Shown: positions 1 to 59,662 of the stretch, piece after piece
Layout of the letters: each line of letters opens with the position of its first letter
How positions within the stretch are numbered: the first letter of the stretch is position 1
Assembly (NCBI GenBank): GCA_013426805.1
Contig: JACDZG010000034.1
Span: 1-59,662, forward strand
Source: Chromatiaceae bacterium
GTDB lineage: Bacteria > Pseudomonadota > Gammaproteobacteria > Chromatiales > Chromatiaceae
Reading direction: 5' to 3'
Length of the DNA stretch: 59,662 bases
The notes under the pieces: model-generated
Seen by the model: the letters and a program-made list of their open reading frames with translations, nothing else
Database searches by the model: none
Told to the model about the DNA's origin: nothing
Program-made: the position numbers and the translations under genes

Positions 1-1
1 G

Positions 2-319
2 TTCGTCGATCTGGCCCACTGCCCGGCCGGCAAGACCATCGACTGGGACTGGTGGGAAACCGGGGGGCGCCCGCTCGACAGCGATCATCCGACCGTCGCG
101 CGCTCAAGCCCGCCGGCGGCGGGTCCCGCGTTTGCCCGCGCCACCGAACGCTTCCCGCTCCTCAAGACCCTGGCCCGGACCATTCGGGCGATGCAGTATT
201 CCATCCGCACGGTGCAGGAACTGCTGGGACATGCGGATGTGTCGACGACGATGATCTACACCCATGTGCTCAATCGACCGGGGGTGGTGCCGGTTCGGAG
301 CCCGGTGGATGCCTGGTAG
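2..319 (+). pseudogene. Tyrosine recombinase (integron-integrase type) remnant with internal deletion
   Basis: The frame is open from the window edge to TAG at 317-319. Its last 35 or so residues match the C-terminal end of integron-type tyrosine recombinases: [20 protein letters not shown] includes the LGH box and the catalytic Tyr, followed by HVLNRPG. The residues just before it, [18 protein letters not shown], resemble instead the N-terminal SAM-like domain of the same family (pattern IRxxHYSIRTE). The HxLRHS box and the whole core between them are absent. The two ends therefore seem joined across a large internal deletion at the shared IRT codons. The true start lies off the window. The product cannot be a working recombinase. 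Confidence 0.7.
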
Positions 320-381
320 TCTCAGCAAACCGCGGAGCCGGCCGGTGGAACCTGGTGTAGGGTGCCGATCGCGAAGGTCGC

Positions 382-472
382 CGGTCCGCAGAGCGGACCC
401 TACAGGCCGCCGGTCCGCACAGCGGACCCTACAGCGGACCGTCCGCGGCCGGCCGGAACGATGATCAAGGCC
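382..472 (+). repeat. Small palindromic mobile-type repeat, copy 1 (partial)
   Basis: This stretch holds two direct copies of CGGTCCGCACAGCGGACC (382-399 with one mismatch, and 411-428), each followed by CTACAG. It ends in GGCCGGAACGATGATCAAGG (451-470), the conserved right end shared with copies near 43.25, 48.29 and 56.17 kb. The same GGTCCGCACAGCGGACC core recurs in the 43.2 kb copy. No matching left inverted repeat is visible, so this copy looks truncated. Confidence 0.7.
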
Positions 473-514
473 GACGGTGGGGCGGCGATCGAGCGGGCCG
501 CCGTGGGTCGGTTC

Positions 515-1102
515 CTAAGCCGGAAACAACCGAGCGACGTCCAGGGTTAGCCCCTCCAGGATACCGCTCCCGGCAATCCGGTCGGCGGCATCGAAACGCT
601 CGCCCGTGGTTGGGCCGGTGTAGATGGTGACCTGCCGCCGCTTGGGATCGACCATCCATACCTGCCCGACACCGATGGCGAAGTATTCGTCCAATTTATC
701 CTGGACATCGCGCCAGCGATCATTCGCGGATGCGATCTCGAACACGGCGGCCGGACCAAAATCCAGAAAGCCTTCCGGGAGCGTAGCGCTCTGTGACCGG
801 GCAACGAGCACCGCATCAGCCCCGCGGACCCGGTCCGGGTTGCGCCGCGTGATGATGCCGACCTCCCCGACCAGGACCCAGCCAAGATGCTGGTTTTCGG
901 CAAAATCCGCGATGAGCCGGCCAAGCTGCAACTCGGCTTTGCCATGGAGTGCACCAGTTGGAGGCAAGTGAACAATACTCCCGTCGATCAACTCGCAACA
1001 GGGCCTATCACCCAAGGCAAAAAGCGCTTCAGCCGTGAGTCCATGATTGATTGTCGAAGTGGCTTGCGGGACAGTTTGCATCTCAACAGGGAAGCGAGGC
1101 AC
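515..1102 (-). CDS. Uma2 family (DUF820) PD-(D/E)XK-like putative endonuclease
   Basis: A 195-residue protein of the Uma2/DUF820 family, common in multicopy in cyanobacteria and purple sulfur bacteria and structurally related to PD-(D/E)XK nucleases. Visible family features are an Asp in GADAVLV, a Glu in AVFEIAS, the DKLDEYFAIGVGQVWMVDP segment and the strand after it (RRQVTIYTG). The chosen start is GTG at 1102, behind a GGAAAGG ribosome site about 5 nt upstream; an in-frame ATG seven codons later is the alternative. The cellular role of the family is not established. The gene stands alone beside the integrase relic, consistent with an accessory position. Confidence 0.8.
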   Translation of the reverse strand: MPRFPVEMQTVPQATSTINHGLTAEALFALGDRPCCELIDGSIVHLPPTGALHGKAELQLGRLIADFAENQHLGWVLVGEVGIITRRNPDRVRGADAVLVARSQSATLPEGFLDFGPAAVFEIASANDRWRDVQDKLDEYFAIGVGQVWMVDPKRRQVTIYTGPTTGERFDAADRIAGSGILEGLTLDVARLFPA

Positions 1103-1168
1103 GTGGACCTTTCCACCGGGTCAAGGATAGACCAAAGACGGCTTTGGCGTGAGGTGACCGGCGCGCGT

Positions 1169-2116
<948 letters not shown>

Positions 2117-3418
2117 TCAGCCCCGGTGCTCCTTCGGGACATAGTCTCGCACGGTCTCGCCGACATAGATCTGACGCGGACGGGCGATCTTGTTGCGCTG
2201 GGTCTGATCATGCTCCCACCAGTGCGCGATCCAGCCGGGCAGCCGGCCGATCGCGAAGATCACGGTGAACATGTTGGTGGGAATGCCGATGGCCCGCAGG
2301 AGGATGCCGCTGTAGAAGTCGACGTTCGGATAAAGTTTGCGCTCAATGAAATAGGGGTCGGAGAGCGCAATCTCCTCGAGCCGCCGGGCGATCTCCAGCA
2401 GTGGATCGTCCCCGCTCAATTGCGGCAGGAGCCGTTCGGCGATGCTCGCCAGCATCCGTGCACGCGGGTCGAAATTCTTGTAGACCCGGTGCCCGAAGCC
2501 CATCAGCCGCACCTTGCTGTCCTTGTCCTTGGCCAGCTTGACATATTCCTCCGGGGTGATGTTGCCCGCATGGATCTGCTCCAGCATGGTCAGCACCTCC
2601 ACGTTGGCACCGCCATGCAGCGGCCCCCAGAGCGCGCACACGCCGGCGGCGCAGGAGGCAAACAGATTGGCTCCGCTGGAGCCCACCATGCGGACGGTCG
2701 AGGTCGAACAATTCTGTTCGTGATCCGCGTGCAGGATCAGGATCAGGTTGAGCGCCTCGCGCACCAGTTGGGGGCAGATGTACTGCTTGTACGGCTGCGA
2801 GAACATCATATGCATGAAGTTCGGCACGTACTTCAGGCTGGGGTCCGGGTAGATGTAGGGCAGACCGCGGGATTTGCGGAAGGCGTACGCAGCGATGGTG
2901 CGGATCTTACTGATCAGACGCGCCGCGGCATGGCGGAACTGGGTCAGATCCTCCAGTTCATGCAGTTCCGGGTGGAAACAGGACAGCGCGTTGATCATGG
3001 CCGAGAGGATGGCCATCGGCGGGGCGGTGCGCGGGAAACCCTCGAACTGATGCTTCATGCCCTCGTCCAGATTGGCGAAGCGCGTCAAATCCGCGGAGAA
3101 TTCCTCGTACTCGGCCGGCGTCGGCAACTCACCGAAGATCAGCAGCCAGGCGACATCGGTGAAGGTCGGGCTGCCGGCGAACTGCTCGATAGGGATGCCG
3201 CGGTAACGCAGGATGCCCTGTTCGCCGTCGATAAAGGTGATCGCACTTTCGCAACTGCCGGAATTGCCATATCCGGGATCCAAGGTGATATACCCCGTGC
3301 GGTCACGCAAGGTACGGATATCAATGGCCCGTTCGTGCTCGCTGCCTTCGACGATCGGCAGTTGATATTGGCTGTCACCCAGGATCAGGGTGGCCTGTTC
3401 GGCTTTGATTTCAGACAT
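2117..3418 (-). CDS. gltA: Citrate synthase (type II, hexameric class)
   Basis: Condenses oxaloacetate and acetyl-CoA to citrate, the entry step of the TCA cycle. At 433 residues it matches proteobacterial type II enzymes. Motifs seen are the N-terminal GDSQYQLPIVEG segment, the active-site His stretch CALWGPLHGGANVEVL, the second His and oxaloacetate-binding Arg in MGFGHRVYKNFDPR, and the catalytic Asp in NVDFYSG. The start is well supported by a GGAGG ribosome site seven bases upstream. It is followed on the same strand by hemF. Confidence 0.97.
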   Translation of the reverse strand: MSEIKAEQATLILGDSQYQLPIVEGSEHERAIDIRTLRDRTGYITLDPGYGNSGSCESAITFIDGEQGILRYRGIPIEQFAGSPTFTDVAWLLIFGELPTPAEYEEFSADLTRFANLDEGMKHQFEGFPRTAPPMAILSAMINALSCFHPELHELEDLTQFRHAAARLISKIRTIAAYAFRKSRGLPYIYPDPSLKYVPNFMHMMFSQPYKQYICPQLVREALNLILILHADHEQNCSTSTVRMVGSSGANLFASCAAGVCALWGPLHGGANVEVLTMLEQIHAGNITPEEYVKLAKDKDSKVRLMGFGHRVYKNFDPRARMLASIAERLLPQLSGDDPLLEIARRLEEIALSDPYFIERKLYPNVDFYSGILLRAIGIPTNMFTVIFAIGRLPGWIAHWWEHDQTQRNKIARPRQIYVGETVRDYVPKEHRG

Positions 3419-3460
3419 CTATGGGCCTCCGGGTTACTGAAGAAACCGCCGCGGCAACGA

Positions 3461-3601
3461 TCATTGACCGGCCTTGTTGGTGATGGAACGGACGAAACCA
3501 ACGACCTTGTCTTGCCACTGCCTGGCCCACGGCGGCTGGGGAAGATTCCAGCCGATAACGATCCCTACAGCGATAAAAAACAACATCGTGATCAAAACCA
3601 T
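3461..3601 (-). CDS. Small single-pass membrane protein, unknown function
   Basis: A 46-residue protein beginning MVLITMLFFIAVGIVIGWN, which is one hydrophobic membrane segment, followed by a basic amphipathic tail ending RSITNKAGQ. The start is preferred over an upstream ATG (3673) because a GGGAG ribosome site lies just ahead and the hydrophobic segment then sits at the N-terminus. It lies about 40 bases upstream of gltA on the same strand, so co-expression is possible. No family recognised. Confidence 0.55.
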   Translation of the reverse strand: MVLITMLFFIAVGIVIGWNLPQPPWARQWQDKVVGFVRSITNKAGQ

Positions 3602-3743
3602 GTCTCCCAAGTTTGAGGTCTGAAAAGGGGTCTGGTCGGGTCGGGTCGGGTCCGCCGCACCCAAGCACCGCACCGACGGCGGACGCTCGCGTCGGCCCAG
3701 ACCGGAACCAGCAGACCTGGACCACTGGAGACACGACAGCGCA

Positions 3744-3979
3744 TCAGGACAGACCGACCGCCTGGTGCATATAGGTCACCGCGGCCGGATCCAGCTTGAG
3801 CTGCGCGGCCAGATCGGCCAGGTAATGCCGCTCGGCATCGCTATCGACGGCGATCGTCATCAAGGACGCGGCATAGAGTTGCGCCGCCACCTGTTGGTTG
3901 GGCACCGGACGCGTGAGGGCGTCCAGGTCGATGGGCTTTTGCATTTCCTCGGCGACGAAAGGATGTCGAGCGCATTCAT
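3744..3979 (-). pseudogene. DUF533 (YebE/TerB-like) protein relic
   Basis: A ribosome site and start (GGAGAG, ATG at 3979) open with MNALDIL, the usual first residues of DUF533 inner-membrane proteins. That frame then runs into unrelated codons. In another frame the DUF533 C-terminal domain follows at once: KPIDLDALTRP, then AAQLYAASLMTIAVDSDAER and LADLAAQLKLDPAAV. The whole middle of the protein, including the membrane segment, is missing and the two ends are out of frame. This is best read as an internal deletion with frameshift. A short ORF of 66 residues remains and could be translated, but no function should be assumed. Confidence 0.65.
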
Positions 3980-4157
3980 GTGAACTCTCCGCTGGGCCGA
4001 TGACCGCAGGCGATTTCCGTCAATCGCCGCGGTCTTGTTATGGATGTTGCAGGGTCCGATCATCCGGCAGGCGCGTTAATCACCATGCCTGGATGCCGAC
4101 TGACGGGCCATGGTACCGCGCCGGGAGGCCGTCGGGGTACCGTCAGGCACCGCACCG

Positions 4158-4928
4158 TCAGGCGTGATCCTCCAGATGAAAACCCAGTGACTCCAAGATA
4201 ACGCCGGTAATGGCTCCACCCAAGAGCCCGCCGAGAAATCCCGGGGGAAGCTCGCGGCGGATTTGCCCCAGCAGATCCTGGCTGGTGCCGTCCAGTGCCA
4301 AGGTCGGCGCGCCCCCAAGCAGCCAGACGCCGGCACCCACCATGGTCGCAATCAGACCAGCCACGACCGCCGCCGACAAACCAGCGGGAAATAACGCGCC
4401 GCCGCGAGTGACCAACCAGCGTTCGGAAATTTCAAACAGGGTTCCCACCAACGCGACCACGCCGGCGGCCAGCACAAAGCTGCCCGCGCGGTGGCCGGTC
4501 GCGGCGACCAACGCGGCCACGCCGCCCCCGGCGATCACCCCCCCGACCAGCCCGGCCAGGGTCCGCGCCAGCGGACGACCGCCGCCACCCGTCATCCAGG
4601 CGAAAAAGCTCCCGCCGGCCAGCCCCGCGATCCCGGCTGCTCCGGCAATCTGGAGCAACCCCGGATCGTGGCCGAACACGATCAGCGACCCGATCGATGC
4701 CAACACGCCAGCCATGGCCCCGGCCAACGCAACCGGCATCGCGCTGTAAAAGGCGGAGGTCGTCATGGCCGCGGCCGCGGCCGCCACCACCGGCGGCTGC
4801 CAACCGGTCAGACCCACGACCAAGAGCACCTGATGCAGCCCCGCGAACAAGGCGCCAAACAGCCCCCCCGCGAGTCCCCAGGCAAACAAGGCCATCACGA
4901 TGGCGGTAAACTGGTCTTTGGTTATCAT
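4158..4928 (-). CDS. Polytopic membrane protein of unknown function
   Basis: A 256-residue protein rich in Ala, Gly and Val with about six to seven hydrophobic segments, for example ALFAWGLAGGLFGALFAG near the N-terminus, several glycine-rich helices such as IAGAAGIAGLAGGSFFAWM, and LLGGAITGVILESLGFH at the C-terminus. The start at MITKDQF is chosen because a GGAG ribosome site lies 7 nt upstream; the longer frame to 5060 adds a non-membrane, arginine-rich stretch. It is divergent from the 5085 gene. I do not recognise the family. The glycine-rich helices could suggest a channel or permease but nothing fixes a substrate. Confidence 0.65.
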   Translation of the reverse strand: MITKDQFTAIVMALFAWGLAGGLFGALFAGLHQVLLVVGLTGWQPPVVAAAAAAMTTSAFYSAMPVALAGAMAGVLASIGSLIVFGHDPGLLQIAGAAGIAGLAGGSFFAWMTGGGGRPLARTLAGLVGGVIAGGGVAALVAATGHRAGSFVLAAGVVALVGTLFEISERWLVTRGGALFPAGLSAAVVAGLIATMVGAGVWLLGGAPTLALDGTSQDLLGQIRRELPPGFLGGLLGGAITGVILESLGFHLEDHA

Positions 4929-5084
4929 ATCGGCTCCGCCGCTGCAGGTGGTGAACACCGCCAGTCTAACAATATCCGGGACGCTGCGACGCGCGGACAC
5001 CGCGCGACCGCAGGCCGCACCGGCAAGCAGGCGACGCCAACCTCCGCTACACTTGCGCATCCCACTGGCAGCTCATTAAGTCCT

Positions 5085-6023
5085 ATGTCCGAGCCCACGG
5101 CCAACGGTACCCGCCGCCTGATTGATGGCGAAATGCGCGTCTACTACGACGGGTACTGGATCAAACACTACGATCCCCCGATCGATACCCTGGAAACGCG
5201 CAAGGGTCTGATCCAGGCACTGACCCGGCGCCTCTTCAATCATGTGGAATTCGGGATCAACATCCCCGGCAACCGCCTCGACGCGGCCCGGGCGGCTTAT
5301 CAAGCCGAAACCGACACCGAGCGCAAGCGCGTCAACGGGGCCATGCTCGCCGGTGCCCTCTTCAACCGCGCCACGGATATCTTCACCTGCCTGGTGGACT
5401 TGCAGAGTTCCGGCATCGAGATCACCCCCGACAACACCCTCATGCGTGAGTGCGGCCAGTGCCTGATGGAGGCCCTTGACTTGGGCAAGATGGTCCGCCA
5501 TCGCGGCGGCGACGAGGGGATCGACGAACTCTGGGGTGAGCCTTTCAAAGCCTACTCGATTCCCATCGAGGCCTTCTATGAAAGCCGTTACCTCAAGATG
5601 GCCATGACCATGAGAGACATCGACCGCATCGGTACCGGCCTGAAAGACGCCTTTTCCAACAGCACCCAGATCACCATGATCGCTCCGCGCGTCGACGCCT
5701 TGGCCGAGGCCGGCAAGCGCAAGTGCGAAATGCTGCGCACCGACCCGGGGATCTTTCGGGTATGGCCAAGTTATGTCGTCGCCCGCGAGCGCCTCTGCAA
5801 CATCCAGCCCCAGTTGCCGACGGCCCCGGACGCGGCAACCATCCGCGAAGCCCTGGAAGGCGCGCGGCTGATCCGCGAAGGAACCGACCTGGTTACCAAC
5901 ATCGTGCGGGCCCGCGTCCCCATGCCCAAGAGCACGCGGGAATTTCTCGACCGGTGTCACCAGTTCCGCCAGGCCCTGAGCCGGGCGAACAGCACGCGGT
6001 CAATACGCCCCCCGAACGCCTGA
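5085..6023 (+). CDS. Conserved-looking cytoplasmic protein, unknown function
   Basis: A 312-residue soluble protein starting MSEPTANGTRRLIDGEMRVYYDGYWIK. The frame is open much further upstream (to 4491), but that part is the shadow of the divergent gene; the ATG at 5085 is the first with protein-like composition after it. There is no signal peptide or clear membrane span. Sequence features include a predicted helical middle with MRECGQCLMEALDLGKMVRH and MTMRDIDRIGTGLKDAF. It ends 15 bases before the convergent response-regulator stop. No family recognised; coding character is strong from composition and length. Confidence 0.65.
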   Translation: MSEPTANGTRRLIDGEMRVYYDGYWIKHYDPPIDTLETRKGLIQALTRRLFNHVEFGINIPGNRLDAARAAYQAETDTERKRVNGAMLAGALFNRATDIFTCLVDLQSSGIEITPDNTLMRECGQCLMEALDLGKMVRHRGGDEGIDELWGEPFKAYSIPIEAFYESRYLKMAMTMRDIDRIGTGLKDAFSNSTQITMIAPRVDALAEAGKRKCEMLRTDPGIFRVWPSYVVARERLCNIQPQLPTAPDAATIREALEGARLIREGTDLVTNIVRARVPMPKSTREFLDRCHQFRQALSRANSTRSIRPPNA

Positions 6024-6037
6024 ATGACCCACCGGGA

Positions 6038-6751
6038 TCAGTACTTGGGCTCGGACTCTCCCGGCAGCACGCAGGTGAGCTGATAGCCGACGCCCCGCAC
6101 CGGCTGAATACACAATTCGGACATCCCGCCCCCCTGAAGTTTGTGCCGGATGTGACTCATGTGGACATCGGTCGCCCGATCGTCCGGGGTCCAATACTCG
6201 CCGCGGGCCAGGTCGGCACGATGCACCGGCTCACCCAGGTGGGCGATCAGATAGGCGAGCAGGGAGGTCTCCCGCGCGGTGAACTCAATCCGCGCGTCGT
6301 CGCCTTCCCGGCTCAGACACCGGTTTGCGGTGTTCAGCCGGAAGGGACCGACCGCGAGCACGGGGAGGGCATCCCGCCCGTGTTGACGGCGGCGCAACAC
6401 CGCCCGCATGCGTGCGCGCAACTCGTCGGGATCGAAGGGCTTCGCCAGATAGTCATCCGCCCCGGCCTCCAGCCCCGCAACCAAATCGGCCTTACCCCCC
6501 CGCCCGGTAATGATGATAAGCCCCGTAGAACGGGTGCGCGCCAACTCGCGGGCGATGTCCATGCCATCCTCGGCCCCCAGATTCAAATCCAGAAGCACCA
6601 GGTCCACACCACCGCGGTTCAACAAATCGATTAATTCCGCTCCGCTGAAGGCCAGGGAAACGTCGAAGCCGTCGCTGATCAGGATACGCTGCAGCCCCTT
6701 GGCCAAGGCCACGTCGTCCTCAACGATGATGATACGCGCGGGTTCAGGCAT
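6038..6751 (-). CDS. OmpR/PhoB-family response regulator
   Basis: A 237-residue two-component response regulator. The receiver domain (residues 1-120) has the acidic pair E11-D12, the phospho-acceptor D55 in LVLLDLNLGAEDG, T82 in IIITGRG and K104 in YLAKPFDPDE. The C-terminal winged helix (about 135-230) shows FTARETSLLAYLIAHLGEPV, DVHMSHIRHKL and RGVGYQL, typical of OmpR-type DNA binding. The start is placed at MPEPARIIIVEDD; the longer frame upstream lacks domain character. It is divergent from the large hybrid kinase that starts at 6906, and the 154 bases between would hold both promoters. That layout makes the kinase the natural partner, though this is inference. Confidence 0.93.
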   Translation of the reverse strand: MPEPARIIIVEDDVALAKGLQRILISDGFDVSLAFSGAELIDLLNRGGVDLVLLDLNLGAEDGMDIARELARTRSTGLIIITGRGGKADLVAGLEAGADDYLAKPFDPDELRARMRAVLRRRQHGRDALPVLAVGPFRLNTANRCLSREGDDARIEFTARETSLLAYLIAHLGEPVHRADLARGEYWTPDDRATDVHMSHIRHKLQGGGMSELCIQPVRGVGYQLTCVLPGESEPKY

Positions 6752-6905
6752 GATAGATCGCACAAACAGCCGGTGGGGAAACGCAAGAGCCTGCCTTCCT
6801 GGCGTCCGTTGCCAATCGCGCAGCGGGCAGCGGCGCGTTGTAAGCATCCGGAAACCACCGGATCGTCGCGATACTCTAACAAAATTAGCGGGGCCTGGAT
6901 CTCCC

Positions 6906-9900
6906 ATGACGGCGTTCCCTTTCCCCACCGTGCAAATCGCGCGTCGACGACTCCCGGCGCGCTTGAACGACCTCGCCCGGGTGGGCGGACTCGCGGCCGC
7001 GGCCGTCGCCGTTAGCCTCGTGTATCTGCCGGTCGGCTACGGACTGGACCTGGTCTTCGGGTCGGTCTTTGCCATGTTGGCCATCCACTGGTTGGGGACC
7101 GGCGCCGGCGTTCTGGTAGCTGCCATCGGCGGGGCATACACGATCATACTCTGGCACCACCCCTACGCCTGGCTGATTCTGATCGCCGAGGCCCTGTGCG
7201 TGGGTGTGCTGCACCGCTATCTCCGGCCGCAGGGTGAAGTGTTGCCCCTGGCTGCCGCGGACGGCATCTACTGGTTGATTCTCGGCATGCCCCTGGTGGC
7301 CCTGAGCTACGGCGGACCGCTTGCCATGACCGGCACCGAGGTGACCCTGGTGGCGTTCAAACAGGCCATCAACGGAGTACTCAACGCGGCGCTCGCCGGC
7401 GCGATCGTACTCGGCATCCAGTTGCTGCGGCGGCGGGCCGTCACGGTACCGATCGGCGAGATTCTGTTCACCTCCATGGTACTGGCGGTCCTGGTCCCGG
7501 CCTTGAGCGTCTCGATCTTTCAGATCCGCCGCCTGACCGACGCCATGGAAGCCGACGCGTCCGACACCTTGACCCTGGCCAATCGACTCGCCGCCGCGCG
7601 TTTCAACCGGCCCGACCCACCGCCGACCCTCGCCGCGGCGCGGGCCGAACTGCCGGAGCTCATCGAGCAGATCCGTTGGCTCTTGCCCCAGGCCGGCGGG
7701 ATCACGATGACCCTCTTACCGGCTCCAGATCACCCCCGATCGTCGGCACCCGACCACCGGGTGACGCAACAATCGGCAGCTGAGCCAAATCTTCAGCCGG
7801 CAACCGGCCCACGGCTATCGCGCATGGCGCGTTTCCGTAAAGGCCGATTCCAGCAGCGCGCCGACCTGACCCTGGCGGGTGTACCGATCCAACTGGTCGC
7901 GGATCTCACCGCAACCAGGGCGGTGGAAGCCTTGCAGCGCGTCCAGCTTAGCGTGTTCCGGCAACTCAGTACCATCCTGGTACTCGCCCTGATCGGTGCG
8001 TTCGCCTTCAGCCGGCGCATCGGCCGCCCCATTGCCACCCTGGCCGCTATTGCCAGCCGCCTGCCCGCCCAGCTCGACCGACCGGAGCATGACGCCCAGC
8101 CGCGGCCCAGCCGGCTGCGGGAGATCGCTGAATTCAGCGCCGCCTTCACACGGATGGAAGTGGCCCTGCGGACAGACATCAAGGCCCGGCAGGAAAGTGA
8201 ACGCGAACTACGGCACAGCGAGAGACGCCTCGCGCGCGCCCAACGGGCGGGGCGCGTTGGCGTTTGGGAGTTGAACACAACGACCAAGACCGCCTGGTTC
8301 TCCGACGAGGCCCTGCGTATCTTCGAGTTCCCGCCGGATCAAGCCCTGGTGGATTACGCGGTCGGCGCCGCCCTGGTCCACCCGGAGGATCTGCCGGGCA
8401 TGGAAGCCGCCATCACCCAGGCACTCGCCGAGCGGCGCCCTTACCACTTGGTCCTGCGTTTGCGATTCGCTGCGAACCGGGTGAAGCACACGAGTGTCGA
8501 CGGCGAACCAGTCGACGATGCGGGGATCATCCGCATCATCGGCACCATCCGTGACATCACCGCAGAAACGTTGGCGGAGCACGTGCTGGCGCAGAGCGAG
8601 GCACGCTTCCGGGCGGTCTTCGAGCAGGCGCCGATCGGCATGGCCATCGTCGGACCCGACCGGCGCCCGCAATTCACCAATCCCGCCTTGGAGCGAATTC
8701 TCGGACGCGACGCGGCGACCATCCAGACGCTGCGTTTCGACGACTTCACCCATCCGGAAGATCTCGACGCCGACCTGTGTCTGTTCCAGGAACTGCTGGC
8801 CGGCAAGCGTGCCAGCTATCGCATCACAAAGCGCTATCTGCGACCCGACGGCACCCTGGTGTGGGGTGACCTCAGCGTGGCCCTGCTGCCGGCGCGCGAT
8901 GGCGGGGCACCGCTGCCACTCGGCCTGGTGCAGAACATCACCGAACAGCGCCTCGCCGAGCAGGCGCGGGCCGAAGCGGAACAGGCGCTGCAACGTTACA
9001 GCGCGAAGCTCGAAGCATTTTCGGAGCTGACCACCCGCTACCAGCCGCCCGCCCAGCACCTGCAAGCACTCCTGAGTTACGGGTGCCAGGCATTCGGGGT
9101 CCAACTCGCGGCCCTCGCCGAGGTTCGCGACAAGCACTATCGGCTGCTCGTCGCGGTGGGTGACGCGGCGACCGACCGCAGTGGCCCGGCGGGACCGGTC
9201 CGCGTCGACGACCTGGCAGCCGACCCATCGCCCGTGCCGCGACATCCGGTCTTCGGCGCGGACCTCGCGTTCCTGACCCGCATGGACTTGACCTGGAGCG
9301 ACGCCGAGGGCGTTGTTCACCACGGTCTCCTCGACCTCGCCGACCGCACGACCGCGCCGCATCTGGGTCAGCCGGAACAACAGATTCTGACGCTGATGGC
9401 TCAGCGCATCAGCGCCAACCTCCGCGAACAGGCGGTGCTCGATGGCCTCCTGCAAGCGCGCCAGCGCGAGGTCATCGGTCACCTGGCGGCCGGTGTGGCC
9501 CACGACTTCAACAACGTGCTGGGAGTGATCAGCAGCAATCTGCACTACCTGGGGCAGCTGCTGTCGGCCGCGGCGGACACCGGTGACGCGCGGGAAGTGC
9601 TCGCCGAGACCGAGGCCGCGATCGCTCAAGCCAAGGTGGTCACCTCGGGCCTGCTCTCGCTGGGACGCGGCGAGGAAGTCAGTGTCGGTCCCTGTCCGCT
9701 CGGCGAGTTGGCGCAAGACTTCGCACCCGTGATCCAGCGCCTGCTGCCGCCGCGGATTGCGCTGACCCTGGACCTGACGCCGGGAATCGTTGTGTTATCG
9801 AACTCCGCATTACTCCAAGTCGCCCTCCTCAACCTCGCACTCAACGCGCGCGATGCCATGGGTACCGCCGGGCAGTTGACGATCCGCGTCACCGCCCAAC

Positions 9901-10613
9901 CGACAGCGGGCATTGCGGTAACCGACCCGGCCGCTGCATACCATGAGGGTTACGGGGAGTTGTGTGTGGTCGATACCGGGGTGGGCATGACGCCGGCCGT
10001 CCAGGCCCGTCTGTTCGAGCCGCTGTTCTCCACCAAGGCACGCGGTCGCGGAACCGGTCTCGGGCTCTTCATGGTGCAGGAGTTCGCCCGACGCAGCCAC
10101 GGCGCGGTCCAGATTACCTCGGAACCGGGCGCGGGGACCCGCGTCCAACTCCGGCTCCCGTTAGCGCCGCGCTACCGGACCGCGGCCCATGGCGCCAAAC
10201 GGGGTCGCGTCAGGTCGAGCGCCGCCCGCCCCCCAAGCCCATCCGCCGGACCGCCCGAGATTCTATTGGTGGACGACGAACCCCTGGTCTGCCAAACGCT
10301 ACGCCGTACCTTGGAGCAGGCCGGTTACCGCCTCCTGGAAGCCGTGGACGGGGCAGACGCGCTTGACCGCCTGACCGACGAACCGGCCATTGCCCTGGTG
10401 CTGTCGGACATTGCCATGCCGCGCATGGACGGCCTGGCACTTTACCGCACCCTCTGCCGCAACCGACCGGAACTCCCGGTGATCCTGATGAGCGGCGACC
10501 CCTTCGCGACCGCGGACGCGCGCGCCCGGAACCCGACCCTGCGTATTCTGAGCAAACCGGTCGACACCCACGCGCTCGTTGCCGTGCTCCGCGGCATCCT
10601 GGGAGACGTCTAA
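6906..10613 (+). CDS. Membrane hybrid sensor histidine kinase (two PAS, GAF-like, HisKA, HATPase, receiver)
   Basis: A 1235-residue hybrid kinase. Residues 15-160 form a multi-helix MASE1-like membrane sensor. A further span lies near 195 and another near 350, followed by a HAMP-like linker. PAS domains occupy about 440-560 and 565-690 (QAPIGMAIVGPDRRPQFTNP), then a GAF-like region about 705-850. The HisKA box is GVAHDFNNVLG with the phospho-His at 866. The ATPase N and G boxes are NLALNARDAMG and GRGTGLGLFMVQEF. A C-terminal receiver (1115-1235) carries D1168 in LSDIAMPRMDG and the Lys in LSKPVD. The start is the ATG at 6906, giving an N-terminus that runs straight into the membrane domain. 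It ends with no output DNA-binding domain and probably signals through the divergent OmpR-type regulator. Confidence 0.92.
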   Translation: MTAFPFPTVQIARRRLPARLNDLARVGGLAAAAVAVSLVYLPVGYGLDLVFGSVFAMLAIHWLGTGAGVLVAAIGGAYTIILWHHPYAWLILIAEALCVGVLHRYLRPQGEVLPLAAADGIYWLILGMPLVALSYGGPLAMTGTEVTLVAFKQAINGVLNAALAGAIVLGIQLLRRRAVTVPIGEILFTSMVLAVLVPALSVSIFQIRRLTDAMEADASDTLTLANRLAAARFNRPDPPPTLAAARAELPELIEQIRWLLPQAGGITMTLLPAPDHPRSSAPDHRVTQQSAAEPNLQPATGPRLSRMARFRKGRFQQRADLTLAGVPIQLVADLTATRAVEALQRVQLSVFRQLSTILVLALIGAFAFSRRIGRPIATLAAIASRLPAQLDRPEHDAQPRPSRLREIAEFSAAFTRMEVALRTDIKARQESERELRHSERRLARAQRAGRVGVWELNTTTKTAWFSDEALRIFEFPPDQALVDYAVGAALVHPEDLPGMEAAITQALAERRPYHLVLRLRFAANRVKHTSVDGEPVDDAGIIRIIGTIRDITAETLAEHVLAQSEARFRAVFEQAPIGMAIVGPDRRPQFTNPALERILGRDAATIQTLRFDDFTHPEDLDADLCLFQELLAGKRASYRITKRYLRPDGTLVWGDLSVALLPARDGGAPLPLGLVQNITEQRLAEQARAEAEQALQRYSAKLEAFSELTTRYQPPAQHLQALLSYGCQAFGVQLAALAEVRDKHYRLLVAVGDAATDRSGPAGPVRVDDLAADPSPVPRHPVFGADLAFLTRMDLTWSDAEGVVHHGLLDLADRTTAPHLGQPEQQILTLMAQRISANLREQAVLDGLLQARQREVIGHLAAGVAHDFNNVLGVISSNLHYLGQLLSAAADTGDAREVLAETEAAIAQAKVVTSGLLSLGRGEEVSVGPCPLGELAQDFAPVIQRLLPPRIALTLDLTPGIVVLSNSALLQVALLNLALNARDAMGTAGQLTIRVTAQPTAGIAVTDPAAAYHEGYGELCVVDTGVGMTPAVQARLFEPLFSTKARGRGTGLGLFMVQEFARRSHGAVQITSEPGAGTRVQLRLPLAPRYRTAAHGAKRGRVRSSAARPPSPSAGPPEILLVDDEPLVCQTLRRTLEQAGYRLLEAVDGADALDRLTDEPAIALVLSDIAMPRMDGLALYRTLCRNRPELPVILMSGDPFATADARARNPTLRILSKPVDTHALVAVLRGILGDV

Positions 10614-10650
10614 TGCGATTTCCGGCAATCGCCTAAGCCTGACACGCGAA

Positions 10651-11448
10651 TCAACCAGCCTGAGCCTGACCGGCGTCGACGACGCGATGCGGATCCTGCG
10701 CCAGGAGCGCAAGCCCTTGCAGCACCAGGTCCGGCACCAAGACGAGCGGGCGCCCGATCCATGGGCCGATCCGCGCACCGTCGCCCCCGGTCACCAGCAA
10801 GGCCGGGGCCATCGCCGCTGGCCCCTGATATTCAGCGGCCAGCCGCTCAGCCAGGCGATCGTACAGGCGCTCGGCCAGGGCCGCCAGCGCATGCAGACTG
10901 CCGGTCGCAACCGCGGCACCGGTATCACTGGCCCAGGGATCGGACACGGAGACCAGATCACCACGCGGAATCTGGGTTCCGGCCAACAGGCTGTCGCACA
11001 TCATCCCCACTCCGGGCAGGATCAAACCGCCCAAATGATGGCCTCGCGGAGCCAGAAGGTCGTAGGTCGCAGCGGTACCGGCATCGAGGATCAGCGCCGC
11101 CTCGGCCCCGCGCCCATGGGCGGCCAGCAGGGCCAGCCAGCGGTCCACACCCAGCCGTGCGGGCTCCGGATAAGCGACCCGCAGGCCCTGATAGCCTTGG
11201 TGCACGGCGACAAACTCCGCGTCCAGCCCCCAATAGGCGCGGACCACCCGCGCCATGGCGCGGCCGACGCGATCTCCGCCAACATTCGCGATCAGTACTC
11301 GAGCCGGCGGTTCGAGCGTCTCCCACGCGGCCAGCAAATCAAGCGGCACGCCCCGGCCATGCCGCACACCCTGCATCGAACCGAGCCCGGCGGTGTCATG
11401 TAGCGCCCAGTGCAGGTTGGTGTTACCGATATCGATCAATAGATTCAT
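10651..11448 (-). CDS. coaX: Type III pantothenate kinase
   Basis: Phosphorylates pantothenate in the first step of coenzyme A synthesis. This is the CoaX class, of the actin-like ASKHA fold, which needs a monovalent cation and is not inhibited by CoA. The 265-residue protein has the phosphate-1 loop MNLLIDIGNTNLHWAL (D6), GVDRWLALLAAHG (100-112), ILDAGTAATYDLL with D122, and GGLILPGVGMMCDSLLAGT. Its ATG overlaps the birA stop by 4 bases (ATGA), the birA-coaX coupling common in proteobacteria. It is convergent with the hybrid kinase. Confidence 0.96.
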   Translation of the reverse strand: MNLLIDIGNTNLHWALHDTAGLGSMQGVRHGRGVPLDLLAAWETLEPPARVLIANVGGDRVGRAMARVVRAYWGLDAEFVAVHQGYQGLRVAYPEPARLGVDRWLALLAAHGRGAEAALILDAGTAATYDLLAPRGHHLGGLILPGVGMMCDSLLAGTQIPRGDLVSVSDPWASDTGAAVATGSLHALAALAERLYDRLAERLAAEYQGPAAMAPALLVTGGDGARIGPWIGRPLVLVPDLVLQGLALLAQDPHRVVDAGQAQAG

Positions 11449-12422
11449 CGACGCAGACTGACCTCGCCCGAATGCAGACACAGACGGCCATCGGCGGTAT
11501 CGAGGCGCAGGGCGCCGTCCGGTTCGATACCGGCATAGTCGCCCGTCATGACCCGGTCGCCGAGCTGCACCTGCACCCGCTGCCCGCGCAGCCGGTCGTA
11601 GCGCTCCCACTCGGCGAGAAAGGGACCCAGGCCAACCTGGCCGAAGCGTTCCAGCATCTCCAACAGGGCGTCGATCAGCACCGCGGCCAGGACATTGCGT
11701 TCCGGCGGCCGACCATCCAGCGCCTGATAAAGATCGACCCAGGGCTGCTCGATGGCCCGTCCCTGGTCGGCCTCCATGCGCAGGTTGACACCCAGGCCAA
11801 CCACCAGATGACTCGGCCCCTGCGCTTCACCGACCACCTCGAGCAGCAGCCCCCCGAGCTTGCGCCCCCGCCACAGCAGATCATTGGGCCATTTCAGCCC
11901 CACCTCGGCCAACCCGAGCCGCTGCAGCGCCGCGGCGACTGTCACCCCCGCCGCCAGGCTCACCCCGCCCAGCGCGGCCGGCCCTGCCGGATAACGCCAC
12001 AGGACCGAGAGATAGAGGTTGGCGGCAAAGGGCGACACCCAGGTCCGACCGCGCCGCCCCCGCCCCGCGGTCTGCCGTTCGGCCAGACAAACGCTACCCG
12101 CCGACGCCCCCGCGGCGGCCGCTGCCATGAGGCGAAGATTGGTGGAATCGATCTGTGGCAGGACCTCGAGGCGGCTCAGGCGCGCCGCAGCGGCAGCCGG
12201 AAGAGCGCGGAGTATTCGTTCGGGTTCCAGTAACTGCAATGGAACCGCCAACCGATAGCCGCGCCCCGGCGCACGCTCGATGACGAGATCGAGTTGCCCG
12301 GCAACCTTGGTCAGTGCCTTCCAAACCGCCGTGCGGCTGATCCCGAGGCGCCCGGCAATCACCTCCCCGGAGTGATAGTCACCATCGGCAAGCACGCGGA
12401 TCAAGTCGAGACCCCGCTGCAT
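11445..12422 (-). CDS. birA: Biotin--[acetyl-CoA-carboxylase] ligase / biotin operon repressor
   Basis: BirA attaches biotin to the carrier protein of acetyl-CoA carboxylase through biotinyl-5'-AMP. The N-terminal winged helix (residues 1-60; HSGEVIAGRLGISRTAVWKA) indicates the bifunctional form that also represses biotin genes. Catalytic-domain features are the IDSTN segment (91-95), the biotinyl-AMP loop GRGRRGRTWVSP (120-131), KWPNDLLW (177-184) and GLGVNL. The start is set at MQRGLDLIRVLADG, matching family N-termini; an upstream ATG (12488) lies inside the preceding gene. The ribosome site is weak and the start falls 7 nt after the M61 peptidase stop, suggesting coupled translation. Confidence 0.95.
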   Translation of the reverse strand: MQRGLDLIRVLADGDYHSGEVIAGRLGISRTAVWKALTKVAGQLDLVIERAPGRGYRLAVPLQLLEPERILRALPAAAAARLSRLEVLPQIDSTNLRLMAAAAAGASAGSVCLAERQTAGRGRRGRTWVSPFAANLYLSVLWRYPAGPAALGGVSLAAGVTVAAALQRLGLAEVGLKWPNDLLWRGRKLGGLLLEVVGEAQGPSHLVVGLGVNLRMEADQGRAIEQPWVDLYQALDGRPPERNVLAAVLIDALLEMLERFGQVGLGPFLAEWERYDRLRGQRVQVQLGDRVMTGDYAGIEPDGALRLDTADGRLCLHSGEVSLRR

Positions 12423-12429
12423 CAACGAA

Positions 12430-14286
12430 TCACACCAGACTCGCAAGCCACGCGGTCCGCGCCCGCAGCACCGCGTCCGGAGCCGCATCGCTCAACATCA
12501 GCTCACAGGTATCGGCGACCGCCGGTTGCGGGCAGGCCGTCAACTCCAGCAACTCGTTACGGCGGAAGCAATGCAGCCGAATCGGCATCGGCGCACCATG
12601 CCGGTCCTGGCTCGCGGCCACCAGGCGTTCGAGATTCTCGGCCGTGGCCCGCAGCCCATTCACCGCCACCACTTGATCCCCCGGTGCCAGCCCGGCACAT
12701 TCACCGGCTCCGCCGGAGAGCACGTGCGCCAGCACGGCATCCGGGCCGCCGTTGCGCAGCCGCACGGCCAGGGTCGGCTGGACCTGAATCGGCTCGAAGC
12801 GCTCGACACAGCCCCCCTGGTCTTTGGAACCGTTCGCAGGCCGCAGCCGCATCAGGATGCCCACGGAGGCCAATAAGGGTACCAGATCCAAGTCATCAGT
12901 GCCGTCCAAGGCCTGAGCGAAAAAGTCGCCGAGATCGAGCCCGGAGACCTCGACCGCGAGCGTCTCGAACCCCCGCTCCGGTACCCCGAGTCCGGTGCGG
13001 CCGTGGCGCACCCAAAGCGCACGCATCACGTCATCCAACGCCACCCGTCCGCCGGTCTCCCGGCGGATTGTCAGATCGAGGGCGAGTGCGACGAGCGCAC
13101 CCTTGGCGTAGTAACTGATGATGGTGTTGGGTGCATTCTCATCCTGCTTGTAAAACTTGGTCCAGGCATCGAAACTGGATTCGGCCAAGGTCTGCACCAA
13201 CCGGCCCGGGGTTCGCATCACCCGGGTCACATTTTCCGCAAGCGATTGCAGATACGCGGTCGGTTCAATGCAGCCGGCGCGAATCAACGCCAGATCGTCG
13301 TAGTAGGACGTGATGCCCTCGAAGACCCACAACAGGCGGGTGTGGACCTCCGCGGTCAGGTCGGCGGTCTGCATGCAGAGGGGTTGGATGCGTTTGACAT
13401 GCCAGAGATGGAAGTACTCATGACTGCACAGACCAAGAAAACGCTGGTAACCCGCGGTGAGCGCCGTCTCGCCGGGACTCGGCAAATCGTCCCGCGTACA
13501 CAAGAGACTGGATGAGCAACGGTGTTCCAACCCGCCGTAACCCTCACTCGCCGCAACGGCCAGAAACAGGTAACGGTCGATTGGGAGCTCGCCGAAAAGG
13601 GCGGCGTGCTGGCCGCAAATGCGCTCGAGGTCACGCTGGAGCCGCGCGAAGTCGCAGCGTTGGCGGCCGCTGACGGCGAATCGATGAGGCACAGCGCGAA
13701 CAGTAAAGGCGACAAGATCGAACTGCCCCATTTCCACCGGGTGATCGATCAAATCGGCATAATCGTCCGCCTGATAGGAACCGAAACCCAGTGGTGTCGC
13801 GGCGAGGGGTTTCAGGCTGGTCGCCAGGCGCCAGTCCAGGCAACCGTCCCCCGGCGGCGGAAGCAAATCGATGCGGCAGGGTCCATGCTCAAAGCCGCGG
13901 ACCTGCAACAATAGACTCGGCCCATTGAAGTAGGCATGGGTGGTGTCGAGGTGAGCGGCACGCACCGAGAAATCCCAAGCGTACACCTGATAGTTGACGA
14001 TGAGCGGAAGCATGAGCGCATCGCCCGGCTCCAACTCCCAGGTTTGCTTGTCCCGCTTGATGATCGGGACGCTCTGTCCATGACTATCGACCGCGGTGAT
14101 CCGCACGAGGTGACGCGCGAAATCCCGGATCATGTAGCTGCCCGGACACCAGGCCGGCAGTGCAAGCAGAAGCGTACCGGTAGGTGGATGCGCGATCCGC
14201 AGTTCGACGCTGAACAAGTGGACCGTGGGCTGCGCAGGACACACCCGGTAGGTCAATTGGAATGAAGCGGCGTCGGGGCTCAACAT
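12430..14286 (-). CDS. M61 family (glycyl aminopeptidase-like) metallopeptidase with PDZ domain
   Basis: A 618-residue protein. The first 220 residues form the beta-rich N-terminal domain of M61 peptidases (LPAWCPGSYMIRDFARHL is a strong family signature near 43-60). The zinc site is H289-E290-YF-H293 in CSHEYFHLWHVKRIQP, with the downstream Glu in LLWVFEGITSYYDDL. A PDZ domain follows near 510-590 (HVLSGGAGECAGLAPGDQVV and VNGLRA). No export signal is evident, so it is probably cytoplasmic. The start is uncertain: MLSPDAASFQ begins the homologous region, but upstream in-frame ATGs exist in GC-rich sequence. The role is presumed to be peptide turnover. Confidence 0.88.
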   Translation of the reverse strand: MLSPDAASFQLTYRVCPAQPTVHLFSVELRIAHPPTGTLLLALPAWCPGSYMIRDFARHLVRITAVDSHGQSVPIIKRDKQTWELEPGDALMLPLIVNYQVYAWDFSVRAAHLDTTHAYFNGPSLLLQVRGFEHGPCRIDLLPPPGDGCLDWRLATSLKPLAATPLGFGSYQADDYADLIDHPVEMGQFDLVAFTVRAVPHRFAVSGRQRCDFARLQRDLERICGQHAALFGELPIDRYLFLAVAASEGYGGLEHRCSSSLLCTRDDLPSPGETALTAGYQRFLGLCSHEYFHLWHVKRIQPLCMQTADLTAEVHTRLLWVFEGITSYYDDLALIRAGCIEPTAYLQSLAENVTRVMRTPGRLVQTLAESSFDAWTKFYKQDENAPNTIISYYAKGALVALALDLTIRRETGGRVALDDVMRALWVRHGRTGLGVPERGFETLAVEVSGLDLGDFFAQALDGTDDLDLVPLLASVGILMRLRPANGSKDQGGCVERFEPIQVQPTLAVRLRNGGPDAVLAHVLSGGAGECAGLAPGDQVVAVNGLRATAENLERLVAASQDRHGAPMPIRLHCFRRNELLELTACPQPAVADTCELMLSDAAPDAVLRARTAWLASLV

Positions 14287-14365
14287 ACAGACGCACCGGA
14301 AGTGCTGATCGCGCCAGCGCAGTCCAAGGGCAACGCCCCGGGCAGTGGATATCACGGACATCGAA

Positions 14366-14388
14366 AGCCGGGGCGCGCAGCCCCGGCT
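14366..14388 (-). terminator. Hairpin terminator behind the RRM gene
   Basis: AGCCGGGGC-loop-GCCCCGGCT forms a perfect 9-bp GC-rich stem with a 5-nt loop just after the RRM protein stop; on the minus strand it is followed by TTTCG. It is a likely intrinsic terminator with a short U tract. Confidence 0.6.
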
Positions 14389-14398
14389 CATACGGTGT

Positions 14399-14707
14399 CT
14401 ACCAGCGCGGACCACGGCCCCCGCCGCCGCCCCCGCCGCCGCCGCCGCCGCCGGACGGACGCTCACCGCGCGGCTTGGCCTGGTTGACCTTGATGTTGCG
14501 GCCCTTCAGCGGGGTCTCGTTCAGAGCCTTGATGGCGGCGTCGGCCTCCGCGTTGTTCGGCATCTCAACGAAACCAAACCCCTTGGAATCGCCGGTGAAC
14601 TTGTCGGTGATCAGATTGACGCTGGAGATGTCGCCGTAGGCGGCGAACGCGTCGCGCAGATCGTCTTGAGTCACGGAGTAGGCCAGGTTGCCAACATAGA
14701 TATTCAT
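14399..14707 (-). CDS. Glycine-rich RRM RNA-binding protein
   Basis: A 102-residue protein with one RNA-recognition motif: RNP2 is IYVGNL (residues 3-8) and RNP1 is KGFGFVEM (about 42-49). A tail follows with KPRGERPS and twelve consecutive glycines ending RGPRW. This architecture matches the cyanobacterial and proteobacterial Rbp/cold-inducible family that binds single-stranded RNA. It sits directly downstream of rhlE on the same strand, separated by 121 bases and followed by a hairpin. A helicase plus RRM pairing suggests a cold- or stress-response RNA-remodelling unit, which is inference. Confidence 0.95.
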   Translation of the reverse strand: MNIYVGNLAYSVTQDDLRDAFAAYGDISSVNLITDKFTGDSKGFGFVEMPNNAEADAAIKALNETPLKGRNIKVNQAKPRGERPSGGGGGGGGGGGGRGPRW

Positions 14708-14828
14708 CGTTCAACAATTCCGTCAATGTGCATTGAAGAGAAAGAGAGAACGGTCGAATGATCAATGCACAACTGATTCGACAGTCTTTGTCCCCAACCG
14801 TTGGGGCTAAGATCTTCCGGCAATCGTC

Positions 14829-16130
14829 TCAACGCCCACGTGCCGGCGGTGCGGCCCGCCGACTGCGTGGCGCCGACCTCCCGGCCAGACCGGGACCTGG
14901 ACGCGGCTGATCGCCGCGTCCGGCATGACGCCGCGGCGACATGGAACTCGGACGTGCGCTGGATCGATCATCATCGGACGCGGACTCGACCGCACCCGCC
15001 GCGGAGGGCTCGAAACCGGCGACCGGAATCAAGGGAATCTCCCGCCGAAGCAGACGCTGTATCCCTTTGAGGAGCGCTTGTTCCTCGTGACTGACGAGCG
15101 ACAAGGCGGCGCCGCCGGCACCGGCACGACCTGTTCGCCCGATCCGATGGACATAGTCCTCGGCCACGTTCGGCAATTCGAAGTTGACCACTTGGGGCAA
15201 ATTCACGATATCCAAGCCGCGCGCGGCAATGTCGGTGGCGACCAGTGCCCGTACCGAGCCGTTCTTGAACTCATCGAGCGCACGGGTGCGGGCGGATTGA
15301 CTCTTGTTGCCGTGGATCGCCGCGGCCGTAATCCCATCCTTGACAAGATGCTCGGCAAGCTTATTCGCCCCGTGCTTGGTGCGGGTGAAGACCAGCACCT
15401 GCGCCCAGCCCTCGCGGTGGATCAGATGCGCCAATAAGTCGCGTTTGCGCTGTTTATCGACCGGATGGGCGGACTGCACAACGGCCTCTGCCGCCGTGTT
15501 GCGTCGCGCCACGTCGACAATTTTCGGATGCCGCAACAGACCGTCGGCGAGACGCCGAATATCGTCCGAATAGGTCGCGGAGAACAGCAGATTCTGCCGC
15601 CGCTCGGGAATCAGCTTCAGGATGCGCTTGATATCGTGAATGAAGCCCATGTCGAGCATCCGATCCGCCTCGTCCAGGACCAGGATCTCGACCCTCGACA
15701 GATCCACGGTTCGGCGGCCGGCATGATCGAGCAGACGCCCCGGAGTCGCAACCAGAATATCGACACCGCGCTGCAGCCGGTCAACTTGCGGCTGCATGCC
15801 GACCCCGCCAAACACGATGGCAGAGCGTAGCGTCAGGTGAATCCCGTAAGCGTGCACGCGCTCACCGACCTGAGCCGCCAGTTCGCGGGTGGGCGTCAGG
15901 ATGAGTGCGCGGGGGTGACGTTGCGGATGCCCTTGATCGGCAAGCCGCTGGAGTAATGGGAGGACGAACGCGGCGGTCTTGCCGGTGCCGGTCTGAGCGC
16001 CGGCGAGAAGATCGTGTCCGGCAAGAATCTCGGGGATGGCTTGCGCCTGGATCGGCGTTGGCCGGCCGTAACGCTGTGACGCTACAGCGCGCAGAAGATC
16101 GGCCCGTAAGCCGAGCGAATCAAAAGACAT
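14829..16130 (-). CDS. rhlE: DEAD-box ATP-dependent RNA helicase
   Basis: RNA helicase of the RhlE group acting in RNA decay and ribosome assembly. The 433-residue protein shows the Q motif ([11 protein letters not shown] near 23-33), Walker A AQTGTGKT (45-52), PTRELA, GG, TPGR, DEAD (153-156) in [16 protein letters not shown] (184-186), ARGLDI, and HRIGRTGR (329-336). The C-terminal 80 residues are Arg/Pro/Ser-rich and basic, as expected for an RhlE RNA-binding tail. The 260-base region upstream to the H-NS gene would contain its leader and promoter. Confidence 0.95.
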
Positions 16131-16335
16131 GAAGGCTCCGTGCCTGCTTGAACAGGCAGCCTGCCCAGGGTACCTGGGAGCGGCCTAGGCATCGACAAAA
16201 ATAAAGAAGAAACGTATATTCGAGGATGATGCCTGAAGGTCGAGGAGTCAGCCGCGATTCGGAAGCATCGGCCCGCCGATACTGAGGTTGGATTCTAGAC
16301 ACCCAGGCAACAAAAATCCAGCGATATTTGTTGAG

Positions 16336-16361
16336 AATCCGGAGAAAACGATCTCCGGATT
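16336..16361 (-). terminator. Hairpin downstream of the H-NS-like gene
   Basis: AATCCGGAGA, a 6-base loop, then TCTCCGGATT gives a perfect 10-bp stem, 33 bases past the stop of the H-NS-like gene. There is no clear T tract, so it could instead act as an RNA-stabilising hairpin. Confidence 0.5.
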
Positions 16362-16393
16362 GCTGTTGGCAAGCGTGCCGATGCGCCGCGCGA

Positions 16394-16801
16394 TCAGGCC
16401 TCGATGGCCTGCAGATAATTCGCCTTGAACGCCTCGCGATCCGCCTTGACGGACGAATCGTAGCCCTGCTCCTGCATCTTCTGCTTCATCCAGCCGGGCA
16501 AGACGCCACGCACGTAGACGTTCGCTGGGTTTTCCGGATCGACATAACGCGTGTAGTCACGTCCGCTGGTGGCGGGGCGTGCCGCTGCCGCGGTACCGCG
16601 CCGGCGCCGGGCCGTGATCAAGGGCAAAATCTCGTCGAGTTCATAGCCGTTTTGCGTGATCAACTCCCTGACCTGCGCCACCACACCATGCTTAGCCTCT
16701 TGCCGCCGGGTCACCAATGCCCGCTGCAATTCGGCCTTATTTTGCTCGATCGTCTCGAGCTGCTGCTGGATCTCATCGACGCTAAGGTTAGCGTATTCCA
16801 C
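16394..16801 (-). CDS. H-NS family nucleoid-associated protein
   Basis: A 135-residue nucleoid protein. Residues 1-50 form an oligomerising helix with heptads (LSVDEIQQQLETIEQNKAEL). A linker (LPLITARRRRGT) follows, and the C-terminal DNA-binding region has YVDPENPANVYVRG in place of the usual YRDPENP..TWSGRGR..W hook, then GWMKQKMQEQGYDSSVK. The AT-hook-like core is therefore only partly conserved. H-NS proteins silence AT-rich foreign DNA; whether this divergent version does so cannot be read from sequence. It is monocistronic, upstream of rhlE. Confidence 0.88.
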   Translation of the reverse strand: MEYANLSVDEIQQQLETIEQNKAELQRALVTRRQEAKHGVVAQVRELITQNGYELDEILPLITARRRRGTAAAARPATSGRDYTRYVDPENPANVYVRGVLPGWMKQKMQEQGYDSSVKADREAFKANYLQAIEA

Positions 16802-17204
16802 GTGACATACCTCCGATCTGATAGTGCTGAGTCAGGGTGCGCAAACTTGAAGCGCGCATCTTATAATTTATTCGTTTTCGAATGGATGTCAAGCGATCGA
16901 GTGAAAAAACATGGCCGATGGGTCCGCGCCGGCAGCACCGCATCACGGGCAGTCGAGTTCACCGTCCACGATGGCATTGATGCAATAGACCGGCGCCACC
17001 ACATCCGCGCAAACCGCAACCTCTCAAATCCCCCGCGATCCGAGCGCATGATGCCCGCGGAGCGGCGCGGCGATCCCATCACGCCGAGTGATGCATGAGC
17101 GACGACGGAATTAAAGCGCCGGCTCCGAGAACCGGCCGGCGCGGTCGGATTGAGAACGCGGGGACGATCGAACGCCCGATCGCGACGCACCATTGGCGCC
17201 TGAT

Positions 17205-17289
17205 TGGTGCCCGGGGCGGGACTCGAACCCGCACGCCTCACGGCGAGGGATTTTAAGTCCCTTGCGTCTACCGATTTCGCCACCCGGGC
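17205..17289 (-). tRNA. tRNA-Leu(UAA)
   Basis: On the minus strand the gene folds as a type II tRNA: acceptor GCCCGGG/CCCGGGC, anticodon stem-loop AGGGACTTAAAATCCCT with anticodon TAA, a variable arm CGCCGTGAGGCG, T-loop GGGTTCGAGTCCC, and an encoded 3' ACCA. It lies 67 bases behind tRNA-Cys, matching the cysT-leuZ order known from enterobacteria. Confidence 0.97.
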
Positions 17290-17356
17290 AGAGGGAGAAA
17301 AGGGCTCGTGATGCCGCCAACAGGCGGGACCCGAAACCAATTGAGGAGAATTAAGA

Positions 17357-17430
17357 TGGAGGCTGAGCCCGGAATCGAACCGAGGTACACGGCTTTGCAG
17401 GCCGCTGCATAACCACTCTGCCACTCAGCC
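17357..17430 (-). tRNA. tRNA-Cys(GCA)
   Basis: The minus-strand 74-nt gene has acceptor GGCTGAG/CTCAGCC, anticodon loop CTGCAAA (GCA), T-arm CGGTTCGATTCCG, the U73 discriminator expected for cysteine tRNA, and an encoded CCA. It is followed by tRNA-Leu on the same strand. Confidence 0.97.
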
Positions 17431-17696
17431 CAAGCCGCGCAGGATAGCAGATGTTATCAAGGTTGTCACCAACCTGGATCGACTTTCGCGCGACCCGAAT
17501 ACCCGGCACGCGGATAAATTGGTTTATCCTGACGGCACTCCCCCAACCCCGCGACCGCGTTTGCCGGCAGCGGCGACGGCAACCGCGTCACCTGGCATTA
17601 TCGCGCGGGATGAGGCAGGCTGCTAACGGCCGCCCACCACTGCTACCATGCAACCCCAATCCCCGCGCCTTACTAACCCGCTTCCAAGGGACCTTT

Positions 17697-20420
17697 ATGG
17701 TAAGCCAACCAACCTGGCACCAGCGATCGATCGACGAGACCCTAGTCGCGTTGTCCACCACCACCGACGGCCTGTCCAGCGAGGAGGCTGCAACCCGATT
17801 CGCCGCGACCGGACCGAACGAATTGCCGGGCCTCAACCGGGTCTCCCCGTGGGCGATCTTTGGCGCACAATTCCACAACGTCCTCATCTTGATATTATTG
17901 GCCGCGGTGGGCCTCTCGGCCTTCCTCGGCGAAGTCCTGGAGGCCGTGGTCATCGCCGTCATCGTGCTGTTCGCGATCCTGCTCGGGTTTGTGCAGGAGT
18001 ACCGGGCCGAACGCGCCATGGAGGCGTTGCGGCGCATGGCAGCGCCCACCGCCAAGGTGTTGCGCAATGGGCGGGAACTGACGATCCCCGCCCGCGAGGT
18101 CGTGCCGGGTGATCTGGTTCTGCTCGGTGTCGGTGATCGCATCCCGGCCGACCTCCGACTGCTCGAGGCGGTGAATCTACGGATGAACGAGGCCTCCCTG
18201 ACCGGCGAATCCAATCCGGTCGAAAAGCGCGTGGCGCCGCTGACGGATGCGTCGCTCGCCCTGGGCGATCGGGTCAATCTGGCCTATGCGGGAACCGATG
18301 TCACCTATGGCCGCGGCCGCGGCCTGGTCATCGCCACCGCGCTGCACACCCAGTTCGGCCAGGTCACCAAGATGCTCGCGGGGGTCGAACCGGTCCGTAC
18401 CCCGCTGCAGCAGAATCTGGACCGGGTGGGGCGGGTCCTCGCCATTGCCGCCGGGATCATCGTGGTCCTGATCGCCGGGCTGGGTTGGCTGCGCGGCGAA
18501 CCCCTCCTGGATATGGTCATCTTCGGTGTTGCACTTGCCGTGGCAGTGGTCCCCGAGGCCCTGCCGGCGGTGGTCACGATCTCGCTGGCCATCGGCGTCC
18601 AACGCATGGTGAAACGCCACGCCCTAGTACGCCGCCTGCCCACGGTGGAAACGCTGGGCAGTACCTCAATCATCTGTTCAGACAAGACGGGCACCCTCAC
18701 ACGCGACCAGATGACCGTACGGGAGGTCTGGATGGAGGGCTGCCGGTGCACCCTCACGGGCAGCGGCTATGCGCCTACAGGGGACCTGACATTGACCACG
18801 GACGGTCCGCATGAGCGCGCCCTGCTCGGCTACCTGCTGAGCGCCGCCGCGCTCTCGTGCGACGCTCGTCTGGAACTGGACGACGGGGCCTGGCGCCTGT
18901 CCGGGGATCCGACCGAGGGGGCGCTGATCGTGGCGGCGGCCAAGGCCGGACTCGATCCACGCCGCCTGCGGGCGCGCGCTCCGCGCGTCGATGAGATCCC
19001 TTTCAGTTCAGAACGCAAACGGATGACCACCCTGCATCGGATGGCCGGCGGTGTGGTCGCCTTCTCCAAGGGCGCCACCGAAATCATCCTGGCCAACTGT
19101 TCACTCCTGGCCAGCCCGACCGGACTCCTGGAGCTTGATGAGGCCGCCCGTGGGCGGATCAACGACGCAACTTTGGCAATGGCGCAACAAGCGCTGCGGG
19201 TGCTGGCGATCGCCTACAAGCCGGAGGCCGCCCGGGCGGATGCCGAACAAACCATGGTCTTTGCCGGCCTGATCGGCATGATCGACCCGCCGCGACCCGA
19301 GGCACAGTCCGCCATCGCGGCCTGTAAACGCGCGGGCATCCGCGCCGTCATGATCACCGGCGACCATCCGGACACCGCCGCGGCCATCGCCCACGAACTC
19401 GGAATACTGGGGAATGGACGGGTCGTCATGGGTGCGGAACTGGACGCCATGAGCGACGCCGAGCTCGCTCGCCAGGTCGCCGACATCGAGGTCTATGCGC
19501 GGGTCTCGCCGGAGCACAAGTTGCGGGTCGTGACCGCATACCAGGCACAGGGGCAGGTCTGCGCCATGACCGGCGACGGGGTGAATGACGCACCTGCCCT
19601 CAAGAAGGCCGATATTGGAATCGCCATGGGGGTCACCGGCACCGATGTCAGCCGCGAGGCCGCGGACATGACGCTGACCGATGACAACTTCGCCAGCATT
19701 GTCGGCGCCGTGGAAGAGGGCCGGGGGATTTTTTCCAACATCAAGAAATACTTGATGTACCTGCTGTCATCGAATATCGGAGAAATCGGACTCATGGCCG
19801 TGGCCACCCTGGCCGGGATGCCGCTGCCGCTGTCCGCGGTCCAGATCCTGTATGTGAACCTGGCCACCGACGGCCTTCCGGCCCTGGCCCTGGCGTTCGA
19901 TCCGCCGGAATCCGACCTGATGCAGCGACCCCCCCGCGACCGTCGGACCGGCATCTTCACCAAGCCGGTCGTCTTGTTGATGCTGGTCGGCGGGATCTGG
20001 TCGACACTGGTCAATGTCGCGCTATTCGCCTGGGAGCTGCACTTGGGCGCAGCCGCGGGGCTCGACTCCGCGGTGACCCTGACCCGCGCCATGACCATGG
20101 CCTTCCTGTCGCTGGTCCTGATTCAGTTTTTCAAAGCCTACTGCTTCCGTTCCGACCGCGACTCGGTATTCATCCGACCTTTCGCCAACCGCTGGCTCAA
20201 CCTGGCCATCCTCTGGGAACTGACACTCCTGCTGCTCGTCATCTACGTGCCGACCCTTTCCGCAGCCTTCGGCACCTACCAACTCACCGGCACCGACTGG
20301 CTGGTGGTGACCGCGGCTGCGGCCACCATCATCCCCCTACTGGACTTCACTAAATGGCTGATTAGAAAATACTTCCCGTTGAACGTCGCGGGCGCGTCAG
20401 GGGTCTCGGGGGCGCCCTGA
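17697..20420 (+). CDS. P2A-type cation (Ca2+)-translocating P-type ATPase
   Basis: A 907-residue ATP-driven cation pump of the PMR1/SERCA-like class in the inner membrane. In order it has an N-terminal cation-ATPase domain, TGES (169-172), a TM4 motif VVPEALPAVVTIS, the phosphorylation site CSDKTGTLT with D329, nucleotide-binding KGA, and the hinge TGDGVND starting at T625. TM5/TM6 carry SSNIGEI and NLATDGLPALALAFD; the N-x-x-x-D pair in TM6 is the Ca2+-type ligand set. The start at 17697 is supported by an AAGGGA ribosome site and by alignment of the N-terminus; the frame is open upstream into the tRNA flank. Direction is presumed efflux. It is monocistronic with an AT-rich inverted repeat behind it. 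Confidence 0.92.
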   Translation: MVSQPTWHQRSIDETLVALSTTTDGLSSEEAATRFAATGPNELPGLNRVSPWAIFGAQFHNVLILILLAAVGLSAFLGEVLEAVVIAVIVLFAILLGFVQEYRAERAMEALRRMAAPTAKVLRNGRELTIPAREVVPGDLVLLGVGDRIPADLRLLEAVNLRMNEASLTGESNPVEKRVAPLTDASLALGDRVNLAYAGTDVTYGRGRGLVIATALHTQFGQVTKMLAGVEPVRTPLQQNLDRVGRVLAIAAGIIVVLIAGLGWLRGEPLLDMVIFGVALAVAVVPEALPAVVTISLAIGVQRMVKRHALVRRLPTVETLGSTSIICSDKTGTLTRDQMTVREVWMEGCRCTLTGSGYAPTGDLTLTTDGPHERALLGYLLSAAALSCDARLELDDGAWRLSGDPTEGALIVAAAKAGLDPRRLRARAPRVDEIPFSSERKRMTTLHRMAGGVVAFSKGATEIILANCSLLASPTGLLELDEAARGRINDATLAMAQQALRVLAIAYKPEAARADAEQTMVFAGLIGMIDPPRPEAQSAIAACKRAGIRAVMITGDHPDTAAAIAHELGILGNGRVVMGAELDAMSDAELARQVADIEVYARVSPEHKLRVVTAYQAQGQVCAMTGDGVNDAPALKKADIGIAMGVTGTDVSREAADMTLTDDNFASIVGAVEEGRGIFSNIKKYLMYLLSSNIGEIGLMAVATLAGMPLPLSAVQILYVNLATDGLPALALAFDPPESDLMQRPPRDRRTGIFTKPVVLLMLVGGIWSTLVNVALFAWELHLGAAAGLDSAVTLTRAMTMAFLSLVLIQFFKAYCFRSDRDSVFIRPFANRWLNLAILWELTLLLLVIYVPTLSAAFGTYQLTGTDWLVVTAAAATIIPLLDFTKWLIRKYFPLNVAGASGVSGAP

Positions 20421-20444
20421 ACCCGAGCGATCCCCGTCGATGTT

Positions 20445-20508
20445 GGTTTTTCGTTTCTCGTTTTTCGTAACCCAATGTTTGGTAGTCCTTAACTTAAAAC
20501 GAAAAACC
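20445..20508 (+). terminator. Inverted repeat behind the P-type ATPase
   Basis: GGTTTTTCGTTT (20445-20456) and AAACGAAAAACC (20497-20508) are exact reverse complements around a 40-base AT-rich loop. A second partial copy, TCGTTTTTCG, lies just inside. It may stop transcripts from both sides, since the DHH gene is convergent. Confidence 0.45.
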
Positions 20509-20622
20509 GAAAACGCAAGACCGTTCCGTCCTCGTAAGCCCGGCCGGCCGCCGTGGGAGCGGCCGCGGTCGTGCGCTCCGGGATGAACGCACGGCCCGTG
20601 CGAATGGGTGCTGCCCGATCCG

Positions 20623-21576
20623 TCAAAACGCCGCTATGAAACGCTCCACAAAGCGATCGTAATCCGCTTCGGGCAGTTGATTGATGCCCGCCGCGGCCTT
20701 GCGGCCGCCACCGGTCGCGAATTGACGGCAAAGCACATCAGCGCCCTGCGGACGCGTCACCGGGGCGCGTACACTGACCACGAAACCGCCCGCCGGTAAC
20801 CGTGTCAGCAACGCCTGGGCGCACTCCGGCGATGCTTGCGCGAGCTCATTGGCAAGTACGCCGCTGGCCCGACGCGCCCACGGATCGGCGGGAAGGATGT
20901 AGAGTCGATGACGCTCGCCCGCCACGGTCGGCGCGGTGCCTCGCGCCAGCGCCATATCGTCGGCGTAACCGTCACTCAAGGCGCGGAAGGCAGCGTCTTC
21001 ATTGATGAAATCCAGCGGGTTGACGTAAGGATGAAGCCGGCGGTACAGGTCGTCGGGGGCAAAATGCAGGTCGGCCACCGCGGCCCCATACCCATTGTAA
21101 TTGATGTAAATCCCCAGCTCACGCAACTGGGCCAGCGCGGGCGGGGCGAGTTCGAGCGGCAGCGCCGCCCGATAGGCAGCGGCATCGAAGTTGTCGCCGA
21201 AGGTGCCGACGACCGCCCACGCGCGCAAACGCCCGTCGAGAAACTCATCGACCAGCAGACAAGTGCCCTTATCGGGCAGGGTCTCGATGTGACAGTCGAA
21301 CCCGGGGTGGCGGGGAATCTCGCCGGGGAAATGGTGATCGAAATAGCGCACCCGAACGTCGGCGGCCAGCAGGCGATCGAGTGCCGCACGGTTGGTATCG
21401 AGGGAAATATCGAGCACCGTCACCCGGTCGCCGGGGCCGGCAGTCACCCGTTCCAGCAGCGCGATCTCACGCTTGACACCGGTCACCAGGGTGCTGTTGA
21501 GCGGCTCGGCGAGCCGCAGTTGCTGGAGGGCGCAGATGCCGTCCGCGTCGCCGTTGAAGACATCGAATTCAGTCAT
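20623..21576 (-). CDS. DHH superfamily phosphoesterase-like protein
   Basis: A 317-residue protein. The N-terminus has the DHH-family metal motif FNGDADGICALQQL (residues 7-20), then D56 in VLDISLD and the eponymous D80-H81-H82 in YFDHHFPG. The C-terminal region ends in a DHHA1-like glycine-rich motif, QFATGGGRKAAAGINQL. Family members cleave nucleotide or polyphosphate phosphoesters (RecJ, NrnA, PPase types); the substrate here is not evident. The start at MTEFDVFNGD is chosen because family proteins begin right at this strand. It is divergent from ndk. Confidence 0.88.
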   Translation of the reverse strand: MTEFDVFNGDADGICALQQLRLAEPLNSTLVTGVKREIALLERVTAGPGDRVTVLDISLDTNRAALDRLLAADVRVRYFDHHFPGEIPRHPGFDCHIETLPDKGTCLLVDEFLDGRLRAWAVVGTFGDNFDAAAYRAALPLELAPPALAQLRELGIYINYNGYGAAVADLHFAPDDLYRRLHPYVNPLDFINEDAAFRALSDGYADDMALARGTAPTVAGERHRLYILPADPWARRASGVLANELAQASPECAQALLTRLPAGGFVVSVRAPVTRPQGADVLCRQFATGGGRKAAAGINQLPEADYDRFVERFIAAF

Positions 21577-21833
21577 GGATCGCCTCTTAAGAGTTGCTGT
21601 TTGGGCCGTCCGGGGTTCACCACGCACCAGTTCGCTGCCCCCCCGGAGACGGGACTTCGATCCGTGGGGCAACGCCTGGCATTGCCGGACACTCCCCCTT
21701 GCCGTTAGACTTGACGGCTACCCTCAAGCCGGTCCGCCGGGGCGTCGGTCGTCGCCTGGTCGCGTCGCGCCGCTGCAACAGGCCGCTATTATCATCCCAC
21801 AAGCGCACCGCCGCACCCTATCCTGGAGCCGCT

Positions 21834-22262
21834 ATGTCCGTCGAACGCACACTCTCTATCATCAAACCCAATGCCGTTGCCAAAGATGCCATCGGCGCCA
21901 TCCTCGGCCGCTTCGAGGCCGCCGGACTGCGCATCGTCGCCGCCCGGATGCTGCAGCTGAGCAAGGAACAGGCGTCCGCGTTCTACGCCGTCCATCAGGG
22001 CAAACCGTTTTTCGACGAACTCGTGGGGTTCATGACCTCCGGTCCGGTCATGGTCCAAGCCCTGGAGGGCGAAGACGCGGTCGCCAGGAACCGCGAGATC
22101 ATGGGGGCGACCAACCCGGCCAACGCGGCCCCCGGTACCATCCGCGCCGACTTTGCCGACTCCTTCACGGAAAACGCGGTCCATGGCTCGGACGCCCCGG
22201 ATACCGCGGCCGTGGAGATCGCGTTCTTTTTCCCGGAAGGCATCTGCCCGCGGACCCGCTGA
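21834..22262 (+). CDS. ndk: Nucleoside diphosphate kinase
   Basis: Transfers the gamma phosphate of ATP to nucleoside diphosphates through a phospho-histidine. The 142-residue protein shows the N-terminal [12 protein letters not shown], the ATP-site stretch [18 protein letters not shown], and the active-site H117 in [13 protein letters not shown] lies 6 bases ahead of the ATG. It begins the operon that continues with rlmN 28 bases later. Confidence 0.98.
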
Positions 22263-22290
22263 TGCCAGCCGGAACCGCGCGGTGACACCG

Positions 22291-23424
22291 ATGACCACGC
22301 CGATGGATGCCGGTCGGACCAAACCGAACCTGCCGGACCTGGACGCCGCGGAGTGCGCCGCCCTGGTCGCGGCACTCGGTTTCAAGCCGTTCCACGGACG
22401 CAATTTGTTCAAGTGGCTGCATAAACACGGCGTCATCGACTACGATGGCATGACCGATCTGCCGAAAGCGCTACGCACGGCACTCGCCGACGCGGTCAGT
22501 ATCCGTCTGCCGCACATCAGCCACACCCAGCCCGGTGCCGACGGCACGGTGAAATGGGTCATGGAACTTGCGGACGGCCAACGGGTCGAGGCAGTGTACA
22601 TTCCCGAGGATGGCCGCAGTACCCTCTGCGTCTCGTCGCAGGTTGGCTGCGCGCTGGACTGCGCCTTCTGCGCCACCGCCCGCCAGGGATTCAACCGCAA
22701 CCTCCAGGTCGGGGAGATCATCGGCCAGGTCTGGCACGCGGCGCGACAACTCGGGGCGGCGCCGACCAACGTGGTGATGATGGGCATGGGTGAACCGCTG
22801 GCCAATTTCGAGGCGGTGGTCAAGGCGATGGCGATCATGCAGGATGACTTGGCCTACATGATCGCCACGTCGCGGGTGACCCTGAGCACCTCCGGCATTG
22901 TCCCCAACATCTATCGGTTGCGCGAGGTCAGCGACGTGTCACTCGCCGTCTCACTGCATGCCCCGAACAACGCATTGCGCGACCAGTTGGTACCAATCAA
23001 CCGGAAATATCCGCTCGAAGCACTGCTGCCCGCCTGCCGAGCCTATCTGGGCGGCGACAAACGCCGCAAGATCACCTGGGAGTATGTCATGCTGGACGGC
23101 ATCAATGACAGCCTTCAGCACGCCAAGCAGTTGATCCGGTTATTGGAAGGGACCCCTTCCAAGGTCAACCTGATTCCCTTCAACCCCTTCCCCGGCAGCG
23201 GTTACATCACCTCGTCGCCGCCACGGCTGGAAGCCTTTCGGCAGCGCCTGATGGGCTCGGGTCTGCTCACTTTCACACGCAAGACGCGCGGCGACGCGAT
23301 TTCCGCCGCCTGCGGCCAACTGGTGGGCCGAGTCGAGGACCGCACGCGCAGACAGACCGGCGTAATTCCTGTCCCAGTCGCGCTGCCCGCGCGCGGGACC
23401 AGCGTATTCCACGACCGCTCATGA
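22291..23424 (+). CDS. rlmN: Dual-specificity 23S rRNA/tRNA (adenine-C2)-methyltransferase
   Basis: A radical SAM enzyme that methylates C2 of A2503 in 23S rRNA and A37 of several tRNAs. The 377-residue protein has the [4Fe-4S] motif C120-x3-C124-x2-C127 in VGCALDCAFCATARQGF, MMGMGEPLANF for SAM binding, TWEYVMLDGIND, and the C-terminal methyl-carrier Cys in RGDAISAACGQL. The frame is open upstream into ndk; the ATG at 22291 gives the family N-terminus. Its stop overlaps the pilW start by 4 bases. Confidence 0.97.
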   Translation: MTTPMDAGRTKPNLPDLDAAECAALVAALGFKPFHGRNLFKWLHKHGVIDYDGMTDLPKALRTALADAVSIRLPHISHTQPGADGTVKWVMELADGQRVEAVYIPEDGRSTLCVSSQVGCALDCAFCATARQGFNRNLQVGEIIGQVWHAARQLGAAPTNVVMMGMGEPLANFEAVVKAMAIMQDDLAYMIATSRVTLSTSGIVPNIYRLREVSDVSLAVSLHAPNNALRDQLVPINRKYPLEALLPACRAYLGGDKRRKITWEYVMLDGINDSLQHAKQLIRLLEGTPSKVNLIPFNPFPGSGYITSSPPRLEAFRQRLMGSGLLTFTRKTRGDAISAACGQLVGRVEDRTRRQTGVIPVPVALPARGTSVFHDRS

Positions 23425-24185
23425 GTAGGGCCATGGTCGCTCGCCTCACCGCCGTGAGCGGGCTCTGCCTGAGTCTTGCCGCGTGCGGCTATCTCGCGCC
23501 CCGCAAGGCAAACGACTCCATGACCCTGGACGCCGAGAACAGCCCCGGCGACCTTTATGTCGCGATGGCTGCGGAGTACTACCGGCTGGGACAACTGGAC
23601 GAGGCGTTGCGCCGCGCCGAGCATGCGATTGGCGAGGATAAGAAAAACCCGCGCGCCTATTTTGTGATCGCGATGATCTATCAGCGGCTCGGGGAGATGG
23701 CCCGCGCGGAAGCGAACTTCAAGCGGGCATTGGAACTCTCTCCCAAGAATCCGGATATTCTAAATGCTTACGGAGCCTTTTTCTGCGCGCAACGCCGTTA
23801 CCCCGAAGCCCAGCAACAGTTCACCAAAGCGACCGAGAACCCGCTCTATGCCACCCCCTGGATGTCGCTGACCAACGCCGGCACCTGCGCCGACAGTGCC
23901 GGCAATCTCGCCCAGGCCGAGGCAAATTACCGCCGCGCGCTGACCGCGAACTCACGCTTCGGACCGGCCCTATTCCAAATGGCCGAACTCGAGTTCAAAC
24001 GCGGCAATGGCAAGGCCGCCAAGGAGTACCTGGATCGCTACTTTCAGGCCAACACCCCGGCGCCGCAGGTCCTGATCCTGGCGATCAGAGTCGAGCGCAA
24101 ACTGGGCAATACCAAATCCGCGGCGACCTACGAACAGGTCCTGCGGAAAAGTTTTCCGGACGCCCCCGAAACCAAGGCGCTTTAG
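23421..24185 (+). CDS. pilW: Type IV pilus biogenesis/stability TPR lipoprotein
   Basis: PilW/PilF is the outer-membrane pilotin that helps the PilQ secretin assemble. The 254-residue protein has a lipoprotein signal (CLSLAACG, acylated C22) followed by tandem TPRs: SPGDLYVAMAAEYYRLGQLD, PRAYFVIAMIYQRLGEM, PDILNAYGAFFCAQRRY, and FGPALFQMAELEFKRGN. Its position between rlmN and rodZ is the standard gammaproteobacterial order. Translation is coupled to rlmN through the ATGA overlap. Confidence 0.94.
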   Translation: MSRAMVARLTAVSGLCLSLAACGYLAPRKANDSMTLDAENSPGDLYVAMAAEYYRLGQLDEALRRAEHAIGEDKKNPRAYFVIAMIYQRLGEMARAEANFKRALELSPKNPDILNAYGAFFCAQRRYPEAQQQFTKATENPLYATPWMSLTNAGTCADSAGNLAQAEANYRRALTANSRFGPALFQMAELEFKRGNGKAAKEYLDRYFQANTPAPQVLILAIRVERKLGNTKSAATYEQVLRKSFPDAPETKAL

Positions 24186-24198
24186 GGAGCCGCTGTCG

Positions 24199-25194
24199 AT
24201 GAATCCAGCACCAGCCATGAGTACCGATGATCAAAACGTCGTCGAATTCGCCGAGAGCCCGGGACGCCGTCTGCGCGTCCAACGCCAGGCCCGCGGACTG
24301 GAGGTGGAGCGGGTCGCCGCCCAGCTCCATCTGCGCGTGCCGATGGTCGAGGCCCTGGAGCAAGACCGCTATCATGACCTTCCCGGCCCGGTTTTCATCG
24401 CCGGCTATCTGCGCAATTACGCACGCCTGCTCGGGCTCGACCCGGAGCCCCTCATCATGGCCTACCGGGCGTCCAATCCGGACCCGGAACCGGTCGAGCT
24501 GGGCTTCAAACCCGTCCCGAAACAAACCATCGGTCATGAGATCACCAGTGCGCACGTCCTGATGCGGCTGATCAGTCTCGGACTGCTGGCCGCCGTGATC
24601 GCGATGGTCGTCTTGTGGTGGCAAAATCGGGCCGAATTGATGCCCGCACCCACCGCCGCCGACTCGGCAAACATCCCCTTGACCGCGACGGCGAACCCGA
24701 GCGTCGGACAACCTGCCGCGGACGTCTCGCTGGAGCCGGCGCCGACACCTGATCCGACGGCGGATACCGCGATGGCGTCGGCGACCGCCGCGTCCGCTGC
24801 TTTATCCGCATCAGGCGAGACAGCGCAACTCGCCCTGCCAACGCCACCCCGCGCGAATGAACCCGCGAATCTCGCGCCAACGCTCACCGACACGGCCTCG
24901 GCGACGGATGCGCAAGGCACCGCAGCGAGCCCGTCGGCCAAGCCGACCGAGGTCGCCATCACCTTCTCCGGCCCGACCTGGGTCAAGATCCTTGACGCCG
25001 CGGGCGCCGCCGTAGTCAGCGGCACGATGCGCAAGGGCGACACCCGTGTCCTCACCGGCACCCCACCCTACACGTTCAACATCGGCATTGCGCGCGTCGC
25101 CCAAGTCACCGTCGGCGGCCGCCCCATCGATCTCGAACGCTACACCAAAGGCGGTCGGGCCAAATTCAAGCTCGACCCGAGTAAACCCGAATGA
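24199..25194 (+). CDS. rodZ: Cytoskeletal membrane protein RodZ
   Basis: RodZ links MreB to the inner membrane to keep rod shape. The 331-residue protein has the cytoplasmic Xre-like helix-turn-helix (residues about 20-85; [20 protein letters not shown], then [17 protein letters not shown]), one transmembrane helix (about 118-137; [18 protein letters not shown]), an Ala/Thr/Pro-rich periplasmic linker, and the C-terminal DUF4115 beta domain ([20 protein letters not shown]...TPPYTFNIG). It lies 13 bases after pilW. The next gene is hisS, not ispG as in most relatives. Confidence 0.95.
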
Positions 25195-25261
25195 CGCGGT
25201 TGCCGGGGACGCGCCCCGCACACCCCATACGATGGGACCGACACGACATGACGACGACCCT

Positions 25262-26533
25262 ATGACCACGACGATAGCGGCGATTCGCGGGATGCATGAC
25301 ATCCTGCCGGAACGGATCAGCACCTGGCAGCGCATCGAAGACGCGGCCCGGCAGGTCCTCGCCGGTTATGGCTATACAGAGATCCGGACCCCGATCGTCG
25401 AGATCACGGACCTGTTCAAACGCTCCATCGGCGAGGTCACTGATATCGTCGAGAAGGAGATGTACAGCTTCACGGACCGTAATGGTGACGCGCTGAGCCT
25501 GCGTCCGGAGGGCACAGCAAGCTGTGTGCGCGCCGTCATCGAAAACGGCTTGCTGAATCAGCCCCTGCGACTCTGGTACCGCGGTCCTATGTTCCGCCAC
25601 GAACGCCCCCAGCGCGGTCGCTACCGGCAGTTCCACCAGATCGGCGTCGAGGTCTTCGGCCTCAACGGTCCGGATATCGACCTGGAAGTTATCCTGCTCA
25701 CGGCCCGACTGTGGCGTACCCTGGGGCTGACCGGACTGCGACTGGAGGTCAACAGCCTCGGCGACACCCAGGAGCGCGCGGCCTACCGCGAGCAACTCGT
25801 GGACTATCTGGAAGGCCATCGGACGCACCTCGACGCCGATAGTCAGCGGCGACTCACGACCAATCCATTGCGGGTGCTCGACTCCAAGAGCCCCGAGACG
25901 CAGGCCATCACGGCCGCCGCACCGCGCCTCATGGACAGCCTGGGGGAGGCGACGCGCGCTCATTTCGCGGCAATTCTGGCCGGACTGGAGGCTGTCGGCA
26001 TTGCGTATCGGATCAACCCGCGCCTGGTGCGCGGACTGGACTACTATAACCGGACCGTCTTTGAGTGGATTACCGACGATCTGGGCGCCCAAGGCACGGT
26101 CTGTGCCGGCGGCCGCTATGATGGACTGGTCGCGCAACTGGGCGGGCGCGATACCCCGGCGGTCGGGTTCGCACTCGGGATCGAACGTCTGGTCGAACTC
26201 GTGGAGGCCGCGGGCACAGTCGCCGCACCGCCGCTGGACGCCTACCTGGTCGCGGTCGGCGAGCAGGCGCAGCGTGAGGCACCGGTGCTTGCCGAGCGCC
26301 TGCGCGACGCGGCGCCCGGACTGCGACTCATGACCCACTGCGGCGGCGGCAGTTTCAAGAGCCAGTTCAAACGCGCCGACAAGAGCGGGGCACGTTACGC
26401 CCTGGTCATCGGCGACACCGAACTGGCGCGCGGCGTGATCGGAATCAAACCCCTGCGCGAGGAAACCGGACAACGGGAATTGACCCTTGCGGAGGCGACC
26501 GTGTTGCTGACCGCGGCCCGCCCGCTCGCCTAG
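25262..26533 (+). CDS. hisS: Histidyl-tRNA synthetase
   Basis: Class II aminoacyl-tRNA synthetase charging tRNA-His. The 423-residue protein has [12 protein letters not shown] at the N-terminus, motif 2 in [22 protein letters not shown], the histidine-A loops [15 protein letters not shown] and [13 protein letters not shown], motif 3 in [11 protein letters not shown], and the C-terminal anticodon domain. The ATG at 25262 is the one that aligns with family starts. It is part of the rodZ-hisS-yfgM-bamB-der run. Confidence 0.98.
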
Positions 26534-26626
26534 CCGCCGCCGTGAGGCTGGGCGCAGTGGCCCGACCCATCGCAAGCAAATGCAATCCAACGCAATCAAG
26601 ACAATGAGACCCAACAGGATACGAGC

Positions 26627-27256
26627 GTGAGTGACTACGAAACCGACGACGAGAAAGTCGAGGCCATCAAGAAGTGGTGGAAGGAAAACGGCATGTCCGT
26701 GGTCATCGGGTTAGCCGTCGGCCTCGCGGCAGTCTATGGGTGGCGCGCCTGGACCGACTACCGCAACACTGTCGGGTCCCAAGCGTCCGCCGCCTTCGAG
26801 CAGTTGGCGGCCAGCGCCGCGGCCGGGCAGGTGGACTCCGCCGCCAAACAGGAAGAGATCCTCAGCAGCCGTTTCGGCTCCACCCCCTACCCCACCTTCG
26901 GCGCGCTGGTCATCGCCAAAGCCCGGTATGACCAAGGTGACGCCGCGGGCGCCATGACGACCCTGCAACAAGTCATCGCGAAGGCCCCGGATCCGGCGCT
27001 GGCGCGACTCGCCGCCTTGCGGCTCGCGCGGATTCAGCTCGCGGAGGGCCAATTGGACGCCGCCGCGGCCACCGTCGCCGCACATGACAACACGCCGGCT
27101 TTCGCCGGCGATTTTGCCGCGGTGCGCGGCGACATTGCCGCCGCACGGGGTGATCACGCGGGGGCACGTCGCGAATACGAACGGGCGATCGCTGCCGGGA
27201 CCAGCCTGCCCCAGTTGATTCGGCTCAAGCTCGACAACCTGCCCACGACCGGGTGA
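26627..27256 (+). CDS. yfgM: YfgM-type ancillary SecYEG translocon/TPR protein
   Basis: A 209-residue bitopic inner-membrane protein: a short cytoplasmic N-terminus (YETDDEKVEAIKKWWKENG), a membrane helix about residues 24-42 (VVIGLAVGLAAVYGWRAW), and periplasmic TPR-like helices (ALVIAKARYDQGDAAGAMTT; ARLAALRLARIQLAEGQLDA). YfgM works with PpiD at the translocon and in periplasmic chaperoning. The start is GTG (26627), dictated by the position of the conserved YETDDE segment; no ATG is available nearby. It is located directly upstream of bamB, as in gammaproteobacteria. Confidence 0.92.
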   Translation: MSDYETDDEKVEAIKKWWKENGMSVVIGLAVGLAAVYGWRAWTDYRNTVGSQASAAFEQLAASAAAGQVDSAAKQEEILSSRFGSTPYPTFGALVIAKARYDQGDAAGAMTTLQQVIAKAPDPALARLAALRLARIQLAEGQLDAAAATVAAHDNTPAFAGDFAAVRGDIAAARGDHAGARREYERAIAAGTSLPQLIRLKLDNLPTTG

Positions 27257-27266
27257 GTCACACGCT

Positions 27267-28592
27267 ATGCCCACTCGGCACCTGACCCGCACCCGGACCC
27301 TGCTGCGCCTGGCCCGCCGCGGCTGCGCCGCGCTCCTGATCGCCGGCACCGTCACCGGTTGCAGTTATATCCCCTGGCTCGGCGGCGACAAGGATCCCAG
27401 CCCCCCAACCAAGCTCAGCAAGATCGTCCCCGAGGTCACGGCGAATACCCTCTGGTCCAAGCGTCTGACCAAGGGCAGCGAGGGCCGGCGGCTTTATCTG
27501 GTGCCGGCAGTCGGCGGCGGCCGCGTCTACGTGGCGGACTCCCGCGGCCTGGTGGTCGCGGCGGATGCGGACACCGGGCGGGTCATTTGGGAGCGGAAGA
27601 CCGGTCTCCCCTTCAGTGCCGGACCCGAACTGGCCGGCGATCAACTGATCCTGGGAACCACCAGCGGCTTGGCGGTGGCCTTGGCCACCACCGACGGACG
27701 CGAACAATGGCGCGCCGTCGCCAGTGGGGAAATCCTCTCGGTACCGCGCCACACCGCGGACGGAAAGGTCATCGTCCACACCCTGGACGACACCATCATC
27801 GCGCTCGACGCCATCAAGGGCACCGAATTGTGGCGCGTCGGTTACCCCGCGCCAATCCTCACCCTGCGCGGCAGCAGTACCCCAACCATCACCCCGAAAG
27901 GCGTCATCGCCGGGCTTGCGGGCGGCAAACTGGTCAAACTCGACACCACCGACGGAACGCCCCTGTGGGAGGTGACGGTCACCCCACCCAGCGGCCGCTC
28001 CGAACTGGCCCGTATCGCCGACATCGATGCCGACCCGATCCTGGTCGGTAACCTGGTCTTCGTCGGCACCTACAACGGCGATCTGGCCGCGGTCGATCAG
28101 GAGAGCGGGACCGTCCGATGGCGCCGTCAGTTGTCCTCTCACGCCGGGATCGCCGCCAACGACTCCCATCTGTTTGTCACCGACTCGCAGGATCAGGTGT
28201 GGGGAGCGGACCCGGTCAGCGGCGCCGGACGCTGGAAACAAGAACGACTCCACAACCGGCAATTGACCGCGCCCGCGCTGATCGGCAACCTGATCGTGGT
28301 GGGCGACATGGAGGGCTGGCTGCACCTCATTGCCCAGTCCGACGGCCGATTGCTGGGTCGCACCCGAGTTGCCAAGAGGCCGATCACCGCCCGTCCGGTA
28401 GTCGCCGGGGGACGCCTCTATGTCTACGCCATCGACGGCACCCTGGCGGCACTCACGACCGGCACGGCGCCGGCGAACAGCAGCCGGAGCACCACCAACC
28501 AATCGGCCGCGGCGGCCGATCAGACACCCCCCGACGCGTCGCGCACGGCACCGGTCGCCCCGCGCACCGGACCGCGCAAACAACCCCAATAG
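27267..28592 (+). CDS. bamB: Outer-membrane protein assembly factor BamB
   Basis: Lipoprotein subunit of the BAM complex that inserts beta-barrel proteins. The 441-residue precursor has a signal ending in a VTGC lipobox (C32), then an eight-bladed beta-propeller of PQQ-like repeats such as VAADADTGRVIWERKT, VALATTDGREQWRAVA, IALDAIKGTELWRVG, VKLDTTDGTPLWEV and AAVDQESGTVRWRRQ. The last 45 residues are low-complexity Thr/Pro/Ala, an unusual tail beyond the propeller. It lies 10 bases after yfgM and 47 before der. Confidence 0.95.
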   Translation: MPTRHLTRTRTLLRLARRGCAALLIAGTVTGCSYIPWLGGDKDPSPPTKLSKIVPEVTANTLWSKRLTKGSEGRRLYLVPAVGGGRVYVADSRGLVVAADADTGRVIWERKTGLPFSAGPELAGDQLILGTTSGLAVALATTDGREQWRAVASGEILSVPRHTADGKVIVHTLDDTIIALDAIKGTELWRVGYPAPILTLRGSSTPTITPKGVIAGLAGGKLVKLDTTDGTPLWEVTVTPPSGRSELARIADIDADPILVGNLVFVGTYNGDLAAVDQESGTVRWRRQLSSHAGIAANDSHLFVTDSQDQVWGADPVSGAGRWKQERLHNRQLTAPALIGNLIVVGDMEGWLHLIAQSDGRLLGRTRVAKRPITARPVVAGGRLYVYAIDGTLAALTTGTAPANSSRSTTNQSAAAADQTPPDASRTAPVAPRTGPRKQPQ

Positions 28593-28639
28593 ACCACCCA
28601 ATCGCAACCCCGGAAGACACCCTTAGAGGCACACCCGAC

Positions 28640-30046
28640 ATGCTGCCCGTCATTACCCTGGTGGGCCGTCCCAATGTCGGCAAATCCACCCTGTTCAACC
28701 GGCTGACCCACAGCCGTGACGCCCTGGTCGCCAACTACCCCGGGCTCACCCGTGATCGCCAATACGGCATCGGCCGCATGGGACCCGGCCCTTACGTTGT
28801 CGTCGACACCGGCGGCATCAGCAACGACAGCGATGGTGTCGCGTTCCTGATGCAGCGCCAGGTCCAGCTCGCCATCGACGAGGCGGACCACGTGCTCTTC
28901 CTGGTGGACGCGAAGGACGGCTGCACCACCGGCGACTACGAAATCGGCGAGCGCCTGCGCCGCCTGGGCAAACCCATGACCCTGGTGGTCAACAAGGCCG
29001 ACCACGCCGACCCCGACCTGCTGGCCGCCGAGTTTCATCGGCTCGGACTGGGCGACCCGGTGCCCACCTCGGCCACGCAGGGGCGCGGGGTCCGTGGCCT
29101 CATGGAGCAGGTGTTCGCGCGGCTGGAGGCCGCGGCCCCCGAGCCCGATCCGGACGCGGAGCCCACCGGCGCGGATGAAGGCACCAAGGTCGCCGTGGTC
29201 GGCCGCCCGAACGCCGGCAAGTCCACGCTCATCAATCGCCTCTTGGGCGAAGAGCGGCTGGTCACCTGCGACCTGCCCGGGACCACTCGCGACAGCATCT
29301 TCATCCCCATGGAGCGCCGCGGCCAACGCTATACCCTGATCGACACCGCCGGCGTGCGGCGCCGCGGCAAGGTCACGGACGTCATTGAAAAATTCAGCAT
29401 CATCAAGACCCTTCAGGCGATCGAGGCCTGCCATGTCATCATCCTGGTGCTGGATGGGCATGCGGGGATCGGCGAACAGGACGCCAATCTTGCCGGTCAC
29501 ATCATCGAAAGCGGCCGGGCGCTGGTGATCGCCATCAACAAGTGGGACGGCCTGGACGCGGAGGCCCGCACGCACCTCCGGACTCAGTTCGAGCGCAAGC
29601 TCGGCTTTCTCGACTTCGCCACCCAGCATCGCATCTCGGCACTGCACGGCAGCGGCGTCGGACTCCTGCTCGACGAAGTCGACAAGGCCTATGCCAACGC
29701 CATGCGCGACATCCCCACGCCGGCGATGACGCGTCTGCTGGAGGCCGCAGTCCAGGAGCACCAGCCGCCGCTGGTCCACGGCCGCCGCATCAAAATGCGC
29801 TATGCCCACCAGGGCGGCCGCAACCCGCCGCTCATCATCATCCACGGCAACCAGATGGAGGCGGTACCGGAAACTTATAAGCGCTATCTCATCAACCGCT
29901 TCCGTAAGGATCTGGAGCTCACCGGCACCCCGCTGCGCATCGAATTCAAGGGCGGCGACAACCCCTTCAAGGGCCAGCGCAACAACCTCACCGAACGGCA
30001 GATCAAACACCGGGCGCGGCTCAAGGCCTACGTCAGACGCAAATAG
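28640..30046 (+). CDS. der: Ribosome-assembly GTPase Der (EngA)
   Basis: An essential tandem-domain GTPase for 50S maturation. The 468-residue protein has two G domains, with Walker A GRPNVGKS (9-16) and GRPNAGKS (188-195), switch motifs DTGG and DTAG, NKAD (118-121) and NKWD, and a C-terminal KH-like domain ending RQIKHRARLKAYVRRK. The long frame upstream is the bamB shadow; the ATG at 28640 aligns with the family. It closes the housekeeping operon; just downstream the accessory region begins. Confidence 0.98.
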   Translation: MLPVITLVGRPNVGKSTLFNRLTHSRDALVANYPGLTRDRQYGIGRMGPGPYVVVDTGGISNDSDGVAFLMQRQVQLAIDEADHVLFLVDAKDGCTTGDYEIGERLRRLGKPMTLVVNKADHADPDLLAAEFHRLGLGDPVPTSATQGRGVRGLMEQVFARLEAAAPEPDPDAEPTGADEGTKVAVVGRPNAGKSTLINRLLGEERLVTCDLPGTTRDSIFIPMERRGQRYTLIDTAGVRRRGKVTDVIEKFSIIKTLQAIEACHVIILVLDGHAGIGEQDANLAGHIIESGRALVIAINKWDGLDAEARTHLRTQFERKLGFLDFATQHRISALHGSGVGLLLDEVDKAYANAMRDIPTPAMTRLLEAAVQEHQPPLVHGRRIKMRYAHQGGRNPPLIIIHGNQMEAVPETYKRYLINRFRKDLELTGTPLRIEFKGGDNPFKGQRNNLTERQIKHRARLKAYVRRK

Positions 30047-30100
30047 CGACGGTTGCCTGCGTGGTCTGCGAGCACGACCTCGAGGTGCTACAGGACTTAA

Positions 30101-32188
30101 GCATCGGACTTCTGCATGGATGTGGAGATTCCGCGGATACTGCAACGGCACGCGAACGAGGGGGTGCTGATCCTTTTCGTACTCTCCAAGCACTGCAACT
30201 GGCAAGCCCTCGACTTCATCCGCCGATTTCAGATGGTCCCGCGAGACGCCAAACCGATCCGAGCATTTCGGGACCGGGAACCAGCTTACACGGAGGTCGT
30301 TCGACAGATCGGCGAAACGCTCATCGCCCATCGAAGCACCTGTAAGCTTAGAGCGCGCACAGCACCCGTGGAGCGGGCGCTGGTGTCAACCGACTACGTA
30401 AAGATCTCAACGATCCACGGGGAATACAGCGAGTTCCGTATCCGTCGCGCGGACGAGGACGAACACCGACTGTCAGTATTAGCACTCCAGCACATCACCG
30501 CACGCCGCGACCATCATGGGCTGGTTCGACGCCGAGCTGGCCCGCGGCCGACAGACCCTGGACCGGGAACTGGTGCATTGCCTCGGGCTCTTCGACCGCC
30601 CCGCCCCCTGGGGTGCGCTGCTGGCGCTCAAGGCCGCCGAGCCGCCCATCCCCGGGCTGACGGAAGCCCTGCACGACGCGGACGACCGGGCGCCGAGTCG
30701 CTGGCAAGGCTATGCCAATGGGGGCTGGTGGACTGTGACCCGGCCGACCCCGAACCGGAACTCGGCGCCCACCCGCTGGTGCGCGAGCGCTTCGGCGCCC
30801 GGTTCGAGACCGAGTGGCCGGACGCTTGGCGGGCGGCGCACCGTTGCCTGTTCGACTGGTTCCGGTCGGTGCCGGGGGTGGAACAGCCGGACGGACTGGA
30901 GGGACTGGAACCACTCTACCGGGCGGTAGTGCATGGGTGCCGGGCGCAGTTGTTCGACGCGGCACTAAACCGGGTCTTTGAGAACCGCATCCGGCGTGGC
31001 GATGAGTGCTTCAGCCTTCTGCAACTCGGCGCAGTCTCAGCGGACCTGTCCGCGCTCGCCGGGTTCTTCCCGTTCGGCTGGTCGTCACCACCAGCGACCG
31101 GGGACCTCTCCGAGCGAGACCGCTCGTGGCTCATCGGCGAAGTGGCTTTCTGCCTCATGTTTCTGAGCCGCATCGAAGAGGCACTGGAGCCGCGGCAAAT
31201 GGTTGGGAATCGCTGGCGCGAGACCGGAAACTGGGACGAGTTCTGTCGTTCGTCGGAAAATCTAGTCGACCTTCAAACGCCGCTCGGGCGCTGGCTGGAG
31301 GCCGAACGCACCGCGCAGGAGGGAATCGATGCGGCTGGGCGGATTGCGAACCAGTCCGAAGCCCAGTATCGCAGGTTGCTGGCACTCGCCTATCTCGGCC
31401 GAGCCCTTCATGGCCAGGGCCGGCTGGCGGAGTCGGCGGCGGCCTTTAAGGAGGCGGAGACTCTGGAAGCGAAGCGGTCTCCGACCCTTCCCACCCTAAA
31501 CAGCTTGCGCGGATACGACTACGACCAACTGCTCTTAGCGCAGGCCGAGAACGCGAGCGACCGCCACGCAGTCGTCGAGCGAGCGCGGGTGTCGCTGGCC
31601 TATCAGATCGAAAGGCACCGCCCGCTCTCTCAAGCCTTCGACCACTGTATGATCGGCCAAGCCCTAGTGGCCGGGGGCGAGCCTGGTCTCGATACCGAAG
31701 CACTTGCGGCGCTGGACTCGGCCATCGTGACAATCCGCCGGGCTGGATCAATGATCGACATACCCGTCATGCACCTCGCCCGCGCCCAGCATCACCGGGA
31801 CCAACACCACCCGGCGCAAGCCCAGGCCGATCTGGATGCGGCGTTAGCCATCGCTCGCCGCGGCAACATGCCAACCTATCTGGCCGAGTGCGCGCTGCTC
31901 GAAGGCCATCTGCACCTGGACCGACTCGCCCAGCCGACCCCAGCGCCCGCGACGGCCGAACCTATCCCCGAGGCCGCCCGCGCCTGGGCGCAGGCCGACA
32001 ACATCATCCGCCACACCGGCTACGGCCGCCGAGAGACCGAACTGCATCTGCTGGAGGCGCGCCTACGCCATTCGCTCAATCCTGATTTCGCCGAGCTGCA
32101 CTGTATAACAGATGACGTAGCGCCCGTAAGAAACCGTCCGGACACCTTCGCCAAGCTCCGGACGCAATCGCGCCGCATTGGGGAATGA
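30101..32188 (+). pseudogene. TIR-domain STAND/TPR protein, decayed
   Basis: The first part, ASDFCMDVEIPRILQRHANE to about 30340, matches the C-terminal half of a bacterial TIR domain (IPRIL, CNWQALDFIRRFQMVPRDAKP), directly preceded by a stop codon. The TIR N-terminus and the whole NTPase core are missing. After about 30500 the helical C-terminus of a STAND protein follows, first in one frame (WFDAELARGRQTLDRELVHC), then, past a frameshift near 30690, in the original frame (HPLVRERFGARFETEWPDAW onward). TPR-like helices run to about 32080. The last 35 codons run antisense through a parE gene and so are not native. Intact relatives are NAD-cleaving or other antiphage STAND sensors; this copy is surely dead. 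Confidence 0.65.
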
Positions 32189-32317
32189 AGCGATCTTCTT
32201 ACATCGATCCCTAAGCTCACGGACAAAGGACAGCGCACGGCGCGGATTGTCGCGGGCGATGTAGTCGGCGATTTCTTCAAGGTCGCTGTCGGCCCGTCGC
32301 GAAAGCTTGCAGCGCAT
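32063..32317 (-). CDS. parE: ParE/RelE-superfamily toxin, C-terminus probably truncated
   Basis: An 84-residue RelE/ParE-fold protein: SRRADSDLEEIADYIARDNP, ALSFVRELRDRCKKIASFP, RLRPELGEGVRTVSYGRYVI and the last strand LGEIRIER. Usual family members continue after IRI.RV with HGARD and a few more residues. Here the frame stops after ERMA, exactly where the decayed TIR-STAND gene begins on the other strand. The end therefore looks cut by the junction, and activity as a gyrase poison is doubtful. It starts 8 nt after its antitoxin gene. Confidence 0.8.
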   Translation of the reverse strand: MRCKLSRRADSDLEEIADYIARDNPRRALSFVRELRDRCKKIASFPNAARLRPELGEGVRTVSYGRYVICYTVQLGEIRIERMA

Positions 32318-32325
32318 GCGTCAAC

Positions 32326-32628
32326 TCATGCCTGTTGGTCAAGCAACGCTTGATACTTGGCTTCAAGGCGTGCAAAAACCTCTTCGGCTGGGATTGCGGG
32401 GCCGCTTGCTATGCTCTCACGGACTTTCTCCCGATATTCCTCAAGTTCAATCTCGCGCAACCGTTCCTGCGTTTCCAGAAGGCGCAGGGCTTCCCTGACA
32501 ATTTCGTTGGCACTGGCGTAATGTCCAGCTTCTATCTGCCGGCGGATGAACTGCTCGAAATGATCGCCGACGGCGTAACTTCTTAACTTGGTTTCCAGGT
32601 CGTTGGGTAGCTGCGTTGCGATAGTCAT
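32326..32628 (-). CDS. parD: ParD-like ribbon-helix-helix antitoxin
   Basis: A 100-residue protein with the ParD core GDHFEQFIRRQIEAGHYASA and EIVREALRLLETQERLRE, a ribbon-helix-helix DNA-binding domain followed by an acidic toxin-binding tail. It carries about 20 extra N-terminal residues (MTIATQLPNDLETKLRSYAV) ahead of the usual start. The ATG at 32628 follows an AGGGGG ribosome site, so the extension is probably translated. ParD would neutralise ParE and autoregulate the operon. The frame is open further upstream through degenerate sequence that I exclude. Confidence 0.82.
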   Translation of the reverse strand: MTIATQLPNDLETKLRSYAVGDHFEQFIRRQIEAGHYASANEIVREALRLLETQERLREIELEEYREKVRESIASGPAIPAEEVFARLEAKYQALLDQQA

Positions 32629-33167
32629 AAAGCCCCCTTGGTTGCTTGGCGCCAACACTCCCAGGCTCAAGTTATCACCCAGGCTTGCCGCATCTCTAGG
32701 TTCTCGCCAGTCCTGAGCCGTGTCAAGTCGCGGCATTGCTCGTCGCTGCGGTCGAGAAGATACGGTAGCGCGAGATGACCTCCTCGACCCTGGATTGCGC
32801 GAGCACACTGTCGTCGGCAAGTGCCCCCAATCGTGTTCCAGCAATTCGGCGACGGCCAGCGCTTCGCGCAACAGCGTACCGGCCCCGAGCAGCTGCGCGC
32901 GGCCTGCTTCGGCTGTCGGCGGCCGCCCGCAGCCGATGGATGCCACGCGGGATGCCCGCCTGCGCGGGTGGTGGTTATTCTCGGAGGGATTGGGCTCAAT
33001 GACATAGAACAGGTGACGCGCTGCTCCAGCAGCGGTTTACCCGATTGGATGCACCTTAAGTTGTGAACCTAATTGGCGAACTGCAAGCCGACGGGCTATC
33101 GTTATAGGTGACGGACGCAATCCACCACAAAGGTGCTCCCGCGTTCCGCGCCGCCGGAGGCGAGTCC
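32629..33167 (-). other. Stretch with a degenerate reading frame of unknown origin
   Basis: No intact gene seen. On the minus strand from about 32901 to 32683 there is a protein-like run, AQLLGAGTLLREALAVAELL then EHDWG. After a G-run at about 32823, a +1 base change would continue it as ALADDSVLAQSRVEEVISRY and on to a stop. The first part resembles locally the C-terminal region of AceE-type dehydrogenases, but the remainder does not, so I leave the origin open. The rest (32905-33167) shows nothing convincing beyond the leader of the following gene. Confidence 0.3.
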
Positions 33168-35663
33168 ATGTTCGAGCGGTTAACGGGTCAAGACGCGACT
33201 GGTTGGGGTACCCGCTGCCTGGCAGGGGCTCTCTTGTGCCTTGGTTCGCTGAGTCTGGCCTGGGCCTCGGGCACTGCGAGTCCGACGCTGCTCTGGGAGG
33301 CACCCCAAGGAATTGATGCCTCGGCCGCCGCCACGCACTGGCTCACCGACTTAGCGCTTGAAGTCAGCGCAGCCAAGACCCGGTGCCCGGATGCCGCACT
33401 GCCGACCCTGGACCCTGATGTCCCATCAAAGGCCTTCCGTGTCGCGGTTGCGCCGACGCAGCCCGTGATCTATTCGAAAGATACCGTTGTCGACTACCTG
33501 CTGGTGATGGCCATGGACGGCCGCGACTGCCCCTGGCACGCCGCCTCCGGGCGTATCCGGCCCTTCGACGACCGCTGGTTACTGAGTCCGCTGGTCAACG
33601 TTCATCTGCCGGCCGGAATGCCGCCGCAAGAGGCAACAGTCGTGATCCAGGATCGAAAGACCATCCGCCCCTGGATACGCGGCAGCCCCGAGCCGGACTT
33701 CGTCCGCGGCACGATGCGCTTGTGGGTCCTGCTCGGCATCTATACCGGGGTCCTCACGGTACTGCTATTGGTCGGCCTGGGCCTGCGGCGCTCCTACCCG
33801 AGCCCGGTAACGGACGCCTATTGCTTCTACGTGTTCACTCTGATCCTCTATCAACTCCAGGTGCTCGGCGTGGGGCCGGCCTGGATCCCCGGCTGGCCCC
33901 AAGGGGAGGCGTTCAGCCTCATGCAGGCCACCGCGGCCGCCGCGGTCGTCGTGGGCCTCGGCACGGCCATGGTCGCCTTCTTGCGCCCCGGCGGGATCCT
34001 GCGTCGGATCATCGTCGGCGGTGTCACGCTCGCCGCGCTCGCCTTTCTCGCCTCGTTCTGGTACGCCCCGAGCTACCGACTCGGCGCCCTGATCATGCTG
34101 TTATTGGCACCCGCGGTCCTGTTCATGCTGATCCGTGGGCTCAAGGGCAATCAACCCTGGGTCCGTTGGTTCGCCGTCGGACTGAGCGCCACGATTATCG
34201 GCGGCGGGGTCCAGACGGCCACCGTCGTCTTTAACGGGGCGGGCATGAGCGCCCTGGGCAATTTTGCCTTCCCGCTGGGAAATCTGGTCGAGTCCGTGTG
34301 CTGGCTGATCTCGCTGTTGGTGCGGTTGCGCGCCGAGCGCACTTTGGCTCAGGAACGGCTGGTTTACGATGCTACCCATGACGCCCTGACCGGTCTGCCC
34401 AACCGGGTCGCCCTCAGCACCCGCATGGCGTCCGGTCTCACCGACCAGCGGATCGCGCCGACCACCCGCCGGGACTGCCGCGGACTGGTGCTGCTCGATC
34501 TGGACCGCTTCAAGGTCATCAACGAAAGCCTAGGCTATGCGGCCGGCGACAACCTGCTCATTGCCGTCGCCCGACTGCTGCGCACGCTTGCCCCGCCCCA
34601 GGCCACGGTCGCGCATCTGGGCGCGGATGCCTTCGCGATCCTGCTGTACACCGACGACCGGATCGGCGACGCGCAAGGGGTCGCCCTGCGGATCATGGAA
34701 CGCCTGCGCGAGCCCATCGCCCTGGACGGCGGCTCGGTGCATGTCCGGGCAAGCATGGGCGTGGTTTGCGCCCCGACCGCCGACGCCGCGATCATCGACA
34801 TCCTGCGCGATGCCGACAGCGCACTGAATCTGGCCAAGGTCGGCGGCGGCAATCGCTACGTCAATTTCCAGCCCGTGATGCGCGCGCCCGCCCTCAAACG
34901 CTTTCACCTGGAGCAGGCGATGGTGGAGGCGCTACGCCGTCATGAGTTCAGAGTCTTCTTCCAGCCGATCGTGGCGCTGGCGGACCGGCGGGCGGCCGGC
35001 ATGGAGGCACTGATCCGCTGGCAGCAGCCGCAACAGGGGTGGCTGCCGCCGGCGGACTTCATCCCGGTGGCGGAGGAAACCGGACTGATCGTCCCGATCG
35101 GGGCTTGGGTCCTGGAGCACACGGCCTGGCAGATTCAGCAATGGAAGCGCGCCGGGCGTTGGCCTCCGGACTTTTATGTCAGCGTCAACCTCTCCGGGCA
35201 CCAGTTGCTGGATGGCGAGCTGCTCACACAGATCGACGGCGTCATCACGCGCTACGGCCTGCTCGCCGGGGAGTTACGGCTGGAACTGACCGAAACGGCC
35301 GTCATCACCAACATCGACGCCGCCAGCAGCGTGCTGCCCGCCCTGCGCGAACGGCACATCCCCTTATACATGGACGACTTCGGCACCGGCTATTCGTCAT
35401 TGAGCTACTTGAACGAATTGCCGTTCGACGTGCTCAAGATCGACCGCTCATTCATCACCGAGATCGAGACCCGCGACCAGTCGCAGATTCTGGTGCGCAC
35501 CGTGCTCGCGCTGGCGCAGGCCATGGGGCTTGACGTGGTGGCCGAGGGCATCGAGACCGAAGGGCAGGCGACGCTCCTGCACGCCATGGGCTGCCGCTAT
35601 GGGCAAGGCTATTATTTCTCGCGGCCGGTCGCCGCGGAGCAGGCCGAGACCTGGTTGGCGTGA
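33168..35663 (+). CDS. Membrane GGDEF-EAL protein, likely c-di-GMP phosphodiesterase
   Basis: An 831-residue signalling protein. A signal sequence (LAGALLCLGSLSLAWASG) leads to a periplasmic domain of about 150 residues, then about seven membrane helices (185-400) in a 7TMR-DISM-like arrangement, a GGDEF domain (about 415-575) and an EAL domain (about 585-830). The cyclase signature is degenerate: HLGADAFAILL replaces GG[DE]EF, so synthesis of c-di-GMP is unlikely. The EAL side is intact: E613-A-L, the NLSGHQL segment, ELTETAV, DDFGTGYSSLSYL, KIDRSFI and AEGIET. The start at 33168 follows a GGAGGCGAG ribosome site; the frame begins 60 bases earlier. Confidence 0.93.
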   Translation: MFERLTGQDATGWGTRCLAGALLCLGSLSLAWASGTASPTLLWEAPQGIDASAAATHWLTDLALEVSAAKTRCPDAALPTLDPDVPSKAFRVAVAPTQPVIYSKDTVVDYLLVMAMDGRDCPWHAASGRIRPFDDRWLLSPLVNVHLPAGMPPQEATVVIQDRKTIRPWIRGSPEPDFVRGTMRLWVLLGIYTGVLTVLLLVGLGLRRSYPSPVTDAYCFYVFTLILYQLQVLGVGPAWIPGWPQGEAFSLMQATAAAAVVVGLGTAMVAFLRPGGILRRIIVGGVTLAALAFLASFWYAPSYRLGALIMLLLAPAVLFMLIRGLKGNQPWVRWFAVGLSATIIGGGVQTATVVFNGAGMSALGNFAFPLGNLVESVCWLISLLVRLRAERTLAQERLVYDATHDALTGLPNRVALSTRMASGLTDQRIAPTTRRDCRGLVLLDLDRFKVINESLGYAAGDNLLIAVARLLRTLAPPQATVAHLGADAFAILLYTDDRIGDAQGVALRIMERLREPIALDGGSVHVRASMGVVCAPTADAAIIDILRDADSALNLAKVGGGNRYVNFQPVMRAPALKRFHLEQAMVEALRRHEFRVFFQPIVALADRRAAGMEALIRWQQPQQGWLPPADFIPVAEETGLIVPIGAWVLEHTAWQIQQWKRAGRWPPDFYVSVNLSGHQLLDGELLTQIDGVITRYGLLAGELRLELTETAVITNIDAASSVLPALRERHIPLYMDDFGTGYSSLSYLNELPFDVLKIDRSFITEIETRDQSQILVRTVLALAQAMGLDVVAEGIETEGQATLLHAMGCRYGQGYYFSRPVAAEQAETWLA

Positions 35664-35757
35664 AGCTGACACAGCGGCGTTGAGACCCCGGTGCCTATCC
35701 GACGGAGGCGCCGATTCGTCGCTTGCGTACGCGTTCAAGTGATCCCATAGTTGCGCC

Positions 35758-36228
35758 ATGACATCCGTTGTTGCCCTTTACGACGCACTCACCACGGCTC
35801 CCGACGAGCGCACCCGCGCCCGACTGATCGCCGAGGCCTTCGAGCGCCTGGAAGAGCGCTATCCGCACCTGGCGGACCTGGCCACCAAGGGCCATCTGCG
35901 CGAAACCGAGTTACGCCTGCAAAAGGAAATCGAGCTGGTACGAGCCGATCTGGAGACCAAGGTCGAGTTGGTGCGGGCCGGGCTGGAAACCAAGATCGAG
36001 CAGGTCCGTGCCGACCTGGCTGCAAAGATCGAGCAGGTCCGTGCCGACCTGCGAGCGACCGAACTGCGTCTGCAGAAAGAAATTCAAGAGGTACGGGCCG
36101 AACTCAAGCTCGATATCGAGCGGGTCCGCGGCGAGGTGGTGCGGACCAAGATCGACCTCCTGAAATGGATCGTTCCGCTGATGTTCGCCCAGGTCGCCGC
36201 CATCGCCGCCTTGGTCAAACTCCTCTGA
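35758..36228 (+). CDS. Coiled-coil protein with C-terminal membrane anchor (DUF1640-like)
   Basis: A 156-residue protein. Residues 1-45 are a short helical head (APDERTRARLIAEAFERLEE), residues 48-130 a long coiled coil of 11-residue repeats of the type K-I-E-Q-V-R-A-D-L-x-x, and residues 134-155 a membrane helix (IVPLMFAQVAAIAALVKLL). This layout matches the CCDC90/DUF1640-like tail-anchored coiled-coil proteins that are frequent and multicopy in purple sulfur bacteria. Function unknown. No convincing ribosome site is visible before the ATG. Confidence 0.75.
   Translation: MTSVVALYDALTTAPDERTRARLIAEAFERLEERYPHLADLATKGHLRETELRLQKEIELVRADLETKVELVRAGLETKIEQVRADLAAKIEQVRADLRATELRLQKEIQEVRAELKLDIERVRGEVVRTKIDLLKWIVPLMFAQVAAIAALVKLL
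35992..36051 (+). repeat. Exact in-frame 33-bp duplication in the coiled coil
   Basis: A 27-base block (35992-36018) recurs exactly at 36025-36051, a 33-base period encoding one 11-residue unit twice. The identity at synonymous positions points to a recent tandem duplication, and the array may vary in length between strains. Confidence 0.85.
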
Positions 36229-36235
36229 GCGCGGT

Positions 36236-37678
36236 TTAGGCGTCAACGGGGTCGTCTCCGCGCGTGTTGACCCGCCGCTTTCGCACCGCAGGGCGCGGGG
36301 GCACCTCGGCAGCCGGCTCCGGCGCTTCCACCCGCGCGTGCAGCGTGCCCGCGGCCAACCGCGCGGCGATCCGGGTGCCGGGCGGTGCCTGATCGGGATC
36401 ACGCAGGATGGCGCCGTCCGGCAACCGGGTGACGATGGCATAGCCGCGCGCCAAGGTGGCCAGCGGGCTGCGGGCATCCAGGCCGGTGATCGCCCGCCCC
36501 AGCCGCTCGTGCCGCTTGGCCAAGGCGTGCGACTGGACCCAGCGCAAGCGGCGCACCAGATCATTCAGGCCCGCGGCGGCCCGTTCCATCCGGCGCTCGG
36601 GTGAGACCGCCAGCAAGGCGATCCGCCGCGGTTCCAGCCGCGACCGGGCAGCGCCCAGGCGGCGGCTGATGGTCTCGGCCAGCCGCCGCTCCAACTCGTC
36701 CAGCCGCTGCGCCCGCCGCTCCAGACGCGCGGCCGGGTGCAGCAGGGCCAACTGGCGCAGCACCGCCGCCAGGCGCTGGTTGGCGCCATCGAGCACGCGG
36801 CCCTCCAGATGCAGCAGACGCGCCTGCAGGGCGGCGACCCGCTGAGCAAGATGGACGGCCGCCGGCGCCACCAACTCGGCGGCCGCCGAGGGCGTCGCGC
36901 CGCGCCGGTCTGCGGCCAGATCGGCGATGGTCACATCGATCTCATGCCCGACGCCGGTGACCACCGGGATCGCGGAGGCGCGGATCGCGCGGGCCAGGGC
37001 TTCATCGTTGAAGGCGGCCAGATCCTCGATCGACCCGCCGCCGCGGGCGAGAATCAGCACATCGCACTCGGCCCGCCGGTTGGCGGCGGCGAGCGCCTGG
37101 ATCAGCGTCGCAGCCGCTCCGGCACCCTGGACCTGGGCCGGGTAGATCAACACCGGCAGCGCCGGACAGCGCCGCCCGAGCACCGTCAGCAAATCGTGCA
37201 CCGCCGCGCCGGAGGGCGACGTGATGAGCCCCACCTGGCGCGGGAAGGCCGGCAGTGGGCGCTTGGCCGCCTCGGCGAACAGCCCCTCGGCAGCCAATCG
37301 GCGCTTGAGCCGCTCCAGTTCCAGGCGCAAGGCGCCCTCCCCGCCCGGCTCCAGGTGCTCCACCACGAGTTGGAAATCGCCGCGCGGCTCGTAGAGCGTC
37401 ACCCGTGCCCGCGCCAGCACCTGCTGACCGTTCTCCGGCCGGAAACCGAGCAGCAGGCGCTTGGCGCGAAACATGGCGCAGCGCACCTGGCTGGCCTCAT
37501 CTTTGAGACTGAAATAGATGTGACCGGAGGCCGGCTGGGCGAGGTTCGAAATCTCCCCGCGGACCCACAGCAGCGGGAAACTGCCGTCGAGCACCGCCCG
37601 CACCTCGCTGGTCAGGCGCGAGATGCTGTAGATGTCGCGGTTGAAGTCCAAGGCCAGGCCGGGGGGGTCGGGCGTCAT
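36236..37678 (-). CDS. xseA: Exodeoxyribonuclease VII large subunit
   Basis: The catalytic subunit that, with XseB, degrades single-stranded DNA. The 480-residue protein has the N-terminal OB-fold (YSISRLTSEVRAVLDGSFPL, then WVRGEISNLAQPASGHIYFS), the catalytic domain with GLITSPSGAAVHDLL, ILARGGGSIEDLAAFN, and GHEIDVTIADLAADRRGATP, then the long coiled-coil arm (residues 270-380) and the C-terminal FARGYAIV-like segment (LARGYAIVTRLPDG). The start at 37678 overlaps the stop of the preceding relic gene as ATGA; an ATG four codons earlier is possible. xseB is not in this window. Confidence 0.95.
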   Translation of the reverse strand: MTPDPPGLALDFNRDIYSISRLTSEVRAVLDGSFPLLWVRGEISNLAQPASGHIYFSLKDEASQVRCAMFRAKRLLLGFRPENGQQVLARARVTLYEPRGDFQLVVEHLEPGGEGALRLELERLKRRLAAEGLFAEAAKRPLPAFPRQVGLITSPSGAAVHDLLTVLGRRCPALPVLIYPAQVQGAGAAATLIQALAAANRRAECDVLILARGGGSIEDLAAFNDEALARAIRASAIPVVTGVGHEIDVTIADLAADRRGATPSAAAELVAPAAVHLAQRVAALQARLLHLEGRVLDGANQRLAAVLRQLALLHPAARLERRAQRLDELERRLAETISRRLGAARSRLEPRRIALLAVSPERRMERAAAGLNDLVRRLRWVQSHALAKRHERLGRAITGLDARSPLATLARGYAIVTRLPDGAILRDPDQAPPGTRIAARLAAGTLHARVEAPEPAAEVPPRPAVRKRRVNTRGDDPVDA

Positions 37679-38013
37679 TTCCAGATGCACTCGACCGGAT
37701 AGGCGCTGAACAGAGGGTCCGCGCTCAGTAGCGGACAGCCCAAGACAATGGCCTGGGCGATCAGCAGCCGGTCGAACGGATCGCGGTGATTGAACTCCTT
37801 GAAGTCTTCCAGCGGCGCGTCGAAATCGGGCGCCATCCAGACCTGCCCCCGCGCGGAGCCGGGCTGACGTGGTCCGTCGGTTACCTTAGAGCCTCCAGTG
37901 CGGCCGGACTGCCGCTCCTTCTGCTCCAGGAACTGCACGAAGTCCAACACTGTGCCAAGTGTGGGCTCCGGCAGTTGCTTGAGATGCTCGTAGACGAGAT
38001 CTGCCGTCGTCAT
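37675..38013 (-). pseudogene. Antitoxin (DUF2281/VapB-like) fused in frame to the tail of a PIN toxin
   Basis: The 112-residue frame is a chimera. Residues 1-73 are a complete small antitoxin of the DUF2281 type: MTTADLVYEHLKQLPEPTLG, then LDFVQFLEQKERQ, ending in MAPDFDAPLEDFKEF, the usual C-terminus. The remaining 39 residues, NHRDPFDRLLIAQAIVLGCP then LLSADPLFSAYPVECIW, match the last third of a PIN-domain (VapC-like) ribonuclease, with the conserved DPFDRLL and SADP motifs. The first two-thirds of the toxin, with its catalytic acids, are missing. A single deletion that joined the two genes of a VapBC-like operon explains this. Its stop overlaps the xseA start. Confidence 0.75.
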
Positions 38014-38089
38014 GCTTTGAACTCCGGATCGATTGACTGTTGGTGCAGCCTGCGTGAACGCACGTCATCACCCTGGCCATGCAAAGGAT

Positions 38090-38446
38090 CTAGGCTGCGG
38101 CGCGGATATCGGCATGGATCAGGATTTCATCGTACAGTGTGGACAACCCACCGCCCGTGCCAAGCTCCAACAGCCCAAGATCGACCAGACTGGTCACATC
38201 CGTATGCACATTCGTATAGTCCCGGCCCAGCGCGTTGGCGAGTTGCCGAATATTGAGCCCGTCATGGGCCGCGACATGGCGCAGCAGGTCGAGTCGCTTT
38301 TCGGTGATCGTCGAGAACAGCTCGTGCAGACTGCCGAAGGCGAGTCTGGGTGTCACCGCTTCCCCGGTCTCGACCGCGTGCCATACTTCGGCACAGGCTC
38401 GCAACGCGGCATCTGGCCGCAACACGCTAATCTCGATTTTCTTCAT
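38090..38446 (-). CDS. HTH antitoxin of the HVO_A0114/TumA type
   Basis: A 118-residue winged-helix DNA-binding protein: MKKIEISVLRPDAALRACAE at the start, the helical EKRLDLLRHVAAHDGLNIRQ and LANALGRDYTNVHTDVTSLV recognition region, then DLGLLELGTGG. This matches the HVO_A0114-type putative DNA-binding family, which serves as antitoxin to TumE-like toxins. The start is the ATG that overlaps the toxin stop by one base (TAATG), with GGAG 6 bases upstream. Translation is thus coupled to the preceding toxin gene, so the pair is in toxin-first order. Confidence 0.75.
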   Translation of the reverse strand: MKKIEISVLRPDAALRACAEVWHAVETGEAVTPRLAFGSLHELFSTITEKRLDLLRHVAAHDGLNIRQLANALGRDYTNVHTDVTSLVDLGLLELGTGGGLSTLYDEILIHADIRAAA

Positions 38447-38733
38447 TACCATCTCCAGCCCGCGAGACGGGCGCAATCCTGTCGGAAATCTGCCAATAGC
38501 TGTTCGATCGAAACGAAGGGGTATGGCTCCTCCAGAATTCTGTAGTGTCGATGGTCGCCCTTGCCCGACTCGTTGTCGTAACGCACGAGACAGTCGCCGG
38601 GTCGCCCACAGTAGAAGCGGTATTTGAGACCGTGCGGCCGTTCACTTGTCGGTGTCGGCAGCGCCCAGACGACCATCTCGCAAACGAGATCGCCCTGTCG
38701 GTCCTTGTAGTGGAAGACTTGCCGCGCTCGCAT
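38446..38733 (-). CDS. TumE-like (DUF6516) toxin
   Basis: A 95-residue protein, MRARQVFHYKDRQGDLVCEM at the N-terminus, then WALPTPTSERPHGLKYRF, CLVRYDNESGKGDHRHY, and EEPYPFVSIEQLLADF. The LVRYDNE.GKGDHRH core is the hallmark of the DUF6516/TumE toxin family. The gene lies directly upstream of, and overlaps, the HTH antitoxin gene, as in the known TumE-TumA modules. The mode of toxicity cannot be read from sequence. Both genes look intact. Confidence 0.78.
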   Translation of the reverse strand: MRARQVFHYKDRQGDLVCEMVVWALPTPTSERPHGLKYRFYCGRPGDCLVRYDNESGKGDHRHYRILEEPYPFVSIEQLLADFRQDCARLAGWRW

Positions 38734-39051
38734 GAACCTAGCATGGCACAGGTAGTTATGATTTGCCAGACCATAGCCAGGTGCTTGACCCCGCGGTCAT
38801 GCGTGCGCATCGCCCCCGCAACTCTGCGATCAGCGACATCGCCGCCGCCAGCTTGTCCTCGATGTCGGCGGTCCCCGGCAGTTTCAAATAGTACCGGCCG
38901 CGATGGAGGATGGGCACGCTGCGCTTTGCCCATCCTACGTAACTGTTGAGGGACTTATGTCAAGGACGTATCGTCGGCGCCTGGCTAGTCTCAGCAGGAT
39001 CATTTGCAGTTGCTACATAGTGGCGGGCTCTCGTGCGCCTCTAAGCTGGTA
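38734..39051. other. Intergenic stretch with a REP-like hairpin
   Basis: No gene supported. A perfect 10-bp stem AGGATGGGCA (38907-38916) / TGCCCATCCT (38927-38936) around the loop CGCTGCGCTT looks like a REP-type palindrome. The minus strand between 38895 and 38757 encodes a short protein-like run (KLPGTADIEDKLAAAMSLIA) that breaks off; it may be a fragment of a lost gene but matches no family I know. Confidence 0.5.
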
Positions 39052-40427
39052 TCAGAAATCCTTGGAGACGTAGCCGTCGGCTGTCGGCGGATCGGGAAAG
39101 TCCAATCCGATACCAAAGTCGTCGTGAACGTCAGTGCGACATAACACTGACATGTAGTCCGTATGCGGACGTCGAACCGCGCCTGCAATGCGGGGCCAGT
39201 AATTTTGTAAGGCATGCGGTGTTTGCAAGGCGATATGCCTTAGCTCCTCGGCACCAGAACGGCGACTCTCGATATCACCAGAATCCAGGAATACGATCAG
39301 TCGCGCTACTGCCCGGATATCGCCGATTTTTCCAAGATCTCTAATATTACATTCTTCCACTTGAGCCCAATTCGCCCATCTAGTGTCCCCCAGACGCACG
39401 AGCGCGGTAGCTGCGGTGCGACGGGAATCGAGGGAAGAAGACACAAGTTGCCTGATGAGAGGCTCTATGGCACGCCTGTCCCCGAGCTCGCCTAGTGCCT
39501 CGGCGGCCTCGGGGTCGAATATTCGTAGCGCCCGGATCAGGGGCTCGACTGTTCGTGAATCACCCTGTTTCGCGAGTACAATCGCCGCCCATCCGCTAAT
39601 CTCGCCGTCCGCGGATTCCAGCGCCTCCACGAGCGCCTGGTTTGCCTCGGAATCGCCCAGTCTCGCGAGCGCTGTTACCACAGCCACACCTAACCCCCAT
39701 TGTACTGGCCGCCGGCCGTGCAAGGCGTTCGCCAGAGGGCTAACCGCACGCAAGTCCCCGAGTTGTCCCAGCGCCGTAGCGGCGGCAATGCGGTACCCAT
39801 CAGCGCTATTGTTGAGGGCGCGGATTAACGGTCCGACAGCGCGTTTATCCGCTAGCTTCCCCAACGCGTAGAGAGCCTCAGGCCAAAGTCGGTGGTCTCC
39901 ATTTTCCAACCCGCTTTCCAACCCGTGGATTAGCGGCATAACGGCACGCGGATCGCCTAGCCGGCCTAGAGCCTCGGCAGCTACAGACTGGATACCCGAG
40001 TCGTAGTTCCCGAGTGTCTGGATCAACGGCTCAACGGCGCGCAAATCCCCCAGGCCCCCGAGAGTTCTCGCTGCAACGACACGGCAATATCTATCGGAAT
40101 CTGCCAACGCGCGGATGAGCCCCTCAACATGACTGCGTTGTTGGAGCGATGATCGCTATAACCTCTGAGACCGTCAATCAGCGCATCGATTACCGCATGG
40201 CGATCAAGACGTTCGAGAGCTCGAGCAGCGGCAGGCGCGGCTACAGGAAAGTCCAATGCCCGCACTAGCGACGGTATTGCGTCCGAGTCGTTGAGTCGCG
40301 TCAGGGCGCTCGCAGACGCCTCAGCTTTGCGTCTGAATCGATTTTTCTGAGCCGGGCCAGACATTCGTCCGCGCGATTCAGCTTCAATCCTCCAGCAGTG
40401 GTACCAGAGCTTCAACGAATTTAACAT
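39052..40427 (-). pseudogene. HEAT-repeat (PBS lyase-like) protein split by a frameshift
   Basis: Two overlapping frames make one protein of about 455 residues. The first (40427 to about 40130) has HEAT units such as IPSLVRALDFPVAAPAAARA and VIDALIDGLRG. The second (from about 40135 to 39052) continues with VEGLIRALADSDRYCRVVAA and at least seven further units, e.g. AVEPLIQTLGN, AVGPLIRALNNSADGYRIAA, AVSPLANALHG, IEPLIRQLVSS, with the recurring ALGxLGDxRAV. The shift occurs near 40122-40135. The C-terminal 60 residues are not repeat-like. Proteins of this fold act as scaffolds or as bilin lyases. Here it directly follows a radical SAM gene by 5 bases, so it belongs to that cluster. A sequencing error is an alternative to true decay. 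Confidence 0.75.
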
Positions 40428-40432
40428 GTTGT

Positions 40433-41518
40433 CTATCTCACCACCGGATCATCAAAAGTAACGTTCAGATATCCACAGGCCGCTTGGAGAATTTTCTCGG
40501 CCCGCGCCTTTGCCTCCCGGCATTCGATTTGTGCGACTTGATTAAGGCTTTGAGCCCGTCCGTGAAGCCAGGCCCGGCAGCCGCCCCCACAAATGTAACG
40601 CAAGTCACAAGTTCTGCACTCCGACCTAGACTGCACCGAGTCCACTGCGCATCCGCTCAGGGCCGCAAACCCGGCGCCTTCGATTACCGCCCTCAGCCCG
40701 TCCGTAACGACGTTTCCCAAATGGTGTCGGCGGTGAGTATACGCATAGCATGGAAACGCATCGCCGGAGACTTCGACGTGGAGGTTCTCACCAAGGCCAC
40801 AACTGGCAAGCGGCCTAAATCCGCCTTCGATCCGATCCATCGGATCCTCATCACCGGTGAGCCTGGCCCGAATCGGGGCGGACTTCCACTCGCTCGCTCG
40901 GCCCAGGGGTAGGACGCGACGAATGCGGATGTACGAAACCCCGAGTCGCCGCGCTAGGTCGCGCACGGCAACCTCCGCTTCGCTGGCGCGGTCGGTGGCG
41001 CCGATGGTCGCGGCTAAGCATAGCTCAGCTGCGCCAGGCATTCGGGCCGCGTCATCCTGATAAGCGTCAAGGTTGCGAACCACCGCCGCATAGCTCCCCG
41101 ATCCACGGCGGGCGTCGTGCTGAGTTTGGTCACCGTCTACGCTGACGACAAGGCGATCTACGGCCAGGGCGATCCGCTGGAGCACTTGGGTATCCAGCAG
41201 CAGGGCTAGGTTGCTCCGCAGGACGAGGCCCATAGGCGCGGCCCAACCGCGCGCCTGAGTCAGTGCGTCCAGCATGGCGTCGCGCTCGCGGTGAAGCAGC
41301 GGCTCGCCGCCAGTCAGTTCGACCTGGCGGAAGCCGGCCTCTTTGGCCGCCCGAAGCAGTCGCGTCAGGTCGGCGACCGGCAGGTCCGGCTGCCCCCGCC
41401 CCTGGCCATCGGCCCGGGCGTAACAATTGGGTGCACCGAAGCTGACACCGCCAAGTGAGGTGCAGGTAGAGGTTGTTGAGCCGCCGCGTCGGTGGATACA
41501 GCTCCCGCCACAGTGCAT
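40433..41518 (-). pseudogene. Radical SAM/SPASM protein 2 with a 1-base frameshift in the cluster-binding loop
   Basis: The frame from 41427 down encodes a radical SAM domain without its first two ligands: CYARADGQGR, the GGE motif VELTGGEPLLH, LRSNLALL, VVSVDGDQ, then a SPASM end with Cys in LASCGLGENLHVEVSGDAFP, CYAY, and CRTCDLRYICGGGCRAWLHG. The missing start, PTRRLNNLYLHLTWRCQLRC then T, lies immediately upstream in another frame. Removing one A at 41427/41428 joins them and restores C-x3-C-x2-C. The stop of radical SAM protein 1 falls just before. Homologues with a SPASM domain mostly modify ribosomal peptides or other proteins. No start codon is apparent for the restored frame. Confidence 0.75.
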
Positions 41519-42364
41519 TCAGTGAAGCCTCACCGGGTAGATGGCGCCTTGGGGGTCGATGACGAGGAACTGGCCCGGGCAGTCGCGGAAGGTGCAGACC
41601 TGGCCCTCGCCGCTGCCGAGCGAGCGGCAGACTTGGTCCAGGGAGGGGATGGCGAGCTCGCGCCGGTGGTGGATGTAATGGTCGGCCAGGGCGCACAGTA
41701 GACGCCCGTAGTCGGCTGGCGGCAGTGTGTGCCGGGAGTCGCCGCCCGCGAGCGGGGGCAGGGCGGGGTGGATGGAGAAACCCAGTTGCTCGTTGTTGAA
41801 AAAGTCGAAGACCTCGCGCCAGCGCGGGGCACTGGCGCGAGTGAAGGTGGCGATGCAGCCGGGTTGGACGCCGTGCGCCTGGGCGCGGCGGATGCCAGCC
41901 AGCGTCCGGGCGAAATAGCCGGGGCCGCGCTGGCCGTCGGTGATCGGTTCGGGTCCGTCGAGGCTGGTGCCGATCTCGACCTGGTGCTCGCGAAACAGTC
42001 GGCAGAGGTCGTCGTCGAGCAGCCAGAGGTTGCTTTGGATGGCGAGACGCAGTCGCTCCGCACCCAGGCGGTCGCGCAGCCCCGTGAACAATTGGCGGAG
42101 CCGCGCGGGGCCGGCCATCAGGGGCTCGCCGCCGTGGAGGGTCACGCTGACCTTGGTCATGCCGGTCTCGGCGGCGATGCGGGCGACGAACTCAACGGCG
42201 GCGTCCGCGACTGCCTCGGACATGATCGGCCCTTGGTGCGGGCCGAAGCAGTAGCCGCACCGGGCCGGACAGGCGAGCGACGGGAGGATCATGAAGTGGG
42301 GCTGCGGTGGGTTGGCACCCTGGGGTTCGATCGCGTACAGGTCGGGCATGGGCGCGGAAGGCAT
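41519..42364 (-). CDS. Radical SAM protein 1, lacking the SPASM end
   Basis: A 281-residue radical SAM enzyme. The [4Fe-4S] ligands are C32-x3-C36-x2-C39 in LACPARCGYCFGPH. The GGE motif is VSVTLHGGEPLMAG, followed by LRLAIQSNLWLLDDD and the barrel strands IGTSLDGPEPITDGQRG. Near the C-terminus, VCTFRDCPGQFLVIDPQGAI then YPV marks the point where a SPASM domain (CxxxxxxG..) would begin; the frame instead ends RLH. The protein therefore looks truncated by a deletion. The start is set at 42364, behind AGGGA; the ATG at 42430 lies within the upstream gene. It resembles peptide-maturing radical SAM enzymes with LHGGEPL. Substrate unknown. Confidence 0.8.
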   Translation of the reverse strand: MPSAPMPDLYAIEPQGANPPQPHFMILPSLACPARCGYCFGPHQGPIMSEAVADAAVEFVARIAAETGMTKVSVTLHGGEPLMAGPARLRQLFTGLRDRLGAERLRLAIQSNLWLLDDDLCRLFREHQVEIGTSLDGPEPITDGQRGPGYFARTLAGIRRAQAHGVQPGCIATFTRASAPRWREVFDFFNNEQLGFSIHPALPPLAGGDSRHTLPPADYGRLLCALADHYIHHRRELAIPSLDQVCRSLGSGEGQVCTFRDCPGQFLVIDPQGAIYPVRLH

Positions 42365-42405
42365 TCGGGTGGTCCCTGCAAGTGGTGCCGATCGAGAGTC
42401 TACAA

Positions 42406-43358
42406 TCACTGTCCGGTTTTCGGAGCCCACTCGAGCATCGGCTCGCGGCGATGGTCCGTGGGCTTGTCGTCGTTGACCGGCTCGCGGTCATCGTCCACGG
42501 GTAGGTCGACAGACTGGCGATCGGGATCCGCGGCCTCGTGGTGCAACTCGACCGACTGGCGGGCATCCTCCGAGGTCTCGTAGGTGATGACCAGGCGCGG
42601 ATGCGAGTCTGGATCGGTATTGTCGTTCGAGCTGAAAGCGACCGCCCGGTAAGGCTGTTCGTGCAATAGCTTCAGGGCCAGTCCGAGGCTCATGTCGTTG
42701 TGATCGAGGGCATCCTTCAGCAGCGGTGTGACATCGATCTGGTAGTCCTGAATCGGGTTGGTGCTGGCCTGGACTATCACCTGGTTGCTGTCGGTTGTCG
42801 TCGGCTGGGTGTTCCAGGAGATGTCCTGCTCCGACCAGGGCGAGATGATCCGCTGGACGACCAGCGCGTTGGACCCGCTCAGGGTTGAGTGCTGTGCATT
42901 CTTGTTGGTATTGGCAACGCGTTTGTCCTGGTAGAGACCCAGCACCACGCGCAGGATCGTGGCAGTTGGCGGGAGTCCGGCCAGATCGCACGCAAAGAAG
43001 CTCCGCGTGACTCCCGGTCCGTCGCCTTGGCCGTACCAGGTCCAGGCCCGCGCATCGATAAAGTAATAGGACCCGCGCGGCTCACTCGGCCGGGAACTCC
43101 AGGCGTGTCCATCCTGGCACACATCGTTTCCTTGGCCTTGGTCATACACCCGACCACCGCGCGATCTGCACGGTCGTCGGTCCGCACAGCGGACCCTACA
43201 GGTCACGGTGTTACCGTAGGGTCCGCTGAGCGGACCGTGCGCGGCCAGCCGGAACGATGATCAAGGCCGTTTCCTTCGAGTGTCATTGTCTGTTCCGCGG
43301 CATCGCTCTGGAACACACAACAGGCGAGAACACCGGCCGCACATGCAGAATAATTCAT
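42406..43358 (-). pseudogene. Secreted DNRLRE-domain protein, interrupted by a small mobile element
   Basis: The gene opens at 43358 behind AGGAAG with an export signal (MNYSACAAGVLACCVFQSDA). After TMTLEGN it is broken at 43276-43125 by a 134-bp repeat element flanked by CGTTTCCTT on both sides. Removing the element and one flank joins the frame exactly as LEGNDVCQDGHAWSSRPSEP. The rest is a DNRLRE domain: TATILRVVLGLYQD, SALVVQ-like NALVVQRIISPWSEQD, ISWNTQPTT, YQIDVTPLLKDALDH and HPRLVITYE. The last 55 residues are an acidic, low-complexity tail with four R[QE][SP][VM] units. The element supplies a TGA that overlaps a GTG (43203-43206), so a re-initiated product is conceivable. It is first in the minus-strand radical SAM/HEAT cluster. 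Confidence 0.8.
43134..43267 (-). mobile_element. Small non-autonomous element inserted in the DNRLRE gene (copy 2)
   Basis: The ends are inverted: GGCCTTGGTCAT at the left and, read on the other strand, GGCCTTGATCAT at the right. The 9-bp CGTTTCCTT occurs at both borders (43125-43133 and 43268-43276) as a target-site duplication; 8 bp if one C is counted as element. Inside are the inverted blocks CGGTCCGCACAGCGGACC (43178-43195) and GGTCCGCTGAGCGGACCG. It is too small for a transposase, so it is MITE-like. Confidence 0.8.
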
Positions 43359-43509
43359 CCAGGCTTCCTCAGGTGTCACTGACGGCCTGCCGGGTAGCCG
43401 GCGAGGGCGACGGGGCGACGGGGCGACGCTGGGAAGTTTACTCAACCAGTGGGAAAATATATACTACTAGGTTATTCTTCCGGGGTAGCTGCCCCTTCGG
43501 AGTGCCTGA

Positions 43510-44979
<1,470 letters not shown>

Positions 44980-44989
44980 AGAGTCAATC

Positions 44990-45295
44990 ATGGCTACCGT
45001 CACCCTATCCGGATCGGACTGCTTCCCGGCGCCCGCGGGCGGCTATCTCTCGATATTCAAGGACGGCAAGGAGATTTTCATCGCCGGCGTTCCATCTCCA
45101 GTACCGTTCCCTGATCGTTGCCACGCGGGGATCGTCGAAAATTCTGAGATGTTTCTGGATGATGACGGCAATGAAATCAGAGTCCTCGTCCATTCATCCG
45201 GTGCCGGCGTAGACTGGCATATCGACGTACTGGAAAAGAATGGGTCGAACCTGAAAGATCGACTGGAGGCGAGGTTCCAGGCGAATGAGCGATAG
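44990..45295 (+). CDS. Small partner protein of a HEPN gene, unknown family
   Basis: A 101-residue protein starting MATVTLSGSDCFPAPAGGYL 11 bases after guaB. It is acidic and predicted beta-rich (LSIFKDGKEIFIAGVPSPVP; EIRVLVHSSGAGVDWHIDVL) with a helical end ([15 protein letters not shown]). No family recognised. It overlaps the following HEPN-domain gene by 11 bases, so the two form a coupled pair. By position it is the candidate antitoxin or regulator, which is inference only. Ribosome site uncertain. Confidence 0.65.
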   Translation: MATVTLSGSDCFPAPAGGYLSIFKDGKEIFIAGVPSPVPFPDRCHAGIVENSEMFLDDDGNEIRVLVHSSGAGVDWHIDVLEKNGSNLKDRLEARFQANER

Positions 45296-45818
45296 CCGCA
45301 GAGAAGTCAGTCGCCATTTTGAGGACTTCGTCTCTCAGGCAAGCGCCGTACTTGCGCGAGTGCGCGATCCGTTTATCAATCGGTTGTACTTCGCGCATGC
45401 GGTCACCCTGATGGAGAAATATCTCAGCGACGTGCTGCTGTCGGAAATACGCGCCAATCCCGCTGCCCTCAAGCGGCTCGCCAACATGCCGAAATTCCGC
45501 GACCAATGCCTCCCGATCCCTCAGGCACTCAATACCTCAATCACCGACTACATCGTACGGGGCATGCAGAACGAGGTTTGGCACCGGCTCAACGACGTCC
45601 AAGCGACCTACAGTGCGACCTTAGGCGTCGATTTCCAAATCTCAAAGTTGCTGCGCGACGCGGTGAACAAGCGGCACCACATCACCCACCGTAACGGCAC
45701 CGATCTTCAAGGAGATGCCGTCGAGGTAACGGATGACGAGGTCCTCGGCTTATATTCCGAGCTGACGCGGTTTCTAAAGGACATCGACAGCAAATACGTG
45801 CGGGTCAGGGGAAAGTAG
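45285..45818 (+). CDS. HEPN-domain protein (RiboL-PSP-HEPN-like), putative RNase
   Basis: A 177-residue all-helical protein. [20 protein letters not shown] and [20 protein letters not shown] form the typical helix pair, and [13 protein letters not shown] gives the HEPN R-x4-H motif (R130, H135). The R-x4-6-H signature is the catalytic site of HEPN ribonucleases in toxin-antitoxin, abortive-infection and CRISPR effector systems. It overlaps the small gene upstream. Both are on the guaBA strand and inserted between guaB and guaA. The overall length and the conserved motif suggest an active enzyme, but no activity can be claimed. Confidence 0.75.
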
Positions 45819-45931
45819 CGACGGCTGCCGGACCAGGCCGGCATGATCGTGAACGAGCGCCACCAAACCGCGGAACTGCGACGAGCATCCTGGCCCGTGA
45901 ACCCAAGCGCCCCCGGGCAGCAGACCACCCC

Positions 45932-47530
45932 ATGCCTCATCTCAATACCAACATCCACGCCGACCGCATCCTGATCCTGGACTTCGGCTCGCAGTACACC
46001 CAACTGATTGCGCGGCGGGTGCGTGAATCCGGGGTCTATTGCGAGATCTACCCCTGGGACATCGCGGCGGCGACCATTCGCGGCTTCGCCCCCAAGGGCG
46101 TGATCCTCTCGGGCGGCCCGGAGTCGGTGCACGCGGCCGAGACGCCGCGCGCCGATCCGCTGGTCTTCGACCTCAAGGTACCGGTCCTCGGCATCTGCTA
46201 CGGACTCCAGACGATGACGGCGCAGCTCGGCGGAGAGGTCGCAGCGGCAACCCATCGGGAATACGGCTATGCCCAGGTGCGTGCCCGGGGTCATTCCCGG
46301 CTGCTGCGCGATATCGAAGACCACACGAGCCCAGAAGGCTATGGGCTTCTGGACGTATGGATGAGCCACGGCGACCGCGTGGAATCCCCGCCGCCGGGGT
46401 TTCAGGTCATCGCCGAGACCGCCAATGCGCCGCTGGCCGGCATCGCCGACGAATCCCGCGGGTTCTACGGGCTCCAGTTCCACCCGGAGGTCACCCATAC
46501 CCGCCAGGGCGGACGCATCCTGGAGCGCTTCGTCCACGAGATCTGCGGGTGCGGTAGTCTCTGGACACCGGGCAACATCATCGCCGACAGCATCGCTGCC
46601 GTGTGCGCCCAGGTCGGCCAGGATCAGGTCCTGCTCGGACTCTCCGGCGGAGTCGACTCCAGCGTGGTCGCCGCCTTGCTGCACCGCGCGATCGGCGACC
46701 AACTCACTTGCGTCTTCGTCGACAACGGCCTGCTGCGCCTGGGCGAAGGCGATCAGGTCATGGCGACCTTCGCCCGCCACATGGGCGTCAAGGTCATCCG
46801 GGTCGACGCCGCGGACCGCTTCCTCGGCCGGCTCCAGGGCGTCACCGACCCCGAGCAAAAGCGCAAGATCATCGGCAACACCTTCATCGAAGTCTTCGAC
46901 GACGAGGCCACCCGACTGCGCGACGTGAAATGGCTCGCCCAAGGCACGATCTACCCCGACGTGATCGAATCGGCCGGGGCCCAAGGGGGATCAAGGCTGG
47001 GCAAGGCGAAGGTGATCAAATCGCATCATAATGTCGGCGGCCTGCCGGAGCACATGAAGCTCAAGTTGGTCGAGCCCCTGCGTGAGCTATTCAAGGACGA
47101 GGTGCGGCGCATCGGCGTGGAACTCGGCCTGCCCGCGGAGATGGTCTACCGTCATCCCTTCCCAGGTCCCGGTCTTGGTGTGCGCATCCTGGGCGAAGTG
47201 CACCGCGAATTCGCCGAGACCCTGCGCCGCGCCGACCACATCTTCATCGAAGAACTGCACCGGGCCGACCTCTACGACAAGGTTTCACAGGCCTTTGCAG
47301 TCTTCCTGCCGGTCCGCTCGGTCGGCGTGGTCGGCGACAACCGCCAGTATGCCCACGTCATCGCCTTGCGCGCGGTGGAGACCATCGACTTCATGACCGC
47401 CCGCTGGGCGCATCTGCCTTACGACTTCCTGGATCTGGTCTGTCGGCGTATCGTCAACGAGGTCCCCGGCGTGTCCCGCGTGGTCTACGATATCACGGGC
47501 AAGCCGCCGGGCACGATCGAGTGGGAGTGA
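45932..47530 (+). CDS. guaA: GMP synthase (glutamine-hydrolysing)
   Basis: Converts XMP to GMP using ATP and the amide of glutamine. The 532-residue protein combines a class I amidotransferase (C89 in [11 protein letters not shown], His-Glu in [11 protein letters not shown]) and an ATP-pyrophosphatase with the P-loop [13 protein letters not shown], followed by the dimerisation domain ending [12 protein letters not shown]. The ATG at 45932 is preceded by about 110 bases after the HEPN gene. It is followed by a palindromic repeat and tadA. Confidence 0.98.
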
Positions 47531-47558
47531 TGAGGCCGCTGCCACGCGCGCTGGGACC

Positions 47559-48186
<628 letters not shown>

Positions 48187-48200
48187 CCGCGCGCCCGGTG

Positions 48201-48301
48201 ACTATGATCGCCGTTCCGACCACAGCGACCATCCGGGATTATCCCCAGGTTTCCGTCAGGGGACGTCGGCGGAAGGTCTGGCCGGAACGATGATCAAGGC
48301 C
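48201..48301 (+). mobile_element. Small non-autonomous element, copy 3
   Basis: The right end is TGGCCGGAACGATGATCAAG (48280-48299). The left end TGATCGCCGTTCCGACCA (48205-48222) is its imperfect reverse complement. The flanks CGCCCGGTG (48192-48200) and CGCCCAGTG (48302-48310) are an 8-of-9 match, consistent with an aged target-site duplication. It lies just behind tadA. Confidence 0.65.
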
Positions 48302-48424
48302 CGCCCAGTGTATCGGCGCCGGAAGACCGCCAAGCGGTCGGCTGCCAATCGAAGACATGGACAAGAACACCCCACACGCATAAACTAGTCAGCTCACCGC
48401 AACTTGTGCGGCGACCCAGTCCCA

Positions 48425-48514
<90 letters not shown>

Positions 48515-48775
48515 ATCGAAGATCAAAGCCACCGTGGCAGGATCACCAAACCCCACGCATCGCTCGCGATATCAGGTAGGCGCCGAACCGCGTCGGCAAC
48601 CCGCGATGCCGTTCTGGCGCCAGGACACCGATTACCCCAGTCATTGCTCCGCCTGGCAGAGCAAGGACAGCACCCCATCGCCCTCGTTCATGATTGCCGA
48701 AGAATGAATCGCGTGGCCGTCGTTATGAGCCTTCAATGTCCACGCATGTGCGACCAATCAGGATGCATGTGAACC

Positions 48776-49015
48776 ATGCCTGGCGAACAACCGAAGAATC
48801 CATTACACGGGGTTAGCCTGGAGCGCGTTGTCCTGACGCTTGTTGATCACTACGGCTGGGATGGGCTCGCCGACAAGATCAACATCAATTGTTTCAAAAA
48901 CGAGCCGTCGGTGAAATCCAGTTTGAAATTCCTGCGGAGAACCCCTTGGGCTCGTGCGCAAGTAGAGAATTTGTATATTTCTACATTGCCGCATCTGCTT
49001 CGCCGATCATCCTGA
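48776..49015 (+). CDS. VF530/DUF2132 family DNA-binding-fold protein
   Basis: A 79-residue protein matching the VF530 (DUF2132) family over its whole length: [60 protein letters not shown]. The family fold is a small helical domain related to DNA-binding modules, of unknown role. A short tail ([12 protein letters not shown]) follows the conserved core. The gene stands alone behind tRNA-Ser. Confidence 0.88.
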
Positions 49016-49663
49016 GTTTCAATGATCAAGGCCGGCGTCCGGTCGCAGCGGCGCGCACGGACCTGATCGTCCATCTCGGAACCAGCGCACGCTGGCCCGG
49101 CCGCAGCGAACGGCGACGACTGTTCAACCGGGTCTGTTCGATGGCCTCAATGCGATACCACAAAAGAAACCTAGAAACGATGCGAACGGTCGAGTGGCTG
49201 GCATCCGCGGCAGTCAACTGACCCCATGTATTTCTAGCTTTCACGAAGGATGGTCTCCGAACAGCGCATGCCCGGTGGTGCGCCCCGAGTGCGAGCCCGG
49301 TACAGGACCGGGCCGCGCCCCGCAGCCGTTGGTGTCTTCCTCGTTTTTGTCGTGACTTCAAGCATCGCGTGTTCGTTAAGGCGATTTCTGTCTATTCCTG
49401 TACCACCTCGCTCGTCTTTCGCGTCGCGCCGACCATCACATAGCCCGCCTAGGCTCCGGTCGGCACTCCTTGAAGGCAGACGAAAATCCGTCGCGATCTG
49501 GTACAGGATTTTCCCGCAATCCCGCCGCATGGATATAGTGTTCGCACCCGATATCCAGTAGGGGCGGGTTTGAAACCCGCCGCTACCTCCGGTTATCACG
49601 TATGACAGGGATCGTGCGGGTAGGATAATCCGTATCAAGCTTCTCGGATATAGGTGATATCGC
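49016..49663. other. Long stretch without a supported gene
   Basis: Nothing in either strand between the VF530 gene and the GH57 stop resembles a protein family. At 49023-49033 ATGATCAAGGC matches the end of the small-element family, but CCGGAACG is not present ahead of it. A hairpin lies at 49558-49586. The region may be debris from a lost insertion. Confidence 0.5.
49558..49586. repeat. Palindrome GTAG-GGCGGGTTT/AAACCCGCC-CTAC
   Basis: GGCGGGTTT and AAACCCGCC form a perfect 9-bp stem with a single-base spacer, extended by GTAG/CTAC. It is a REP-like intergenic hairpin 78 bases behind the GH57 gene and could end its transcript. Confidence 0.6.
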
Positions 49664-51787
49664 TCAGGACAGCCGGATACGCTCCAGGGCTCCCCTGGAC
49701 AGGTTGCCGCGCCGATCCTCCGCTTCGATGTAGTAACGCACGTCACCGACACCGATCGGCAGGTCGGCGGTCAGGTAGTCCGCCGTCACCTTAGCCCCGG
49801 TTTCGCACGGATAGGCTCCGTGGTTATGCATGGTCAGGCGCTGTTCCCCGGCCGAGGTGCGCAGCACCAGTTCGACCCGTTCCAGCCCGGAGACGTCGGC
49901 GACAAAGGTGTGCGCGACACCCTGGCGCGGCGCATCGAGCAAGCATCCCTGCCCCCAGCGCTTGCCGCCCGGATTCTCCGGCGTCACCCAGGGTGCGAAG
50001 ATGGTCGGCCCAAGGCGATCGTGACCGGCGGCGATCAGCCCGTCGAGCGTCGGCTTGATCAGGCGCAAACCCAGGTTGGCCGCGTTGGTGACCTGCTGGT
50101 CCCAGGCCTGCTGACCCGTCCAATACCAGTAACAACTGGTTTCGGCGGTCAACAGCAGGCGGATGGCCTCGGCCAGTTCCGGATGATCGGGCGCGCTGCA
50201 TTCCAGCGTATGCACGGCATTCTGGAAGGCGGTGAGCACGGCCCAGGAGTTCAGATCAGGCGAATAGGGTTGGTCGTAGCGGCTGAACCACTTCATGAAC
50301 TGCGGATCGCCATTGTCGGCGCCGGCCCAGGAACCCGGTTCGATGTGGACCACCTGGCTGGGATCGGGCGGGAAGCGCTGCAGATAATCCTCGGTGGTGG
50401 TCAATTCGAAGCGGCTATCCTGCTGCAGCCATTCGACCAACCGACCGGTGTTGTGCCCGTAGTAGCTGTCCGCACCCCCGCCGTGATTGTCGCCGTCGGA
50501 ATGCAGCAGGAAGAACGGCGGATGCGCGGGATCGTAGCTGCCGGTTTCGATGATCCGATCATAAACCTGGCCCAGCACATCCGCATATTGCAATGCGCCA
50601 AAGCCGCCGCGCGCGTCCTCGTTGCCGATATAGCGTTCGGCCGGGACGGCAATGATGGTGTGGAGCTTGCCCTCCGGGTCCTCGTAACCCACATACTCCG
50701 GCCGCAGCAAGCGCGGTGAGATTTTCGATCCGGCCCAGATATTCTGCAATTGCACCCAGTCATCCACCGGCGGATTGGTCTGCTCGGCCGCGTTCGGCGG
50801 CAACATGCCCTCGCCAAGACCGGCATAGGGGTAGTCGCGACAGGCGCGAAAGCGGTGAATCGAGTCATAGATCACCGCCGTCACACCGGCCTCGATCAGG
50901 GCCGGAATCATGCGCACATGAAACGCTGTTTCCGGCGGAAACAGCACGCGCGAGGCTTCGACACCGAACGCACGCTTGATCACATCGCGGTGCCAGGCGA
51001 TCTGGCGAACGATGTCCTGCGCCGGAATCAGCGGCATCAGCGGATGGAAGAAACCGAAAGCTGAAAAAGCGACACGCGGGTTGCCGAGTTCGGTTCGCAG
51101 CCCGCCCATCCGCCGCAGGGCCGTGTTCCAGCCGGAGAAGCGGCCGCCGCAGAAGCCCTCCTCACCGCAGCGGTCGAGTTGCTCGATCAGTGAGCCGCTC
51201 CAACTCGTCGACAACCCCGCATGCGGCAGTTGGCCGTCACTGTACTGCTGCACGGCGTTGGGAATGAAATCGGTATAGTTGCCGCCGCGCGAGCCGAAGA
51301 TACCGTCTTTCTCGCCATCCCAGTAAGTGCGGTCGGTGGTGTTGTAATAGGGTTGATGCATGTGCTTGTGGATACCGAAGTAGAGCTTCACTTCGGCACC
51401 GCCGACTACCGCAACGCGGGCTTCGGCTTTAACACGCTGAGGACGGATCAGATGCACATCCCGGTCATGCTTGATCCAATCTGCGCCCTGCGCCTGCGCA
51501 ATGTCGGCCTGGCGACAGCCTTCGATCTGGACGCTGATGCGGTGGCCATCAATGGTCCCCGCCGGCACGGCGGCGACATAGGTCCATGCGCCGGAAGCGG
51601 CCTGACTGGACCGTATGGCATCGCCATTGAGCAGCGCCTGCATCCCCGGTGCACGCAGGATGACCTGAGGAAAGGGAATCTCGCCATCCGCGGTGAATCG
51701 GACCTCGAATGCCGGATGCGTGCCGTCCGGCGCGCAGTGGAGTTCCTGCGGACATTCAATGAGCAGAAATCGGGTAAATATCTCCAT
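49664..51787 (-). CDS. Glycoside hydrolase family 57 protein (alpha-glucan-active)
   Basis: A 707-residue protein. An N-terminal beta-sandwich region (residues 1-130) leads to the GH57 (beta/alpha)7 barrel: YFGIHKHMHQPYYNTTDR (137-154) is conserved region 1, and the likely nucleophile is E286 in RVLFPPETAFHVRM. HSDGDNHGGGADSYYG and the Trp-rich YWYWTGQQAWDQQV occur later, and a C-terminal Ig-like domain ends at VRYYIEAEDRRGNLSRG. No export signal is visible, so it probably acts on cytoplasmic glycogen-type glucans. It is not in an operon here; the ATG lies 72 bases from the end of non-coding DNA upstream of moaE, and the genes are divergent. Confidence 0.88.
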   Translation of the reverse strand: MEIFTRFLLIECPQELHCAPDGTHPAFEVRFTADGEIPFPQVILRAPGMQALLNGDAIRSSQAASGAWTYVAAVPAGTIDGHRISVQIEGCRQADIAQAQGADWIKHDRDVHLIRPQRVKAEARVAVVGGAEVKLYFGIHKHMHQPYYNTTDRTYWDGEKDGIFGSRGGNYTDFIPNAVQQYSDGQLPHAGLSTSWSGSLIEQLDRCGEEGFCGGRFSGWNTALRRMGGLRTELGNPRVAFSAFGFFHPLMPLIPAQDIVRQIAWHRDVIKRAFGVEASRVLFPPETAFHVRMIPALIEAGVTAVIYDSIHRFRACRDYPYAGLGEGMLPPNAAEQTNPPVDDWVQLQNIWAGSKISPRLLRPEYVGYEDPEGKLHTIIAVPAERYIGNEDARGGFGALQYADVLGQVYDRIIETGSYDPAHPPFFLLHSDGDNHGGGADSYYGHNTGRLVEWLQQDSRFELTTTEDYLQRFPPDPSQVVHIEPGSWAGADNGDPQFMKWFSRYDQPYSPDLNSWAVLTAFQNAVHTLECSAPDHPELAEAIRLLLTAETSCYWYWTGQQAWDQQVTNAANLGLRLIKPTLDGLIAAGHDRLGPTIFAPWVTPENPGGKRWGQGCLLDAPRQGVAHTFVADVSGLERVELVLRTSAGEQRLTMHNHGAYPCETGAKVTADYLTADLPIGVGDVRYYIEAEDRRGNLSRGALERIRLS

Positions 51788-51999
51788 CGATCACACCTCG
51801 CCATCGGGTTGGTCAGTCAAGGCACCGAACATCGGCCGATCACCCCGCCTGAAAGGAACGAGCATAGTGCAGGATACGCCGTCTGAGAACCTGGACAATC
51901 AACGCACGCGACCGCTAGACTCGTCGCAAACTCCAGACGACACTCGCAGCACCGGCGTGAGCGCGCCTGATGCTGCCGGCAAGCGAAAAGTTGCAGTGT

Positions 52000-52470
52000 A
52001 TGACTCAGATTCAAGTCCAGCAGGAGCCCATCGCGGTCGCCGCGGAGCAGGAAGCCCTGTGGCGCGGCAAGCCGCAGGTGGGGGCCTTGGTTACCTTTGT
52101 CGGTCTGATGCGGGACATCAACGCGGATCGCGAGGTCAGTGCCATGACCCTCGAACACTATCCCGGCATGACCGAGAAAGCCCTGGAGGCCATCGCAGCG
52201 GAGGCCGCCGACCGCTGGGACCTCTTGGGGCTGCGGATCGTCCATCGCGTCGGGCGCCTGACGCCACAGGAGCCAGTCGTGTTCGTCGGGGTGGTGAGCC
52301 GACACCGCACCGATGCCTTTCGCGCCTGCGAGTTCCTGATCGACTACCTAAAAACCAGGGCACCGTTCTGGAAAAAGGAGACGACCGTGGACGGCGAACG
52401 CTGGGTGGAGGCGCGGGCGACCGACGACGCCGCGGCGGAGCGCTGGTCACCTGAGAGCGGACCAGGGTGA
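52000..52470 (+). CDS. moaE: Molybdopterin synthase catalytic subunit
   Basis: MoaE converts precursor Z (cPMP) to molybdopterin using sulfur from MoaD thiocarboxylate. The 156-residue protein has GALVTFVGLMRDINADREVS, LEHYPGMTEKALEAIA, IVHRVGRLTPQEPVVFVGVV, and the catalytic lysine stretch YLKTRAPFWKKE (K118, K125). The start at MTQIQVQQEP is preferred over an ATG ten codons upstream. Partner moa genes are not in the window, so this is an isolated copy. Confidence 0.94.
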   Translation: MTQIQVQQEPIAVAAEQEALWRGKPQVGALVTFVGLMRDINADREVSAMTLEHYPGMTEKALEAIAAEAADRWDLLGLRIVHRVGRLTPQEPVVFVGVVSRHRTDAFRACEFLIDYLKTRAPFWKKETTVDGERWVEARATDDAAAERWSPESGPG

Positions 52471-52490
52471 GGCGCACACACGCATCGGCC

Positions 52491-52892
52491 TCATTCGGCG
52501 CCGCCCGGCACCCGGTGGACTGAGGCCGGCTTCAGGATCATCCGCTCCACGTCCGCGAGCCGAATCTCCCGGCCGTCCAGGGTGCGGAACCCGCGACCCT
52601 CGATCGTGCGGCGGCGCGCCTCATAGTGGGTGACGGCCCCCGTGTTGGCGTTCACCACTTCGACCACCATCACGCCATTCCCACTCTCCCACTGCCAAAA
52701 CAGGTACCAGCCAGAGCCAGCCAGCATCAGCCCAAGCAGCGCGTAAGCGACCGTGCGGACCAGACCGGCGGGCAGCAACGGCGGAGCGGTCGGTGCCTTG
52801 CCCCAGGCTCGGCCCGATGCGCGCCAGCGAGTGCGAAGGACCAGATAGGCGCCAAGCATCACAACGATCGTCAGCAGGAATTTCCAGATCAT
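52491..52892 (-). CDS. Small membrane protein of unknown function
   Basis: A 133-residue protein with an N-terminal membrane helix (IWKFLLTIVVMLGAYLVL), a basic loop (RTRWRASGRAWGK), a second helix (VRTVAYALLGLMLAGSGWYLF), and an external beta-rich domain (GVMVVEVVNANTGAVTHYEA, then GREIRLADVERMIL). No family recognised. The start at MIWKFLL is chosen because the hydrophobic segment then begins the protein. It is divergent from the ankyrin gene. Confidence 0.65.
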   Translation of the reverse strand: MIWKFLLTIVVMLGAYLVLRTRWRASGRAWGKAPTAPPLLPAGLVRTVAYALLGLMLAGSGWYLFWQWESGNGVMVVEVVNANTGAVTHYEARRRTIEGRGFRTLDGREIRLADVERMILKPASVHRVPGGAE

Positions 52893-53033
52893 AGGACTCC
52901 GAATGCAGTCGGCGCGGGTACCGCCGTCGAATGCGACTCCGGCAGGATACCGGTTGCGAGCCGTTCCCCCGGTCGATACCATCCGGACGAACCCGCGGTT
53001 CAGCCCGTAAGATACGCCAAACCGATCCGCACC

Positions 53034-53702
53034 ATGCGCCACCCGTTCGCTCTACCGGCCCTGATCCTGGCCCTGTTGACAACCTTGCTGCTGGGGGGCT
53101 GCGACGACCCCGCGCACCCGACGGTGGACCTGAGCCGGGCGGTCCGGGTGGGCGATCTGGACCAGATCAAACGGCACGTCTACTGGAAGACGGACCTGAA
53201 TCAGGCCGACCGCGACGGCAACCACCCACTGCACGTGGCGGCCAGGGCGGGTCAGGTCGGCATCGCCCGCGAACTGGTCCAGCATGGCGCATCGCTGGTC
53301 GCCGTGGATGGTGCCGGACGCACCCCATTGGAACTGGCGCTGATCAACGGCAGAACCCAGGTTGCCGTCATGCTGGTGAAGGAGGGTGCGACCGTGAATG
53401 CACAGGCCATCCTGCTCGCCCTGGTGCGGGCCGGGGTCGCGGATCGCGATAGTTTCGCCTTCCTGCTCCGCCGCGGCGCCGATCTCAACCGACCGGACGC
53501 GCACGGCGCCGCGCCGCTGCACCTGGCGGTCGGACTGGGCCACCTGGAAACGGTCAAGCGGCTGATCGCGCGCGGGGCCGACATCAACCAACCCGACGGG
53601 TCCGGCCGAACCCCGCTGGCACTGGCGCTGGGCTTAGACCCCAAGGGTACGAACACCGCTGCCATCCGGCAGGCATTGCAACAATCCGGCGCCCGCCCAT
53701 GA
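53034..53702 (+). CDS. Ankyrin-repeat lipoprotein
   Basis: A 222-residue precursor with a lipoprotein signal (LALLTTLLLGGC, acylated C23) and five to six ankyrin repeats, e.g. DGNHPLHVAARAGQVGIARE, GRTPLELALINGRTQVAVML, HGAAPLHLAVGLGHLETVKR, and GSGRTPLALALGLD. It would be anchored to the periplasmic face of a membrane as a protein-binding scaffold; partners are unknown. An open frame extends upstream, but the ATG at 53034 gives a clean signal peptide. Confidence 0.85.
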   Translation: MRHPFALPALILALLTTLLLGGCDDPAHPTVDLSRAVRVGDLDQIKRHVYWKTDLNQADRDGNHPLHVAARAGQVGIARELVQHGASLVAVDGAGRTPLELALINGRTQVAVMLVKEGATVNAQAILLALVRAGVADRDSFAFLLRRGADLNRPDAHGAAPLHLAVGLGHLETVKRLIARGADINQPDGSGRTPLALALGLDPKGTNTAAIRQALQQSGARP

Positions 53703-53735
53703 AGGGGCCGCGCCATTGACTCGCGGAGAGAACAC

Positions 53736-54032
53736 ATGACCGAGAAGGTCGAGGACCTGACCGTCTCCTACACGGAAGACGGCATCGAGACCTGCAAGGA
53801 ATTGGACAAGGTGATCTTGTCCAAGGGCGCCTGGACCACCATCCTCTTCCGCTACCAGGACTGGGACCGCACCAAGGAGATCTACGGGCCGGACAAATAC
53901 ACCATCCGCCGCTATCAGAAGCGTGCCGGTGAATACCGTCAGCAGTCCAAGTTCAACATCTCCAGCCGCGCCCAGGCCGAGGGCCTGATCAAAGCGTTGC
54001 AGGGGTGGATCGGGGAGGAGCCTGAAGCGTGA
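53736..54032 (+). CDS. Conserved small protein of unknown function
   Basis: A 98-residue soluble protein: TEKVEDLTVSYTEDGIETCK, VILSKGAWTTILFRYQDWDR, GPDKYTIRRYQKRAGEYRQQ, SKFNISSRAQAEGLIKALQG. The composition and the ordered beta-alpha pattern look genuinely coding. I know of proteins like this only as conserved hypotheticals. It follows the ankyrin gene by 33 bases and could be in the same transcript. Confidence 0.75.
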   Translation: MTEKVEDLTVSYTEDGIETCKELDKVILSKGAWTTILFRYQDWDRTKEIYGPDKYTIRRYQKRAGEYRQQSKFNISSRAQAEGLIKALQGWIGEEPEA

Positions 54033-54072
54033 GAGTGGCGGCCTTCATCGTCGTTTCGGCTGAAGGTCGAGA

Positions 54073-54234
54073 GTAGGATGCGGTGAGGCACGAACCGCAT
54101 CATTCGCGATGCACCGGCTTGCCAAATTCGCCGCCGCCGTCCGGTCCTCACCGCCCATCAGGCTCCCGATCGCGTCCTGAAAATCCGCGCACGGCCGGAG
54201 CGCTTGGTGCGGTTCGTTCCTCACCGCACCCTAC
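54073..54234. repeat. 162-bp inverted-repeat element upstream of cusB
   Basis: The arms 54073-54102 (GTAGGATGCGGTGAGG then CACGAACCGCATCA) and 54205-54234 are imperfect 30-base reverse complements (26 or so of 30 matching). It ends only 12 bases before the adaptor start codon, so any cusB promoter or leader must lie in it or upstream of it. Confidence 0.75.
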
Positions 54235-54246
54235 AACCAAAGCGCT

Positions 54247-55935
54247 ATGAGCATCAAAGGCCCCCTCCTGCTCGCCCTCGGTCTGCTGCTCGTCGGCGGC
54301 GGCTATCTGGTCGGCCGCGAGCAGGCCGGTCCAGCCGGCCAATCATTAGCACCAGTCCAGGCGGCACAAGTCTATCAGTGCCCCATGCACCCCTGGATCA
54401 CATCCGACAAACCCGGTGACCGCTGCACGATTTGCGGCATGGACCTTGTCGCCGTCGGGGGGAACCCCGCGGCAGCGACCGTCGATCCCGACCGCGTCAC
54501 GCTCAACGCCGCCCAGGTTGCGGTGACGGGCGTCGCGACCAGCGAGGTCACTCGGGGTGCACTGACCCGCACCCTGCGCGTCAGCGGGGTCATCAACGAT
54601 GATGACACCCGGCATCGCATCCTGGCCGCACGGGTGCCGGGGCGTATCGAGACACTCCAGGTCAACTATGTGGGCGCCGAGGTGGCGGCCGGGGCGCCGC
54701 TCGCCACCGTCTTCAGCCCCGAAATGCTCACCGCCCAACGCCAGTATGTCGAACGGCTCAAGGCCGGCGAGGTCGCCTCGCCCCGCGCCGAGCGCGCGGC
54801 GGCCCGCGAACGCCTGCTCGAACTGGGTCTGACCGAGGAAGAGATCCGCATCCTGGACCGCACGCTCAAGCCCACCGCCATGGTCAATATCCGCGCGCCG
54901 CTGTCCGGCACCGTGGTCTCGCGCGCTGTCTACGAGGGGCAGTATGTCAAGACCAACGACCCGCTGTTCGAGATCGGCGACTTCTCGCGCATGTGGTTCG
55001 TGTTCGACGCCTACGAGCCCGACCTCGCCTGGCTGCGCCTGGGCCAGACCGTGGAAGTGTCGGTGCCCTCGCTCCCCGGCCAGGTGCTGAGCGCCCCCAT
55101 CAGCTTCATCGACCCCAACCTGGATGAACAGACCCGCACCGCGCGCGTGCGGGTCACCCTGGAGAACCCCGAGCGCCGGCTGCGCTACCGCCAGACCGCC
55201 CAGGCGCTGGTGTCGGTCACCACGCCGGACCACCTGCTCGTGCCGCGCGCGGCTGTCCTGCAGCACAGCGGCCGGCCCATCGTCTATCTCGACTTGGGTG
55301 AGCAGGGCGGCTATCTGGCCCGCGAAATCCGGCTGGGCCGCGTGGGCGACACCCAGACCGAGGTGCTCAGCGGTCTCAACGCGGGCGACCGAGTCGTGAC
55401 CACGGCCGCCCTGATCCTCGATGCGCAGGCCCAACTCGCCCACGCGGGCGCGGCGGCGAACCCTCACCAGGGCCATCTCATGCCGGTCACCATTCCCGCC
55501 GCTCCCCCGCCGCCGGCCGAGGCGACTTATGGTCTGCTGCGCACCCTGGCGTTCGCCACCGCCGATGGCGCGAACGCACTCGCGGCCGATGATCTCGCCG
55601 CCTACCAACAGCAGTTGCCCGCCTTGCGTGCGGCGCTTGCCGCCTATCTCGCCGGCGATGCCGCGGCGGCGCGCGGTGAGCTGGCCGCCTTCACCGGCAC
55701 GCTCGCCGAGGCGTCCGACCTCGACGCGGCACGCCGCGCCTTCGAGCCATTCAGCACCGCCGTGGCGGATGTGGCCCGCACCCAGCACCTTCAGCACCGG
55801 GAACAACTTTGGATCTACCAGTGCCCCATGACCCCGGTGCTCGGCACCGCCCGCTGGCTCTCCCGGTCGCGGCAACTGCGTAACCCCTTCTTCGGGTCCG
55901 CCATGCTCGAATGCGGTGACGAGGTGCACGAGTAG
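54247..55935 (+). CDS. cusB: CusB/CzcB-type RND adaptor with metal-binding N-terminus and DUF3347-like tail
   Basis: The periplasmic membrane-fusion protein of a heavy-metal RND efflux pump. The 562-residue protein has an N-terminal membrane anchor (LLLALGLLLVGGGYLVG), then a small heavy-metal-binding domain YQCPMHPWI..GDRCTICGMD (C45, C60, C63), the adaptor core (barrel-sandwich with IRAPLSGTVVSRAVYEGQYV, beta-barrel, RVRVTLENPERRL) to about residue 415, and a C-terminal helical DUF3347-like domain ending LQHREQLWIYQCPMTPVLG and LRNPFFGSAMLECGDEV. Metals are probably Cu(I)/Ag(I) or similar. The pump subunit follows 337 bases later, an unusually long gap. No outer-membrane channel gene is in view. 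Confidence 0.9.
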   Translation: MSIKGPLLLALGLLLVGGGYLVGREQAGPAGQSLAPVQAAQVYQCPMHPWITSDKPGDRCTICGMDLVAVGGNPAAATVDPDRVTLNAAQVAVTGVATSEVTRGALTRTLRVSGVINDDDTRHRILAARVPGRIETLQVNYVGAEVAAGAPLATVFSPEMLTAQRQYVERLKAGEVASPRAERAAARERLLELGLTEEEIRILDRTLKPTAMVNIRAPLSGTVVSRAVYEGQYVKTNDPLFEIGDFSRMWFVFDAYEPDLAWLRLGQTVEVSVPSLPGQVLSAPISFIDPNLDEQTRTARVRVTLENPERRLRYRQTAQALVSVTTPDHLLVPRAAVLQHSGRPIVYLDLGEQGGYLAREIRLGRVGDTQTEVLSGLNAGDRVVTTAALILDAQAQLAHAGAAANPHQGHLMPVTIPAAPPPPAEATYGLLRTLAFATADGANALAADDLAAYQQQLPALRAALAAYLAGDAAAARGELAAFTGTLAEASDLDAARRAFEPFSTAVADVARTQHLQHREQLWIYQCPMTPVLGTARWLSRSRQLRNPFFGSAMLECGDEVHE

Positions 55936-56009
55936 GGTGGACAAGCGACAGCGCAGTCCACCGAATCCCGCGCCGCCGCTGCTGGACTGCGCTGCGCTTG
56001 TCCACCCTA
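55933..56009. repeat. Long REP-like hairpin behind cusB
   Basis: The arms 55933-55960 (TAGGGTGGACAAGCG then ACAGCGCAGTCCA) and 55983-56009 pair along about 27 bases with one bulged base around a 22-base loop. The left arm contains the cusB stop codon TAG at its very start. It may attenuate or protect the message before cusA. Confidence 0.85.
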
Positions 56010-56021
56010 CGGCAGGAACGG

Positions 56022-56181
56022 TCAGGATCGCTGCTCCGGCCAAAGCAGTGATCCGGATTTGTCCACAGATGTCACAGATGTTCACAGATGTTCACAGATG
56101 AAGAAAAACATCTGTGTTCATCTGTGGACGAAATTTCCCCTCCTGAATTCCGACGAAAGCTGGCCGGAACGATGATCAAGG
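56022..56181 (+). mobile_element. Small non-autonomous element, copy 4, between cusB and cusA
   Basis: The left end GATCGCTGCTCCGGCCA and the right end TGGCCGGAACGATGATC are imperfect inverted repeats. The interior holds tandem TTCACAGATG units and their complement CATCTGTG (56108-56127), forming a long internal hairpin. The right half matches the 59.5 kb copy (ATTTCC.CTCCTGA.(T)TCCGACG.AAG). No clear target-site duplication. Confidence 0.75.
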
Positions 56182-56210
56182 TCGCCGCGAGGGACCATCC
56201 ATGGCTCTGG

Positions 56211-56231
56211 ATTCCGGCATCCTGCCGGAAT
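56211..56231. repeat. Perfect palindromic hairpin ATTCCGGCA-TCC-TGCCGGAAT
   Basis: A 9-bp perfect stem with a 3-base loop, 42 bases ahead of the cusA start. It is a common short intergenic palindrome type; it may influence cusA translation or stop read-through. Confidence 0.7.
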
Positions 56232-56272
56232 GACGCTGCAACTTCAGGTGGAACGGAGTACGCACAGACCTC

Positions 56273-59200
56273 ATGATCACCCGGCTCATCCACTGGTCGC
56301 TGCACAACCGCTTCCTGGTCCTGAGCGGCTTTCTCGCGCTCTGTGCCTGGGGCCTGGTCGCGTTGCAGCGCGTGCCCATCGACGCCATTCCCGACCTCTC
56401 GGAGAATCAGGTCATCGTCTACGCCGACTGGCCGGGCCGCTCGCCGCAGGAGGTCGAGGATCAGATCACCTACCCGCTCTCCGTGTCGCTGCAGGGCCTG
56501 GCCGGGGTGCGGACCGTGCGGGCCAGTTCCATGTTCGGCTTTGCGTTCCTCACGGTGATCTTCGCCGATCAGGTCGATGTCTACTTTGCCCGCACGCGGG
56601 TATTGGAACGGCTGAACTCTTTGGGCGACCTGCTGCCGGCGGGGGTGATCGCGCGGCTCGGACCGGATGCCACGGGCCTGGGCTGGGTCTACCAGTATTA
56701 CCTCAAAGACACCTCGGGCACGCAGGACCTGGGCTCGCTGCGCACCTTGCAGGATACGTTCATCCGCTATCAACTCGCCGCCGTGCCGGGCGTGGCCGAG
56801 GTTGCCGGCATCGGCGGCTTCGTGCGCCAGTATGAGATCGAGGTCTCGTCACTCAAACTGAAGCAATACGGCGCCACCCTGGGCGAGGTCATGGATGCCG
56901 TCGGCAGCGGCAATCGCAATGTCGGCGGCAAGACCATCGAGGAAAACGGCGCCGAATACATTGTCCGCGGCATCGGTCTGGTGCAGGATCTCACCGACCT
57001 GGAGCAGATTCCGGTACTGCCGCGCAACGGCACCCCGCTCTATCTGCGCGATGTCGCCACCATCCGCGTCGGCGGTGAGTTCCGCCGCGGCGCGCTCGAT
57101 GTGAATGGACAGGAGGTGGTCGGCGGGATCGTGGTCATGCGCTATGGCGAGAACGCCTATCGCGTCATCCAGGACGTGAAGACCCGGATCAGCAGCCTGA
57201 GCCCCGGCCTGCCGCCGGGTGTCAGCCTGGCCGCCTTCTATGACCGCAGCGAATTGATCGAGCGCGCCATCACCACCCTCAAGGCGGCGCTGACCGAGGA
57301 AGTCATCCTGGTGACGCTGATGCACATCCTCTTTCTCTTCCATTTCCGCAGCATCCTGATCGTCACCCTGCCCTTGCCGGCGTCCATCCTGATCGCCTTC
57401 ATTCTGATGGATCAGTTCGGCATCCCCTCGAACATCATGTCGCTGACCGGAATCGCCATCTCCATCGGCGTTCTGGTGGATGCCGGCATCGTCATGACCG
57501 AAAACGTCATCCGGCATTGCGAGCGCGCCGAGGCGACGCTGCGCCGCCGGCTCACCACCGCCGAGGTCTTCGCCCAGACCTTGGCCGCCGCCACCCAGGT
57601 CGGGCGGCCCATCGTGTTCTCGATGCTGGTGATCATTTTCGCCTTCGTGCCGGTGTTCCTGCTTACCGGCCAGGAAGGCAAGCTGTTTCATCCGCTGGCC
57701 TATACCAAGACCTTCGCCCTGATCGGAGCCACCCTGCTCGCGGTGACCGCCGTGCCGGTGTTCTGCACCCTGCTGATCCGCGGCCCCTTCCAGCCGGAGT
57801 CGGAGAACTGGCTGATGCAGCGCCTGCTGCGCCTCTACGCGCCGGCGCTCGACTGGGCACTGCGCCACCGCAAGACCGTATTGGGACTTGCGACCAGCCT
57901 GCTCGCCGTCTGCATCGTCATCGCCTGGGGGTTGCCGCGCGCCATTAACGCCCACCTGCCCGAGTCGATCGCCCGCCATACCCAGGGGTTCGGCACCGAA
58001 TTCATGCCCACCCTGGAGGAAGGGTCGCTGCTCTTCATGCCGGTGCTGCTGCCGGCCACCGCGTTCACCGAGGTGAAACGCATCATGGCCTGGCAGGATC
58101 AGGTCATCAGCGCGCACCCGGCGGTCGCCTCGGCGGCCGGCAAACTGGGGCGGGCCGCCACCGCGACCGACCCGGCCCCGGTCGAGATGATCGAAACCAC
58201 CATCCAGCTCAAACCGCCCGACGCCTGGCCGCCCGGAACGACCAAGGCCTCGATCATCGCCGACCTGTCGGAGCGCCTCATGAATGTGCCCGGCTATGTG
58301 CCTGGGTTCCTCCAACCGATCGAGAACCGCATTCTGATGACGAGCACCGGCATCCGGGCCCAGGTCGGCGTCAAGATCTTCGGCGACGACCTCAATGCAC
58401 TCCAGGAACAGGCTTTCGCGGTCGAGCGCGTCATCAATCGCGTCCCTGGTGCGGTCGGCGTCGCGCCGTCACGGGTGCAGGGCAAGCCCTATCTGGAGAT
58501 TCAGGTGCGGCGCGAGATGCTCGGCCGCTACGGGCTGAGCGTTGCGGAGGTCTTCCGTCAGGTGGAGGCCGGGATCGGCGGGATCAGCGTCGGCACGACC
58601 ATCAAGGGCCGCGAACGCTGGCCGCTCCAGGTGCGGCTGGAGCAATCCGAACGCGGTGACATCGACCGCCTGGGCGAGATCCTGGTCGCCACCCCCTCGG
58701 GCGCGACCGTGCAGTTGCGCCAGGTCGCCGACCTCAAGCGCGTCGTCGGCCCCAATGAGATCCAGAGCGAAAACGGCCGGCTGCGGGTCTTCGTGCAGGC
58801 CAACGTCCGCGACCGCGACCTCGGCGGCTTCGTCGAGGAGATCAAGGAGCGCATCGCCGCCGAGATCACCCTGGCACCGGGAATGACCATCGACTACTCC
58901 GGTCAATACGAAAACCAGTTGCGCGCACGGGCCACCCTCGGCTACGTCGTCCCCGCCGTCATCCTCATCATCTTCGCGACCCTGGTGATGACCTTCCGCT
59001 CAGTGGGAGAAGCGGCCCATGTCCTCCTGGCGGTGCCCTTCGCACTCACCGGCGGCGTGCTGCTGCAAGCCTGGATGGGATTCAATTTCAGCGTAGCCGT
59101 CTGGGTGGGTTACATCGCGCTCTTCGGCACCGCCATCCAGACCGGCATCATCATGGTGACCTATCTGGAGGAATCGGTACAAAGCATGAGCCAGGATCTC

Positions 59201-59464
59201 GGCCGTCCGCTGACCCGCGCGGAATTGACGCAAGCCGTCAAAGCCGGCGCCCGGCTGCGGCTGCGTCCCAAGGTCATGACCGTAGCCACCACCATCGCGT
59301 CACTGACCCCGATCTTCTGGCTCCAGCGCACCGGCGTCGAAATCATGCAGCCGCTGGCCGCCCCGGTGGTCGGCGGGATGCTCTCCAGCCTGGTGCATAT
59401 TCTCATCGTCACCCCTGTCATCTTTATTTGGCTGCGGGAGCGGCAACTAGAGCGTGTCCGGTGA
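56273..59464 (+). CDS. cusA: CusA/CzcA family heavy-metal RND efflux pump
   Basis: The 1063-residue inner-membrane proton/metal antiporter of the HME-RND family. There is one N-terminal helix (FLVLSGFLALCAWGLVAL), the conserved PIDAIPDLSENQVIVYADWP, porter domain, TM2-6 with the proton-relay Asp D403 in GVLVDAGIVMTENVIRH, the central helices after EGKLFHPLAYTKTFALIGA, the second porter half (EFMPTLEEGSLLFMPVLLP), and TM8-12 with YIALFGTAIQTGIIMVTYLE. The signature DAGIVMTEN and length indicate metal rather than drug export. The Cu/Ag assignment rests on overall CusA-like sequence and the adaptor's metal-binding head; Zn/Co/Ni specificity is not excluded. Confidence 0.93.
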   Translation: MITRLIHWSLHNRFLVLSGFLALCAWGLVALQRVPIDAIPDLSENQVIVYADWPGRSPQEVEDQITYPLSVSLQGLAGVRTVRASSMFGFAFLTVIFADQVDVYFARTRVLERLNSLGDLLPAGVIARLGPDATGLGWVYQYYLKDTSGTQDLGSLRTLQDTFIRYQLAAVPGVAEVAGIGGFVRQYEIEVSSLKLKQYGATLGEVMDAVGSGNRNVGGKTIEENGAEYIVRGIGLVQDLTDLEQIPVLPRNGTPLYLRDVATIRVGGEFRRGALDVNGQEVVGGIVVMRYGENAYRVIQDVKTRISSLSPGLPPGVSLAAFYDRSELIERAITTLKAALTEEVILVTLMHILFLFHFRSILIVTLPLPASILIAFILMDQFGIPSNIMSLTGIAISIGVLVDAGIVMTENVIRHCERAEATLRRRLTTAEVFAQTLAAATQVGRPIVFSMLVIIFAFVPVFLLTGQEGKLFHPLAYTKTFALIGATLLAVTAVPVFCTLLIRGPFQPESENWLMQRLLRLYAPALDWALRHRKTVLGLATSLLAVCIVIAWGLPRAINAHLPESIARHTQGFGTEFMPTLEEGSLLFMPVLLPATAFTEVKRIMAWQDQVISAHPAVASAAGKLGRAATATDPAPVEMIETTIQLKPPDAWPPGTTKASIIADLSERLMNVPGYVPGFLQPIENRILMTSTGIRAQVGVKIFGDDLNALQEQAFAVERVINRVPGAVGVAPSRVQGKPYLEIQVRREMLGRYGLSVAEVFRQVEAGIGGISVGTTIKGRERWPLQVRLEQSERGDIDRLGEILVATPSGATVQLRQVADLKRVVGPNEIQSENGRLRVFVQANVRDRDLGGFVEEIKERIAAEITLAPGMTIDYSGQYENQLRARATLGYVVPAVILIIFATLVMTFRSVGEAAHVLLAVPFALTGGVLLQAWMGFNFSVAVWVGYIALFGTAIQTGIIMVTYLEESVQSMSQDLGRPLTRAELTQAVKAGARLRLRPKVMTVATTIASLTPIFWLQRTGVEIMQPLAAPVVGGMLSSLVHILIVTPVIFIWLRERQLERVR

Positions 59465-59469
59465 AGACC

Positions 59470-59622
59470 CTGTTCACCATTCCGGCCAAAGCGCTCGCCA
59501 AGATTTATCCACAGATGTCACAGATGTTCACAGATGAAGAAAAACATCTGTGTTCGTCTGTGACATCTGTGGATGAAATTTCCGCTCCTGAGATCCGACG
59601 CAAGGTTGTCGGTCCGGGAGAG
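59470..59622 (+). mobile_element. Small non-autonomous element, copy 5, behind cusA
   Basis: It begins CATTCCGGCCAAAGCGC and ends in a degenerate GTCGGTCCGGGAGAG. The interior matches copy 4 (ATTT.TCCACAGATGTCAC, GAAGAAAAACATCTGTG, ATGAAATTTCC). It contains a perfect DnaA-box consensus TTATCCACA at 59505-59513 and its partial inverse TGTGGATGA at 59566-59574. Copies 4 and 5 bracket cusA. Confidence 0.75.
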
Positions 59623-59662
59623 TAGACCGGCCCCTCCCCGCGCTTCAGGTCGAAGTTTGTGT

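Follow-up and report, generated by a model that had tools for sequence, protein, structure and literature searches.

What did this locus once encode, and what would its enzyme have modified? The window, i.e., the whole 59,662-nucleotide stretch of Chromatiaceae DNA analysed here, contains remnants of radical SAM, HEAT-repeat and DNRLRE genes (Table 1). A sequence-only reading had described these as a cluster of four genes on one strand, with the DNRLRE protein as the substrate of two radical SAM enzymes. The pieces themselves are confirmed, and all lie on the minus strand (39052-43358), but the two radical SAM genes are a single broken gene and the DNRLRE gene appears to be there incidentally. 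The window holds a degraded copy of a gene pair that is intact in other bacteria. Judging from the comparisons with those relatives, this copy probably represents a decayed RiPP-like, protein-borne system, composed of a double enzyme and a tailed HEAT protein acting as leader or scaffold, with the tail as the modified core and often with an AAA_28 ATPase nearby.

Table 1. Positions of the features of the locus in the window
Feature	Position	Strand	Evidence
Radical SAM first-half remains (TIGR04083-like)	41519-42430	-	Profile match; SPASM part and linker missing
Radical SAM/SPASM second-half remains, same gene	40433-41518	-	Radical_SAM and SPASM matches; frame disrupted near CxxxCxxC
Junction lacking about 167 residues present in the intact protein	41528-41534	-	L. 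purpurea residues 281-447 unmatched in window
HEAT_PBS-repeat protein, two overlapping frames (39052-40107, 40023-40427)	39052-40427	-	Frames and domain match
HEAT C-terminal tail HTDYMSVLCRTDVHDDFGIGLDFPDPPTADGYVSKDF, proposed core/substrate	39055-39165	-	Tail comparison and profile matches
AAA_28-type ATPase C-terminus remnant, 24 aa	38819-38890	-	83% identity to G150 remnant
DNRLRE/CBM96 gene body with acidic tail; apparent bystander	42406-43206	-	Profile match; no adjacency elsewhere
MITE-like palindromic repeat in 5' part of DNRLRE gene	43134-43269 (about)	-	CGTTTCCTT flanks both sides

A double enzyme in several states of decay

In six genomes, including that of Lamprocystis purpurea, two radical SAM halves occupy a single stop-free frame of 786-871 aa (L. 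purpurea 810 aa, G575 786, G150 855, G846 804, G812 871 and G1117 858). These single frames, together with the alignment of the window pieces along the L. purpurea protein (residues 2-280, 448-499 and 483-802), rule out two separate radical SAM genes. SPASM cysteines, previously noticed in only one of the supposed genes, are present in both halves of the intact relatives. A Pfam scan found Radical_SAM twice in all four proteins scanned and SPASM twice in three of them. Twenty-one cysteines in cluster-type motifs (11 in the first half, 10 in the second), presumably assignable to the clusters, are conserved in four of five aligned proteins; the G150 enzyme has lost two SPASM cysteines of its second half. 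By sequence, solved structures related to the second half, all partial matches, are 5wgg and 5v1q, which we take to be CteB and SuiB, 8wm2, and SkfB (6efn). An AlphaFold model of the double enzyme, built from two sequences, reached a pLDDT of 43 and was uninformative. The two inter-domain linkers scanned gave no RRE/PqqD-like Pfam match.

In the window, the first and third segments of the enzyme share a frame with one stop between them, while the short middle segment lies in another frame. The stretch corresponding to the first SPASM domain and the linker finds no match there, and a loss of about 167 aa could hardly be a base-calling error. The first piece, which is 89% identical to its counterpart in G150 and 76% to that in G145, still matches TIGR04083 (E 4.3e-66) with 223 bits, below the 300-bit cut-off. 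The HEAT gene is also divided, over two overlapping frames. The two halves are not obligatory, since five of 11 genomes have a broken or incomplete enzyme: apart from the window, there are five stops between the halves in G730, only the second half (on a 5-kb contig) in G706, and only the first half in G1196 and G1202.

A scan of viral contigs gave four distant radical SAM matches with 20-29% identity. In a plasmid search of 22 records, no single place covered 80% of the query; the 20 plasmid matches listed covered 38-42% at 24.7-27.2% identity, and most of the features named there were called anaerobic sulfatase maturase. PADLOC, applied to five proteins, gave partial radical SAM, HEAT/ARM and AAA matches.

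The HEAT protein and its tail

The conserved companion of the enzyme is the HEAT protein. The two genes adjoin in nine of 11 genomes, and at three loci (L012, L013 and L014) the HEAT start lies within a few bases of the enzyme end or overlaps it. Intact loci have one to three HEAT proteins, and the candidate precursors among these are 260-981 aa long. The sequence-only reading had cast this protein as a carrier or scaffold and had proposed a search for all four genes, adjacent and intact, in other genomes. The linkage with the enzyme is borne out, whereas that of the DNRLRE gene is not (see below), and a conserved C-terminal tail makes the HEAT protein a better candidate for the substrate, i.e., for something more than a scaffold.

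Among 15 such tails from 11 genomes, H-x-D is found in every one and occurs at least twice in 13; C-x(1-7)-H-x-D, with the Cys 2-8 residues upstream of H-x-D, is found in 13 of 15. H-x-D is usually followed by a short stretch with a terminal Phe. A second Cys is present in the tail region of L. purpurea, the tails of G150 and G1196 have none, and one HEAT protein in G812 (7089-7826) has no such tail. As a background, 175 non-overlapping frames of at least 150 aa were collected from 13 sequences; C-x(1-7)-H-x-D fell within the last 45 residues of 15 of these, comprising 11 tailed HEAT proteins and four others.

Does the tail Cys depend on the enzyme? Cys-bearing tails accompany a stop-free double enzyme in L. 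purpurea, G575, G846, G812 and G1117, and of the two genomes with Cys-less tails, one (G150) has lost the two SPASM cysteines and the other (G1196) lacks the second half. An association between the tail Cys and an intact second half is suggestive at most, however, as Cys-bearing tails persist in G730 with its stops, in G1202 with no second half, and in the broken window locus.

A tail profile (A2) was run on eight enzyme-bearing genomes, with every first-look candidate scored. It returned 10 matches, namely the nine training tails and one new tail, on a HEAT protein in G846 encoded on a contig other than that of the enzyme (E 1.3e-9). Profile A2 found no tail in the genome of G706, where the second half and the ATPase are present. 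In the window, the tail profile matches fell at 39094-39264 and 39091-39264, the window tail being among the training rows. A survey of 396 genomes of one class, in which the enzyme search scored two candidates per genome and the tail search at most 15, found the enzyme in at least five genomes and the tail in at least five, with four common to both; the tails of these four all belong to training set A3, which biases the overlap. Independent support consists of the A2 match in G846 and the absences, which apply to the best candidates of each search. In the fifth tail genome (G945), the tail lies at the start of a contig with an ATPase behind it. A match in G012 (E 6.6e-5) was rejected as false: it is a 165-aa His-rich frame with no visible HEAT repeats.

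The AAA_28-type P-loop ATPase, which the sequence-only reading had missed, recurs near the locus as a gene or remnant in seven of 12 genomes. The window remnant was recognized through that of G150 (E 1.4e-7 when 13 sequences were searched), while two intact AAA_28 queries did not detect it. In G1117, the unit of HEAT tail and ATPase is duplicated behind the enzyme.

What would the enzyme modify?

We infer from these patterns that the HEAT tail is the substrate. The HEAT solenoid would be an unusually large leader, or a docking scaffold, from which the C-terminal tail is offered to the enzyme, and both radical SAM/SPASM halves of the one polypeptide would act on this tail. As a conjecture, the likeliest product would be a thioether linking the tail Cys with a neighbouring residue. 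Asp might be favoured as the partner, because the related maturase PapB, as described in the available part of PMC9413430, joins Cys-Xn-Asp with n = 0-6. The modified tail may remain on the HEAT protein as a loop, or it may be cleaved off. The nature of the bond, the order of events and the part played by the ATPase are matters of conjecture. A bolder version, which we hold only tentatively, is that of a new protein-borne radical SAM class, in which the HEAT protein would be its own giant leader and the two-headed enzyme would turn the Cys/His/Asp tail into a cross-linked macrocycle or a cofactor-like metal site, with the AAA_28 ATPase as partner or target. So far, such a class would be found in the genus of the window and the phylum of Anaerolineales G575, and would be decaying in several of its holders.

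Could the tail instead be a metal-binding site of His, Asp and Cys, with the enzyme modifying something else and the HEAT protein being its chaperone or docking partner? The strictly invariant part of the tail is H-x-D, mostly repeated, and two tails manage without Cys. However, the tail accompanies the enzyme even where the two are unlinked, as in G846, and the HEAT gene directly follows the enzyme at L012, L013 and L014. Both facts are compatible with a metal site as well; this explanation is unlikely, but it is the strongest of the alternatives. Less probable still is that the true substrate is a short precursor peptide that has escaped annotation near the enzyme. TIGR04083 is described as peptide-modifying, and the ORFs listed in the relatives were only those of at least 80 aa; on the other hand, at L012 and L013 the HEAT gene begins right at, or even before, the end of the enzyme gene, with no room left downstream, and a core-like element is already provided by the HEAT tail.

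That the enzyme acts as an anaerobic sulfatase maturase, converting Cys to formylglycine, is very improbable. The top solved match of the first half is indeed anSME (4k36/4k37, E 3e-45), but the scores against the maturase model TIGR03942 (136-205 bits for four proteins, halves combined) are far under the 349-bit cut-off, and the sulfatase motif, C-x-P-S-R, is absent from the HEAT tails.

The DNRLRE gene apparently lies beside the enzyme by chance. Its body matches NF033679 (E 1.4e-22), and its start, read as an ATG at 43358, is separated from the body by the palindromic repeat. This repeat is dispersed over the genome, where it occupies 40 or more places by a count that scored 40 of 407 first-look candidates, and the copies of CGTTTCCTT on either side of it are an apparent target-site duplication. 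In seven of the 10 other enzyme-bearing genomes, adjacency to the enzyme was tested and found in none, although the enzyme contigs of G706 (5 kb) and G730 (9 kb) are short and adjacency beyond their ends is possible; DNRLRE matches lie on other contigs in five of the seven and 46 kb away in G150, and are absent from G575. Although the DNRLRE gene of the window adjoins the radical SAM gene and overlaps it by 25 bp, a presumably secreted DNRLRE substrate with an acidic tail is therefore scarcely credible and was rejected.

If the HEAT tail is indeed what the enzyme modifies, folded solenoid repeat proteins can serve as leaders for radical SAM maturases, constituting a class of substrates overlooked by genome mining for short precursor peptides. 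One polypeptide could then house two maturases for one tail, and the TIGR04083 family would gain a testable substrate.

Relation to known families

The combination had been thought to match no named system, and this view agrees with the literature searched, in which no description of a HEAT protein linked to a radical SAM/SPASM enzyme was found, and nothing was found on TIGR04083, Mhun_1560 or SPASM proteins with two radical SAM domains. The enzyme-HEAT pair is also absent from the available part of a paper on conflict systems (PMC7159879).

The closest named family is represented by TIGR04083 (NCBIfam). All four first halves scanned pass its cut-off (L012 365, L013 399, L014 333 and L039 459 bits), and in a genome scan the cut-off was passed in three of four genomes. 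A match above it was also seen in a single genome out of 14 controls, that of either Escherichia coli, Bacteroides ihuae or Methanosarcina acetivorans. However, the model, of 376 positions, describes a single half; in the present protein this half is joined to another radical SAM/SPASM half, and there is a linked HEAT protein. Scores against HxsB, of the His-Xaa-Ser HxsB/HxsC system, were 100-125 bits for four proteins (cut-off 370). The best stretches against viperin (pVip, PADLOC), located in the second radical SAM core, span about half of the model (257-262 positions) and fall short of membership.

On the substrate side, the window HEAT protein shares its repeat family with the CpcE/CpcF-type HEAT_PBS proteins, which are named bilin lyase subunits, but its match to NF058502 (E 1.7e-36, 126 bits) is under the 330-bit cut-off. 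Similarity also exists to RiPPs whose leaders are large and folded, such as the proteusins, in that a C-terminal core sits on a big carrier; proteusin precursors, according to the available part of PMC10858898, defy the notion of a short, unstructured leader. The carrier here consists of HEAT repeats (Pfam), with no nitrile-hydratase-like or Nif11 leader among the matches. Finally, both halves match the models of the ranthipeptide, SCIFF and sactipeptide maturases, although the scores, for four proteins with the halves combined, are far below the cut-offs (PapB 117-168 of 340 bits, SCIFF maturase 89-141 of 425, StsB 80-136 of 625). The precursors of these enzymes are short peptides, whereas the candidate here is an entire HEAT protein, in whose tails several of the Cys-Xn-Asp spacings nevertheless fall within the PapB range, as given in the available part of the PapB paper.

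A double radical SAM/SPASM enzyme, broken in the window

The two radical SAM genes that the sequence-only reading had described within a minus-strand stretch of the window (about 38.8–43.4 kb) are one gene, since relatives carry a single double frame and the window pieces map to one 810-aa protein. This protein comes from the named intact record, Lamprocystis purpurea DSM 4197 (NZ_KB902540.1; record L012, 7998–10430). Its residues 2–280, 448–499 and 483–802 were matched in the window, the first and third segments in one frame with one stop between them and the middle segment in another frame; in this mapping, residues 281–447 were absent from the window. The window copy is a pseudogene. A toxin-antitoxin-like cluster was also seen in the window (37675–38733, minus strand).

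Features of the window locus and its surroundings
Feature	Position	Strand	Remark
guaB-like flanking gene	from 43513	+	name read from translation only
DNRLRE gene body	42406–43206	-	
Radical SAM piece 1	41519–42430	-	
Second radical SAM/SPASM piece	40433–41518	-	
HEAT_PBS protein, two overlapping frames	40023–40427 and 39052–40107	-	
TumE-like frame	38446–38733	-	toxin-antitoxin-like cluster
HVO_A0114-like winged helix	38090–38476	-	toxin-antitoxin-like cluster
DUF2281 frame, weak PIN-like end	37675–38013	-	toxin-antitoxin-like cluster
xseA-like flanking gene	36236–37690	-	name read from translation only

All four proteins scanned exceeded the TIGR04083 cut-off of 300 bits (333–459 bits). Of the best 25 families shown for each of these four, no other full-length maturase family reached its own cut-off, and the SPASM domain model TIGR04085 was the only other model over its cut-off. 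Pfam placed Radical_SAM twice in all four and SPASM twice in three, with one SPASM in genome G150; the SPASM assignment made earlier was right, but in relatives the domain is not confined to one half. By sequence, the solved-structure relative of the first half is anSME, and those of the second half, as partial matches, are 5wgg, 8wm2, SkfB (6efn) and 5v1q. The 21 cysteines of cluster-type motifs are all retained in four of five proteins checked, and in G150 (record L014, 9284–11851) two SPASM-type cysteines are gone from the second half.

The enzyme is rare, patchy and often decayed, occurring whole or in part in at least 11 genomes. Across the order (210 genomes), three genomes matched piece 1 at E 1e-40 or better: the window's own, G145 and G150. 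All three belong to the window's genus, which is represented by eight genomes, and in G145 and G150 the matching frame measures 845 aa and 857 aa, respectively. Contig C177 of G145 is presumably the same sequence as the L. purpurea record. An Anaerolineales genome, G575 (JAFGNH010000037.1, L013), has a 786-aa form. With the best two candidates per genome scored, the enzyme was found in at least one genome (the window's own) among 369 sampled from its class, at least five of 396 from the class of G575 and at least five of 400 from the phylum of G575, three of these being new (G1117, G1196 and G1202); with the best 12 or fewer scored, it was found in at least one of 82 genomes of G1117's order, G1117 itself. 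The double frame is stop-free in six (L. purpurea, G575, G150, G846, G812 and G1117). In G730 (L038, about 4510–4700) both halves share a frame with five stops between them, which we read as insertion or decay there; G706 has the second half only, on a 5-kb contig, and in G1196 and G1202 (L060, L061) the HEAT gene is directly preceded by the first radical SAM half alone.

The HEAT-borne tail and the ATPase

The earlier linking of a HEAT gene to the enzyme was borne out: a HEAT protein with a short conserved C-terminal tail adjoins the enzyme in 9 of 11 genomes (the window, L. purpurea, G150, G575, G730, G812, G1117, G1196 and G1202). In G846 it lies on a different contig, and the tail-profile search found none in the G706 genome. 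Although those measured vary in length between 260 and 981 aa (the 351 aa in the window being a broken frame), the C-terminus is constant in kind: LCRTDVHDDFGIGLDFPDPP... in the window, DCVSTHEDKGIGIDFPDNP... in L. purpurea, NCDTFNHTDVGIGLDFPL in G575, DCSYLHDDRYAKWGGVDFPL in G730, DCSRPHTDTELGVEFPL in G1117 and DCHRDEMYHLDTGIGLPFP in G846. For each of 15 tails, collected from 11 genomes, a terminal stop was confirmed in the DNA; all 15 contain H-x-D, and 13 contain C-x(1-7)-H-x-D. The last 45 residues hold one cysteine in 12 tails, two in L. purpurea and none in G150 and G1196. The G1196 tail is also lengthened by a repeated AVAAKA-like stretch, and one G812 HEAT protein is without such a tail. 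In G150, the cysteine losses in the second half of the enzyme and the Cys-free neighbouring tail may possibly represent co-decay of this half and its target residue.

How specific is the tail? In 13 sequences, 175 open frames that do not overlap and are 150 aa or longer were compared. In their last 45 residues, 24 had H-x-D and 15 had C-x(1-7)-H-x-D, the latter being 11 tailed HEAT proteins and four other frames. A profile of nine tails (A2), run on eight enzyme-bearing genomes with every first-look candidate scored, returned these nine and one new tail, in G846 (E 1.3e-9). A profile of eleven (A3) matched in at least five of the 396 genomes of G575's class, with the best 15 candidates or fewer scored in each: G575, G730, G812, G846 and G945. 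Four of the five also have the enzyme (hypergeometric P 2.5e-8, which overstates the association because tails from all four had served to train the profile). In G945, a 9.6-kb contig opens with the tail and then the ATPase, so that the enzyme gene may be situated beyond the contig's edge. A sample of 114 genomes from the window's family yielded tails in the window's genome and G150, and one false match, in G012.

The ATPase is an AAA_28-type P-loop protein (PF13521, E 6.6e-20 and 4.8e-14). Counting the 11 genomes with the enzyme plus G945, seven of the 12 carry it or its remnant at the locus: G730, G812 (1.9 kb past the tailed HEAT gene), G706, G1117, G945, G150 (broken) and the window (a 24-aa remnant). 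No ATPase was seen within the stretches read of G575, G846, G1196 and G1202, or on the L. purpurea contig, which stops 0.9 kb past the HEAT gene. G1117 shows a repeated unit, with the order enzyme, HEAT-tail, ATPase, HEAT-tail, ATPase, the second ATPase being frame-broken. By translation reading, record L066 holds a ribonucleotide reductase-like frame with an apparent internal intein (3795–7406).

The DNRLRE gene and its repeat

The DNRLRE protein had been proposed as the substrate. Linkage of the genes held for HEAT and enzyme, but not for DNRLRE, which was beside the enzyme in none of the seven other genomes tested: on other contigs in G145, G846, G730, G812 and G706, 46 kb off in G150, and without a match in the G575 genome. 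(G1117, G1196 and G1202 were left out of this set.) The 5' part of the window's DNRLRE gene contains a repeat of about 135 bp (43134–43269), a palindromic, MITE-like element that folds as a single long hairpin with inverted ends GGCCTT...AAGGCC. It is flanked on both sides by CGTTTCCTT, a 9-bp duplication, and occurs in at least 40 places of the 7.6-Mb genome (best 40 of 407 candidates scored), with copies in records L002–L008.

A proposed mechanism and its relation to known systems

What would the tail be for? The HEAT solenoid would dock on the enzyme, and the tail would be acted on by one or both enzyme halves. Conjecturally, a thioether might then join the tail cysteine to a residue close by, for which the Asp of H-x-D is one candidate, and the modified tail might be used or sensed by the ATPase. 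The main rival is that the same Cys, His and Asp residues form a metal site.

If the tail is indeed modified, we rate the system as a variant of radical SAM/SPASM peptide maturation that is new in the literature searched, from which subscription journals were largely absent and in which no paper joining double enzyme, HEAT tail and ATPase was found. The earlier remark that no named system with this combination was known holds, within that literature, for the HEAT-borne tail and the double enzyme, neither of which was found described there, but the first-half enzyme family was already known by name (TIGR04083). PapB links Cys-Xn-Asp with n = 0–6 (PMC9413430), and several, though not all, of the cysteine spacings in the HEAT tails fall within this range.
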